DNA of 51,574 nt. Source: Bacillus sp. 491mf (GTDB taxonomy: Bacteria; Bacillota; Bacilli; Bacillales; Bacillaceae_G). How positions within the stretch are numbered: position 1 is the stretch's first letter; each line of letters begins with the position of its first letter. The notes under the pieces were generated by a model, which ran no database searches, had not been told where the DNA came from, and was given only the letters and a program-made list of their open reading frames with translations. The stretch lies in assembly GCF_900112415.1 (NCBI RefSeq), contig NZ_FOLV01000026.1, forward strand, positions 1 through 51,574, written 5' to 3'. Positions 1 to 51,574 of this stretch are shown here, in pieces. Made by a program: the position numbers and the translations under genes.

Positions 1-641
1 TCAAGATATTTAGCATTAACATTAAGAGCACTTGCGATTTGAGATTTACTATACACCATAGATTCTGTATACTGCATTCTTGCAGGTAACGTATGTGTTT
101 TTGAATACTTTTCATTCCAAGTAGATACTAACTCATCTACTGCTCCAGACACATTACCATATGTTGGATTTTGGACAGTTATTGTATTTTCTTTTTTCAT
201 ACCAGGTAAGTCTATACTAATATTCAAAGGTTTTCTCTTAGCCACTAATAAATCAGGTTGATTATCTGCAAAAGCTTTATTTGCAAGTTGTACTGCCCCT
301 GGATAAGTACGATTAGCCACAGAATCAATAATTGAAATATCCACTGGTGAAGTTGTAAGTGATTTACGCTCACGTTCAACCACTACAAATTTACCATTTG
401 AATTTTTACCCTCTTTCGGAACAAAACTCTCTACTTTATCACCATTTACTGCTAAAACCTCTTGATTATTATACTTTAGATTTCCTATACCAGTATCAAT
501 ACCAATAACATTTTTCGTTGCATCAGCTGAATTGCTTTTAGGTGTTTCAGCGAAAGAAATAGATGAATAGTTAAAAGTGCATAAACCAATTGATAAACAT
601 GCTAATACTTTCATTCCTTCAGTTTTGTTTAGAATTTTCAA
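1..641 (-). CDS. clo: Thiol-activated cytolysin (cereolysin O type), 3' end outside the window
   Basis: Secreted cholesterol-dependent pore-forming toxin; only the first 213 codons are present. I translated it by hand from a TTG at 639-641, chosen because an AAGGAGGG Shine-Dalgarno lies 7 bases upstream. The product starts [20 protein letters not shown] and has a signal peptide ending near SISFAETP. Segments such as [20 protein letters not shown] and [19 protein letters not shown] match the thiol-activated cytolysin family as I remember it for anthrolysin/cereolysin O. The undecapeptide region is beyond the window. No PlcR box was seen in the 270 bases upstream, so PlcR control, known for this family, is not demonstrated here. 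Confidence 0.9.
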
Positions 642-717
642 AATAATCCCTCCTTTTTATATTGAAAATCATATCATACTATATTAATATTTGTATATTG
701 ATAAAATTTTTTTATAG

Positions 718-870
718 ACCGTTTTTCACGCGTCGAATATCGTCGACTAATCTTTATTTCACATCGAAAAATCTTTATTTCATGTCGAAGCGCTGATATA
801 TCATAAAAGTCGCTGATAAATGCTGCAGTTGCGCCGATATATCGGAAAAATCGCCGATATATTTATGGCC
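718..870. repeat. Dispersed GATATATC repeat, copy 1
   Basis: The gap between the cytolysin and sufB is filled by modules such as CGCCGATATATCGG, TCGCTGATAAATG and TCTTTATTTCATGTCGAAGC. The same modules recur at 19308-19376, 28636-28732 and, reverse-complemented, at 42941-43006. No gene is visible here. Confidence 0.7.
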
Positions 871-873
871 ATG

Positions 874-900
874 AAAAAAACGCCCTGTAAACAGGGCGCT
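874..900 (-). terminator. Terminator of the suf operon
   Basis: On the minus strand GCGCCCTG-TTTA-CAGGGCG is followed by seven T residues, directly after the sufB stop. Confidence 0.9.
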
Positions 901-914
901 TCTAATTTTAAATA

Positions 915-2312
915 TTAACCGATAGAACCTTCCATCTCAAATTTGATTAGACGGTTCATTTCTACTGCGTATTCCATTGGAAGTTCGCGAGTGAATGGCT
1001 CGATGAAGCCCATTACGATCATTTCTGTTGCTTCTTGCTCAGAAATACCGCGGCTCATTAGGTAGAATAATTGTTCTTCTGATACTTTTGATACTTTCGC
1101 TTCGTGCTCAAGTGAAACGTGATCGTTTTTGATCTCGTTGTAAGGGATCGTATCAGATGTAGATTGGTTATCCATGATTAATGTGTCACATTCGATGTTA
1201 GAACGAGAGTTTGTCGCTTTTGGTCCGAAGTGTACAATACCACGGTATGTTACTTTACCACCATGTTTTGCAATCGATTTAGAAACGATTGTTGAAGATG
1301 TATTTGGTGCTAAGTGAATCATTTTCGCACCAGCATCTTGGTGTTGGCCTTTACCAGCAATCGCAATTGATAATGTTAAACCGCGAGCGCCTTCGCCTTT
1401 TAAGATAACAGCTGGGTATTTCATCGTTAATTTTGATCCGATGTTACCGTCAATCCATTCCATCGTTGCGTTTGCTTCACAAACCGCACGTTTTGTAACT
1501 AGGTTGTATACGTTGTTTGCCCAGTTTTGGATTGTTGTATAACGGCAATATGCATCTTTCTTAATGATGATTTCTACTACCGCACTGTGAAGTGAGTTTG
1601 TTGTGTAAACAGGTGCTGTACAACCTTCTACGTAATGTACATGTGCGCCTTCGTCTACGATAATAAGCGTACGTTCAAATTGTCCCATATTTTCAGAGTT
1701 AATACGGAAATACGCTTGAAGTGGTGTATCAACTTTCACACCTTTTGGAACGTAGATGAATGATCCACCAGACCAAACTGCAGAGTTTAATGCAGAGAAT
1801 TTGTTATCTGTTGGCGGAATTACTTTTCCGAAATGCTCACGGAAAATATCTTCGTTCTCTTTTAATGCGCTATCTGTATCTTTAAATACGATTCCTAGTG
1901 CTTCTAGGTCTTCTTTCATGTTGTGGTATACAACTTCAGATTCGTACTGTGCAGATACACCCGCTAAATATTTTTGCTCTGCTTCTGGAATACCTAATTT
2001 ATCAAATGTTGCTTTAATTTCATCAGGTACTTCATCCCAAGACTTCTCAGATTTCTCAGATGGTTTTACGTAGTACGTAATTTCATCAAAGTTTAAATCA
2101 TTTAAGTCTCCGCCCCATTGTGGCATTGGCATTTCATAGAAGTGATCCAGAGATTTTAAACGGAAGTCTAACATCCACTGTGGTTCTTCTTTCATACGTG
2201 AAATCTCTTCTACGATTTCTTTTGTTAAACCGCGCTCAGCACGGAAAATCGAAACGTCTTTATCTTTGAAACCATATTTATAATCGCCGATATCTGGCAG
2301 CTGTTTCGCCAT
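915..2312 (-). CDS. sufB: Fe-S cluster assembly protein SufB
   Basis: Scaffold component of the SufBCD complex on which Fe-S clusters are assembled in the cytosol. The 465-aa length is normal for Bacillus SufB, and the C-terminal half shows the family beta-helix with conserved stretches such as [17 protein letters not shown] and [20 protein letters not shown]. The AAGGAGGG Shine-Dalgarno stands 11 bases before the ATG. It is the last gene of the operon sufC-sufD-sufS-sufU-sufB, 48 bases after sufU, and is followed by a strong terminator. The SRGIxxxEA motif is shared with SufD, as expected for these paralogues. Confidence 0.97.
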
Positions 2313-2361
2313 GTTCGTATGTCCCTCCTTGGATAACCTCTTCTTTAGGAAGTGATCTGCA

Positions 2362-5295
<2,934 letters not shown>

Positions 5296-5310
5296 GTTTA
5301 TGCTCCTCTC

Positions 5311-6096
5311 TTACGCTTCTTGCTCTTCTGTTTCGTCTTCAATACCTAGTTCTTTCTTAATCCAGTCATAACCTTCAGCTTCTAAACGTTGTGCAAGCTC
5401 AGGGCCGCCAGATTTCACAACACGACCATTCATCATAACGTGTACATGATCTGGAGTGATGTAATTTAATAAACGTTGGTAGTGCGTGATCATTAAGCAA
5501 CCGAAATCTTCGCCGCGCATTTCGTTAATACCTTTAGATACAACTTTTAATGCATCGATATCAAGACCAGAGTCAATTTCGTCTAAGATTGCGATTTTTG
5601 GCTGAATCATCATTAATTGAAGAATTTCGTTACGTTTTTTCTCACCGCCAGAGAAACCTTCATTTAAATAACGTTGTGCCATTGATGGATCCATTTCTAG
5701 GAATTCCATGTTTTTATCTAATGTACGGATAAATTTCATAAGAGAAATTTCATCGCCTTCTTCGCGTCGTGCATTAATTGCAGAACGTAAGAAGTCGGCA
5801 TTTGTTACTCCGCTAATTTCACTTGGATATTGCATTGCTAGGAATAAACCAGCTTGTGCGCGCTCATCTACTTCCATTTCTAATACATCTTCACCGTCGA
5901 TGATGATGCTGCCTTGTGTTACTTCATATTTTGGGTGACCCATGATTGCAGAAGATAAAGTTGATTTACCTGTTCCGTTAGGTCCCATAATTGCATGGAT
6001 TTCTCCACCTTTTACTTCAAGGTTTACACCTTTTAAAATCTCTTTTCCATCAATTGATACATGTAAATCTTTAATCGTTAATGTAGAACCAGCCAT
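5311..6096 (-). CDS. sufC: Fe-S assembly ATPase SufC
   Basis: ABC-type ATPase that energises SufBD. In 261 residues: Walker A GPNGTGKST (38-46), the signature stretch FSGGEKKRNE, Walker B IAILDEIDSGLD and the switch histidine in LMITHYQRLL. The EGFSGGEKKRNEILQ arrangement is typical of SufC rather than of transport ATPases, and no membrane protein is adjacent. Good Shine-Dalgarno (GGAGG) before the ATG. First gene of the operon. Confidence 0.97.
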   Translation of the reverse strand: MAGSTLTIKDLHVSIDGKEILKGVNLEVKGGEIHAIMGPNGTGKSTLSSAIMGHPKYEVTQGSIIIDGEDVLEMEVDERAQAGLFLAMQYPSEISGVTNADFLRSAINARREEGDEISLMKFIRTLDKNMEFLEMDPSMAQRYLNEGFSGGEKKRNEILQLMMIQPKIAILDEIDSGLDIDALKVVSKGINEMRGEDFGCLMITHYQRLLNYITPDHVHVMMNGRVVKSGGPELAQRLEAEGYDWIKKELGIEDETEEQEA

Positions 6097-6174
6097 CTCA
6101 ATACCTCCAATAATTCTATATATACATTTTAAAAATTCCTAAAACGTTCACATTCTCATTTTATTCTCATTCTA

Positions 6175-6203
6175 ATTTTATATCAAATAAAATGATACTG
6201 CAA
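6175..6203 (-). promoter_or_regulatory. Candidate SigA promoter of sufCDSUB
   Basis: Minus strand: TTGCAG (6198-6203), 17 bases, TAAAAT (6175-6180), about 80 bases before sufC. Between it and the gene lies a direct repeat, ATGAGAATAAAATGAGAATG, that could be a regulator site; no consensus is assigned. Confidence 0.5.
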
Positions 6204-6296
6204 ACGTTGAAAAAATGTAACAATTTTTCTACAAATCCGAACAGGAATATTCTGCACATTATTTTATGATACACCTTTCTTCCTAATTATATAAAG

Positions 6297-6330
6297 AAAA
6301 AAGGGCCAAGAAATTCCAGCCCTTTTTTCA
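6297..6330 (-). terminator. Terminator after metQ
   Basis: Minus strand AAAAAAGGGC...GCCCTTTTTT hairpin immediately after the metQ stop; the arms are symmetrical, so it could act on both strands. Confidence 0.85.
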
Positions 6331-6332
6331 CC

Positions 6333-7145
6333 TTATTCACTTAAAGGAAGCACAGCTCCTTTGTATTCTTTCTTAATGAAATCTTGAATTTCTTTTGAAT
6401 GTAACACTTCTATAAGTGCTTTAATTTCTTTTTTATCTTTGTCACCTTTACGAACAACAACTACGTTGGCGTATGGAGAATCATTGCCTTCAATCGCAAT
6501 CGCATCTTTTTCTGGGTTTAATTTCGCATCAATTGCATAGTTTGAGTTAATTAAAACCGCATCGCCTTCTTTATTGTTATACACTTGTGGTAACAAGCCC
6601 GGCTCAATGTCTGTTTTGAACTTCAAGTTTTTCGGGTTTTCTGCAATATCTTTTGTCGTTGCTTTAACAGGGTCTACACCATCTTTAATTTTTATAATGC
6701 CTTCTTTTTGTAGAATTGCTAACCCACGTCCATGATCAGTAACAGAGTTACTCATAATAATTGTTGCCCCATTTGGAAGATCTTTTAAGCTTTTATATTT
6801 TTGAGAATACACACCAATTGGTTCTAAATGAATTTTCCCTGCTATTTCAAAATTATAGCCTTTATCTTGAATTTCTTTCTCTAAATACGGAATGTGTTGG
6901 AAATAGTTCGCATCAATATCTTTATCAGCTAACGCTTTGTTTGGTAATACATAATCTTGGAATGGTTTAATATCCAATTTAATTCCTTTTTTCTCTAATA
7001 GTGGTTTCGCTTTTTCTAAAATAACTGCATGCGGTACGTTAGAAGCACCAATCACAAGTTTCTTTTCATCTTTTCCGCCGCTACCACAAGCAGCTAATGC
7101 AAATACAAATACAGCAATAAGTGCTGAAAATAATACCTTTTTCAT
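6333..7145 (-). CDS. metQ: Methionine-binding lipoprotein MetQ
   Basis: Extracytoplasmic substrate-binding protein of the methionine ABC importer, anchored to the membrane by lipid. It has a signal sequence and lipobox LAAC with C20, then the NLPA/MetQ fold with NANYFQHIPYLE and LINSNYAIDA, typical of D/L-methionine-binding proteins. At 270 aa it is full length. It is the third gene of metN-metI-metQ and so lies under the SAM riboswitch at 9129-9302. Confidence 0.95.
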   Translation of the reverse strand: MKKVLFSALIAVFVFALAACGSGGKDEKKLVIGASNVPHAVILEKAKPLLEKKGIKLDIKPFQDYVLPNKALADKDIDANYFQHIPYLEKEIQDKGYNFEIAGKIHLEPIGVYSQKYKSLKDLPNGATIIMSNSVTDHGRGLAILQKEGIIKIKDGVDPVKATTKDIAENPKNLKFKTDIEPGLLPQVYNNKEGDAVLINSNYAIDAKLNPEKDAIAIEGNDSPYANVVVVRKGDKDKKEIKALIEVLHSKEIQDFIKKEYKGAVLPLSE

Positions 7146-7223
7146 ATAATGACACCCTTCCTTTTCCCAATATTCAAAATAGTAAATCTATAGAAAGTCT
7201 TTGGCTGAGACGAAAACTCCTTT

Positions 7224-7889
7224 TTATCTTTTATCAAGTCGCTTCGTAAAGAAGTCCCCAAACACTTGAATAATAAATACGATCACAAGCACAAGAATTG
7301 TTGCCATGAGAGTTACATCGCTATTGCCCCGCTGGAATCCATCTAAATAAGCAAGTGTACCAAGGCCGCCGGCACCAACTGCTCCAGCCATCGCTGTATA
7401 ACCGACAAGGGCAATTGCCGTTACAGTAATACCTGACACAAGTGCTGGCAAAGATTCTGGTATTAATACTTTAAAAATAATTGTACTCGTCTTTGCTCCC
7501 ATCGCTTTCGATGCTTCAATGACACCTTTATCAATTTCACGAAGCGCAATTTCAACCAATCTCGCATAAAACGGCGCTGCTCCAATAATTAATGCTGGCA
7601 ATGCAGCACTTGCTCCAAGAATGGTACCTACAAAAAACTTCGTAAATGGAAGGAGTAAAATAATTAAAATAATGAACGGGATGGAACGAAAAATATTTAC
7701 AAATGCTCCAATTACAACATTGACTGGTTTGTTCTCCCATAAATTATCTTTACTTGTAAGAAACAGTACTAATCCAAGAATAAGCCCCAATACAAACGTT
7801 GCAAGTGTGGCAACTGCCGCCATGTATAGTGTATCCTGAGTAGCCACTAGCATTTTATCCCAATCAACATTTTGAAATAGATTATCCAT
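7224..7889 (-). CDS. metI: Methionine ABC transporter permease MetI (MetP)
   Basis: Membrane channel of the MetNIQ importer, 221 aa with five or so hydrophobic segments. The EAA loop is visible as EASKAMGAKTSTIIFKVLIP, where MetN docks. I chose the ATG at 7889, 7 bases after AGGAGGTG, rather than the TTG two codons upstream. The start overlaps the end of metN by 8 bases. Confidence 0.95.
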   Translation of the reverse strand: MDNLFQNVDWDKMLVATQDTLYMAAVATLATFVLGLILGLVLFLTSKDNLWENKPVNVVIGAFVNIFRSIPFIILIILLLPFTKFFVGTILGASAALPALIIGAAPFYARLVEIALREIDKGVIEASKAMGAKTSTIIFKVLIPESLPALVSGITVTAIALVGYTAMAGAVGAGGLGTLAYLDGFQRGNSDVTLMATILVLVIVFIIQVFGDFFTKRLDKR

Positions 7890-8907
7890 GTGCAATCACC
7901 TCCAGCTCGACTTGTTCCTGTTGAATCGTTGCAATTGCTTTTGCAATCACATCTTCTTTGCCATTTAAATGAACGATTAAGCTTCCATACGCTCCGCTTG
8001 TCGTTTGGGCAATATTCCCTTGTAGAATGCTCACTTCCACTCCATCTTGCTTCATTAACTCCTGTAAAACTGGTCTTTCTACTGCTTCACCAACAAACTG
8101 TAATTTCACTACTTTTCCTTCTGGGTATTTCTCTGCTAAATGTTCAATTGCCTCATCTGCATCTTCAAAATCTGTTATTTGTTTAATGAAGCGCTTTGTA
8201 ATTTCTTGCTGCGGATTACGAAATACCTCTAACACGCTGCCACTTTCAACAATCTTCCCTTTTTCCATAACAGCAACGCGGTTACAAATTTTTTGAATGA
8301 CATGCATTTCATGCGTAATAAGTACAATCGTTAACCCAAGACGCTTATTAATATCGAGAAGCAAATCTAAAATTTGATCTGTCGTTTCCGGATCTAATGC
8401 TGACGTTGCTTCATCACACAATAATACTTTCGGATTATTCGCTAATGCTCTTGCAATACCAACGCGCTGCTTTTGTCCGCCACTTAGCTGAGATGGATAT
8501 GCATCTCCTCGTCCCTCTAAACCAACAAGACGAATTAATTCATCTACGCGCTGATTTCGTTTCTCTTTTGCCACCCCAGCAATCTCAAGCGGGAGAGCAA
8601 TATTTTCACGAACAGTTCGTGACCACAGTAAGTTGAAATGCTGAAAAATCATCCCGATTTCTTGACGTGCTTCTCGAAGTTCCTTACCTGTAATTGCCGA
8701 AATCACACGTGCTCCAACCGTAATCTTTCCAGACGTTGGTTTCTCCAATTGATTAAACAAACGAATTAGCGAACTCTTTCCAGCGCCACTATAGCCAATC
8801 ACCCCGAAAATCTCGCCCTTTTCTATTTGTAAATTCGCATCATCCACAGCGGTAACATCACCGTGTTTAGAACGATATATCTTCCTTACATTTTCTAATA
8901 TAATCAT
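7882..8907 (-). CDS. metN: Methionine ABC transporter ATPase MetN
   Basis: Energises methionine uptake. The 341 residues show Walker A GYSGAGKSS (38-46), signature LSGGQKQRVGIA, Walker B VLLCDEATSALD and the H-loop LITHEMHVI, followed by a C-terminal NIL (ACT-like) domain of about 80 residues, which in this family binds methionine and inhibits transport. Start placed at the ATG 8 bases after AAGGGG rather than at the GTG three codons earlier. First gene of the operon behind the SAM riboswitch. Confidence 0.96.
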   Translation of the reverse strand: MIILENVRKIYRSKHGDVTAVDDANLQIEKGEIFGVIGYSGAGKSSLIRLFNQLEKPTSGKITVGARVISAITGKELREARQEIGMIFQHFNLLWSRTVRENIALPLEIAGVAKEKRNQRVDELIRLVGLEGRGDAYPSQLSGGQKQRVGIARALANNPKVLLCDEATSALDPETTDQILDLLLDINKRLGLTIVLITHEMHVIQKICNRVAVMEKGKIVESGSVLEVFRNPQQEITKRFIKQITDFEDADEAIEHLAEKYPEGKVVKLQFVGEAVERPVLQELMKQDGVEVSILQGNIAQTTSGAYGSLIVHLNGKEDVIAKAIATIQQEQVELEVIAHG

Positions 8908-8930
8908 CGATGTCACCCCTTTTTTAAATT

Positions 8931-9078
8931 AAAAAGCGTAAGCGGCTCGTTCAGAATCGCAGGACGTTGGAGCTCTCGACCGAGAAGTGTTTTTCTACTT
9001 CGACCGAGAGAGCGAAACGACCGGAGATTCTAGCCGCTGAAGCTGGATTACATAAAAAGCGTAAGCGGCTTCCCGCTA
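8931..9078. repeat. bcr1-like repeat inside the metN leader
   Basis: About 123-bp unit beginning AAAAAGCGTAAGCGGC at 8931 and with the same word again at 9054; the interior contains GTTGGAGCTC, GCGAAACGACCG and TCTAGCCGCTG. These words recur in the copy at 42803-42940. It separates the riboswitch terminator from metN. The assignment to bcr1 (described as about 155 bp and specific to the B. cereus group) is from memory. Confidence 0.65.
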
Positions 9079-9128
9079 TCACTCTATAAAAGTTTTGTCG
9101 TTCAAGTGTCCTCCTACACCGAAACAAC

Positions 9129-9302
9129 AAAAAAAACCTTTCTGCTTGAAAATGAGCAGAAAGGTTTATATACACAAATTAACATTATCCTTTCCTCTCA
9201 TCTCTCAAAGCATTCGCTTTGCAGGAATTGGCACCATTTCAACATAAGTTGACGGTTGCCGGGTTTCACAGGGCACAGTCCCTCCACCTCTCTTGATAAG
9301 AG
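9129..9302 (-). promoter_or_regulatory. SAM-I (S-box) riboswitch with terminator controlling metNIQ
   Basis: Aptamer at 9195-9302: the minus strand reads CTCTTATCAAGAGAGGTGG, later GAAACCCGGCAACC and GTGCCAATTCCTGC, and closes P1 with GATGAGAG. These are hallmark S-box elements. It is followed by a terminator whose 12-bp arms are 9134-9145 and 9156-9167 with a long T run. High S-adenosylmethionine is expected to terminate transcription before metN. Confidence 0.95.
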
Positions 9303-9428
9303 AAAATCAGATATAAATTTCGTCTGATTTTATCGTTATTAAGTTTTCGTTATTTTATGTTTTGAATTGTATCAACGCATGAAATAGATGTCAACAGAAA
9401 TTTTCGCAAAGAATAAACTTTCTGAAAT

Positions 9429-9773
9429 TTAAGCACCCATTTGTAGCGGTTTACAAATATGAAATACAGATTCTAATAATAGCATCGTTCGATATGTCCC
9501 TTTATATGTAATTGCATTTCTGCGCAAGAGTGACTGCAAGCGTACTTGCCCTGTAATCAACAACCGCAAATCTGTTTCTTGAAAACAAACAAGTTCTTCA
9601 GTTCCCACCGCACCATTTATAAGTTCAATTTTCTCTCTTGAAATATTCAATGAATAACATTCATCTTGGAAAGTAAAACAAACAACCTTTTCAAATTGTG
9701 GTAATAGTGGTTCTAAGTGATATTGCGTATTGGCATATGTTACAAATGATTGAAGCAGTGAATACAATGTCAT
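9429..9773 (-). CDS. Small conserved protein, YusD-like (SCP-2 sterol-transfer type)
   Basis: Cytosolic 114-aa protein. Its position downstream of the metNPQ block and the pattern of the sequence (SLNISREKIELINGAVGTEE, followed by LLITGQVRLQSLLRR) resemble the SCP-2-like YusD family of Bacillus; no biochemical role is known to me. Start placed at the ATG 10 bases after GGGGAG, six codons inside the longest reading frame. No strong terminator was found after it. Confidence 0.65.
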   Translation of the reverse strand: MTLYSLLQSFVTYANTQYHLEPLLPQFEKVVCFTFQDECYSLNISREKIELINGAVGTEELVCFQETDLRLLITGQVRLQSLLRRNAITYKGTYRTMLLLESVFHICKPLQMGA

Positions 9774-9927
9774 CTTTATCACACTCCCCATATCACGTTT
9801 TACATATTACCATTCCATCTTTATTACGCACTCTCCTGTATCATTCTCTCGACAAATGCTGTATAAAAAACCATTTATCTCTCACTATTTCCCAAGAAAT
9901 ATGTCGAGGCGGCAATTTTTTTGCCGC

Positions 9928-10227
9928 CTATTGTAATTCCATATATAAATATTCCACAGATTGAAATGCATATATTTTCTTTACAAGTTTATTCTTCTCA
10001 AATATAAGTAAACACGGAACACTTTCAATTTGATACTCCCGCGCAAAATGCGGTGCATAATTTACATTCAGCATTCCAATTTCTAAATGAGGCAACGCTA
10101 CTTCAACAACCGTTAGCATTTTTTTCGCAAGCTGGCACGTACCACACATTGGTGTATATACATATAACACCGTTTTTTCTTGGTCTCTAACTGCAACTTC
10201 TGCTTCATGTCCTGTCCAATCTATCAT
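9928..10227 (-). CDS. Thioredoxin-like protein, YusE-like
   Basis: Single thioredoxin-fold domain of 99 aa with the active-site motif MCGTCQ (CxxC) near residue 28 and the cis-proline region SVPCLLIF. Cytosolic, no signal peptide. Probably a thiol-disulfide exchange protein. It starts 11 bases after the stop of the Toprim gene, so the two are likely co-transcribed, as in the Bacillus yus cluster. Confidence 0.85.
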   Translation of the reverse strand: MIDWTGHEAEVAVRDQEKTVLYVYTPMCGTCQLAKKMLTVVEVALPHLEIGMLNVNYAPHFAREYQIESVPCLLIFEKNKLVKKIYAFQSVEYLYMELQ

Positions 10228-10238
10228 CGTACCATTCC

Positions 10239-10583
10239 TTACCGTAAAAATTCTGTATAGACGTCAATATCGGCTCCCCATAAAACGTTCGCTAAATGAG
10301 ATGGTGGTGCAGTCGCAACCTCTCGATATGAGCGATCAATGTAAATATGTTCAGCATGTGGAAATTCTCGCCGAAACTGTTTGCGCAATTTCTCTCCAGC
10401 ATCATCCGCGTCCACAAGAACATATACTTCTTTATCATACAACTGGTCAATGAGCTCATCCATTTTTGACAAACCAATTGTACCATTTGTACAAACAATT
10501 TCCACCGGTTCTCTAATAATTGTTTCAATCTTTCGCTTATCTGACTTACCTTCAACAATAATTACTTTTTCTACATAGACCAC
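10239..10583 (-). CDS. Toprim-domain protein, YusF-like
   Basis: 114-aa stand-alone Toprim domain. The conserved glutamate is in IIVEGKSDK and the DxD motif in VLVDADDAGE, the Mg-binding residues shared by primases, topoisomerases and RNase M5. The substrate is unknown; an RNase M5-like or DNA/RNA phosphoryl-transfer role is only family inference. The frame starts with GTG and has a weak Shine-Dalgarno (GGGTGATG). It heads a short operon with the thioredoxin-like gene. Confidence 0.8.
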   Translation of the reverse strand: MVYVEKVIIVEGKSDKRKIETIIREPVEIVCTNGTIGLSKMDELIDQLYDKEVYVLVDADDAGEKLRKQFRREFPHAEHIYIDRSYREVATAPPSHLANVLWGADIDVYTEFLR

Positions 10584-10674
10584 TTGGCATCACCCGATCA
10601 CCGTATACTATGATATAACATTAGCTTTAGTATATAGTATATTCGATATTTCAATGTTGTTTCCTGTTTATTTT

Positions 10675-10730
10675 TGTAAAGAAAAGCGGAGCTGGACAAT
10701 AAGAAAAGCATAAGTGGCTCGTTCAGAAAC
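10675..10730. repeat. Partial bcr1-like repeat
   Basis: AAGAAAAGCGGAGCTGGAC then AAGAAAAGCATAAGTGGCTC, matching the end and the beginning of the longer copies. Confidence 0.55.
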
Positions 10731-10794
10731 ATATTTAAGAAAAGCTCCATTCCTATCATTTCTAAGTAGAAAAAAACTATGTTCTATATACATC

Positions 10795-10950
10795 CATTTT
10801 GATTTTCCAACAGCTAAGTCGCTATTATGTAGAACAAAGATGGCCTGCACTCAATTTCTCCCTTAGGTTTAATCCTTGCATGTGGCAGGAAAAGCTCCTA
10901 ACCGCTCCTATGCATGACCAGATGCTCTCGCCCACCTAAAAAGACAGGTT
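10795..10950. repeat. Dispersed CTGACCGCTCC-family repeat, copy A
   Basis: Fullest member of a family with ten or more relics here. Order of words: AAGTCGCTATTATGTAGAAC, TTTCTCCCTTAGGTTTAA, CTTGCATGTGGCAGG, CTAACCGCTCCTATGCATG, CCAGATGCTCTCGCCCACC. With the partial bcr1-like repeat it fills most of the 440-base gap between the Toprim gene and gcvH, where B. subtilis has yusG; no yusG-like frame is visible. Confidence 0.7.
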
Positions 10951-10989
10951 TTTTTGCTTATTTTTCAATCACTTTTAAAAAACAGCACA

Positions 10990-11023
10990 AATAAAAAAGG
11001 ACAGCTCACAGCTGTCCTTTTCA
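10990..11023 (-). terminator. Terminator after gcvH
   Basis: AAAAGGACAGCT-GTGA-AGCTGTCCTTTT symmetric hairpin just after the gcvH stop. Confidence 0.85.
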
Positions 11024-11025
11024 GA

Positions 11026-11409
11026 TTAGTCTTGATTAATCATTTCTTCGTATTGTTCTGCAGTTAATAATTTCTCTACTTGACCTGCATCTTCAAGCTC
11101 AACTTTAACCATCCATGCACCTTCGTATGGAGATTCGTTAACAAGCTCTGGCTTGTCATTTAAGTCTTCGTTTATTGCTACAACTTTACCTGCTACAGGT
11201 GCGTATAATTCAGAAACTGTTTTAACAGACTCTACGCTACCGAATGGCTCGTCAGCTGCAATTGTTGCACCAACTTCAGGAAGTTCTACGAATACGATAT
11301 CTCCTAATTCGTGTTGTGCGAAATCTGTAATACCGATAGTAACTTGATTGCCTTCAACTTGTACCCACTCGTGCTCTTCAGAGTAACGTAATTGTTTTGG
11401 AATGCTCAT
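11026..11409 (-). CDS. gcvH: Glycine cleavage system H protein
   Basis: Lipoyl carrier protein of the glycine cleavage system and a relay for lipoate transfer in Bacillus. 127 aa, the usual length, with the lipoylation lysine in the [18 protein letters not shown] segment. The start is the ATG after ATTGGAGGTACAGAC; the longer frame runs 20 codons upstream into the preceding gene and was rejected. The P, T and L proteins are not in the window. Confidence 0.95.
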
Positions 11410-11450
11410 GTCTGTACCTCCAATGAATGTATTAATTATGTAAAAGCACC

Positions 11451-11816
11451 TTATTGGTACCTTTTCCACACGCTTTCAAATTGCTCTTCATTAAAGCCAA
11501 CCGTTACATCATTACCGCCTGTTACAATTGGTCGTTTAATTAACATGCCGTCAGAAGCAAGCATGTCTAACATTTCCTCTTCACTTGCATCTTTTAGCTT
11601 GTCCTTTAACCCAAGCTCGCGATAACGCATCCCACTTGTGTTAAAGAATTTTTTTAATGGCAATTCACTATTTTCATATATACTGCGAAGTTCCTCCTTA
11701 GATGGTGGATTTTCGACAATATGAACCATTTCATGTGCTACATCATTTGCGTCTAACCATTTTTTTGCCTTTTGGCATGTTCCACATTTTGGATATGAAT
11801 AAAATGTTACTGACAT
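11451..11816 (-). CDS. ArsC/Spx-family protein, YusI-like
   Basis: 121-aa thioredoxin-fold protein with an N-terminal CxxC ([14 protein letters not shown]) and the RPIVT segment characteristic of the ArsC/Spx family. In B. subtilis the equivalent YusI sits next to gcvH, as here. It is annotated as arsenate reductase-like, but no arsenic genes are adjacent, so arsenate reduction is unproven. Shine-Dalgarno AGGTGAATGT precedes the ATG. Confidence 0.85.
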
Positions 11817-12074
11817 ACATTCACCTACTTTTCACTAACCTTTACCCTTATCATATAAAAAATATTTTTTTATTTCAAACTTTTACTTATTTCGCTAAAA
11901 AATTATTTTATCCTTCAAAATTTTTATTTTTTTATAAATCCTTAAAAACATGTTACTACCGCGAAAAAATTAACCTAATGTATCACTTGAAACTTTATAT
12001 TCATTCTTCTGCTTTATACGTTATAGCACATAAAGAAAAGGTATGTAAACGGTGAAATTCCTATTTCTAATCTT

Positions 12075-12180
12075 TTAAACAAACGTTTGTTTAATGTAGC
12101 CAAACAGAACATACATATTAAACAAACGTTTGATTAATGCAGCCAAACAGAACATACATGTTAAACAAACGTTTGTTTAA
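12075..12180. promoter_or_regulatory. Three palindromic operators on a 43-bp tandem period
   Basis: TTAAACAAACGTTTGTTTAA (perfect 20-bp palindrome) at 12075-12094 and 12161-12180, and a one-mismatch copy (TTTGATTAA end) at 12118-12137. Starts are exactly 43 bases apart, and the spacer TG(T/C)AGCCAAACAGAACATACAT is also repeated. Such A+T-rich palindromes fit a TetR-type dimer, but the regulator is unknown. They lie about 300 bases before the PAP2 gene and about 260 bases before the start of the divergent yusI-like gene. Confidence 0.75.
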
Positions 12181-12224
12181 AAATCGCTTCACCCATATCG
12201 ATACCTGCAAATATGATAAATATA

Positions 12225-12335
12225 AATCGCAGTTATGCAGAACACAACATAGCTTGCACGTGGCAAAAAAAGGCCCTGACCGCTACTACACATGGCCAGA
12301 TGCCCTCGCCATTCTAAACAGAAAAGGGTTTTTAA
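12225..12335. repeat. Dispersed CTGACCGCTCC-family repeat, copy B
   Basis: AATCGCAGTTATGCAGAACA, CTTGCACGTGGC, CCCTGACCGCTACTACACATG, CCAGATGCCCTCGCC; the middle segment of copy A is missing. Confidence 0.65.
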
Positions 12336-12473
12336 TCAATCTTTCAATTTGTACAGTGACAAAATTGTAAGCTTATTTGCAAAAAATGTTAGAAAAATCA
12401 ATGGTTCATTTACATGTTTTATATTATAATTTTTCAAGTTCCAAGTTATTACATTACAAATAGGAGAATTACT

Positions 12474-13115
12474 ATGAAAAACAATAAGTTTTCAGCCTTT
12501 ATTCCATTATTTTATCTACTCCTACTCATACCTGTAAGTGCTCTTTATGACGTGCTAAATCAATCCACTGTAGGTGCTGTAAATGTAACAACAAAAATAG
12601 ATGAATGGATTCCATTTACAAAAGAATTTATCGTTCCCTATTTACTTTGGTTTCCATATTTATATGGGGCTCTTATTTATTACTGCTTTGCAGATCGAAA
12701 GCTCTATTACGTTACATTAAGTAGTGTACTATTTGGAAAACTCACTTCCTTTAGCGTCTATTATATGTGGCAAACAACCGTAACACGCCCTGAAGTCATC
12801 GGCAATGATGTATTTGCGAATTTAGTGCGCTATATTTATAGTATCGATCAACCGGTGAATTGTTTTCCTAGCATTCACGTACTCACAACATTTGTCATTA
12901 TGATTACAGCCTACAAGCGAAAGGAACAAAATAAATGGGTGTACGCCCTGTTAACATTTGTTGGTGTGCTCATTATTTTATCTACCTTATTTACAAAACA
13001 ACACGCCTTTGTAGATGCTGTAGCAGGTGCTGTACTAGGGAGCTTCCTCTATGCTGCTATGCACTATGTATTTGAATCACGTGAACAAAAGATTACGGTG
13101 CAAGCCGAGGCATAA
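12474..13115 (+). CDS. PAP2-family membrane phosphatase
   Basis: Polytopic membrane protein of 213 aa related to phosphatidic acid phosphatases type 2 (AUR1/PAP2_3-like). The catalytic motifs are reduced but visible: CFPSIHVLTTF with H135 and KQHAFVDAVAG with H177 and D181. It probably dephosphorylates a lipid phosphate at the outer face of the membrane. The ATG follows TAGGAGAATTACT; the longer frame beginning 60 bases upstream has no Shine-Dalgarno. Monocistronic, with its own terminator. The triple operator upstream may control it. Confidence 0.85.
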   Translation: MKNNKFSAFIPLFYLLLLIPVSALYDVLNQSTVGAVNVTTKIDEWIPFTKEFIVPYLLWFPYLYGALIYYCFADRKLYYVTLSSVLFGKLTSFSVYYMWQTTVTRPEVIGNDVFANLVRYIYSIDQPVNCFPSIHVLTTFVIMITAYKRKEQNKWVYALLTFVGVLIILSTLFTKQHAFVDAVAGAVLGSFLYAAMHYVFESREQKITVQAEA

Positions 13116-13123
13116 TCTATAAC

Positions 13124-13160
13124 TAAAAAAGCAGACTGTGGCTTCTTCAGTCTGCTTTTC
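13124..13160 (+). terminator. Terminator after the PAP2 gene
   Basis: AAAAAAGCAGACTG-...-CAGTCTGCTTTTCTC hairpin. Confidence 0.85.
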
Positions 13161-13213
13161 TCTATATAAGAGGAGATTTTCAAATTGGCATATTTGTAAC
13201 ACTCTTACTAGTT

Positions 13214-14227
13214 TTAAGATTGTGGTACAGTCATATCGCCAGGTTTAATGCGACCTGCTTTTTTCAAGATAATATACAGTACATAAGAAACAGCTACTGG
13301 AATTACGATATAAGTAATCACGATCGCTGGAACAACGCTTAATCCTTTGCTTGAAATTAAGTTAATTGGTGCGATTAAAGAACTAAGTCCAAGGCCTGCA
13401 ATTTCTTTTCCTGCTGTAATTTGGAAGACAAGTGCTGATACAGGACCGACAATCGCACTCGCAACAACAGTTGGTACAAGAATCATTGGATTTTTAGTAA
13501 TGTTCGGAAGTTGTACTTTCGGTGTACAAAGAGCTTGTGCTAAAATACCGCCTAAATTATTTTCCTTAGCAGAAATAACAGCGAATCCGATAAATTGAGC
13601 GACGCATCCTGCAAGTGCCGCACCGCCCGCTACGCCGTCTAAGCTAAGTGCAATTGCTAAAGCTGCTGATGAAGCTGGTGAAATTAATAACAATCCCCAA
13701 ACAACTGCAAGTACAATAGACGCGATAAACGGACTACCAGCTGAACTATCCTTAATAAATGCGCCAACTGTATTTAAGACCGGAGTAATATTTTGAGATA
13801 ACCAAATACCGACTAAACCTGAACCTAATATTGCCGCAAATGGAACGAGCATCATATCTAATGCTGTTTTTCCACTCAAACGTTTACCGATATAAACCGC
13901 TAATGTCGCTGTTATTAACGCACCGATTGGTTCACCAGTTTTAATCATTAAACCAGCTGCAGTAATCGAAATCGCTCCAGCCCCAATCGCTCCTGCAACC
14001 ATCGCGGAGAAAATGACAAGTCCATTTGCTCCGAGCATAAAAGCAATTCCTGCTCCAATTGCTGGCGCCATAAGTGATTTTGCAACAACTCCGATTGTAA
14101 TTAACATCGGAATATCAACAATTCTTCCTATATTCTCAATAAGTAGACCAATTCCAAGAGTTACGAAAATACCTTGTGCAATTCCTGCAGATCCTTTAAA
14201 TATGCGAGGCATGATGTATTCCTTCAT
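13214..14227 (-). CDS. PTS EIIC-like membrane protein (PTS_EIIC_2 type)
   Basis: Very hydrophobic 337-aa protein, glycine/alanine-rich with about ten membrane segments, of the family annotated as PTS transporter subunit IIC or 'predicted membrane protein, regulator'. Recognisable stretches are RIFKGSAGIAQGIF near the start and NPMILVPTVVASAIVGPVSA. No EIIA or EIIB partner is nearby, so sugar transport is uncertain. The ATG at 14227 is preceded by AGAAGG at 8 bases, better than the GTG three codons upstream. It lies 20 bases after ldh and is probably co-transcribed with it under Rex. Confidence 0.75.
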   Translation of the reverse strand: MKEYIMPRIFKGSAGIAQGIFVTLGIGLLIENIGRIVDIPMLITIGVVAKSLMAPAIGAGIAFMLGANGLVIFSAMVAGAIGAGAISITAAGLMIKTGEPIGALITATLAVYIGKRLSGKTALDMMLVPFAAILGSGLVGIWLSQNITPVLNTVGAFIKDSSAGSPFIASIVLAVVWGLLLISPASSAALAIALSLDGVAGGAALAGCVAQFIGFAVISAKENNLGGILAQALCTPKVQLPNITKNPMILVPTVVASAIVGPVSALVFQITAGKEIAGLGLSSLIAPINLISSKGLSVVPAIVITYIVIPVAVSYVLYIILKKAGRIKPGDMTVPQS

Positions 14228-14247
14228 CTGTTTCACCTTCTTCTAGT

Positions 14248-15198
14248 TTAGTAACCAATTACTTTCATATAGTCACGTAAAATATCATTTGATGCTGCGA
14301 ATTTTCTTTCTTCATCTTCTGTTAAATTCAACTCAACAATCTCTTTCACACCATCTCTTGTTATGATGGCTGGAACACCTGTACAAATTTCATATTCACC
14401 ATATTCACCATCTAGGATTGTTGATACCGCAATAACACGATAATCATCATTAAAAATGGAACGTGCAATATAAGCTAAGGAGTTCCCAATACCGTAGTAT
14501 GTTGTTCCTTTTCGTTTATAAATTTCCCAACCTGCTTTTGATGTTTGTTCAACAATCGAATCTAAATCAATATCCGCAAAGCGTTCTTTTTGCTCTTTTA
14601 AAATTTGTAGCATCGGTTTTCCACCAACTGTTACGTGAGACCAAGCAACCATTTGTGAATCGCCATGTTCTCCTAATGAGTAACCATGAATGCTACGAGG
14701 ATCCACATCAAATATTTCAGACAAAATTGTTTTTAAGCGAGAAGAATCTAAAGATGTCCCAGTACCAATCACACGGTTTCTCGGAAGACCTGATAACTTC
14801 CAAACTTGGTAAGTAATAATATCAACTGGATTAGAAGCAATTAAGAAAATACCTTGAAAGCCGCTTTCCATAACTCCTGATACGACACTTTCCATAATTT
14901 TTGCACTTGCTCCTAAAGTATCAAGACGACTTTGTCCTGGCTTTGGAGCAGCTCCTGCTGTAATAATGACAATGTCCATATCTTTGCAGTCTTCATAATC
15001 GCCTGCATATACTTTTGTTCTTGTATTTGTAAAATTAATGCAGTGAGACAAATCCATCGCTTCGCCAACTGCTCGTTCATGATTAATATCAATTAACGCT
15101 AACTCTTCACAGATTCCTTGATTCACAATAGAGTACGCACAGCTAGATCCAACTAATCCTGTACCTATAATTGCAATTTTTCTTGTACTTCTATTCAT
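14248..15198 (-). CDS. ldh: L-lactate dehydrogenase
   Basis: Reduces pyruvate to L-lactate with NADH during fermentation. NAD-binding GTGLVGSS near residue 13, substrate-binding arginine in [14 protein letters not shown], catalytic histidine in SLGEHGDSQ; 316 aa. The ATG at 15198 was chosen because AGGAG lies 8 bases before it; an in-frame ATG two codons upstream is too close. B. cereus group strains carry several ldh paralogues, and this one resembles the 316-aa form. A perfect Rex box is 93 bases upstream. Confidence 0.96.
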
Positions 15199-15290
15199 AA
15201 CCATCTCTCCTGTTTCTATGTAATCTTCTTTGTTTTATGTATCTTACACTTTTTATTATAAAAGTTTTCACCGTAAAAACCATGTACAAC

Positions 15291-15308
15291 TTGTGAACTA
15301 TTTCACAA
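15291..15308 (-). promoter_or_regulatory. Rex operator upstream of ldh
   Basis: TTGTGAACTATTTCACAA is an exact match to the Rex consensus TTGTGAA-N4-TTCACAA. Rex is the NADH/NAD-sensing repressor of fermentation genes, so ldh (and the IIC-like gene) should be derepressed when NADH is high. Confidence 0.9.
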
Positions 15309-15368
15309 TATTATGGACATTTTATGTCCCTTTTCACATAATTTCGACAAAGCCCCGATACCTTCACA

Positions 15369-15408
15369 AAAAAACGAGTAACGTCTCAATTACGTTACCC
15401 GTTTTGAA
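15369..15408 (-). terminator. Terminator after the CotF-like pair
   Basis: Minus strand AACGGGTAACG-...-CGTTACTCGTTTTTTT. Confidence 0.8.
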
Positions 15409-15424
15409 ATATGTCTGTTCTTAT

Positions 15425-15530
15425 CCCGCTAGACCCTCACCTCAAGATTGAGAGAGAAACAAAGAAGATAGGCGGGCTTTCCAGCAGTGAGAAAAGCGTC
15501 ACTAATGGAAGTTTCACTTTATTGCGCGCT
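15425..15530 (-). repeat. Degenerate copy of the structured repeat at 51228-51385
   Basis: Minus strand shares AAAGTGAAACTTCC, CCTATCTTCTTTG and AATCTTGAGGTG with the element at the right end of the window, but the perfect stems are lost. Confidence 0.6.
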
Positions 15531-15767
15531 TAATTGATTCTTTAACTGCTGAACAACCATTGGATTAGCTGGCGCTGCTGGCTGATAATAGCCCTTTTGC
15601 ATCGCATACTCATATAGATTGCGCTGCCTTACTTCATCTTGATTACGAATTTGAATTAACGTTTGATGTAATTGTTCATTATTCGCTTGCGCAATATAAT
15701 TTGCATAACCCGTTAAACTTGCATTTAACCCAGCTAAATAATCATTTACCATATCTTTTTCATTCAT
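15519..15767 (-). CDS. CotF-like spore coat protein (second half)
   Basis: 82 aa, resembling the C-terminal half of the coat F domain (NEKDMVNDYLAGLNASLTGY, later VRQRNLYEYAMQKGYYQP). The residue pattern is ferritin-like helical. It follows the 61-aa gene below by 14 bases; together they give one CotF-sized protein in two reading frames. Probably sporulation-expressed (family inference). No sigma-E/K promoter was identified by eye. Confidence 0.7.
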   Translation of the reverse strand: MNEKDMVNDYLAGLNASLTGYANYIAQANNEQLHQTLIQIRNQDEVRQRNLYEYAMQKGYYQPAAPANPMVVQQLKNQLSAQ

Positions 15768-15780
15768 GTTCTCTACACCC

Positions 15781-15966
15781 CTATCCTAAAAAAGACATTA
15801 ATTGTTGTTTCGTATTTTGGGCATCTTGCACATCTTTTTGCAGAATCTGCCTAAGCTGCGGATCCGTACATGTCTGTGCATACTCTTGTAATTTGTTAAT
15901 AACTGTTGCATGCCCGCCAATCAGATGACGTAAATTCTCTACTTCAAGTTCAGTTAAATTTTGCAT
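15781..15966 (-). CDS. CotF-like spore coat protein (first half)
   Basis: 61 aa, helical: NLTELEVENLRHLIGGHATV and LQEYAQTCTDPQLRQILQKD, the usual first helix pair of coat F domain proteins. Start chosen at the ATG of MQNLTELE; the longer frame adds nine residues without a better ribosome site. Likely co-transcribed with the following 82-aa gene. Confidence 0.7.
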   Translation of the reverse strand: MQNLTELEVENLRHLIGGHATVINKLQEYAQTCTDPQLRQILQKDVQDAQNTKQQLMSFLG

Positions 15967-16030
15967 TGTAACAGCCTTCCTTTCTTTGTTCATTCACGAT
16001 TTAGTATTTATTTTTTTGGGAATTTGTATG

Positions 16031-16068
16031 CACGAAAAAACCTTAGAATCGCTTCTAAGGTTTTATTC
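16031..16068 (-). terminator. Terminator after the TetR gene
   Basis: AAAACCTTAGAA-GCGA-TTCTAAGGTTTT symmetric hairpin overlapping the last codons. Confidence 0.85.
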
Positions 16069-16620
16069 TTTCATCACATGCAGTCCTTTAATAAATGTTT
16101 CCAATAATAAATGTAAGCTCACATCTAAATCCAGCGGCAACCCGAATCCACCTTGCTGTTCAATCGAAGCAAAACCATGACAAATACTTCTTATTCCGCG
16201 CGTCGCATGCAATGCTTTCTCTCCTTCTAATCCGTATTGCTGTAAAATTTGAAGGCAAAGCTCTACAATTCCGTCCCCCGTTTGCTGCACTTCTTCATCT
16301 CGTAAAAAAGTTGCTTCATACAACCCAGGATGTTTTCGAACAAACGATACGTACGTTTCTCCTAATGCGTAAATTGCCTCGTCCATACTTTTATCCTCTA
16401 CCGCCTCTTTCAGCGCCCCGTGTAGCTGCTCTATTCCGTAAATACCAAGATTTTTCCGTACATCTTGTAACCCTTTCACATGATTATATAGAGAGGGGGA
16501 ACGTATTCCGAGCCTTTGCGATAATGACGCTAATGTTACCTCTTGTATGCCATTTGTATCTGCGATTTCTGCCGCTGTATCTACAATTTTCTGTAATGTA
16601 AGTCCGATTCTCGGTGACAT
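16063..16620 (-). CDS. TetR-family regulator
   Basis: 185 aa with an N-terminal helix-turn-helix (VTLASLSQRLGIRSPSLYNH) and a C-terminal ligand-binding domain of the WHG type (TetR_C_33). It starts 4 bases after the stop of the metallo-hydrolase gene, so both form one operon. The pair of palindromes at 17369-17406 in front of that operon is the obvious candidate operator, implying autorepression relieved by an unknown ligand. Confidence 0.9.
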   Translation of the reverse strand: MSPRIGLTLQKIVDTAAEIADTNGIQEVTLASLSQRLGIRSPSLYNHVKGLQDVRKNLGIYGIEQLHGALKEAVEDKSMDEAIYALGETYVSFVRKHPGLYEATFLRDEEVQQTGDGIVELCLQILQQYGLEGEKALHATRGIRSICHGFASIEQQGGFGLPLDLDVSLHLLLETFIKGLHVMKE

Positions 16621-16623
16621 AAA

Positions 16624-17346
16624 TTAACCCTCCTTCATACTTTCTACATTTCGCTTTGCTTCCTTAATAGCAAGTTCTATTGCAGCGCCTGGATCCTTTA
16701 TCATTTTTCCATGCCCTGCCGCAAGTAAGGAAGGTTCATAGGACCTTAGCTTCTCTGCGCTCTGCAATGCTACTTCTTTACTCCACGTTGCCATCGCAGG
16801 AAACGGAAACCAAAATTTCATTTGTCCCGAAACAGCCATGCCCCCTCTTGTTTGAAAGGCATCCCCCACAATAAGAGCGTTATTTCGCGTATCAAGAAAC
16901 GACATGGAGCCTGGTGTATGTCCCGGCGTCATAATCGCAAGAAGCGATCCAATTCGGTCCCCATCCGCTAATAAAACATCTGGCCCTGTCTTCACTTGTT
17001 TCGGGACACCGCCTTTTATTGGCGTATTCGGTTCATCTCTTTGTAATGTCGTATCTCCTTCTAACAGCCTAGCATCTCGCTTAGAAATATAAACAGGAAC
17101 ATCAGGAAGTACTTCCTTTAATGCGTCTAGTGCACCGATGTGATCATCATGTGCATGCGTTAATACAATATTCGTAATCGGCTTTCCTATTTTCTGAGCC
17201 GCTTGTAAAATACCTTTTGCGCTATATGGAAGTGCCGCATCAATTAAAGTTAACCCCTCTTCTTCCTCCACAAAGTAACAATTCACAGGAAACACTCTTG
17301 GTAAAAATGACAATTGATATACTGTTTTTTCGTGCATCATTCTCAT
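16624..17346 (-). CDS. Metallo-beta-lactamase-fold hydrolase
   Basis: 240-aa cytosolic MBL-fold enzyme. The metal motif is LTHAHDDHIGALDAL, with the second histidine in MTPGHTPGSMSF, the aspartate in IVGDAFQTRGG and the last histidine in LAAGHGKMI. Glyoxalase-II-like folds of this sort hydrolyse thioesters, lactones or phosphodiesters; the substrate cannot be told. Start at the ATG 17344-17346 after GGGAGCTGGAAAT; the longer frame would run through both operators and was rejected. Operon with the TetR gene. Confidence 0.85.
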   Translation of the reverse strand: MRMMHEKTVYQLSFLPRVFPVNCYFVEEEEGLTLIDAALPYSAKGILQAAQKIGKPITNIVLTHAHDDHIGALDALKEVLPDVPVYISKRDARLLEGDTTLQRDEPNTPIKGGVPKQVKTGPDVLLADGDRIGSLLAIMTPGHTPGSMSFLDTRNNALIVGDAFQTRGGMAVSGQMKFWFPFPAMATWSKEVALQSAEKLRSYEPSLLAAGHGKMIKDPGAAIELAIKEAKRNVESMKEG

Positions 17347-17368
17347 ATTTCCAGCTCCCTTTCCAAAA

Positions 17369-17406
17369 ACTAATGGTATTAGTTTTATTATACTAATGGC
17401 ATTAGT
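17369..17406 (-). promoter_or_regulatory. Paired operators of the MBL-TetR operon
   Basis: ACTAATGGTATTAGT (17369-17383) and ACTAATGGCATTAGT (17392-17406), two near-identical 15-bp palindromes with centres 23 bases apart, 20-60 bases upstream of the hydrolase start. Confidence 0.8.
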
Positions 17407-17446
17407 TTTCGTCACTATAAATTCCATTTTTGGGCAAAAAAAGAAG

Positions 17447-17473
17447 AAGTAGTCGTTTTATATGACTACTTCC
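17447..17473 (-). terminator. Terminator after the deaminase gene
   Basis: GAAGTAGTC-ATATAAAAC-GACTACTTC followed by a T-rich run on the minus strand. Confidence 0.8.
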
Positions 17474-17488
17474 TTTCCCCTAATTAAA

Positions 17489-17899
17489 TTACTCTTGGCA
17501 ATCTTTGTATGCCTCATACCAATGATACGGCTGTATTTCTTGTAACGTCTTGAAAATAAGTTTTCCCTCTCGAGAATAAATTGCCGCTTTCACATCCGAG
17601 CCCCAATAAAATAAACGCTCTTGGCAAACGCCGCATGGGGTCAATACTTTGAATTCATCATGTTCGTCATCTCTTGTCACACAAATACTATGTGTGATCC
17701 TCTTATTTAACTTATGCGCCTCACATATCGCCCCAGTTTCCATACATAATTCAGTTGAATCATTAATAACTTCAGGAGCAACACTAATCAATATATCGCC
17801 ATCTTCCGTACACATTGCTGCCGCCCCTCCCCAGCCTATAGGATAGCGTTTCTTCACAAATTGAATGGCTGCTTCATATAATTCTTGTTCAATTGACAT
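17489..17899 (-). CDS. Cytidine/blasticidin-S deaminase-like protein
   Basis: 136-aa zinc deaminase of the cytidine deaminase superfamily. Zinc motif C52-M-E54 (LCMETGAICEA) and P88-C89-G90-V91-C92 (TPCGVCQE). A cysteine rather than histidine as first ligand is usual in tetrameric CDAs and in blasticidin-S deaminase of B. cereus. Substrate unproven: free cytidine, a modified nucleoside or a nucleoside antibiotic. It begins 4 bases after the MFS exporter gene, suggesting the two act together. Confidence 0.75.
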   Translation of the reverse strand: MSIEQELYEAAIQFVKKRYPIGWGGAAAMCTEDGDILISVAPEVINDSTELCMETGAICEAHKLNKRITHSICVTRDDEHDEFKVLTPCGVCQERLFYWGSDVKAAIYSREGKLIFKTLQEIQPYHWYEAYKDCQE

Positions 17900-17903
17900 G
17901 ACA

Positions 17904-19124
17904 TCAATACCTTTCTACATTATCTCTTTCTCTAAAGGCCGCTTCCTCTATCTTATAAGACAAAAATGGGCTTTGTGTAAAATACATTCCCGCTAATAAT
18001 AGAGTAATTGCCCCTATACTATACAATTGAGATGTTGGTACATAATCAGCTAATACGCCGCCAAGTAAGTATCCTAAAGGAGCCAGCGCACCTTGAATCG
18101 CATACACAACTGTTAATGCTCTCCCTAAATACTCCCCATCAATACTTGTTTGCAGTATCGTTTGAAATTGCACACCCATTACACCAATCATCATCCACGA
18201 CATAGCAAGTAGAACAAGTGCCGAAAGTAAAGAGCTTGATAAAAACAAATACGATAAAAACCAAGCACTTCCACCGATAAAATTAACTGTAACAAAAACA
18301 CTTTTCAAACGATAACGGAATAGCTTTCCAGACAACATACTCCCCAATAAAGTTCCAATCGATATAGCTGTCATCCACATTCCATATTCTTTCTCTGTAT
18401 GTGCCAATATTGGCATAAGCCCGAGCGGAATGCACATGAGCATATTAATAATCGTAAAAACACAAATAAATGTACGCAGTTCTCCGAGTTTCCAAAAATA
18501 ACGAAGGCCTTCCAAAAATTCTTTTTTATACGCAACTTTCTGATTCGTTTCGTTTTGTTTCAGTCGTGGCAATTTCAATAGTATCCATAGAACAAAAAAG
18601 AGAATCACATACGTAATAGAGTTAAAGAAATACACCATGCCGATTCCAATTGTAGCTATAATCAGACCGGAAACTGCATTACAAATAATATCTAAACTGT
18701 TGTAGGTAAAGGCAAAAACAGAATTCACTTTACCTAACTGCTCTTTTTCTACTAAAGATGGAATCAACGCGCTTTCAGTTGGATAACCAAGATCTGCTGC
18801 TAGCGTTGCGATAAATATAAGCCAAAGTAATACTGGCGGATGTAATTGATTGACGTAGTATAAAAGTACTATTAACGTCAAAATAACAGCTTGTATTCCC
18901 ATCGCTATTAACAACAACGTCTTTTTCGAATATTTATCAATAATTGGTCCGTAAAAAATTTGCAATGCAACAGGTAACAGCGTCACAAAGCTAGCAATCC
19001 CAATCCACGTATTAGAACTCATCGTTTCTTTTACAAACCATATCGTTGCCATGTAATAAAGACTATCCGAGAAATTAGCAACAATTCGTACAAAAAGTAA
19101 CGTAAGTATATTTTTGTTCATCAT
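17904..19124 (-). CDS. MFS transporter, probable drug/metabolite exporter
   Basis: About 406 aa with 12 predicted membrane segments, of the MFS_3 (enterobactin-exporter-like/macrolide-efflux-like) class: FVRIVANFSDSLYYMATIWF at the N-terminus and FQTILQTSIDGEYLGRALTV in the second half. Start at the ATG 10-11 bases after AAAGGAG; an upstream in-frame start exists. Coupled to the deaminase-like gene. The cargo is unknown. Confidence 0.8.
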   Translation of the reverse strand: MMNKNILTLLFVRIVANFSDSLYYMATIWFVKETMSSNTWIGIASFVTLLPVALQIFYGPIIDKYSKKTLLLIAMGIQAVILTLIVLLYYVNQLHPPVLLWLIFIATLAADLGYPTESALIPSLVEKEQLGKVNSVFAFTYNSLDIICNAVSGLIIATIGIGMVYFFNSITYVILFFVLWILLKLPRLKQNETNQKVAYKKEFLEGLRYFWKLGELRTFICVFTIINMLMCIPLGLMPILAHTEKEYGMWMTAISIGTLLGSMLSGKLFRYRLKSVFVTVNFIGGSAWFLSYLFLSSSLLSALVLLAMSWMMIGVMGVQFQTILQTSIDGEYLGRALTVVYAIQGALAPLGYLLGGVLADYVPTSQLYSIGAITLLLAGMYFTQSPFLSYKIEEAAFRERDNVERY

Positions 19125-19307
19125 ATCCAATTTCGCTCCTTTACATTGTTTAATATACATAACCAATGTAAAGGCGGCGGCCGAATGAGACGTTATATAT
19201 CCGTAATATAGTGGTACATATCTTCAACCTTTCTTTTCCATTTTTTATAGGATAACATAAATATAGTGGTTGTTTACTTAATTTTCAGATAACCACTCCC
19301 GTGCCGA

Positions 19308-19376
19308 ATCGCCGATATATCACAAAGGTCGCCGATAAAACCGCCATTTGCGCTGATATATTATCAAACGCGAAAA
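19308..19376. repeat. Dispersed GATATATC repeat, copy 2
   Basis: TCGCCGATATATCACAAAGG, TCGCCGATAAAACCGCC, TTGCGCTGATATATTATC; same orientation as copy 1. Confidence 0.65.
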
Positions 19377-19405
19377 AAGGAGCTAGCCACAAAAGGCAGC
19401 TCCTC
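19374..19405 (-). terminator. Terminator after fadE
   Basis: GGAGCTGCCTTTTGTGGCTAGCTCC followed by TTTTTT on the minus strand. Confidence 0.8.
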
Positions 19406-19413
19406 CATTTTTA

Positions 19414-21198
19414 TTAAACTGTGTAACGCTCATCCTCTAATACTTTCGCCGCGATTTCACGCTTCTTCGGAATAACGTTAATTGGTGTGTGACGTGTTAG
19501 CTTACGAAGTGCAGATAACATCATGCGCAGCATGTCGCCATTTTCAACTGCGATAACTGTTTCTTTTGCGTCTGCTTCGATTTGGTTGAACGCTTCTTGG
19601 CAGAATACTTCTGTGTAAAGAACTTTTTGTTTGTTCTTCTCAAGGCCAGTTGCTTTGATTGCTTTTTCTGTACGAAGAACAGCTGATTCCATTGCGTATA
19701 AGTTATTTACGATATCTGCAATATTCACAAGAACTTCTTGCTCTTTGTCTAAGGCTTTACCGTATTTTTGAGCAGCTAAACCAGCAATCATTAAGCCGAT
19801 TTTCTTCGCATTTTTTACTAAATGTTTTTGAGCTGCCAATGGCTCATCGCCTACTTCTTCTGGCATCATCATCATTAACTCTTCTTGTAATTTTTGTGCT
19901 TCTTGTAAAAGTGGTAATTCGCCTTTCATTGCTTTACGTAGGAATGTTCCTGGTACGATTAAGCGGTTAATTTCGTTCGTACCTTCGAAAATACGGTTAA
20001 TACGAGAGTCGCGGTACATTCTTTCAATCTCGTACTCTGCCATAAATCCGTAACCACCATGGATTTGGACACCTTCATCAACTACGTAGTCTAGTACTTC
20101 AGAACCGAATACTTTGTTTAAAGAGCACTCAATTGCATATTCAGCAATAGAAGCTGCAACCGCTTTTCCGTCTTTTACTTCTTCTTCGGATAATGTGCTC
20201 ATACGGCTTTCAAATAAACCAACTGTACGATATACAGAGCTTTCTGCTGCATAGATTTTCGCTGCCATATTCGCAAGTTTCTCTTGAATTAATGGGAAAC
20301 GAGCAATTGGTTGTTTAAATTGTTGACGCTGATTTGCATATTGCGCTGAAATTTCTAACGCACGTTTTGAAGAACCAACTGTACCAACACCTAATTTATA
20401 ACGGCCGATATTTAAAATGTTAAAGGCAATAACATGACCTTTCCCAATTTCACCAAGTACATTTTCTTTTGGTACTAATGCATCTTCTAAAATTAATGTA
20501 CGAGTAGAAGAACATTTAATACCCATTTTCTTTTCTTCTGGGCCTGTAGATACGCCTGGGTATTCTCTCTCTACGATAAACGCTGAGAAATGTTCGCCGT
20601 CTACTTTTGCATATACAACAAATACATCAGCGAAGGCTGAGTTTGTGATCCATTGTTTTTCACCGTTTAATACGTAGTGTGTACCTTCTGCATTTAAGCG
20701 AGCCGTTGTTTTTGCGCCTAATGCATCAGATCCAGAACCTGGCTCTGTTAATGCGTATGCAGCTAACTTTTCGCCTGTTGCTAACGCTGGTAAATATTTT
20801 TTCTTTTGCTCTTCATTACCGAATAATACGATTGGTAACGATCCAATCCCGACGTGCGCACCGTGCGTAATTGCAAAGCCGCCTGCAAGAGAAAATTTCT
20901 CTGAGATTAATGCCGAACTAATTTTATCAAGACCAATACCGCCGTACTCTTCTGGCACATCAGCACCTAATAAACCAAGCTCGCCAGCTTCTTTTAATAA
21001 GCGAACAGAGCGATCAAATTCGTGTTGCTCTAAATATTCAAGCTCTGGCAATACTTCATTTACGATAAAATCTTCTGTCGTTTTCGCAATTAATTTATGC
21101 TCATCGCTATAATCTTCCGGCGTAAACACTTGCTCAAATGTAATATCATCAATTAAAAAGCTACCGCCTTTTACTGCACTTCCTACTGTTTTTTCCAT
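19414..21198 (-). CDS. fadE: Acyl-CoA dehydrogenase FadE
   Basis: FAD enzyme for the first step of fatty acid beta-oxidation. 594 aa: a normal acyl-CoA dehydrogenase core (about residues 25-420) with AYALTEPGSGSDA, WITNSAFADVF and IFEGTNEINRLIVPG, containing the presumed catalytic glutamate, plus a roughly 170-residue C-terminal extension seen in the long Bacillus FadE (YusJ) type. Start: ATG 8 bases after AAGGAGG, six codons inside the longest frame. Downstream of fadN-fadA, separated by 240 bases that hold a repeat relic. Confidence 0.95.
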   Translation of the reverse strand: MEKTVGSAVKGGSFLIDDITFEQVFTPEDYSDEHKLIAKTTEDFIVNEVLPELEYLEQHEFDRSVRLLKEAGELGLLGADVPEEYGGIGLDKISSALISEKFSLAGGFAITHGAHVGIGSLPIVLFGNEEQKKKYLPALATGEKLAAYALTEPGSGSDALGAKTTARLNAEGTHYVLNGEKQWITNSAFADVFVVYAKVDGEHFSAFIVEREYPGVSTGPEEKKMGIKCSSTRTLILEDALVPKENVLGEIGKGHVIAFNILNIGRYKLGVGTVGSSKRALEISAQYANQRQQFKQPIARFPLIQEKLANMAAKIYAAESSVYRTVGLFESRMSTLSEEEVKDGKAVAASIAEYAIECSLNKVFGSEVLDYVVDEGVQIHGGYGFMAEYEIERMYRDSRINRIFEGTNEINRLIVPGTFLRKAMKGELPLLQEAQKLQEELMMMMPEEVGDEPLAAQKHLVKNAKKIGLMIAGLAAQKYGKALDKEQEVLVNIADIVNNLYAMESAVLRTEKAIKATGLEKNKQKVLYTEVFCQEAFNQIEADAKETVIAVENGDMLRMMLSALRKLTRHTPINVIPKKREIAAKVLEDERYTV

Positions 21199-21289
21199 GA
21201 AAAATTCCTCCTTCATATTTTCATAGGCAGCTTCTCTTGTTCTAAGAGAAGCTAGCCTTCTTTTTTCCTACCCTCTTGTTTCATCTGCT

Positions 21290-21425
21290 TTTTATCTATA
21301 TAAATCTGTTTTGTTTATTCACCGTATAATGTGAAACAAAAGATGACCGCACCTTGCTTTCTCCCTTTGTTTTAAAACTCTTGCACGTGACAGAAATGGG
21401 CCCTAACCGTTCCCGTTCTGAGCGA
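21290..21425. repeat. Dispersed CTGACCGCTCC-family repeat, copy C
   Basis: GCTTTCTCCCTTTGTTTTAA, CTCTTGCACGTGACAG, CCCTAACCGTTCC; lies between fadA and fadE. Confidence 0.65.
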
Positions 21426-21438
21426 GTCGCTTCCACTT

Positions 21439-22614
21439 TTATAGTAATTCAAACACTCCAGCAGCACCCATTCCGCCGCCGATACACATTGTTACAATAC
21501 CGAATTGCTCATTGCGGCGTTTCATCTCATGAATAAGAGATAATGTTAATTTTGATCCTGTACAGCCAAGTGGATGTCCAAGGGCAATCGCTCCGCCGTT
21601 TACGTTTACTTTTTCTTCATCTAGTCCAAGTTCGCGAATAACTTGGATTGATTGCGATGCGAATGCTTCATTTAGTTCAAATAGGCCGATATCAGATAAT
21701 TCTAAGCCTGCTAATTTTAATGCTTTCGGAATCGCTGCAATTGGACCAATTCCCATTACTTCTGGCGGTACACCAGCGACTGCAAAGGAACGGAATTTCG
21801 CCAGTGGCTGTAAGCCGTCGCTTACTGCTTTTTCACGATCCATTAATAGTACCGCTGCTGCGCCGTCACTCATTTGTGATGAGTTACCAGCAGTTACACT
21901 GCCGCGCACATTAAATGCTGGGCGCAGTTTTCCAAGTACTTCTAACGTCGTATCTGCTCTTACGCCTTCATCTTGCGCGAACACAATTGTTTCTTCTTGC
22001 AGCTTGTTATTTGCCGAAATAGTGCGAAGCGTTACATCAACAGACACTGTTTCATCAGCAAACTTTCCTTCTGCTAATGCTTTTGCTGCACGTTGATGAC
22101 TTCTTACCGCAAATGCATCTTGCTCCTCGCGGGAAATGCCATATTTTACAGCGACTTGTTCAGCAGTATGTCCCATGCCCATATAATATTCTGGAGCCGC
22201 TTCAACAAGGCGACTATTCGGACGAACAACGTGCCCCATCATTGGTACTAAACTCATTGATTCAGCGCCGCCTGATAATACCGACTCTGAATGACCAAGC
22301 ATAATACGCTCTGCACCGTAAGCGATACTTTGCAGACCTGAAGAACAATAGCGGTTAATCGTAATAGCTGGAACGTCATAAGAAAGTCCTGCTAGTCCGC
22401 CGATATTACGCGCCATATTTAAGCCTTGCTCTGCTTCTGGCATCGCACAGCCAAAAATTAAATCATCAATTGGACCGTCATAGTTATTTGCACGTTTTAA
22501 CGTTTCTTTTACAACTAATGCTCCTAAGTCATCAGGACGCACTGTATTTAATGATCCTCTCTTCGCTTTCCCAACAGGCGTTCTTGCTCCTGCAACAATA
22601 ACAGCTTCTCTCAT
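21439..22614 (-). CDS. fadA: Acetyl-CoA C-acyltransferase (thiolase) FadA
   Basis: Thiolytic cleavage step of beta-oxidation. 391 aa with acylated cysteine C90 (NRYCSSGLQ), the GGAIALGHPLGCTG histidine motif and the C-terminal base cysteine in VTMCIGGGMGAAG. Start at the ATG 7 bases after AAGGGGGAAG. It lies 15 bases downstream of fadN, so the two are one transcript. Confidence 0.97.
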   Translation of the reverse strand: MREAVIVAGARTPVGKAKRGSLNTVRPDDLGALVVKETLKRANNYDGPIDDLIFGCAMPEAEQGLNMARNIGGLAGLSYDVPAITINRYCSSGLQSIAYGAERIMLGHSESVLSGGAESMSLVPMMGHVVRPNSRLVEAAPEYYMGMGHTAEQVAVKYGISREEQDAFAVRSHQRAAKALAEGKFADETVSVDVTLRTISANNKLQEETIVFAQDEGVRADTTLEVLGKLRPAFNVRGSVTAGNSSQMSDGAAAVLLMDREKAVSDGLQPLAKFRSFAVAGVPPEVMGIGPIAAIPKALKLAGLELSDIGLFELNEAFASQSIQVIRELGLDEEKVNVNGGAIALGHPLGCTGSKLTLSLIHEMKRRNEQFGIVTMCIGGGMGAAGVFELL

Positions 22615-22629
22615 GAACAATCTTCCCCC

Positions 22630-25011
22630 TTAGTTACGTAATGGTTTTCCTTTTACAAGCATGTGTTGCATTCTTGCTTGTGATTTCATTTCGCTCACTA
22701 AACTAATAAACGCCTCGCGTTCAATATCTAATAAATATTGCTCATCCACTTCTGTTCCGTATGGGACTTTTCCACCAGCAATGACATATGCGAGTTTTTT
22801 CGCAATGTGCAGATCATACTCGGAAATGTAGCCGGATAAATGCATTGCTTCTACTCCAAGCGCAAGCGTTGCATATCCTGTTTCCCCAACAACTGGAATC
22901 TTTTTACGAATCGGTGCTTTATAGCCAGCTTCATATAAAGCAAGTGCTTTTTGTTTTGCATCGTATAGTAAGTGATCACCATTGACACTAATGCCATCTT
23001 TATCGCCTAAGAAGTTATGAGAAACTGCTTCTTGCGCAGATGTTGAAACTTTCGCCATCGCTACTGTTTCAAACACTTTGTTTGCGACTTTTTGCAGATC
23101 AAACTCAACACCATTTGCCATTTTGTTCAGGTGTTTAATGTATAACTCTTTGTTACCGCCTCCGCCAGGGATTAAACCAACACCAACTTCTACTAATCCC
23201 ATATATGTTTCACTAGAAGCTTGAATACTAGCTGCCGGTAAGCAAACTTCTGTACCGCCGCCAAGTGTCATACCGTAAGGCGCTGCCACAACTGGTTTTG
23301 AGGAGTACTTCATTTTCATCATTGCATCTTGGAAGTTTTTCACGACCCACTCAATTTCAAAGTAGTTGTCATCTTGTGCTTCCATTAAGATCATCGCAAG
23401 GTTTGCACCTACGCAGAAGTTTTTCGATTGGTTCCCAATAACAAGCCCTTTATAATTCTTCTCTACTTCATCAACAGCATAGTTAATCATTTGCGTAATA
23501 TCCATGCCAATTGCATTGCTCTTAGAATGGAACTCTAAGCAAAGAACGCCGTCCCCTAAGTCAATTAAGCTTGCACCGCTATTTTTCTTTAATACGCCAT
23601 TTTTCTCTTTCAATTGTTTTAGAGAAATTGCTTTTTTATTACGAACGATTTGTTTGTACTCACCGTTATCATAGTAATAGCTCTCGCCATTATCATGTTT
23701 ATAGAATGATGTAACACCGTTCTCAATCATTTCTTTTACCCAATTTGGAACAGCCAGGCCGTTCTCTTCCATCTTCTGAACGGACTTCTCAACACCAATT
23801 GCATCCCAAATTTCAAACGGACCTTGCTCCCAGCCGAAGCCCCACTTCATCGCATTATCAATTGCGACAATATCATCAGCAATTTCTTTCGTAAGCTTTG
23901 CTGCATATAGAAGAGTTGGTGTAATAATGTTCCATAATAATTCACCAGCGCGGTCTTTTGCATATACAAGCGCTTTCAATTTATTCGCTAATCCTTTTTC
24001 TTGTTTACTTAACTCAACAGAAGCTGCTTTTAATTTTTTACGCGCTTCGTATTCCATCGTTTCAGGATTTAACTCTAAAATCTCTTTTCCTTGTTTTAAG
24101 AAGAAGCCTTGACCTGTTTTACTTCCAAGCCATTTTCTTTCTAACATGTCATGCATGAAAGCTGGTACTTTAAAGACTTCGCGCTCTTCTTCTTGTACAT
24201 TTTCATATACGTTATTTGCAACGTGAACGAATGTATCTAATCCGACAACATCTAATGTGCGGAACGTTGCGCTTTTCGGACGACCAATTAACGGGCCTGT
24301 TACAGAATCTACTTCTCCAACGCTATAGCCGCGTTTTACCATTTCTTGCAGCGTTACAAGTAGTCCGTACGTACCGATGCGGTTTCCAATAAAGTTTGGT
24401 GTGTCTTTTGCAACAACAACACCTTTGCCAAGTACATCTTCGCCAAATAATTTCATGAAGTCTAACACATGTGGATCTGTATCTTTTGTTGGTATAATCT
24501 CAAGAAGTTTTAAATATCGTGGTGGATTAAAAAAGTGCGTTCCTAGGAAATGTTTTTTGAAGTCATCTGAACGCCCTTCGATCATCTTTTCAACGGAAAT
24601 ACCCGATGTATTTGAGCTAACAATAGAGCCTGGTTTACGAACAGCTTCTACCTTTTCAAATACTTTCTTTTTAATATCTAAATTTTCAACAACAACTTCA
24701 ATAATCCAATCAACATCAGCAAGGCGTTCCATATCATCTTCCATATTGCCCGCTTCAATTAACGCTAAGTTTCCTTTTACTGTAAGAGGAGCTGGTTTTT
24801 GCTTTAATAACTTTTGCAGCGCTCCGCTACTGAAACGATTTCGTACACTTTTATGTTCTAATGTAAGTCCCTTCGCCTCTTCTTCCTTCGTCAGCGTTGG
24901 TGGTACAATATCAAGCAATAATGTCGGTATACCGATGTTAGCTAAATGTGCAGCAATTCCAGAACCCATTACCCCAGAACCAAGAACTGCAGCCTTTTTA
25001 ATTTGGAACAT
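22630..25011 (-). CDS. fadN: 3-hydroxyacyl-CoA dehydrogenase / enoyl-CoA hydratase FadN
   Basis: Bifunctional beta-oxidation protein of 793 aa: N-terminal NAD-binding domain with GSGVMGSG (11-18), HAD C-terminal domains, then an enoyl-CoA hydratase/isomerase-like domain at the C-terminus (GMTLGGGTEVCLPAAS and LIPGGGGNKELY). This order, dehydrogenase first, is that of Bacillus FadN (YusL). The ATG at 25011 follows GGGGGAGAATTGG; the longer frame would run through the operator upstream. First gene of fadN-fadA(-fadE). Confidence 0.97.
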   Translation of the reverse strand: MFQIKKAAVLGSGVMGSGIAAHLANIGIPTLLLDIVPPTLTKEEEAKGLTLEHKSVRNRFSSGALQKLLKQKPAPLTVKGNLALIEAGNMEDDMERLADVDWIIEVVVENLDIKKKVFEKVEAVRKPGSIVSSNTSGISVEKMIEGRSDDFKKHFLGTHFFNPPRYLKLLEIIPTKDTDPHVLDFMKLFGEDVLGKGVVVAKDTPNFIGNRIGTYGLLVTLQEMVKRGYSVGEVDSVTGPLIGRPKSATFRTLDVVGLDTFVHVANNVYENVQEEEREVFKVPAFMHDMLERKWLGSKTGQGFFLKQGKEILELNPETMEYEARKKLKAASVELSKQEKGLANKLKALVYAKDRAGELLWNIITPTLLYAAKLTKEIADDIVAIDNAMKWGFGWEQGPFEIWDAIGVEKSVQKMEENGLAVPNWVKEMIENGVTSFYKHDNGESYYYDNGEYKQIVRNKKAISLKQLKEKNGVLKKNSGASLIDLGDGVLCLEFHSKSNAIGMDITQMINYAVDEVEKNYKGLVIGNQSKNFCVGANLAMILMEAQDDNYFEIEWVVKNFQDAMMKMKYSSKPVVAAPYGMTLGGGTEVCLPAASIQASSETYMGLVEVGVGLIPGGGGNKELYIKHLNKMANGVEFDLQKVANKVFETVAMAKVSTSAQEAVSHNFLGDKDGISVNGDHLLYDAKQKALALYEAGYKAPIRKKIPVVGETGYATLALGVEAMHLSGYISEYDLHIAKKLAYVIAGGKVPYGTEVDEQYLLDIEREAFISLVSEMKSQARMQHMLVKGKPLRN

Positions 25012-25030
25012 CCAATTCTCCCCCTTATTC

Positions 25031-25050
25031 TTGAATGAATGCTCATTCAA
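25031..25050 (-). promoter_or_regulatory. FadR operator of the fad operon
   Basis: TTGAATGAATGCTCATTCAA, matching the Bacillus FadR site TGAATGA-N4-TCATTCA with all 14 arm bases. It sits 20 bases before the fadN start. FadR repression is released by long-chain acyl-CoA. Confidence 0.9.
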
Positions 25051-25231
25051 TTTTTCGACAAACGTCGCAATCAATGAGTGAGCCTCTACTAATAAATATA
25101 TGCTAACATCGAAATTTTCGCAATATATTTAAAAATAAAATTTTCTGAACTTATTTCTTTTTTCACATTTTGGGCATGATATGTAGTGAACTTCCTTTCT
25201 TCAAACACTTGTTCAAACGGAGGCATAACTT

Positions 25232-25378
25232 ATGGCTAAAATGAAGAGAAATCCATCAAAAGCAGGTATTAGCTCAACAAGCGTAACAGGAAATGCCGGC
25301 CCAGTTGATCGCGGCATCGAAAAAGGCCGCCAAGGAAATAATCAGCAATATAAGAAACAAAACATGGGTGAAAAATAA
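25232..25378 (+). CDS. yuzL: YuzL-family small protein
   Basis: 48-codon gene found by hand translation: MAKMKRNPSKAGISSTSVTG followed by NAGPVDRGIEKGRQG. The SKAGISSTSVTGNAGP core matches the YuzL family (about 50 aa, Bacillus). It has a strong Shine-Dalgarno (ACGGAGGCATAACTT-ATG). Basic and hydrophilic; function unknown. It is divergent from fadN, the same neighbourhood as in B. subtilis. Confidence 0.85.
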   Translation: MAKMKRNPSKAGISSTSVTGNAGPVDRGIEKGRQGNNQQYKKQNMGEK

Positions 25379-25461
25379 TAGTACAAATATAGACAGCGAA
25401 CATGGCATAATGAAAAATGGGCCATATCGCTGTCTATTTCATACATAAAAGAGGGTACATA

Positions 25462-26298
25462 ATGAAACGAACCATTACACTACTTGTTATTTCAGCTACA
25501 TTATTTATTGCAATGATTTTTTCTTTATATGAGCAGAGGCAAATCGTTAAAGCCAATCAGCCTGATATATCCGGGAAATATGGCGTGACCATTGATGCAA
25601 AAACAGGAGACATTTTATACGGAAAACGTGAACATGAACGTTCCTATCCAGCGAGTATAGCGAAAATGATGACCACCCTTCTATTGCTGGAGAATGTAAA
25701 AGAAGATGAAGAAATTACCGTGACAGAACATGCGGTAAAAACAGAAAGCCAAAGCAAAAAAATTACACTACACGCCGGAGAAAAATTAAAGCGCGATGAA
25801 GCATTAAAGCTCATGCTTGTCATTAGCGCCGATCCAATTGCCGAATCAATCGCAGAGCATATCGCCGGTTCCAAAGAAAAGTTTACAAAAATGATGAATG
25901 AACGCGCAAAACAACTGGGAGCAATACATACAGCATTTAAAAACGCAAGCGGAGCTGATGCACTTGGTAATAAAATTTCACCATACGATTTAGCACTTAT
26001 TACAAAAGAAGCATTAAAATACCCAATCGTGTTACAAGATATGAATACTATTCACACAACAGTGCACACATCTATGCAAACGAAAAAAATCGCAAACTAT
26101 GGACGTGAAGAACTGTACGCTGATTCACATGCGATTGGAAGCAAGAGCGGTCTTTCTGCACTAGCAGAATATACAGTCGTTACAATAGATGAAAAAGATG
26201 GGAAAAGAGTAATTAGTGTTGTGCTCTCTACTGGACGTAAAACAGTGTATCCCGATGCCAAGAAAATGGCAGAATACGCTTTTGAACAATTAAAATAA
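25462..26298 (+). CDS. D-alanyl-D-alanine carboxypeptidase-like penicillin-binding protein
   Basis: 278 aa, signal-anchor helix at residues 3-22, then a class A low-molecular-weight PBP domain (peptidase S11). Catalytic motif S65-I-A-K68 (YPASIAKMM) and K228-S229-G230 (GSKSGLSALAEY, in place of KTG) are present. The second motif reads S122-A-D124 where SxN is usual. It lacks the C-terminal amphipathic anchor of PBP5 types. Presumably trims peptidoglycan stem peptides outside the membrane. Start: ATG after GAGGGTACATA. Followed by a bidirectional terminator shared with proline dehydrogenase. Confidence 0.85.
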   Translation: MKRTITLLVISATLFIAMIFSLYEQRQIVKANQPDISGKYGVTIDAKTGDILYGKREHERSYPASIAKMMTTLLLLENVKEDEEITVTEHAVKTESQSKKITLHAGEKLKRDEALKLMLVISADPIAESIAEHIAGSKEKFTKMMNERAKQLGAIHTAFKNASGADALGNKISPYDLALITKEALKYPIVLQDMNTIHTTVHTSMQTKKIANYGREELYADSHAIGSKSGLSALAEYTVVTIDEKDGKRVISVVLSTGRKTVYPDAKKMAEYAFEQLK

Positions 26299-26332
26299 CC
26301 AAGGAAGTTTAAACTTCCTTGGTTATTTTTTA
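26299..26332. terminator. Bidirectional terminator
   Basis: AACCAAGGAAGTTTAAACTTCCTTGGTT with A and T runs on either side, between two convergent genes. Confidence 0.9.
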
Positions 26333-27240
26333 ACCATTCCTTTTAATACAAATGCTACGTTAGCTGGACGTTCTGCTAAGCGGCGCATGAAATAGCCGTA
26401 CCAATCATTTCCATATGGTACATACACACGCATTTTATATCCTTCTTTCACAAGCTCAAGTTGACGCTCTGTGCGAATGCCGTATAACATTTGGAATTCA
26501 AACTGATCACGCGAAATGTTGTATTCTTCAGCTAGCTTTTTTGTATATTCAATAATTGCATCATCATGTGAAGCAACCGCTGTATAATTGCCATTTAATA
26601 AGTGCGTTTTAATAATTTTTTTATAATTTTCATCTACATCTCTTTTTTCTGGGAATGCAACTTCCTCTGGCTCTTTATATGCGCCTTTTACAAGACGTAA
26701 ATTTGGTGTATACGCATTCAAATCATCTATATCTTTTTCAGTACGATATAAATATGCTTGAATTACTGTACCAACATTGTCATATTCTTCTTTTAACTTC
26801 TTGAAGATGTCGATTGTTTTCCCACAACGTGAATAGTCTTCCATATCAATTGTTACAAACACACCGTTTTCTTTCGCTGCATCTAAAATACGGCGCATGT
26901 TGTTCATAACTAGATTTTCTGAAATATCTAGACCCATAGATGTCATTTTTAATGAAAGCTGAGAATCTAGCTTTTCGCGACCAATTGCACGAATTGCTTC
27001 AATCGATTCATCCGCCATCTCATTTGCCTCTGCTTCGTTATCGACAAATTCCCCCAAATAGTCGATCGTAACACAAAGGTTTTGTTTGTTTAAATCTTTA
27101 ATGGCAGCTACTGCTAAGTCAATCGTTTCTCCCGCAACAAAGCGCCCCGCTCCAAAGCGTAAGCCGTACTTTTTCGCCAGTTTTGTTAACGCTTTATTTT
27201 TTGATAAAAACAGGAAAGAATTACGCATTAATTGTTCCAT
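26323..27240 (-). CDS. Proline dehydrogenase (YusM type)
   Basis: FAD-dependent oxidation of L-proline to pyrroline-5-carboxylate, in the monofunctional 305-aa form of Gram-positives. The (beta/alpha)8 barrel core is recognisable in VTIDMEDYSRCGKT, LRLVKGAYKEPEEVAFPEKR, VASHDDAII and FQMLYGIRTE, ending YVPYGNDWYGYFMRRLAERP with the substrate-binding RRxxE. Start moved to the ATG 8 bases after AGGGG. B. subtilis has yusM in the same position next to yuzL. The second enzyme, P5C dehydrogenase, is not in the window. Confidence 0.95.
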   Translation of the reverse strand: MEQLMRNSFLFLSKNKALTKLAKKYGLRFGAGRFVAGETIDLAVAAIKDLNKQNLCVTIDYLGEFVDNEAEANEMADESIEAIRAIGREKLDSQLSLKMTSMGLDISENLVMNNMRRILDAAKENGVFVTIDMEDYSRCGKTIDIFKKLKEEYDNVGTVIQAYLYRTEKDIDDLNAYTPNLRLVKGAYKEPEEVAFPEKRDVDENYKKIIKTHLLNGNYTAVASHDDAIIEYTKKLAEEYNISRDQFEFQMLYGIRTERQLELVKEGYKMRVYVPYGNDWYGYFMRRLAERPANVAFVLKGMVKK

Positions 27241-27574
27241 GTCTTTCACCCCTATGACTGTACTTTGTCTGTTTTTTACCCCTCTTCTAAATTATATCAC
27301 TCTTTAAAATTATTTGATACAAATAATTATTTTGATAATTAACATAATAATACGAGAATGTTTACATATCCGAATTCCAAAAGGAAAAACCATACAAAAA
27401 ATTTTTCGACATCCCGAAATGTTAAGGGGTGAATAGTCAGTTACATCTCTCAGTAATAAATTCGACAAATGGTTTGCGTCTTCCATCCTATAGCCAAGAC
27501 GAAGATACGACGTCGCTTTCATATGACAAATGAACATTATATAAAAATAATTCATTAGCATAATCGCTTTTTCT

Positions 27575-27635
27575 CTCTATATGTGACCAAAAAAAGGCCT
27601 GGCCGCTTCTTTGCACAGCCAGGTACCCTATTTTT
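27575..27635. repeat. Dispersed CTGACCGCTCC-family repeat, copy D
   Basis: AAAAGGCCTGGCCGCTTC and CACAGCCAGGTACCC; the arms GGCCTGGC/GCCAGG can pair. The 560-base gap 27241-27799 otherwise holds only A+T-rich sequence and copy E. Confidence 0.55.
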
Positions 27636-27694
27636 TTCCTATGTCTCAACTTATATATTCATTTTGATTTACTAACATTCAAACCTCTGCCATG

Positions 27695-27790
27695 GAGGAT
27701 ACAACATGATCGCTTGGTTTACACCTCGCACGGGGCAGGAAAAGGCACTGACCGCTCTCGCTCTCCCTTAAAAAGAAGGGCGGTTTTATG
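27695..27790. repeat. Dispersed CTGACCGCTCC-family repeat, copy E
   Basis: ACAACATGATCGCTTGG, CTCGCACGGGGCAGGAAAAG, GCACTGACCGCTCTCGC, ending AAAAAGAAGGGCGG. Confidence 0.6.
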
Positions 27791-27799
27791 TTTGCTTTC

Positions 27800-28045
27800 T
27801 TACTTCTTCTGTCTATGCTCGTCGTTCAACTTTTTGATTTCTGTAATTAACTGGACCATTTCTTCTTTCGCATCTGGATACGTTTCATTCCAATGCTTTA
27901 CAAGAGCTGGCATCGTTTTCGCGATATACGAATATAACGCCCATTTCTCTATCTTTTGCTTATATTCTTCATTGCTCTCTCCTAGTAACAGTTCTGTATA
28001 CTTCTCTAACAAGCCATCGAATTGTTCTTGAAATTTATCGCTCAT
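27800..28045 (-). CDS. Conserved small protein, DUF2573 (YusU-like)
   Basis: 81 aa, highly charged and helical: QFDGLLEKYTELLLGESNEE, then KHWNETYPDAKEEMVQLITE. It resembles the YusU/DUF2573 family of Bacillus; no function is known to me. The ATG is preceded by AGGGAGATCAAAAGA. It stands alone between repeat copies E and F. Confidence 0.7.
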   Translation of the reverse strand: MSDKFQEQFDGLLEKYTELLLGESNEEYKQKIEKWALYSYIAKTMPALVKHWNETYPDAKEEMVQLITEIKKLNDEHRQKK

Positions 28046-28136
28046 TCTTTTGATCTCCCTTTAGACTTTTTTATATTTAATATTAAAGAAATTGAAAGAT
28101 AGAAACAAATTTCCTATCCTACTTTTTTAAGTCATG

Positions 28137-28205
28137 CTATATAAATCCCTTGCACGGGGCAGGAAAGGGACCTGACCGCTCCAAGAACTCGCCCATCTAA
28201 TAAAA
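28137..28205. repeat. Dispersed CTGACCGCTCC-family repeat, copy F
   Basis: CTTGCACGGGGCAGGAAAGG, ACCTGACCGCTCC, ACTCGCCCATCTAAT. Confidence 0.65.
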
Positions 28206-28236
28206 GTGATTTTCAATTGTATTTATATATGAAATA

Positions 28237-28266
28237 AGAAGCAGCCTAATGTAGCTGCTTCTCTTA
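28237..28266 (-). terminator. Terminator after the DUF77 gene
   Basis: AGAAGCAGCTACATTAGGCTGCTTCT; the T run is weak. Confidence 0.65.
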
Positions 28267-28270
28267 CACT

Positions 28271-28573
28271 CTATAACTTCGATTGTACAGATTGTAATTT
28301 CTTCTCCATTGAACTAACTTTATCACGGCGATCATCAACGCGAATATTAGTTGCTACGCGGCCTGCACCTTTAGAAAACGGGACTTCATGCATTTGTTGA
28401 ATGACTTCAAATAATACTGGAAGTTCGCCTTCAATAATTGTATTCATCGGTGTTAATTGATATTTCACGCGATCTGCATTTTTCTCAAGTACTTTTTGTA
28501 TTTCTGCTACATATTCACTTACACTTGTAGTACCTGTTCCAACTGGAATAATGGTAACATCAACAATTGCCAT
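28271..28573 (-). CDS. Thiamine-binding protein of the MTH1187/DUF77 family
   Basis: 100-aa ferredoxin-like fold protein: MAIVDVTIIPVGTGTTSVSE at the start and YQLTPMNTIIEGELPVLFEV in the middle are typical of this family, members of which bind thiamine or hydroxymethylpyrimidine. Soluble and probably tetrameric (family knowledge). Shine-Dalgarno AGAGGTGAACAAAC. No thiamine transporter is nearby and no TPP riboswitch was seen upstream. Confidence 0.85.
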   Translation of the reverse strand: MAIVDVTIIPVGTGTTSVSEYVAEIQKVLEKNADRVKYQLTPMNTIIEGELPVLFEVIQQMHEVPFSKGAGRVATNIRVDDRRDKVSSMEKKLQSVQSKL

Positions 28574-28635
28574 GTTTGTTCACCTCTTTTATAGATTCCT
28601 TACCATTGTACAAGATTTTTTTCCTCTTTAAAAAT

Positions 28636-28732
28636 ATATCAGCGCTTTTTACAATATATCGGCGGAAATGCGGAATTTATCGGCGCTTCGACACAATATA
28701 AAGACTTCTCGACAACATACGCCATGAAACAG
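28636..28732. repeat. Dispersed GATATATC repeat, copy 3
   Basis: ATATATCAGCGC, TTTATCGGCGCTTCGACACA, ATATAAAGACTTCTCGACAA; same order as copy 4. It lies immediately upstream of the TrmB gene. Confidence 0.7.
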
Positions 28733-28801
28733 CTATACTTGTATTCCGATGAAGAGTTATTTATCCTTAAGACATAAGAATTTTTTCGTTCGGGAGGACT
28801 T

Positions 28802-29560
28802 ATGTTACAGAGATTCGGTTTTTCACAATATGAAAGTCAAGCATATGAAGTTCTCGTTTCAAGCGAGGAACCGCTTGATGCAACGAGCATCGTAAAGTAT
28901 TCCGGTGTTCCAAAGGCAAAAATATACGAGGTATTAGTACGCCTTGTTGACAAAGGCATGGTAATGGATTCTGTTTCAGAAAAGAAAAAGCTATATACAG
29001 CTCTGCCACTGCAACTTGCTATCGAAAAATTAACGACAGAATTTCAAGCGAATATTGAAGAGTTACAAAACAACGTATCGAAAAAAAGATTTACAGATGA
29101 CCGTGTATGGAGCTTAAAAGTACAATCTTCTATTCACGCACAATGTAAACAACTTGTGCAAAGCGCAAAAAAATCGATTCGGATGTCAGCGTGGAATGAT
29201 ACATTTTTAGACTATGTGCCGTTTCTAGAAGAAAAGAAAAAACAAGGCGTAGAGATAGAAGCACTTATTGTCGGAGGACTTGATACAACATTAGAAAACA
29301 TCCACCTTCTCATCCCAACAGAAGAGCACCATGCACTTGAGCGCTTTTTACTCATCATTATTGATGATCGTGAAATTTTATTTGCGGGTGCTGAGCAAAA
29401 CGCATGGCAAGCAATGAAAACAATGTCCCAGCCATTCGTTAAATTTTTCACTGAATTTTTCTATCATGACGTTGCCCTTGCGAAAATTACTGAGAAACAT
29501 CATGATTTATTTATGAATGATGAGGAAATCCGAAACCTCTTAATGAAACTACGCTATTAA
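28802..29560 (+). CDS. TrmB-family transcriptional regulator
   Basis: 252 aa. N-terminal winged helix (residues 1-75: LQRFGFSQYESQAYEVLVSS, then ATSIVKYSGVPKAKIYEVL), a short coiled linker, and the TrmB C-terminal domain with SSIHAQCKQLVQSAKKSIRM, which has a phospholipase D-like fold. TrmB proteins often sense sugars in archaea; in Bacillus the ligand is unknown. Strong Shine-Dalgarno CGGGAGGACTT. It is divergent from the DUF77 gene, but the space between them is filled by a repeat. Confidence 0.9.
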   Translation: MLQRFGFSQYESQAYEVLVSSEEPLDATSIVKYSGVPKAKIYEVLVRLVDKGMVMDSVSEKKKLYTALPLQLAIEKLTTEFQANIEELQNNVSKKRFTDDRVWSLKVQSSIHAQCKQLVQSAKKSIRMSAWNDTFLDYVPFLEEKKKQGVEIEALIVGGLDTTLENIHLLIPTEEHHALERFLLIIIDDREILFAGAEQNAWQAMKTMSQPFVKFFTEFFYHDVALAKITEKHHDLFMNDEEIRNLLMKLRY

Positions 29561-29561
29561 A

Positions 29562-29594
29562 AAACGGACATGTACTCCTACTCATGTCCGTTCT
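29562..29594. terminator. Bidirectional terminator
   Basis: AAAACGGACATG-...-CATGTCCGTTCTT between the TrmB gene and a convergent small gene. Confidence 0.85.
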
Positions 29595-29755
29595 TCATTT
29601 TGCTTCTTAATATCCGATAATAATGAGATGATTTGCTCATTTTGTTTGATTTGTTCCTCTGAGTTTAAATAAATAAATCGAATCCAGCGAAGTACAAAGA
29701 CAAGCACAAATATAGGAAGCATAGTAAATAGAGCACCAATCATAGATCCTACCAT
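29582..29755 (-). CDS. Small single-span membrane protein, unknown
   Basis: 57 aa: a hydrophobic helix (FTMLPIFVLVFVLRWIRFIY) followed by a charged, possibly coiled tail (SEEQIKQNEQIISLLSDIKK). I do not recognise it. The AGGAGG upstream is 11 bases from the chosen ATG; an in-frame GTG overlaps the Shine-Dalgarno. The coding-like pattern and the ribosome site support a real gene. It overlaps the terminator shared with the TrmB gene. Confidence 0.6.
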   Translation of the reverse strand: MVGSMIGALFTMLPIFVLVFVLRWIRFIYLNSEEQIKQNEQIISLLSDIKKQNEERT

Positions 29756-29779
29756 CCTAACTACCACCTCCTCTTTTTA

Positions 29780-29935
29780 TATAGATCTATTTTGTCACTG
29801 CTATGAAGAATACCACATGCCCGCTACTTGCTTACTCCCTTTGTTTCAAACACCGACCGTGGCAGAAATAGGCACTGACCGCTTCCATACACGGCCGGAT
29901 GCTCTCGTCTCCCACCTAAAAAAAGGGGGGTTATA
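29780..29935. repeat. Dispersed CTGACCGCTCC-family repeat, copy G
   Basis: GCTATGAAGAATACCACATG, CTTACTCCCTTTGTTTCAAA, CCGTGGCAGAAATAGG, CACTGACCGCTTCC, GGATGCTCTCGTCTCCCACC; nearly full length. Confidence 0.7.
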
Positions 29936-30030
29936 TCGTTTTTTTACTTATATATACACATTCCACAATCTCTTCCCATATCCTTGCACAAAAAATAGAC
30001 ACCTTCAAAAGATGCCTATTTTCCAAACCT

Positions 30031-31341
30031 CTATTTATTCACTTGCTTCTTATTTAAATACCAATACACTGGTAATCCTGTTAACACGATACCAATTGAT
30101 AGGAAACATCTAGTTGGCTCATTAATAATCGCACTTCCAATTACAAATAATGATCCTAAAATTGCTAATGCCGGTACGATTGGATATAAAGGTACGCTAT
30201 ATTCACGTTTTTGTCCTGCATTACGCTTTCTTAAAATGAACACGCCGATAAATGTCATAACATAGAAAATATAAATAATAAATACGGAAATCTCAGACAG
30301 TTCATTCGGATCACTAATCAACATTAAAATAATACCGAGTAAAATCTCAACAAAGATTGCGTTTGCTGGCGTTTGAAACTTATCGTTAATTTTTGAAATA
30401 AATTTTGAGAACGGAAGCTGACCACGCTCTGCCATTGATACTGGGATACGTGGGAATGTTAAAATCTTTCCATTTAAACATCCGAATATCGAAACAATAA
30501 CACCTATACTAATCAATTTTCCGCCATATTGGCCTAATAACATATCAGCTGCTGTTGCTGTTGCATTCTCACTTAAGGTAACAATTTGTGGTGCCGGTAA
30601 AACTTTTAATAGAGCCATGTTAATTAATACATATGCTGCTGTTACAATAAGGATCCCAACTGTCATTGCTTTTGGTAATAGCTTTGTCGGATTTTTCATT
30701 TCACCGCCGATAGACGCGAGTAGAATCCAGCCATCATATGCAAATAATGTTGCTAAAATTGCCATCCCCATGCTTTGATTTGCAGACTCTGGTACAATAA
30801 CGTTAAATACATCGCTATTTCCTTTCCAAAATCCCATTACAACAATAAGTATAATTGGAATCATTTTTCCAATTGTTGTTATCGTTTGAACAATGCCCCC
30901 ATACTTTGTTCCCACACTATTTATAGCACCAAGGAACACAACTGTTCCAATCGCAATTGGTAAATTCCATACTTTATCAATGTGGAAAAAGTTTAACATT
31001 AATGAACTAAAATACAATCCCAACGTCCCAATAATTGCTGGTCCATATACAAGTGTTTGCATCCATCCAGATAAATAGCCCCAAAACTTACCATAAATCT
31101 CCTCTAGATATGTATACAAACCACCATTTTTCGGAATTTGCGCTCCAATTTCTGCAACCGTTAAGCCACTTGCTAAGGTTAAAATCCCCCCTATTACCCA
31201 AGCTAAGATTGCCATGTTAGAACTTCCGGCATAATCCAATACCTTACCTGGCTTCATAAACACGCCAGATCCAATAATTGTTCCAACAACGATTGATAAT
31301 GCGACCGTTAAGCCAATTTTGTTTTTGTCATCGTGATGCAT
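30031..31341 (-). CDS. APC-family amino-acid permease/exchanger
   Basis: 436 aa, about 12 membrane helices, amino acid-polyamine-organocation family. The signature GTIIGSGVFMKPG in helix 1 and GGIVQTITTIGKMIPI in the middle resemble L-type exchangers such as the serine/threonine exchanger SteT. The preceding T-box, whose specifier reads as ACC, suggests a threonine link. Shine-Dalgarno AGAGGGAGG before the ATG. Monocistronic. Confidence 0.85.
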   Translation of the reverse strand: MHHDDKNKIGLTVALSIVVGTIIGSGVFMKPGKVLDYAGSSNMAILAWVIGGILTLASGLTVAEIGAQIPKNGGLYTYLEEIYGKFWGYLSGWMQTLVYGPAIIGTLGLYFSSLMLNFFHIDKVWNLPIAIGTVVFLGAINSVGTKYGGIVQTITTIGKMIPIILIVVMGFWKGNSDVFNVIVPESANQSMGMAILATLFAYDGWILLASIGGEMKNPTKLLPKAMTVGILIVTAAYVLINMALLKVLPAPQIVTLSENATATAADMLLGQYGGKLISIGVIVSIFGCLNGKILTFPRIPVSMAERGQLPFSKFISKINDKFQTPANAIFVEILLGIILMLISDPNELSEISVFIIYIFYVMTFIGVFILRKRNAGQKREYSVPLYPIVPALAILGSLFVIGSAIINEPTRCFLSIGIVLTGLPVYWYLNKKQVNK

Positions 31342-31380
31342 AACTATGTGTCCTCCCTCTAACCCTAGTTTGATTTAAAT

Positions 31381-31640
31381 AAAAAACACTCATCCCTATA
31401 AAAGGGACGAGTGTTATATTCGTGGTTCCACCCTTGTTCCAATTGGCATGAAGACATAAAGCACCAATTGCTCAAGTTTCAGATAACGGCGATTGCCGGC
31501 AAACAATTACTAGATATTCGTTCACTGCTGCAGTTCAAAGGTGGTAAACTATTCTTTCGTATTAGGAAACTCACAGCCAAAGGTTTCCCTCTCTGAAAAT
31601 CGTAAAAAATAGATCATGTCCTTATCAATACTTTTATAAT
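31381..31640 (-). promoter_or_regulatory. T-box leader of the permease, probable Thr (ACC) specifier
   Basis: Antiterminator sequence GGGTGGAACCACG (around 31421-31433) and terminator arms 31404-31415 / 31385-31396 followed by T6. Stem I pairs CTATTTTTTACG with CGAAAGAATAG, and AAGG (31620-31623) with CCTT. The base triplet just above that lower helix on the 3' side is ACC at 31543-31545, followed by A. The same placement in the Met T-box at 37321 gives ATG. Confidence 0.85.
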
Positions 31641-31764
31641 GTCGAAATTTACTATTAATGTTCATTATATTGAATTTTTCAAAAAAATCAAGCTTGTTTT
31701 ATAGTACATAATAAAACTATCATACTATAATATAACAGTTATATAAAAATAAAACAAATATAGC

Positions 31765-31830
31765 AAATACTTCTCTTACTCCCACACATATCCAGACGCT
31801 CTCGCCCATCTAAAAAAAAAAAGGGGTTAT
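31765..31830. repeat. Dispersed CTGACCGCTCC-family repeat, copy H (3' end only)
   Basis: CACACATATCCAGACGCTCTCGCCCATC; only the distal part remains. Confidence 0.5.
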
Positions 31831-31845
31831 TCACAAAGAAAAAGA

Positions 31846-31890
31846 GTTAACCAAAACCCCGCTAAAGCAGTATTTCAGGTTAACTCCTTA
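31846..31890 (-). terminator. Terminator after yidC
   Basis: GAGTTAACC-...-GGTTAACTC followed by TTTTTC on the minus strand. Confidence 0.8.
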
Positions 31891-31917
31891 ATTATATTAT
31901 AACAACAATCTTCTCTC

Positions 31918-32715
31918 CTACGCCTCTTGCAACTGTCCACCTTCACGATCCATTACTTTCTTTAATAGCACAGTTTGAACGACAGTAAATAAGTTACTTG
32001 TAATCCAGTACAAGACAAGTCCTGACGGTGCGGCAAATCCCATAAATAAAATCATTGCCGGCATCATAAATTGCTGGATTTTCAATGCTTGACTTTGTTC
32101 TCCTGTCATATTGGACTGCAATATTTTCATCTGTAGAAATGTTGCCATAGCAGCAAGGGCAGGTAAAATGTGATATGGATCTGCATGTCCCAAATTTACC
32201 CATAAGAAAGAAGCTGAACGAATCTCTTCCGTATGACTAATAGCATAGTACAATGCCGAAAAGACTGGCATTTGAAGTAACAATGGTAAACAACCCATCA
32301 CCGGGTTCACACCGTTCGTTCTCATTAAAATCATCATTTCTTGCTGATATTGCTTTTGTTTCTCCGGATTTTTCGTCGTATCGCCATACTTTTCCTTCAA
32401 CTTCTGAAGCTCTGGCTGCATTTTCTTTGTTTTTAATTGACTGCGATATTGCGTAATCGTCAGTGGCAATAATATCGTACGAACTACAATCGTAATAATA
32501 ATAATGGCAATCCCAAAGCTATGATTCGGCAAATGGTGTGCCACAAACTGCAGCATAACAGAAATTGGATATACAATATAGTGATTCCAAAATCCAGGAC
32601 TAGTCGCATCAATTGGTGCTGCATTTGCACTCGCATTTGCATTAGCACACCCTGATAAAACAACAACAAATAATAATGATAAACTTATGAGCCAAGCTCG
32701 GTATGATTTCAACAT
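31918..32715 (-). CDS. yidC: YidC/Oxa1-family membrane insertase (YidC2 type)
   Basis: Inserts and folds membrane proteins. 265 aa: lipoprotein signal with lipobox LSGC (C23), then the Oxa1 core of five helices with VRTILLPLTITQYRSQLKTK, where the arginine is the hydrophilic-groove residue, and PVMGCLPLLLQMPVFSALYY. Gram-positives have two paralogues; the second (YqjG/YidC2 in B. subtilis) is preceded by the arrest-peptide gene mifM, and here too an ORF of that size is directly upstream. Shine-Dalgarno GGAGGAAG is partly inside a hairpin (32726-32758). Confidence 0.95.
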   Translation of the reverse strand: MLKSYRAWLISLSLLFVVVLSGCANANASANAAPIDATSPGFWNHYIVYPISVMLQFVAHHLPNHSFGIAIIIITIVVRTILLPLTITQYRSQLKTKKMQPELQKLKEKYGDTTKNPEKQKQYQQEMMILMRTNGVNPVMGCLPLLLQMPVFSALYYAISHTEEIRSASFLWVNLGHADPYHILPALAAMATFLQMKILQSNMTGEQSQALKIQQFMMPAMILFMGFAAPSGLVLYWITSNLFTVVQTVLLKKVMDREGGQLQEA

Positions 32716-32722
32716 ATATCTT

Positions 32723-32758
32723 CCTCCAATGTTTCATAATTCGTTAGCGAAACATTGG
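32723..32758 (-). promoter_or_regulatory. Hairpin overlapping the yidC ribosome-binding site
   Basis: Perfect 10-bp inverted repeat CCAATGTTTC (32749-32758) / GAAACATTGG (32726-32735), loop 13 bases. The 3' arm takes in the first two G of the yidC Shine-Dalgarno GGAGG (32723-32727). The 5' arm is the last coding part of the leader ORF, and its TAA stop lies in the loop. Confidence 0.85.
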
Positions 32759-33028
32759 TATATACGGACCTACATCATCACTCTCTCCACTTGCTTCTTG
32801 CCTGCGGACTGAGTGGGCCATTCCATGTTTATAAAAAATAGAGAAAAACGAAATATTCCCTACATGCTTCTCGCACGTTTCCACAAATGCGAAAGCTTTC
32901 TGTCTCCCTCTATATGTTTGTTGGCGTACAAAACGCGAAACATTAGTGAGAAACAAAACTTCTAATAAACAAAGTGCCGTTGTTACAACAGATATATACA
33001 ACATTGCATCTTGCAACAGAAATTCCAT
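32744..33028 (-). CDS. Candidate MifM-like nascent-chain sensor (leader ORF of yidC)
   Basis: 94 aa. One N-terminal membrane segment (about 8-28, MLYISVVTTALCLLEVLFL), a basic middle (RFVRQQTYRGRQK), and a C-terminus EASGESDDVGPYIPMFR with acidic residues E78, E82, D84, D85. The ATG follows AAGGATGTGAAGAG, with its own promoter upstream. It ends 28 bases before yidC, and its last four codons form an arm of the hairpin that hides the yidC ribosome site. B. subtilis MifM has almost the same length, topology and position. Known mechanism there: arrest of translation near the C-terminus, released when the nascent chain is inserted. Arrest here is inference; I do not recognise the stalling sequence. 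Confidence 0.75.
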   Translation of the reverse strand: MEFLLQDAMLYISVVTTALCLLEVLFLTNVSRFVRQQTYRGRQKAFAFVETCEKHVGNISFFSIFYKHGMAHSVRRQEASGESDDVGPYIPMFR

Positions 33029-33050
33029 CTCTTCACATCCTTATGACAGG

Positions 33051-33078
33051 ATTATATCATAATGCTTCAACATGTAAA
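33051..33078 (-). promoter_or_regulatory. SigA promoter of the leader ORF-yidC unit
   Basis: Minus strand TTTACA (33073-33078), 16 bases, TATAAT (33051-33056), 23 bases before the leader ATG. Confidence 0.7.
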
Positions 33079-33208
33079 TTCCTTATATTTGACATATTCA
33101 TGTTATTATACATGCGTTTAAGTTGTAGAAATTTTATAAAATTTTTGCATAATAATAAAACTATTGTCAGTTGTTGAAAAAAGCATTATCCTCTTCTTGT
33201 AATCAAAA

Positions 33209-34126
33209 ATGAATATGGAGATGAAAACAGACATGGGCCAACTAGGAGACGCCGATTTCGTTCCCGATACCGCCTTTTTATCATTCCCAGCTGCAAAAAC
33301 ATGGCATTTAGAATTTGTAATTCAACTGATTGTTATTTTAGTTGCTTCAATTTTCTATGCAGTTTCAATGAATATGTTTTTTATTCCACATCACATGATT
33401 AGTGGCGGCTTTACTGGTGTTGGGATGATTATCGGTTATTTAATGCACTACAACATTGGTGCACTCATCTTTTTATTAAACATTCCACTTCTCTTTCTTA
33501 GTTATTTTTACTTAGGAAAGAAAACAACTTTTTTAACAGCATATTTCGTTACTATATCGACGTTTGCTATGAACGTTGTTCCCGTTCATCAAATTTCAGA
33601 TGATATTTTATTATCTTCTGTCTTTGGCGGTGTGCTGTGCGGGGCTGCAACAGGAATCATTTTCCGGTTCGCTTCTTCGACAGGCGGATTCGATATTATT
33701 GGGTTACTTGTTGCAAAACATCGGGATATTTCAATTGGATCTATCATTTTTGTCTTTAACCTTATTCTCCTTGCAATCGCTGGTTTTATTTTTGGATGGG
33801 ATATTACACTTTACACACTGATTAGCCGATTTGTAGCAAGTAAAGTAATCGATTCCATTCATACAAAGCACATTAAATTAACAGTGATGACAGTTACAGA
33901 AAAAGGAGATATCGTGAAAAGAGCTTTGCTTCAACACGGAATTCGCGGTGTAACAATGGTTGATGCTGTCGGTGGATATACAAACCATAAGAAAAAAATG
34001 ATTTACACAGTTGTTACGCGCTATGAACTAGGAGAAATTAAACGTCTGGTAAGGCATGTTGATAGGCACGCTTTTATTAACATCACAGAAACAGTAGAAG
34101 TAGTCGGACGATTTAAACGTATATAA
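33209..34126 (+). CDS. YitT-family membrane protein (DUF161 + DUF2179)
   Basis: 305 aa: five to six membrane segments in the first 210 residues (MNMFFIPHHMISGGFTGVGM, FASSTGGFDIIG), then a cytosolic DUF2179 domain (LTVMTVTEKGDIVKRAL, ending ITETVEVVGRF). Conserved in Firmicutes; transport function suspected but unknown. No clear Shine-Dalgarno precedes the first ATG; a downstream ATG at 33234 has GGAG 12 bases before it, so the start is uncertain by a few codons. Confidence 0.85.
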   Translation: MNMEMKTDMGQLGDADFVPDTAFLSFPAAKTWHLEFVIQLIVILVASIFYAVSMNMFFIPHHMISGGFTGVGMIIGYLMHYNIGALIFLLNIPLLFLSYFYLGKKTTFLTAYFVTISTFAMNVVPVHQISDDILLSSVFGGVLCGAATGIIFRFASSTGGFDIIGLLVAKHRDISIGSIIFVFNLILLAIAGFIFGWDITLYTLISRFVASKVIDSIHTKHIKLTVMTVTEKGDIVKRALLQHGIRGVTMVDAVGGYTNHKKKMIYTVVTRYELGEIKRLVRHVDRHAFINITETVEVVGRFKRI

Positions 34127-34127
34127 C

Positions 34128-34158
34128 AAAACGCAAGGATGATGTCCTTGCGTTTTTA
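34128..34158 (+). terminator. Terminator after the YitT-like gene
   Basis: AAAACGCAAGGA-TGATG-TCCTTGCGTTTTT. Confidence 0.9.
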
Positions 34159-34274
34159 TTTTTAGATAACATCCTCCAAAATTCAAAATATCTGATAATT
34201 ATTTTTATTCGAATCTAAAACATGTTATACTATGTATTATAAAAATAAGAAATAAATATATATACGACAGAAAA

Positions 34275-34345
34275 GGTTTAAAACAAAAGGAGAAAGCACG
34301 TGCAAGTCACGTTGTATTCTGCATAGCAGCGACTTATAAAGAAAA
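34275..34345. repeat. Dispersed CTGACCGCTCC-family repeat, copy I (inverted)
   Basis: The reverse complement reads AGTCGCTGCTATGCAGAATA, GCACGTGCTTTCTCC, TTTTGTTTTAAACC, the first half of the family. It abuts a bcr1-like fragment. Confidence 0.6.
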
Positions 34346-34390
34346 GCGGAGGCGGCTCGCTCAGAACAGTCGGTGGAGCTCGACAAAGAT
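34338..34390. repeat. Partial bcr1-like repeat
   Basis: AAGAAAAGCGGAGGCGGCTC then GTCGGTGGAGCTCGACAAAG. Confidence 0.6.
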
Positions 34391-34460
34391 GTCGGAAAAT
34401 CAAAATGGATTTATATATTGGTTCTCCTATTCAAATTATAGTGATAAAGGAGCAAAACAT

Positions 34461-34838
34461 ATGAACAAGAATATTAGACTTATTATCGCAACGTTATTTT
34501 CCATAGCAGGCGGTCTCTTATGCTTTTGGACAAATACTCTTATTGGTGAAAATTTATATATTAATGGAATTGATTCCATTGTAAGCGCTTCCGTTTTAGG
34601 TTCGTTTATTTTCTTCTTTTTCAACCGGACAGAAAACACTCGAAAAACGACGCTTTTAACAATGATCGGCATCGTCGGTGCTTGTATCTCATTTTCAACA
34701 ACAAATTATGACTTACCACTGCAACTTAGCACAGCTTTCTTTCACGGTCTTTGGACTTGGTTTATCGCATTTTGCATGGCAGATATCTTTCAGTTACTAC
34801 AAGATGACAGTCATGTTCAGGTGGAAAGTAATTCATAA
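34461..34838 (+). CDS. Small polytopic membrane protein, unknown
   Basis: 125 aa with four hydrophobic segments (IATLFSIAGGLLCFW, IVSASVLGSFIFFFF, TMIGIVGACISF, STAFFHGLWTWFIAF) and a short acidic cytosolic tail. I do not recognise the family. Start at the ATG 8 bases after AAAGGAG; the 24 codons upstream in the same frame come from repeat sequence and were rejected. Followed by a bidirectional terminator. Confidence 0.7.
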   Translation: MNKNIRLIIATLFSIAGGLLCFWTNTLIGENLYINGIDSIVSASVLGSFIFFFFNRTENTRKTTLLTMIGIVGACISFSTTNYDLPLQLSTAFFHGLWTWFIAFCMADIFQLLQDDSHVQVESNS

Positions 34839-34840
34839 TA

Positions 34841-34876
34841 AAAAGGCAGTGCTTCTCTTTAAGCACTGCCTTTTTC
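34841..34876. terminator. Bidirectional terminator
   Basis: AAAAAGGCAGTGCTT-CTCTTT-AAGCACTGCCTTTTT between convergent genes. Confidence 0.9.
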
Positions 34877-34894
34877 AACATGAAATGGATCATT

Positions 34895-35509
34895 TTAATT
34901 TACTGATTGTACAAACACACGTTTAATTTCTTTACGGAATCGTACAGCTACACTTACCGCCACAATCACAACAACACCGATAATAATCTTCCCGATATGA
35001 TCTTCAAGCAATCCAAAAATAGCATCTATGTTGCCACCTAACCAATAACCGCCTACTAAGAAGAACGATACCCAAAATAACGCCCCACAATAAACTGTTA
35101 TCGCAAAGCGGCGAAATGGCAAATTAATGATACCCGCAAAATATCCTGTAAAATGACGTACACCAGGAATAAAAAAGGCGATAAAGATTAAAGAATGCCC
35201 ATACTTATCAAACCATTTTCGCGTTAAATCAATTTTACGTTGCGTTAAAAAGACATATTTTCCGTACCTTTGAATAAATGGCATCCCAAGCTTGTTTCCT
35301 ACCAAATATTGAATTGTCATTCCAACGCTTGTCCCTAAGAAAGAGAAAAGGATTAATAATGGTAAGTGTAACTCACCTGTGTGTGCTAAATATCCTGCAT
35401 AAGCTAATGTTGGCTCTCCCGGAAACGGAAGTGCAATATATTCTAACAGCAGTCCAACAAGTACAACGTAGTAGCCGTACTGTTGAAATAATTCGTGAAC
35501 CCATTCCAT
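34895..35509 (-). CDS. DedA-family membrane protein
   Basis: 204 aa with the DedA (SNARE-associated/VTT) pattern: EYIALPFPGEPTLAYAGYLA near the start, GNKLGMPFIQRYGKYVFL, and FFIPGVRHFTGYFAGIINLP carrying the conserved GxRxxxxxxAG element. Members move undecaprenyl phosphate or phospholipids across the membrane and support proton-motive force. Monocistronic; Shine-Dalgarno AGGAGAGATCAAC. Confidence 0.92.
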   Translation of the reverse strand: MEWVHELFQQYGYYVVLVGLLLEYIALPFPGEPTLAYAGYLAHTGELHLPLLILFSFLGTSVGMTIQYLVGNKLGMPFIQRYGKYVFLTQRKIDLTRKWFDKYGHSLIFIAFFIPGVRHFTGYFAGIINLPFRRFAITVYCGALFWVSFFLVGGYWLGGNIDAIFGLLEDHIGKIIIGVVVIVAVSVAVRFRKEIKRVFVQSVN

Positions 35510-35658
35510 GTTGATCTCTCCTTTTCTTGCTGATATGCAATCTTCTAAACGTTCTTATCTCGTATTTTAATTGTATAAAAATTACACGAGAAGTACTATC
35601 TTAATTACTTACAATAAGCTTACATTTTTGTAAGGAGACTGGCTGTTTCCCCCACTTC

Positions 35659-37299
35659 TCATATACCGCTCATAGACTCATTCAGTTTTTCCACTTCTTC
35701 CTTAATCTTCTTCACATCAACACGTTCAAATAACGGTGACACATTTGAAATACGAACTGGGCATTCAGTCGTATAAGACCAACCTCTCTTTGAAACTCCT
35801 AACATTTGCTCTACTTGTACAGACGAAAATGGAAGAAACGGTGCCAACACTTGTGCAAAATTCACGATGAGGTGAATACAGTTTCTCATCGTGTCATCAC
35901 ACGCTGTCTTATCTTCTTTTATTTGTGTCCACGGCTTCCTTTCATCGAAATATTTATTCGCATAGCGAATATGTTCAAAAATTGTCTCCAGCGCTTGTTT
36001 AAAATGCGCTTTTTCAATAGACTCTCCTACTTCAACGTATATTCCCTTTAGCTTTTCATCCAATTCCTTATTTATTTGACCAGTCGGCACAGCATTCTCA
36101 TAATATTTTTCAAGAAACTTCAGCGTCCTGTTTACAAAATTTCCGTACGCTCCTAACAATTCACTATTATGGCTATAAATGAACTCCCGCCACGAAAAAT
36201 CCGTATCTCGATTTTCAGGTGCGTTTACAGTTAAAAAATAACGAATTGAATCCGGATGATATTCCTTCAATATGTCTGGAACCCAAACAGCCCAGTTTTT
36301 ACTTGTTGATAACTTTCTTTTTTCAATTGTTAAATATTCATTCGAAACAATATATTGAGGCAATGCTTCTGCTTGTACCCCCTGCAAAATAGCTGACCAA
36401 ATAATTGTATGGAACGGAATATTATCTTTACCATGCACATAATACGTCCGTGTATCCTCTCGCCAAAATGGTGAATCATCACCGTTTGTTTCTTGCGCCC
36501 ATTGCTTACTTGCTGAATAATAACCAGACACAGCCTCAATCCACACATACACCTTCTTATCCTCATATCCAGAAACGGGAACGCTCACGCCAATTGGTAA
36601 ATCTCTTGAAACAGCGCGGTCTTGTAAACCTTCTTGTAAGTAGCGAAGCGTTAATTGCACTGCATTCTCACGCCACGTTCCATTTTGTTTCACCGCTTCT
36701 ACATACTCTTCTAACTGCTTTTGTAATGAAGTTAATGCAAAATAAAAATGCTCTGTTTCCTTAATTGTCGGCGCCTTGCCGCACAGTTTACATGTTTTCT
36801 CGAGCAAATCTATCGGATCTAAAATAGCAGAACACGCATCGCACTGATCACCACGCGCACCTGCACCGCAATGTGGACAAGTTCCTTCCACATAACGATC
36901 TGGCAAAAACTGTACACAAGTCTCGCAGTATGTTTGCTCTACTGTCTTTTTATAAATAAGCCCCTTTTCTAAAAGCTCTAAGAAAATATTCTGAACGACT
37001 TGATGATGAGAAGCAGAATCCGTACGAGCATAATAATCATACGAAAAACCTAGCTCCTGAAAACATCGTTCAAATTCTTCATGATAGCGATCCGCAATTG
37101 TTTTAACGCTTACCTTTTCCTGTTTAGCTCGAATCGTAATCGGTGTACCGTTACAATCACTTCCTGATACATATAGCACATTGTCCCCTTTTAACCGATA
37201 ATAACGCGCTAAAATATCCCCTGGCAGTAAACTAGCAATATGACCAAGATGCAACGATCCGTTTGCGTATGGCCAAGCGCCTCCAATAAAAATATTCAT
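35659..37299 (-). CDS. metG: Methionyl-tRNA synthetase (short, second type)
   Basis: Charges tRNA-Met. 546 aa, lacking the C-terminal tRNA-binding EMAP domain of the main Bacillus MetRS. HIGH motif HLGH (17-20), KMSKS motif as KRKLSTSKN, and a double zinc knuckle with eight cysteines ([31 protein letters not shown]). It is preceded by a Met-specific T-box, so it is induced when tRNA-Met is uncharged. The four-knuckle type is sometimes found as an antibiotic-tolerant second copy; whether another MetRS exists cannot be seen here. Confidence 0.95.
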
Positions 37300-37320
37300 C
37301 CTACATTCCTCCTTTAAAAA

Positions 37321-37640
37321 TAAAAAAGCCCCGCCCTTATCTTCTAAAAAGATAAGGACGAGGCTGTATATACAGTCGTGGTACCACCTTATTTCGTCAA
37401 TTGCTCACACAATTGACCTCTGCGAGTACGGAGCAATCATTGCTCGTATACTGTGACTTTGATAACGAGAGCCAACGCTCGTCGCCGCCTACTATTATCA
37501 AGTGATAAGTTCAGGACGAAGCTCAGAGGCCATTGTTCAAATGATCATTCTTGCTTCTTTTCAGCTCCCGAAGCTCTCTGGAAAGAATGAATTCATTCTA
37601 CTTTTCCTCTTCAACGCTTTTCATATGTAATTCACATTGT
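37321..37640 (-). promoter_or_regulatory. T-box leader of metG with Met (ATG) specifier
   Basis: Antiterminator GGTGGTACCACG (37377-37388), terminator arms around 37351-37365 and 37327-37343 followed by TTTTTT. Specifier ATG at 37531-37533, just above the AGAGG/CCTCT helix of stem I. Confidence 0.92.
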
Positions 37641-37741
37641 ATATTCATTATACAGAAAAATCAAACTTTTATTGTGTAGTTAGAAGGATTTTTTAATTTT
37701 CATAAGGAAACTATATACCTTCACGGAAAGGGGAGATTATT

Positions 37742-38542
37742 TTGAATCAGGAGCAATTAAGCATAGCAAATAAAACTGGATGGAGTAAAGCTGCTTATGA
37801 GGCTTGGACAAATCGCCACGGAACGCCGCAGTCTTACAGTAAGAAAATACGAGAAAATCCCGCTGGCGAGGTCACTCATTATTTACCTTACATCGGTGCA
37901 GTCCGTGGAAAACGAATTATAAATCTAATGGGATCAAAAGGAAGTAAGGCGGTTGCTCTGTCATTACTAGGCGCAGAGGTAACGGTCGTTGATATTTCAG
38001 AGAGCAACGCAAAATATGCAAGAGAACTTGCCGCAGCCGCTGAAACACATATTGAATACATTGTGTCTGACGTGCTCCATATACAAGATACAATCGGCTC
38101 ATTTGACGTAGTATTACTCGAGCTTGGTGTGCTCCACTATTTCATAGATTTACAGCCTTTATGTACAATCATTTCTCAATTATTAAAACAAGGTGGAATA
38201 TTTATTTTACGCGACTATCACCCCATGTATACAAAACTGCTACAAGTAGAAGATAACAAAGTAATTGCAAGCGGGGATTATTTCCAAAAAGATGTAGTCG
38301 AGGTAGATGTAGCCTACAGTATACTCTTGTCAGAAGAAGAACGTGACGCTTTACCAAAAAATCTGATCCGCAGATGGACATTAGGCGAAATTGTAACAAA
38401 CATTGCACAGGCAGGTCTTCATATTGAAGAGCTCACAGAAGAATGTGGTGCAAAGCAAAAATGGGTCTTCCCCCCTCATGCTCCGAATGGAATTGAAGAT
38501 CACATCCCTGGACTTTATACACTTATCGCCAAAAATATGTAG
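37742..38542 (+). CDS. SAM-dependent methyltransferase
   Basis: 266-aa class I Rossmann methyltransferase: motif I region INLMGSKGSKAVALSLLGAE, acidic end VTVVDISE, motif IV FDVVLLELGVLHYF. The substrate is unknown; small-molecule type judging by the aromatic acidic post-motif region. The start is a TTG, 6 bases after AAGGGGAG. Monocistronic, with its own terminator. Confidence 0.85.
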   Translation: MNQEQLSIANKTGWSKAAYEAWTNRHGTPQSYSKKIRENPAGEVTHYLPYIGAVRGKRIINLMGSKGSKAVALSLLGAEVTVVDISESNAKYARELAAAAETHIEYIVSDVLHIQDTIGSFDVVLLELGVLHYFIDLQPLCTIISQLLKQGGIFILRDYHPMYTKLLQVEDNKVIASGDYFQKDVVEVDVAYSILLSEEERDALPKNLIRRWTLGEIVTNIAQAGLHIEELTEECGAKQKWVFPPHAPNGIEDHIPGLYTLIAKNM

Positions 38543-38565
38543 AACAATCTGTTTTTTGATGACGC

Positions 38566-38604
38566 AGCAAAGGCATTCCCTGTTACACGGAATGCTTTTT
38601 TCTA
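38566..38604 (+). terminator. Terminator after the methyltransferase gene
   Basis: AAAGGCATTCC-CTGTTACAC-GGAATGCTTTTTTC. Confidence 0.85.
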
Positions 38605-38694
38605 TATGAAAAATACTGTGAGCTAGATCACTGCATCTTTCCTATAAATCCGTTATAATGAGAATAAATATCAATTAATAATAGAGGTGTTAAC

Positions 38695-39009
38695 ATGTCT
38701 CAAACTTTGGAAGATAAAGTGTATGCCAATTTAGAAGCTGTAATTGATCCTGAGCTTGGCGTCGATATTATAAATCTTGGTTTAGTATATGACGTTACAA
38801 CTGACGAACAACATAATGCCGTCATTACAATGACAATGACTTCTATCGGTTGTCCAATGGCTGGGCAAATTGTATCTGATGTCAAAATGGTATTAGCAAC
38901 AAATGTTCCTGAATTAAACGAAATTGAAGTAAATGTTGTTTGGAATCCACCATGGACAAAAGAGCGCATGTCCAGGTTTGCTAAAATCGCATTAGGCGTT
39001 CGAGATTAG
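38695..39009 (+). CDS. DUF59/MIP18-family metal-sulfur cluster assembly protein
   Basis: 104 aa, similar to YitW/SufT: DPELGVDIINLGLVYDV and TMTSIGCPMAG with the conserved cysteine, ending NPPWTKERMS. Members help deliver Fe-S clusters to target proteins, so it functionally complements the suf operon far upstream in this window. The ATG is preceded by AGAGGTGTTAAC. Monocistronic. Confidence 0.93.
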   Translation: MSQTLEDKVYANLEAVIDPELGVDIINLGLVYDVTTDEQHNAVITMTMTSIGCPMAGQIVSDVKMVLATNVPELNEIEVNVVWNPPWTKERMSRFAKIALGVRD

Positions 39010-39055
39010 ACGAGAAAAAGACCTGAAATGAATCAGGTCTTTTCGTTTCTTATCT
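39009..39055. terminator. Bidirectional terminator
   Basis: AAAAAGACCTGA-AATGAA-TCAGGTCTTTTCGTTT between convergent genes. Confidence 0.85.
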
Positions 39056-40704
39056 TATTTTACTCCTACTGCATCATATGCTTTCTTCACAGCTTGTACT
39101 TCTTTAGAATTTTGGCCATATAAATCTGTAGCCGCTTGAATTGCAGCTTGGCGCATCATGCTAAAGTTTGAGTTTGCAGTTAAATATTTTGAAAGAGCGC
39201 GGTAATAAATTTTTTCTGTTGCTTCACGGCCTACACCATTTACAGTAACACCGTAATGCTTGCCACCTTCAGAAACTAAGTATGCCGCTTTATTGTTAAT
39301 GCTGCTGTTAATATGAACACCACCATTATCTATATTTCCTGTGTAACGCTTACTATAATGATCTGGGTAGCCTTCACTTGGTTTTAATGGATTTGGAATA
39401 GAAGCTGGGTCTTTTAAAGAACGCAGTACAGTTCCGCGCATCTCTGGTGTATAAATATCTTCCCCTAGCTCCCAATCATCGCGGTCAACCATTGCACCCA
39501 TAATATCAGATAGCGATTCATTTAATGCGCCAGACTCATTTTTGTACACTAGATCTGCAGTGTACTCTGTTACTGCGTGAGTAAGCTCATGCGCAATAAC
39601 ATCAAGTCCTGCTGAGAATGCAACGAATTCTTCTCCATCACCGTCTCCGTACATCATTTGGACACCGTTCCACGCTGCATTATCCCATTTCTCCCCTACG
39701 TGAACAGTAGAAATTAACTTCGCTCCTTTATTATCAAAGGAATTACGATTGAATGTTTTCTTATAAAAATCGTATACTTTCTCAGCATTAGCATGCGCAT
39801 CAACAGCTGCTTTATCATCGAAGAATTTATTTTTACTTTCTATTTCCTCACCGGTATATCCAAGCCATTGTGAGAATAGGTTGAACCAATTTTCATCCAT
39901 ATTTTGTGCATCAAATGTATGAACACCTTTTCCGCGTGTTCCATCGAATAAATAAAAAGCTCCAGTTTTTGAGTCCTGTGCCATTTCAAAACTTGTTCGA
40001 TTTCCCGCTACACCGTAACCAAACCCAGTAATATGATCAATCGCATTGTACTTCTCAATGACATTTCCGTTTGTTGCATCAACGAAATAATGCCAATAGC
40101 CTGGTGCCGGCTTTGAAGTGGATGCTTTTACAAGATAAGACAGATAATATTGTCCATCTTTTTCATATACATACAAATCTTTTTTAATACCATCATAGTT
40201 ATCTACTTTTCCAATTTCTTTCTCAATGCCAGCCTTTGCGATATTTACAGCCTCATCTCCTGAAATGCTCGCATTCGATGGAATATTTTTATCTTCTAAA
40301 TTCGGAATAACTTGTCCGAAAAATGATTTTACATTATTATCTTTATCCAGTGATACTGTTTGATCAGATCCATAAACAGGAACACCATTATGTTTTTCAA
40401 TAAGCTTCACATGTGTCGTTTCTGCCTGTGCATCTTTTTCTTCACCAACGACTTCAAAATGTTTCTCAATATTTCCTACTAATTTAAACATGTCTTTTTT
40501 ACTCTTTAAATACTCAAACACCGTTTCTCTTTTATCTAATCCTTCCGGTGCTTTCCACTCTTCCCCAATATAAGATGGCGTTTGGAATTCTTGGTTGTAT
40601 TGAACTTTTTGCTCATCTGCATATGTACGTGACGTACCTAATGTCGCAAATGCTCCTAAAGCCATAGACAAAGCTAACGTTGAAGATAAAACCTTCTTCT
40701 TCAA
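39055..40704 (-). CDS. npr: Neutral metalloprotease (bacillolysin, M4 family)
   Basis: Secreted zinc endopeptidase made as a prepro-protein of 549 aa: signal peptide to about residue 29 (ALSMALGAFATLGTSRTYAD), FTP/PepSY propeptide to about 225, then the thermolysin-like domain. Zinc site H372-E-L-T-H376 and E396 (GALNESLSD), exactly the 20-residue spacing of thermolysin; the catalytic histidine follows in DNGGVHINSS. The start is a TTG 8 bases after GGGGAG; a GTG three codons upstream overlaps that site. B. cereus has several paralogues; this is not the best-known npr599 product. Confidence 0.95.
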   Translation of the reverse strand: MKKKVLSSTLALSMALGAFATLGTSRTYADEQKVQYNQEFQTPSYIGEEWKAPEGLDKRETVFEYLKSKKDMFKLVGNIEKHFEVVGEEKDAQAETTHVKLIEKHNGVPVYGSDQTVSLDKDNNVKSFFGQVIPNLEDKNIPSNASISGDEAVNIAKAGIEKEIGKVDNYDGIKKDLYVYEKDGQYYLSYLVKASTSKPAPGYWHYFVDATNGNVIEKYNAIDHITGFGYGVAGNRTSFEMAQDSKTGAFYLFDGTRGKGVHTFDAQNMDENWFNLFSQWLGYTGEEIESKNKFFDDKAAVDAHANAEKVYDFYKKTFNRNSFDNKGAKLISTVHVGEKWDNAAWNGVQMMYGDGDGEEFVAFSAGLDVIAHELTHAVTEYTADLVYKNESGALNESLSDIMGAMVDRDDWELGEDIYTPEMRGTVLRSLKDPASIPNPLKPSEGYPDHYSKRYTGNIDNGGVHINSSINNKAAYLVSEGGKHYGVTVNGVGREATEKIYYRALSKYLTANSNFSMMRQAAIQAATDLYGQNSKEVQAVKKAYDAVGVK

Positions 40705-40808
40705 AAACAACACTCCCCATCCCTATTTTTTTGACACTTTTATACAATTCTAGGTAATGTAGTGATACCCTCCTTTTTATTTTTTAGAAAATTCAGACAG
40801 AATATTCT

Positions 40809-40846
40809 AAAAAAAATGGTAGCGCCTCATTTAGACGCTACTCGCT
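40809..40846 (-). terminator. Terminator after the pirin gene
   Basis: GTAGCG-TCTAAATGAGG-CGCTAC followed by ATTTTTTTT on the minus strand. Confidence 0.8.
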
Positions 40847-40854
40847 TACTACAA

Positions 40855-41553
40855 TTATTGTTTCTTCATCTCAATTACTAAATAATGAGCTGTTTCCGCT
40901 GCTTGAATGTGAATATCTTCTTCAATTACTTCTGCTGCATCTCTCATTACTAACGTTTCACCGTTCACAACGCCGCTTCCCTCAATTTGAACCAAATAAG
41001 CTTGACGCCCTTCAATAACTGAGAATGTAATCTCTTTTCCTTTTTCTAAAACAAGAGAGTACAAGTTTGCATCTTGATGAATTTCAACCTTTGCACCGCC
41101 ATCAATTGGTGAAACCATGTGGAACCATGTATTCTCACGTTTATTCCAATCAAATTTAAATTCACCGTAATTTGGTGTATGACCAGCACGGTCTGGCAAA
41201 ATCCAAATTTGCAGCAAACGTAATGTTTCATTACCTAAGTTGTGCTCACTATGGAAGACACCTGTTCCGGCACTCATATATTGTACATGCCCACGCTCAA
41301 TTGTCCCGCGATTTCCCATACTATCTTGGTGTGTCAATGCTCCGTCCACTACATAAGAAATAATCTCCATATCACGGTGCGGGTGCATCTCAAATCCAGT
41401 TTGTGCTGCTACTAAATCATCGTTAATAACGCGAAGTGCACCGAATCTCATATTATTAGGATTATAATAATCTGCAAATGAAAAATGAAAATGTGTATTT
41501 AACCAACCGTGATTTGCTCTTCCCATTTGTTTATGATCAACTTTTTTAAACAT
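40855..41553 (-). CDS. Pirin-family protein
   Basis: 232-aa bicupin. The metal ligands of the first cupin are visible in FEMHPHRDMEII and GTGVFHSEHN (three His and one Glu), as in YhhW/pirins with quercetin 2,3-dioxygenase activity. Physiological substrate unknown. The ATG of MFKKVDHK follows GGGGTGAAAAAT. Monocistronic. Confidence 0.92.
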   Translation of the reverse strand: MFKKVDHKQMGRANHGWLNTHFHFSFADYYNPNNMRFGALRVINDDLVAAQTGFEMHPHRDMEIISYVVDGALTHQDSMGNRGTIERGHVQYMSAGTGVFHSEHNLGNETLRLLQIWILPDRAGHTPNYGEFKFDWNKRENTWFHMVSPIDGGAKVEIHQDANLYSLVLEKGKEITFSVIEGRQAYLVQIEGSGVVNGETLVMRDAAEVIEEDIHIQAAETAHYLVIEMKKQ

Positions 41554-41705
41554 ATTTTTCACCCCATATTATCTCGAATTCAAGATATTTATTTAAAATT
41601 TTTTCAAACGATACTTAATCATTCCAACAGTTGCTTCGTCTTGCTTAGCTTTGTAACTACAGTTTAGAACTAAACTTATAAAATGTCAACCACTTTCTTT
41701 TTGTA

Positions 41706-41744
41706 AGTTAAAAACTAAAACATAGCACATACTATGTTTTAGTT
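41706..41744 (-). terminator. Terminator after the HExxH gene
   Basis: AACTAAAACATAG-TATGTG-CTATGTTTTAGTTTTT. Confidence 0.85.
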
Positions 41745-42173
41745 CGCATACCTTCTCCTATATTCTCTCAGCTTTCTCTTTGCAAACACCCGTGCATCTT
41801 TTTCAATCCACCGCTTTTCATACATTTCATCCCCAATGTACAATAACTTCTGTTCATGCTGCATATCATGCCGAAACTCATGTAACAATGTTTCCAATAC
41901 ACCCTCATATCTCTCCCACATACAAACAAAAATGAGCTGCTTTTCCTTATGATAAAATCCGCTTAAAGGAAATAAACATTCTTCTTCTTCTTCTCCTAAT
42001 CGTATTAACACATCATTCATTTCGCACGTATCACAGAAAATAACAGGTACTTCACGTCGTTCAATTAATGAGAAAACATCATTCTTTACTCGATGTATAT
42101 CCCACGGAAAATCGTCATCAAGTACATACCAGTTCCCAGCCTGTTGATATATCCTTTCCAATGGGAGTTGCAT
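41739..42173 (-). CDS. Putative small zinc peptidase (DUF3920-like)
   Basis: 144 aa with an HExxH-type motif, TLLHEFRHDMQHEQ, preceded by a strand (QLIFVCMWERYEGVLE), an arrangement like minimal metallopeptidases (gluzincin/ImmA-like). C50 and C53 lie in IFCDTCEM (numbering from the longer frame). I recall it only as a B. cereus-group hypothetical (DUF3920). No signal peptide, hence cytosolic. The start at 42173 has AGGAG 7 bases upstream; the ATG two codons earlier is too close. Confidence 0.7.
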   Translation of the reverse strand: MQLPLERIYQQAGNWYVLDDDFPWDIHRVKNDVFSLIERREVPVIFCDTCEMNDVLIRLGEEEEECLFPLSGFYHKEKQLIFVCMWERYEGVLETLLHEFRHDMQHEQKLLYIGDEMYEKRWIEKDARVFAKRKLREYRRRYAN

Positions 42174-42305
42174 TTTCATTCTCCTTTCTTTTTACTCTCT
42201 ATTACTTGTATGCCACATGAGCCTTTTTGTTAAACATATCGGTACGTCACAAAATGTTTAAAAATTATATATGCAGAGGGGGTTGATTTTATACCTATTA
42301 CTAGA

Positions 42306-42320
42306 TTATAATTATTATAA
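42306..42320 (+). promoter_or_regulatory. PerR box overlapping the dps promoter
   Basis: TTATAATTATTATAA matches the PerR consensus TTATAAT-N-ATTATAA exactly. It covers the putative -10 TATAAT (42307-42312), with TTGATT 18 bases upstream. Expected: repression relieved by peroxide. Confidence 0.9.
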
Positions 42321-42364
42321 ATTAACAAACAGTATAAAATAACAATTTAAAGGGGCTTGATCAC

Positions 42365-42805
42365 ATGAATACACAAGTAGTTGAATCATTAAACAAACAA
42401 GTAGCAAACTGGAGCGTTTTATTTACAAAATTACACAATTACCACTGGTACGTTACAGGACCTCAATTCTTTACACTTCACGAGAAATTCGAACAATTTT
42501 ATACAGAAGCAGCTACGCACATCGATGAAATTGCAGAGCGTATTTTAGCAATTGGCGGCAAACCAGTAGCAACAATGAAAGAATATTTAACATTATCCTC
42601 TATCCAAGAAGCAGCTTACGGAGAAAATGCAGAAGGAATGGTCGAAGCAATTATGAAAGACTACGAAATGATGCTAGGCGAACTAAAAAAAGGCATGGAA
42701 ATCGCCCAAGGCGCAGACGACGAAATGACATCCGACCTACTACTTGGCATCTACACAGAACTTGAAAAACACGCATGGATGCTACGTGCATTCTTGAATC
42801 AATAA
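42365..42805 (+). CDS. dps: Dps ferritin-like DNA-protection protein
   Basis: 146-aa member of the Dps family forming 12-mers that oxidise and store iron with peroxide. The ferroxidase residues shared between subunits are in [20 protein letters not shown] and [16 protein letters not shown]. Shine-Dalgarno AAAGGGGCTTGATCAC. The stop codon TAA is also the beginning of a bcr1-like repeat. A perfect PerR box upstream implies induction by peroxide, as for mrgA in B. subtilis. Confidence 0.95.
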
Positions 42806-42940
42806 GAAAAGCGGAAGCGGCTCGCTCAAAACAAGAGGGCGTTGGAGCTCCTGACGTAGAGGCGCTTTTTGCCTCAGCGGAAGGCGCGAAACGACCGACT
42901 GTTCTAGCCGCTGGAGCTGGATCATAAGAAAAGCGGAGAC
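42803..42940. repeat. bcr1-like repeat after dps
   Basis: Starts AATAAGAAAAGCGGAAGCGG, interior GGGCGTTGGAGCTCC, GCGAAACGACCGAC, TCTAGCCGCTGGAGCTGGAT, and again CATAAGAAAAGCGGA at 42923. Same unit length (about 122) as at 8931. Confidence 0.7.
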
Positions 42941-43006
42941 GGCGCCGATATATCGGCGCTTCGACACGATATAAAGATCCTTCGACGATATCTGACGCGA
43001 AACGCG
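42941..43006. repeat. Dispersed GATATATC repeat, copy 4
   Basis: GCGCCGATATATCGGCGC is a perfect palindrome; then TTCGACACGATATAAAGATC and TTCGACGATATCTGACGCG. It is reverse-complementary to copy 1 and directly abuts the bcr1-like repeat. Confidence 0.7.
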
Positions 43007-43010
43007 TACC

Positions 43011-43041
43011 AAAAAAACCGAGTGGGACCCCCCATCCGGTT
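43011..43041 (-). terminator. Terminator after the LOG gene
   Basis: AAAACCGGATGGGGGGTCCC-ACTCGGTTTTTTT on the minus strand. Confidence 0.75.
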
Positions 43042-43045
43042 TTTA

Positions 43046-43624
43046 TCATGTTAATTGCTTCCACTTGTTCCCCATAACTGGTCGTTTGTAATTCTTCATT
43101 TGCACGAACAATTCATTAGCCGTTTGTGCAGAGACAAGCAATTCTTTATTTGATGGATTCATAAATCCTTCTTCTGCCGCACGGTCTACCATTTGTAATA
43201 GCGGTGTGTAGAATTCTGCAATGTTGAGCAATCCAACAGGCTTTTCATGAATCCCAATTTGTGACCAGCATACAACTTCGAACAGTTCTTCAAATGTTCC
43301 ATATCCGCCTGGCAATGCAATAAATGCATCAGCAAGTTCACTCATTTTCGCTTTTCTTTCATGCATTGTTTCCACTTCAATTAGTTCAGTTAAACCGTGA
43401 TGAACAATTTCTCCTCGAAATAATCCACGCGGCATGACACCTGTTACACGGCCGCCTAACTCTAATATTTGATTTGCTACTTCTCCCATTAATCCAACGC
43501 AAGAACCGCCGTATACAAGCTCTATATTATTTTGAACTAGTATTTTCCCAAGTTGACGAGCCTCATTTTGAAACTCTGGACGTTCCCCAATATTTGATCC
43601 TGCAAACACACAAATTCGTTTCAT
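43046..43624 (-). CDS. LOG-family protein (cytokinin riboside phosphoribohydrolase-like)
   Basis: 192 aa, lysine-decarboxylase-like Rossmann fold with the family motif PGGYGTFEE and the ERKAKMSELADAFIALPG segment carrying the conserved R/K. Homologues hydrolyse nucleoside 5'-monophosphates to base and ribose 5-phosphate; older 'lysine decarboxylase' names are misleading. YvdD of B. subtilis is the likely relative. It is divergent from the MazG-like gene; B. subtilis also has yvdD and yvdC adjacent. Confidence 0.92.
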   Translation of the reverse strand: MKRICVFAGSNIGERPEFQNEARQLGKILVQNNIELVYGGSCVGLMGEVANQILELGGRVTGVMPRGLFRGEIVHHGLTELIEVETMHERKAKMSELADAFIALPGGYGTFEELFEVVCWSQIGIHEKPVGLLNIAEFYTPLLQMVDRAAEEGFMNPSNKELLVSAQTANELFVQMKNYKRPVMGNKWKQLT

Positions 43625-43696
43625 TCCGCCACCCCAAAACTATATATTGTTATGCTACAATGTAATCATACTACATATTGAAAGGGAGAGGGAAGG

Positions 43697-44011
43697 ATGA
43701 ACACGAATGAATTTCAAAGTTGGGTGGAACAATTTTATCGTGAACGCGGCTGGGCCCAATATAATTCTTTTATTCGCGTTAATTTTTTAGCAGAAGAAGT
43801 TGGCGAAGTTTCTCGCGTTGTACGCGCGATCGAAATCGGACGCGATCGTCCAGATGAAACGACGAAGAGCGCAGAGGAACTAACAATAGAATTAAAAGAA
43901 GAACTTGGAGATGTATTAGGAAACCTCATTATTTTAGCGCAAAAATATGACCTAGATTTGCAAGATATTATGGAAACACATGTGAAAAAACTTTCTAAAC
44001 GATTCGAATAA
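43697..44011 (+). CDS. MazG-like nucleotide pyrophosphohydrolase (YvdC-like)
   Basis: 104 aa single MazG domain: metal ligands in EEVGEVSRVVRAIE and EELGDVLGNLI (ExxE ... ExxD). Probably removes aberrant or damaged dNTPs. Shine-Dalgarno GAGAGGGAAGG. It is followed by 63 bases and then ferritin, which has its own regulatory sites. Confidence 0.9.
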   Translation: MNTNEFQSWVEQFYRERGWAQYNSFIRVNFLAEEVGEVSRVVRAIEIGRDRPDETTKSAEELTIELKEELGDVLGNLIILAQKYDLDLQDIMETHVKKLSKRFE

Positions 44012-44015
44012 TAAA

Positions 44016-44057
44016 TGAGAATTATTTTCAACTATGATATGATTATATTGTAATCAT
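44016..44057 (+). promoter_or_regulatory. Fur/PerR-like box and palindrome before ferritin
   Basis: TGAGAATTATTTTCA (44016-44030) matches the Fur 7-1-7 consensus TGATAAT-N-ATTATCA at 12 of 14 arm positions. A second palindrome, ATGATTA-TATTG-TAATCAT (44039-44057), overlaps the leader. Which regulator uses them is not decided by sequence alone. Confidence 0.5.
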
Positions 44058-44074
44058 ATGAAAGGGGTCTTTTT

Positions 44075-44581
44075 ATGTTATCTCCAAAATTACGTGAAGC
44101 ACTAAATGATCAAATGAATTTTGAATTTTACTCAGCCCATGTGTATATGGCAATGGCAGCATACTGTACATCAGAGAGCTATGATGGTTTTGCGAACTTC
44201 TTTCTTGTCCAAGCAGAGGAAGAGCGTTTCCACGCTATGAAGCTGTACAATTACATTAACGATCGCGGTGAGCGTGCAATCATCACTGGATTTGATCATC
44301 CAAATAACGAATACGAATCGATTTTATCTGCTTTTGAAATCGCTCTTGAGCATGAACGCGAAGTTACAAAACGTATTTATAACTTATCTGATATTGCATG
44401 GGATGAGCGCGAACATGCTACTATCACTTTCTTAAAATGGTTCGTTGATGAGCAAGTAGAAGAAGAAGCATCTTTCGATAGCATCATTCAAAAATTAAAA
44501 CGTATTACAAGTGATTCAAACGCATTATTTATGTTAGATGCCGAATTAGAAAAACGTACATTTACTCCGCCTGCAGAGTAA
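44075..44581 (+). CDS. ftn: Ferritin
   Basis: 168-aa non-haem ferritin (FtnA type), 24-mer iron store. Ferroxidase glutamates in MNFEFYSAHVYMAMAAYC and QAEEERFHAMKLYNYI, plus a further site in WFVDEQVEEEASF. Shine-Dalgarno GAAAGGGG. Together with Dps 1.7 kb upstream it forms an iron-handling neighbourhood. Confidence 0.95.
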   Translation: MLSPKLREALNDQMNFEFYSAHVYMAMAAYCTSESYDGFANFFLVQAEEERFHAMKLYNYINDRGERAIITGFDHPNNEYESILSAFEIALEHEREVTKRIYNLSDIAWDEREHATITFLKWFVDEQVEEEASFDSIIQKLKRITSDSNALFMLDAELEKRTFTPPAE

Positions 44582-44583
44582 AT

Positions 44584-44622
44584 AAAAAAGCAATGAGCCC
44601 GCTGCTCATTGCTTTTCTTTTT
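44584..44622 (+). terminator. Terminator after ferritin
   Basis: AAAAAGCAATGAGC-CCGCT-GCTCATTGCTTTTCTTTTTT. The same 34 bases occur as the nupC terminator at 47346-47380. Confidence 0.9.
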
Positions 44623-44852
44623 TAACATAACCTCAATGATTTTACCCTCTTTTGTTTTCATTAACTCTGTTCGAATTGGCTTCTTTTAGACTTACTATAA
44701 CTACAATTAATAAAACAAAAAAACATAAATCGACAGCTTTCGTCAATTTATGCTTCTTACATTGTAAAGTTGGAATAAAACAACATGTATAACCCCCAGT
44801 AAGTTCGTAGATTATAGTCATTAAAATCGAATGCTTAATAATCATTTTTATG

Positions 44853-45138
44853 TTAACATAGGGGTATTGTAGTATATAATATATTCAGTTGGTAAACAAA
44901 GTTTTCTACTGGACAAGTCCATAAGCTAGAGGACGCAATTAGCCTTTTAAAATTTACTATTTCAGATTCGGCGATTACTTATAGTTTATTCGAATGTTGC
45001 AACGGGTTGAAAAGACATATTCACCGGTAATAGTAACTTTAAGAGCATCTTGCCCTAAATCTTTGTATAAAGTTTTATAAATTTCCTCGAGTTGTACGGA
45101 CGAAGGAACCTTGCCTGTAATGGGGAATCTTCTTTCAT
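44853..45138 (-). pseudogene. Decayed small gene with two frameshifts
   Basis: Hand translation of the minus strand gives ATG (45138) MKEDSPLQ in one frame, then in another frame GKVPSSVQLEEIYKTLYKDL, GQDALKVTITGEYVFSTRCN and IRINYK to a stop at 44975, then, shifted again, ESEIVNFKRLIASSSLW and onward to a stop at 44853. The three pieces read as one protein of about 90 to 100 residues. The family is not recognised; the size and style are like small immunity or cytosolic proteins, but that is a guess. It fills most of the 600-base gap upstream of yjlC. Confidence 0.55.
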
Positions 45139-45183
45139 TCCCAAAAATTTAAGAAGTATTGCTATCGTAAAGGAGAATTGGAG

Positions 45184-45624
45184 ATGCCAGAAACAATCAC
45201 TCAAACAAAGCCTGAACAAGAATCATTACAAATTTCTGCTAACAAAGGACAGCTTGACGTACTTGATCAGCTATTAAAGCCTGAAGTTCAAGAGTCTTTA
45301 ACTACATTAGTAGAACAACTTCCAAAATTAACTGAGCTAGTTAACATTTTAACAAAATCATATGATTTCGCTCAAGCAGTCGCTACTGATGAAGTATTAA
45401 AAAATGATACTGTTGGAGCGATCCAAGAACTTGCAGAACCTGTAAAAGATACAGTGAAAAGCATTGCTGCAACTGCTATTGAAGCGAAAGATCGCGCTGA
45501 AGAAAGCAACGAAGTTATCGGTCTTTTCGGCCTTTTAAAAATGCTAAAAGATCCGCAAGCACAAAAAATGTTTCGCTTTGTAAACGCTTATCTTCAAATT
45601 ACTGCAGAACGCAATCATAAATAA
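45184..45624 (+). CDS. yjlC: DUF1641 protein, YjlC-like
   Basis: 146 aa, helical and acidic: LDQLLKPEVQESLTTLVEQL and ESNEVIGLFGLLKMLKDPQA are typical of DUF1641. In Bacillus it is always next to the NADH dehydrogenase gene ndh, as here with 44 bases between. Possibly a membrane-associated partner of Ndh (inference). ATG at 45184 after AAAGGAGAATTGGAG. I found no Rex box upstream, although the B. subtilis operon is Rex-controlled. Confidence 0.88.
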   Translation: MPETITQTKPEQESLQISANKGQLDVLDQLLKPEVQESLTTLVEQLPKLTELVNILTKSYDFAQAVATDEVLKNDTVGAIQELAEPVKDTVKSIAATAIEAKDRAEESNEVIGLFGLLKMLKDPQAQKMFRFVNAYLQITAERNHK

Positions 45625-45668
45625 TTCTTTCTTATACAACAATTAGTAAAGACGGGGGATATCATACT

Positions 45669-46847
45669 ATGTCAAAACAAATTGTCATCTTAGGTGCTGG
45701 TTATGGCGGACTTCTTGCAGCTTTAAATGTACGTAAACATTACAGCAAATCAGAAGCACAAGTTACCGTTATCAACCAATATCCAACACATCAAATTATT
45801 ACAGAACTACACCGCCTTGCAGCAGGAAATGTTTCTGAACAGGCAATTGCTATGCCATTAGAAAAACTTTTCAAAGGCAAAGATATCGATCTTAAAATCG
45901 CAACAGTTGAGTCATTCTCAGTAGACAAAAAAGAAGTAAAATTAGCTGACGGCAATACTTTATCTTACGATGCTCTTGTAGTTGCTTTAGGAAGTAAAAC
46001 AGCTTACTTTGGCATCCCAGGATTAGAAGAAAACAGCATGGTATTAAAATCTGCAAACGATGCAAACAAAATCTTCAAACATGTTGAAGAACGCATTCAA
46101 GAATACGCAAAAACAAAAAATGAAGCTGACGCAACAATCGTAATCGGCGGTGGCGGATTAACTGGCGTTGAGCTAGTTGGTGAACTTGCTGATATTATGC
46201 CAAAGTTTGCAAAAAGCCACGGCGTAAATCCGAAAGAAGTTAAACTATTGCTTGTTGAAGCAGGTCCAAAAATCCTTCCAGTATTACCGGATGATTTAAT
46301 TGAACGTGCAACTACTAGCTTAGAAGCACGCGGCGTTCAATTCTTAACAGGCCTTCCTGTAACAAACGTTGAAGGCAATACAATTGATTTAAAAGATGGT
46401 CAAAAAATCGTTGCAAATACGTTCGTTTGGACAGGTGGCGTTCAAGGTAACCCTCTAGTAGGTGAATCAGGTCTTGAAGTAAACCGCGGCCGTGCAACGG
46501 TTAACGAATACCTTCAATCTACTTCTCATAAAGACGTATTCGTTGCAGGTGACAGCGCAGTTGTCTTCGGTTCAGAAGGCCGTCCATATCCGCCAACAGC
46601 ACAAATCGCTTGGCAAATGGGCGAACTAATTGGCTACAATCTATATGCACATCTAGAAGAAAAAGCATTCGAAGAGTTTGCACCAGTAAACTCTGGAACA
46701 CTTGCAAGTTTAGGCCGTAAAGATGCAGTTGCTATCATCGGAGCAAGCTCAACTCCACTTAAAGGCTTACCAGCATCTCTAATGAAAGAAGCAAGTAACG
46801 TTCGTTACTTATCACACATTAAAGGTCTATTCAGCTTAGCTTATTAA
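45669..46847 (+). CDS. ndh: Type II NADH dehydrogenase
   Basis: 392 aa non-proton-pumping NADH:menaquinone oxidoreductase, peripheral on the inner face of the membrane. FAD-binding GAGYGG (9-14), NADH-binding VIGGGGLTGVELVGEL, second FAD motif VFVAGDSAVVF, and the quinone-site region YPPTAQIAWQMGE. Second gene of yjlC-ndh. It is followed by a clear terminator. With ldh it disposes of NADH by respiration rather than fermentation. Confidence 0.95.
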   Translation: MSKQIVILGAGYGGLLAALNVRKHYSKSEAQVTVINQYPTHQIITELHRLAAGNVSEQAIAMPLEKLFKGKDIDLKIATVESFSVDKKEVKLADGNTLSYDALVVALGSKTAYFGIPGLEENSMVLKSANDANKIFKHVEERIQEYAKTKNEADATIVIGGGGLTGVELVGELADIMPKFAKSHGVNPKEVKLLLVEAGPKILPVLPDDLIERATTSLEARGVQFLTGLPVTNVEGNTIDLKDGQKIVANTFVWTGGVQGNPLVGESGLEVNRGRATVNEYLQSTSHKDVFVAGDSAVVFGSEGRPYPPTAQIAWQMGELIGYNLYAHLEEKAFEEFAPVNSGTLASLGRKDAVAIIGASSTPLKGLPASLMKEASNVRYLSHIKGLFSLAY

Positions 46848-46856
46848 TCTGAATGA

Positions 46857-46897
46857 TAACCCGAATCATGTTTACCTATGATTCGGGTTTTTATTTA
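46857..46897 (+). terminator. Terminator after ndh
   Basis: AACCCGAATCAT-GTTTACCT-ATGATTCGGGTTTTTATTT. Confidence 0.9.
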
Positions 46898-46984
46898 ATC
46901 AAAATTCTCTACATAACTTATTCGACAAGAAAGTAACATGCACCTTTTAAAATTTCTAAATATACTGTCTATTTTGTTACAATT

Positions 46985-47340
46985 TTGTGTAGTGTAATCC
47001 TTTCTTTTTAAACGGTAAAAAACAGTTCGCTGTGCCTAGGCGGACAGTAGAAAACTGTATGTGAGGCATCTCCCTCCTTACCTCGAGGGATTCTTCAATC
47101 TTTCATTTCCGAGTTCTTCACATCTTCTGTGTTCTTCACCTGTTAACTCCAGGCTCGAGCTAGAGTGCTCTTGACGAGGCGGCAAGTTTCACTTTATGTT
47201 ACGCTCTGCAAATCCACTCGCACTTCTAGTAAGAAGTTACTTTGTCACAGGGCTTCAATCTTAGAATTTCTCCCCCAAGTGCCTGTCAGCTACCAGGCGA
47301 CTTGGTTCTTATGAGCAGTGCCCAGCTAAGCTGAGTACAC
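46985..47340 (-). other. Unassigned structured region, possible ncRNA or IS200/605-type remnant
   Basis: Between two convergent terminators, clearly richer in G+C than its surroundings and without a usable reading frame. Strong hairpins on the minus strand: CCAAGTCGCCTG/CAGGC..ACTTGG, CTTCT/AGAAG, CCCTC/GAGGG, CAGTT/AACTG. The block GAAGAATCCCTCGAGG to GGAGGGAGATGCCTC looks like the right end (omega-RNA/guide boundary) of IS605-type tnpB elements, but no tnpB is present. Strand is a guess. Confidence 0.4.
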
Positions 47341-47343
47341 AAC

Positions 47344-47382
47344 AAAAAAAGCAATGAGCCCGCTGCTCATTGCTTTTCTTAT
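47344..47382 (-). terminator. Terminator after nupC
   Basis: Same hairpin as at 44584: GCAATGAGC-AGCGG-GCTCATTGC flanked by A and T runs on this strand. Confidence 0.85.
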
Positions 47383-47384
47383 TT

Positions 47385-48566
47385 TTATAGCATAACCCCA
47401 ACGATAATCGCTGATAGAATACTTACTAATGTTGCACCGTATACAAGTTTTAATCCGAAAGAAGATACAACATTTGCTTGTTTTCCATCGATACTCTTCG
47501 TTGCACCTGCGATAATTCCGATAGATGAGAAGTTCGCAAATGATACAAGGAATACAGATAAGATACCAACTGTACGAGCTGATAAGCCACTCGCTGCTTT
47601 TCCTAAATCAAGCATCGCAACGAATTCGTTTGTTACTAATTTTGTTGCCATAATTTGTCCAGCTGTTACCATCTCAGATGCTGGAATACCCATGATGAAC
47701 GCTAATGGTGAGAATACATATCCTAAGATTGTTTGGAATGTAATACCGAACACAGAATCAAATAGACCGTTAATTGCTGCCATCAATGCAATGAATCCGA
47801 TTAACATTGCTGCTACTGTAACTGCAATTGAAAATCCTAACATAATGTACTCGCCTAGCATTTCGAAGAACGTTTGATGCTTGTCCTCTTGTAACTCTAA
47901 AATATCATCCTCTTCACTTACATCGTAAGGATTTAAAATGTGAATAATAACAAATCCACTAAATAAGTTTAAAACAAGTGCTGTTACAACATATTTAGGG
48001 TCAAGCATTTTCATGTAAGAACCAACGATTGACATGGAAACCGTTGACATAGAAGATGCACAGAGTGTATATAAACGATTTTTTGGTAGCTTACTTAGTT
48101 GATCTTTTACTGTAATAAAAACTTCACCTTGGCCAACAATTGCCGCTGCTACTGCATTATAAGATTCTAATCTTCCTAAACCATTTACTTTACTTAATAA
48201 AAATCCAATTGCTTTAATAATAATCGGTAAAATTCTAAGATGTTGCAGAATTCCAATTAACACCGCTAAGAAAATAATTGGAAGTAATACAGAAAGGAAA
48301 AATGTGAATTCTCCTTTATTTACCATCCCACCAAATACAAAGCTAATTCCAGCGTCCGCAAATTTTAAAATTGCAGTAAATCCGTCAGAAATTCCTTTAA
48401 TTAAATAGTACCCAATCTGTGTATTTAGTAAGAAATATGATAATCCTAATTGAATAACTAGTAGAATAACAATTGGCTTATATTTAATCTTTTTCCGATC
48501 ACTACTTACAAGAAATGCCATTATAAATACAGCAATTAATCCGACAAGAAACATGACAAATTTCAT
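47385..48566 (-). CDS. nupC: NupC-family concentrative nucleoside transporter
   Basis: 393 aa with about ten membrane segments; cation-coupled nucleoside uptake. Family landmarks: [40 protein letters not shown] (with the substrate-binding QGE), and [16 protein letters not shown]. Start at the ATG of MKFVMF after AATGGAGGATTCAAGT. Monocistronic; two cre-like sites upstream suggest CcpA catabolite repression. Confidence 0.93.
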
Positions 48567-48684
48567 ACTTGAATCCTCCATTTTGTAGTCTAGTCTACCA
48601 TGATGTACCAGTCGTCTAACGATAGACGTCTGACAATTTAGATTAAAAAAATAATTCCCTCAAAATTAAATTACCACCTACATT

Positions 48685-48699
48685 AGTAAGCGTTTGCAT
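48685..48699 (-). promoter_or_regulatory. cre site upstream of nupC
   Basis: Minus strand ATGCAAACGCTTACT fits WTGNAANCGNWNNCW at every position, about 120 bases before nupC. Confidence 0.75.
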
Positions 48700-48772
48700 T
48701 AAGCGGAATTCTATACTGAATAATTATTGCGAAATATGAGAATGATATCAATTGGTTTCATCCATAAATTAA

Positions 48773-48787
48773 TTGTAAGCGTTATCT
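48773..48787 (+). promoter_or_regulatory. Second cre-like site upstream of nupC
   Basis: TTGTAAGCGTTATCT also fits WTGNAANCGNWNNCW. The 300-base gap holds these two sites, the symporter terminator and otherwise A+T-rich sequence. Confidence 0.55.
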
Positions 48788-48831
48788 TTCTAAAAAGCAA
48801 TATATTTTTTAAAGGGAAAAATATACAGAAA

Positions 48832-48865
48832 AAAGGAACATAGACTCCCACCTCTATGTCCCTTC
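48832..48865 (-). terminator. Terminator after the alanine symporter gene
   Basis: GGGACATAGAGG-TGGGAGT-CTATGTTCCTTTTTT on the minus strand. Confidence 0.85.
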
Positions 48866-48871
48866 TCGTTA

Positions 48872-50296
48872 CTATCCTACTTGCTTTTCTTTTTCAATCA
48901 CTGGATCTTCCCAACATTCTGCATTTTTCAATCCCGGAATAGAACTTGCATGGAATACAGGATCTTTTCCTTCTTTCTTCTGCTTCATATAGTCTGTAAG
49001 TGCAGCAAATGCAAATTTACCAAGAAACGCAATCGCAATTAAATTTATGATAACCATAAAGCCCATAAATAAATCCGCTAAATCCCATACAAATTGGATC
49101 TTTGCAACCGAACCGAATACAATCATGGATAACACACTTATTCGGTATACCATCAACCATACTTTACTATTGTTTAAGAATCGAATATTTGTTTCTCCGT
49201 AATAATAGTTACCAATTAACGCACCGAATCCAAATAGGAAAATAAAGATAGCAAGACACCCTGATGCCCAAGAGCCGACATGTTCACTTAATGCTGCTTG
49301 TGTAAGTGCAATACCATTTAGCTCTGGTTGTTTGTATGCATCAGAAAGTAAAATAATAAATGCTGTGCTTGTACAGACAATCAGTGTATCCGTTAATACA
49401 CCAAATGCTTGAATAAGTCCTTGTTTCACCGGATGGCTTGTTGTTGCCGTTGCGGCAACGTTTGGCGCACTTCCCATACCAGCTTCATTTGAGAATAAAC
49501 CACGTTTAACCCCATGCATGAGCGCTGCGCCGATTGAACCGCCTGCTATTTGTTTAAAGCCAAATGCATTTTGAACAATAAGAGAAAGAACTTCCGGCAT
49601 TTTTGTTATGTTTGTAACTATAACAAATAATGCAATACCAATGTATAAAACAGCTAGAAACATCACCTTGTATTCAGCTATTTTTGCAATACGCTGCACA
49701 CCGCCAAAGATAATCCCAGCGAAAGCAACAGCCATAATAATTCCTAAAGTTAAACGATCTGTACCAAATGCGTTCTCAAAAGCAATTGTAACAGTATTTG
49801 ATTGGACAGAATTGAATACAAGACCGAAAGTGATCGTAATTAAAATGGAGAATAATACTCCCATCCAACGTTTGTTTAATCCTTTTTCCATATAATAGGA
49901 CGGACCACCACGGAAACCACTTTTATCTTTTACTTTATATATTTGCGCTAACGTACTTTCAACAAAGCTGGATGCTGAGCTAATAATAGAAATAATCCAC
50001 ATCCAAAATACCGCTCCAGGACCGCCTAATGCAATCGCAATCGCAATTCCTGTGATATTTCCCGTTCCAACGCGAGCGGCCATACCAATACAGAACGCTT
50101 GAAATGGGGAAACTTCATCTTTAGAACCAGCTTTTCCTTCCATTAACACACGGACCATTTCCTTTAACATTCGAAACTGTACAAATTTCGATTTAAACGT
50201 AAAATAAATTCCGAAAGTAACAAGCATAATAATTAACAATTTAGACCACAGAAAATCATTTGTTAATCCCAATAGATCCGACAAAAATTGTCCCAT
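48872..50296 (-). CDS. Sodium:alanine symporter (AgcS/DAACS family)
   Basis: 474 aa, 11 or so membrane segments; Na+- or H+-coupled uptake of alanine or glycine. Landmarks: FQAFCIGMAARVGTGNITGI, LGGPGAVFWMW, RGGPSYYMEKGLNKRW and GVKRGLFSNEAGMGSAPNVA, the family signature. Start ATG after TGAGGTGATATG. A second, broken copy of the same family lies directly upstream. Confidence 0.95.
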   Translation of the reverse strand: MGQFLSDLLGLTNDFLWSKLLIIMLVTFGIYFTFKSKFVQFRMLKEMVRVLMEGKAGSKDEVSPFQAFCIGMAARVGTGNITGIAIAIALGGPGAVFWMWIISIISSASSFVESTLAQIYKVKDKSGFRGGPSYYMEKGLNKRWMGVLFSILITITFGLVFNSVQSNTVTIAFENAFGTDRLTLGIIMAVAFAGIIFGGVQRIAKIAEYKVMFLAVLYIGIALFVIVTNITKMPEVLSLIVQNAFGFKQIAGGSIGAALMHGVKRGLFSNEAGMGSAPNVAATATTSHPVKQGLIQAFGVLTDTLIVCTSTAFIILLSDAYKQPELNGIALTQAALSEHVGSWASGCLAIFIFLFGFGALIGNYYYGETNIRFLNNSKVWLMVYRISVLSMIVFGSVAKIQFVWDLADLFMGFMVIINLIAIAFLGKFAFAALTDYMKQKKEGKDPVFHASSIPGLKNAECWEDPVIEKEKQVG

Positions 50297-50455
50297 ATCA
50301 TCACCTCATATCAAAATTTAGTAGCCCTAATTCATATAAAATAATCTTATTTTTCCGACATAAATAAACTCGTCTCATATACACATGTAACCGTACAGCT
50401 AACAGCTGCACCATCATGCTTGTTCCGTATGCCAGATTTTTAAATTGGACTTATA

Positions 50456-50867
50456 TATAACGTTCAAGACCAAATGCATTCTTAATTCTTACAAGCAAGT
50501 GTAACTGTATTTGCTTGTACAGAGTTAAAAATTAGTTCATAACTAATTGTAATTAAGATAGAGAATAAAATTCCCATCCAGCGCTTATTTAAACCTTTTT
50601 CCATATAGTAAGCTGGGCCACCTAACGAAATCGCTAGCGCTCCCCTACTAAGTTACCAATCCCGATGCGGGCTGCAGAACTTATACAAAAAGATTGAAAA
50701 AAAGAAACGCTGCCTTTTTTATCCGCCATTTCCCCTAGATGACGAATTGGAACAAACTTAAGTTTAAAAGAAAAATAAAGGCCTAAGCCAATTAACATCG
50801 CAATAATTACATAAGTCCATAAAATATTATTCGTTGCCCCAACAAATTTTTCTAAAATGCTAATCAT
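50456..50867 (-). pseudogene. Decayed second sodium:alanine symporter
   Basis: Starts normally (ATG at 50867 after a long G run; MISILEKFVGATNNILWTYV, FFQSFCISSAARIGIGNL), then a one-base shift, ALAISLGGP joined directly to AYYMEKGLNKRWMG, and later NSVQANTVTLA, a second shift and NAFGLERYI. Against the intact neighbour, 39 residues between two GGP motifs are missing, and everything beyond residue about 190 is gone. It has a cre site upstream, so it was once a regulated gene. Confidence 0.85.
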
Positions 50868-51002
50868 GTTGTCCCCCCCTTTTTCCTTACACAAATTCAA
50901 TTGTAATTTAAATCCCTTCAAAAATCAACAATTTTCGACAAAACAACAATTTCACATGACATTACCTCTCGAATTCTCCGTTTTCCTTCAAAATACTCTA
51001 AA

Positions 51003-51017
51003 TTGCAAACGCTTACA
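51003..51017 (+). promoter_or_regulatory. cre site upstream of the broken symporter
   Basis: TTGCAAACGCTTACA fits the full cre consensus, 136 bases before the pseudogene start. Confidence 0.75.
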
Positions 51018-51062
51018 AGAAAAAACGTTATGTCACATTTTCTAACACGGAAATATAATCCA

Positions 51063-51103
51063 TTAAAAAAGCACAATTCTCTCTATCCGAATTGTGCTTT
51101 TTG
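51063..51103. terminator. Free-standing bidirectional terminator-like hairpin
   Basis: AAAAAAGCACAATTC-...-GAATTGTGCTTTTT; no gene ends here now, perhaps a relic. Confidence 0.65.
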
Positions 51104-51109
51104 ATATGA

Positions 51110-51195
51110 TTTTATATAAGTCGCTGCGCGGTAGGAAAAGACTCTGACCGCTCCTATACATAGCCAGTAAAATGCTTTTCTGCCCTTTTTTCATA
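51110..51195. repeat. Dispersed CTGACCGCTCC-family repeat, copy J
   Basis: AAGTCGCTGCGCGGTAGG, ACTCTGACCGCTCCTATACA, TAGCCAGTAAAATGC. Confidence 0.6.
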
Positions 51196-51227
51196 AAGTG
51201 ACTAAGTAGTTATCAAATTTCTTCTCT

Positions 51228-51385
51228 CGATAAAGTGAAACTTCCGTCAGTGGGGGTTTTCTTCATCCCCCACTGACGGTTAGTTGAACCAATCGGGCTT
51301 TTACGGGCAGTTATCCCCCACCTATCTTCTTTGCTTCTTTCTGAATCTTGAGGTGGGGGTCTTACTGCCCGTTAATGCGGGATAA
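51228..51385. repeat. Structured dispersed repeat with two long stems
   Basis: Stem 1: CCGTCAGTGGGGG (51244-51256) with CCCCCACTGACGG (51267-51279). Stem 2: ACGGGCAGT (51303-51311) plus CCCCCACCT (51315-51323) with AGGTGGGGG (51351-51359) plus ACTGCCCGT (51364-51372). A decayed copy lies at 15425-15530. No reading frame. Confidence 0.75.
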
Positions 51386-51390
51386 ATCGG

Positions 51391-51443
51391 TTAACAGTCT
51401 AATATTGTATTTTAGAGCCTACAATACAATATTAGACTGTTAA
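51391..51443. repeat. Perfect 19-bp inverted repeat
   Basis: TTAACAGTCTAATATTGTA (51391-51409) and TACAATATTAGACTGTTAA (51425-51443). No T run on the strand of the adjacent gene, so either a terminator without U tract, an operator or an element end. Confidence 0.6.
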
Positions 51444-51470
51444 AAAATATAAGAACTCCATCATTTCCAT

Positions 51471-51574
51471 TTAAATGATATTAGCTACAATCATCTTCGT
51501 ACGACTATCTACTACTTCATAATAAATTTCTAGCCCTTTTCGAGTACCTGCGACGATCTTAGCAGCTTTCAACT
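51471..51574 (-). CDS. C-terminus of an ArsR-like regulator, 5' part outside the window
   Basis: The last 33 codons read LKAAKIVAGTRKGLEIYYEV then VDSRTKMIVANII and stop. The 'L..A.IV...R.G..IYYEV.D' pattern is the wing and last helix of an ArsR/SmtB winged-helix protein. The rest, including any metal site, is beyond the window edge. Confidence 0.65.
   Translation of the reverse strand, partial: LKAAKIVAGTRKGLEIYYEVVDSRTKMIVANII

Follow-up and report, generated by a model that had tools for sequence, protein, structure and literature searches.

MifM (YqzJ) of B. subtilis has 95 codons and one N-terminal membrane segment, and lies before the second yidC gene. In the available sections of PMC4423224, the critical residues of MifM are R69, I70, W73, I74, M80, N81, and the acidic DEED at 86–89. 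Stalling of MifM begins with D89, the final residue of DEED, in the P-site and also occurs at each of the three codons that follow; the stalled ribosome opens a stem-loop containing the yidC Shine-Dalgarno (SD) (same sections of PMC4423224). An antisense RNA, ncr2058, is listed opposite yqzJ (mifM) in a review table (PMC4374534, table as available).

The name MifM was used broadly in a 2024 survey (572 sequences, 592 Firmicutes genomes). According to the accessible part of PMC10987492, a member is an upstream ORF (uORF) of yidC with a localisation signal and an acidic stretch within residues 70–100, and the median membrane-to-acidic distance of the class is 54. This survey was the only work on MifM homologs across Firmicutes found in the open-access literature. 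The main texts of open-access articles yielded nothing on MifM in megaterium or cereus, on the region upstream of YidC2 in Bacillus cereus, or on Bacillus/Listeria yidC2 arrest peptides. CliM is a yidC-monitoring arrest peptide of Clostridia with an N-terminal membrane segment and a K-Y-x-I-W motif (accessible text of PMC13183943). ApcA of actinobacteria is an arrest peptide with an R-A-P-G-type tail, located before a presumed secondary yidC (accessible text of PMC7897499).

In this study, a leader ORF upstream of yidC in Bacillus sp. 491mf was analysed. The window, that is, the whole stretch of DNA analysed, was 51,574 nt long (NZ_FOLV01000026.1, positions 1–51,574). Judged from its anatomy, its conservation, and a model of SD opening, the leader would very probably be an arrest peptide that acts, like MifM, as a monitoring substrate for the YidC pathway.

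Leader and yidC of the window

The sequence-only reading had described a 94-codon ORF with its own promoter-like site, an SD, and one N-terminal membrane segment, ending 28 nt before yidC. This anatomy was confirmed (Table 1). The 28-nt gap runs from the leader stop to the yidC ATG (32715), and both genes are on the minus strand.

Table 1. Features of the leader–yidC region, in window coordinates
Feature	Position	Strand	Remarks
Promoter-like site, TTTACA-16-TATAAT	33051..33078	minus	TG before second hexamer; 11/12 consensus positions
Leader SD, AAGGATGTG	33034..33042	minus	assigned from sequence, 5' of leader ATG
Leader ORF, candidate YidC-monitoring arrest peptide	32744..33028	minus	ATG start, 94 aa
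Membrane segment, about residues 9–27	32948..33004	minus	best 19-residue hydropathy window, mean 2.21
Conserved tail, residues 67–94, KHxxxHSVxRQEAxGExDDxGPYxPxFx, candidate arrest region	32747..32830	minus	18/28 identical to Priestia
Outer stem of MFE fold	32713..32766	minus	codons 88–90 pair with the stretch ending in the yidC ATG
Hairpin 5' arm, CCAATGTTTC	32749..32758	minus	codons P91–F93 and first base of R94; perfect 10 bp
Hairpin 3' arm, GAAACATTGG	32726..32735	minus	10/10 pairs kept in Priestia, 3 double changes
yidC SD, GGAGG	32723..32727	minus	7 nt from ATG; first two G in hairpin
yidC, 265-aa insertase, proposed regulated gene	31918..32715	minus	PF02096, E 2.2e-52

Pfam and NCBIfam gave no match to the leader up to E 1. 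The charge was −2 ahead of the membrane segment and +5 over the next 20 residues, and an N-out/C-in topology was predicted. By simple hydropathy rather than the predictors of the survey, 67 residues followed the hydrophobic stretch 9–27. The definition given in the accessible part of PMC10987492 was compared with these features. The leader is a small same-strand uORF directly before yidC, and its N-terminal localisation signal is followed by a soluble part of at least 30 residues. Its 5-residue charge is −0.6 at residue 81, below the level of −0.3 used for residues 70–100. In silico, the mRNA also formed a structure that hides the SD and opens when a ribosome reaches the tail.

The tail differs from that of MifM in most of the residues reported as critical (available sections of PMC4423224). 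When the two were aligned on the last D, R69, I70, W73, I74, M80, and N81 had no counterparts in the window leader, where HSVxRQEAxGExDDxGPYxPxF stands in place of the R-I, W-I, and M-N residues. A pattern scan found neither RIxxWI nor any W in the window or Priestia leader, and the window leader falls outside the MifM sensu stricto motif (RIxxWIxxxxxMNxxxxDEED). The acidic cluster ends at D89 in MifM and at D85 in the window, and x-G comes next in both. The C-terminus had been described as unrecognised. That description is half right: the six MifM residues are absent, but the corresponding position holds an acidic cluster and then D-x-G, and an acidic stretch of this kind is what the broad published definition of MifM is built on (accessible part of PMC10987492). 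CliM resembles the window leader in its N-terminal membrane segment and its link to yidC, but the pattern scan found no KYxIW in the window leader; nor was an R-A-P-G-type tail like that of ApcA found (accessible texts of PMC13183943 and PMC7897499). The RAPP/RAPG-like pattern R-[AG]-[PG]-[PG] was absent from the leader in the same kind of scan, which places it outside the RAPP-like RQH class.

The best local alignment of the window tail with MifM placed RRQEASGESDDVG on RMNSPVNDEEDAG, and 1520 of 5000 shuffles scored as well. The corresponding number was 114 of 5000 for the Priestia tail, and 14 of 5000 for the tail of a Listeria leader described below. A phmmer search of PDB chains with the window leader at E 10 gave three chance rows, none of them MifM. 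The profile comparison with MifM that had been suggested gave no link either: hmmsearch of the PDB chains, a set that includes full MifM, gave 0 matches with a weak profile of two rows (window and Priestia). As the alignment of the window tail by itself is no better than that of shuffles, we do not claim that the leader descends from MifM.

The window YidC scored 248.7 bits on the NCBI SpoIIIJ model, below the cut-off of 377. Among the seven other YidC proteins aligned, the nearest was the leader-linked YidC of Priestia with 48%, and the other six had 33–44%. Because of the score and this nearest relative, the window YidC was treated as a putative second-type YidC. It matched 69 records of a plasmid collection, which was the source of the homologues and seems to include some misfiled chromosomes. 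The yidC regions of seven records (L003–L009) were examined, and a second Listeria record (L010) was examined for the leader region only. Five of the seven regions (L004, L006–L009) had no such leader. Three of these five are rnpA-linked by annotation, and the other two showed no ORF of at least 50 aa ending within 80 nt of yidC.

Tail and hairpin in Priestia and Listeria

The window leader was compared with 72,556 plasmid records by tblastn. Three records were matched in all, and the single significant match was in plasmid NZ_CP118719.1 of Priestia aryabhattai (37% identity over query residues 1–93, E 8e-10). The other two, from Rhizobium and Agrobacterium, had E values of 6 and 7 and were discarded. 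The Priestia leader, annotated as a hypothetical protein, ends 29 nt before yidC. TATGATATAAT at the window promoter recurs unchanged before it, and the −10 region is conserved; CATAAGGATGTGAA of the leader SD is unchanged as well. On the Priestia plasmid, the leader–yidC pair directly follows a group II intron reverse transcriptase (L003:633-3576), and an accessory insertase travels there with its own candidate sensor.

Conservation was concentrated in the tail. Residues 67–94 were identical at 18 of 28 positions and residues 1–66 at 18 of 61 aligned positions (Fisher p 0.0026), a comparison of two species. The first 13 residues were conserved about as much as the tail (8/13). The middle (residues 14–61) shared 9 of 43 aligned residues and was variable in length. 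Seven synonymous codon changes were found in the tail, all in codons 67–86. This part lies outside the inner hairpin and has 13 of 20 residues in common, and it is the safest candidate for a peptide-level signal. Codons 91–94 are tied by RNA pairing. The G-P-Y codons 87–89 are identical at all three positions in the window and Priestia, and codons 88–90 are in the outer stem of the MFE fold; for these reasons codons 87–89 and 88–90 may also be kept at the RNA level. P88 and P91 had been named as residues that may contribute to arrest. P91 was rejected as clear evidence of arrest at the peptide level, since its CCA codon belongs to the hairpin arm and pairing of the RNA with the SD could alone keep this codon.

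A perfect 10-bp hairpin joins the end of the leader to the first two G of the yidC SD, as the sequence-only reading had stated. Its statement that the last four codons and the stop lie in the hairpin was slightly loose: the arm holds P91, M92, F93, and one base of R94, and the remainder of R94 and the stop codon sit in the 13-nt loop. In the MFE fold, the outer stem encloses this nested hairpin; the centroid fold has the inner stem alone. The hairpin-arm 10-mer AATGTTTCGC (32747-32756) is also present at 32935-32944, in leader codons 29–32, which gives the yidC-side arm two possible partners. Neither the Priestia nor the Listeria leader contains AATGTTTCGC.

Perfect arms of at least 10 bp with loops of 3–25 nt are common, with 24 in the 51.6-kb window. 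A helix of at least 10 bp touching the SD was rare, occurring in 1 of 1000 controls with synonymous codons and shuffled spacers; the SD opening cost of the window was matched by 50 of 1000 such controls. The fold z of the window hairpin was −1.66, and equal stability was reached in 14 of 200 shuffles. Among 17 window starts with at least 4/5 SD bases (32 examined), yidC ranked third in SD opening cost. By energy, the window hairpin is only moderately unusual. The costs at the five leaderless yidC loci were 2.0, 3.2, 8.3, 9.0, and 3.8 kcal/mol. Two of these (9.0 and 8.3, the latter with a poorly assigned SD) were at least as high as the window value, and SD opening cost alone is therefore not diagnostic.

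The Priestia hairpin has a different sequence, with all ten pairs kept, three of them by double changes (A-U to G-C, G-C to A-U, and C-G to U-A). When the partner was slid by 1–3 columns, zero double changes were left. In a shuffle control of covariation, 59 of 500 reached the observed level; this control is weak for an alignment of two rows. The fold z in Priestia was −4.54, with 0 of 200 shuffles as stable, and an extended stem lies over the yidC SD there too. Against 1000 controls, the Priestia opening cost was matched by 3 and the SD helix by 0. The results indicated that the hairpin, being conserved in Priestia, is more than chance, and a chance origin was rejected from the rarity of an SD helix in the controls and the ten retained pairs.

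In L. monocytogenes, a MifM-like leader of 93 codons (WP_003722506) lies 36 nt upstream of the second yidC (NZ_LR134403.1; L005:1099-1419). It is annotated as a hypothetical protein, carries an acidic DDED, and ends in ...NWLAITRKCSAITDDEDSFSFSNV. Like the window leader, it has an acidic cluster, an SD hairpin, and SD opening near the tail codons; unlike it, the Listeria leader has W-L near the position of MifM W-I. BLAST gave no match between the Listeria leader and the window or Priestia leader. Its hairpin with the SD region was equalled in stability by 5 of 200 shuffles, and against 1000 controls its opening cost was matched by 36 and its SD helix by 20. The second Listeria strain (L010) differed at 14 of 342 nt, comprising nine synonymous codons and five amino-acid changes. 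All five amino-acid changes were at codons 51–64. The last 29 codons had two synonymous changes and zero amino-acid changes.

No further relatives were found. Viral contigs were scanned with the window and Priestia leaders, the window YidC, and the leader and YidC alignments, and no relative was detected. Phages searched by tblastn with the window leader, and plasmids searched by megablast with the window region, gave none. The Priestia leader found no further significant plasmid record (one chance row, E 3, was dropped). The Listeria leader found only itself and the second Listeria strain among the plasmids (one chance row, E 1, was dropped). The sole locus from the genome-contig scan, a 23-residue match on a Mycolicibacterium contig (L001), was dropped as spurious because the single YidC match detected for that genome was on another contig.

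Modelled SD opening and explanations of the leader

The effect of ribosome position on the SD was modelled by masking the ribosome-covered mRNA for each P-site codon and calculating the cost of freeing GGAGG. Footprints of 13–18 nt and two downstream lengths were used, and the first codon below half cost was taken as the opening position. The opening cost in the window was 6.5 kcal/mol with the P-site at D85, 3.5 kcal/mol at V86, and 0.6 kcal/mol at G87. With the P-site at D85, the SD was closed at footprints of 13–17 nt and half open at 18 nt; in the model, opening needs the P-site at V86 or later. This speaks against a stall at D85, the counterpart of the first stall site of MifM, as the position that would open the hairpin. 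The first codon below half cost was 86–87 in the window, 84–86 in Priestia, and 84–86 in Listeria. The last acidic residue is D85 in the window, E85 in Priestia, and D86 in Listeria, and SD opening was always at most two codons away. When 45 nt of yidC were folded as well, about 5 kcal/mol remained after opening in Priestia. The distance from the membrane segment to the last acidic residue was 58 residues in the window, 59 in Priestia, and 50 in Listeria, values close to the median of 54 given for MifM in the survey.

The MifM-type logic proposed in the sequence-only reading gained support from Priestia, which keeps the order of leader and yidC, the tail, and the hairpin, and from the model, in which the SD opens just past the acidic cluster. 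Since SD opening falls near the last acidic residue and MifM stalls from the end of DEED onward, a MifM-like mechanism is the most likely one. We infer that a single promoter would give a joint transcript of the leader and yidC. In the default state, some of the yidC SD would be buried in the hairpin, as would the start codon in the MFE fold, and yidC translation would therefore be low. YidC would have to insert the N-out/C-in segment before the tail has left the exit tunnel. With prompt insertion, pulling would free the chain and the ribosome would finish. With slow insertion, the tail would stall the ribosome at about codons 86–90 (V-G-P-Y-I), just past D84–D85. The stalled ribosome would cover the 5' arm, the SD would be freed, and YidC would rise. 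In MifM the opening of the stem-loop by the stalled ribosome is described; for the window, the SD is in a hairpin and the stall is a predicted one.

In the model, the window SD was freed with the P-site anywhere from codon 87 through the stop codon. Translational coupling without regulated arrest would also use this property: terminating or slow leader ribosomes would open the hairpin, yidC output would be proportional to leader translation, and the membrane segment and tail would have another role or none. Such coupling is unlikely. It does not require residues 67–86 to be conserved despite seven synonymous changes, and the membrane segment and its spacing match YidC-monitoring substrates. 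The conserved N-terminal 13 residues would suit a small membrane protein that has a function of its own, e.g., a YidC partner, that shares the operon with yidC while the hairpin only tunes yidC. Known families speak neither for nor against such a protein, but the middle of the leader is poorly conserved and varies in length, and the tail leads into the hairpin in register with SD opening; this explanation is very improbable. The place of the hairpin between leader and gene would fit a part of a terminator under the control of leader translation. Transcription attenuation of this kind can hardly be upheld: there is no T-run 3' of the hairpin, the stem pairs with the SD in both the window and Priestia, and a transcription terminator was rejected because the scan showed no terminator-like site there.

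The relation to MifM may be read in two ways. Tentatively, the window and Priestia leaders could form a separate class of YidC sensors in two genera, with HSVxRQEAxGExDDxGPY making other tunnel contacts than MifM; this is a possibility of some weight that falls short of being probable. Only the logic of an acidic cluster plus a hairpin would then be common to MifM, and this logic would have arisen repeatedly or outlasted a full replacement of the tunnel contacts. Most likely, the leader is a diverged member or a close functional equivalent of the known MifM class. If the tail arrests ribosomes, it would represent a second tunnel-contact code that serves the same sensing purpose among relatives of B. 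subtilis, and the mRNA switch would be kept in register. It would then offer a natural experiment that separates what is constrained (the acidic cluster at the peptidyl-transferase centre and the hairpin register) from what is free (the mid-tunnel contacts), and it could show how arrest peptides follow the differences between species in uL22 and uL4.

Other elements in the window

Several other elements were observed in the window. On the minus strand at 19119-19240, a 27-nt mini-ORF (MYHYITDI, 19219-19193), preceded by AAAGG, lies upstream of an MFS transporter ORF (17904-19166). A perfect 11-bp hairpin has its arms at 19164-19174 and 19138-19148, and the 3' arm includes part of the SD of the transporter, which has in-frame ATGs at 19124 and 19121. 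We take the mini-ORF and hairpin to resemble a leader-peptide translational attenuator.

Rfam T-box leaders were found on the minus strand at 31400-31637, before an amino acid permease (30031-31341), and at 37351-37623, before a methionyl-tRNA synthetase-like gene (35659-37299). An ABC ATPase with a NIL domain (7882-8916) is preceded by a SAM riboswitch at 9195-9302 (minus strand). Two hairpins, 44586-44616 and 47347-47377, have identical 13-bp arms (AAAAGCAATGAGC) and are 2.8 kb apart. A match to group II intron D1-D4 at 47194-47328 (50.7 bits, threshold 49 bits) adjoins a nucleoside transporter.
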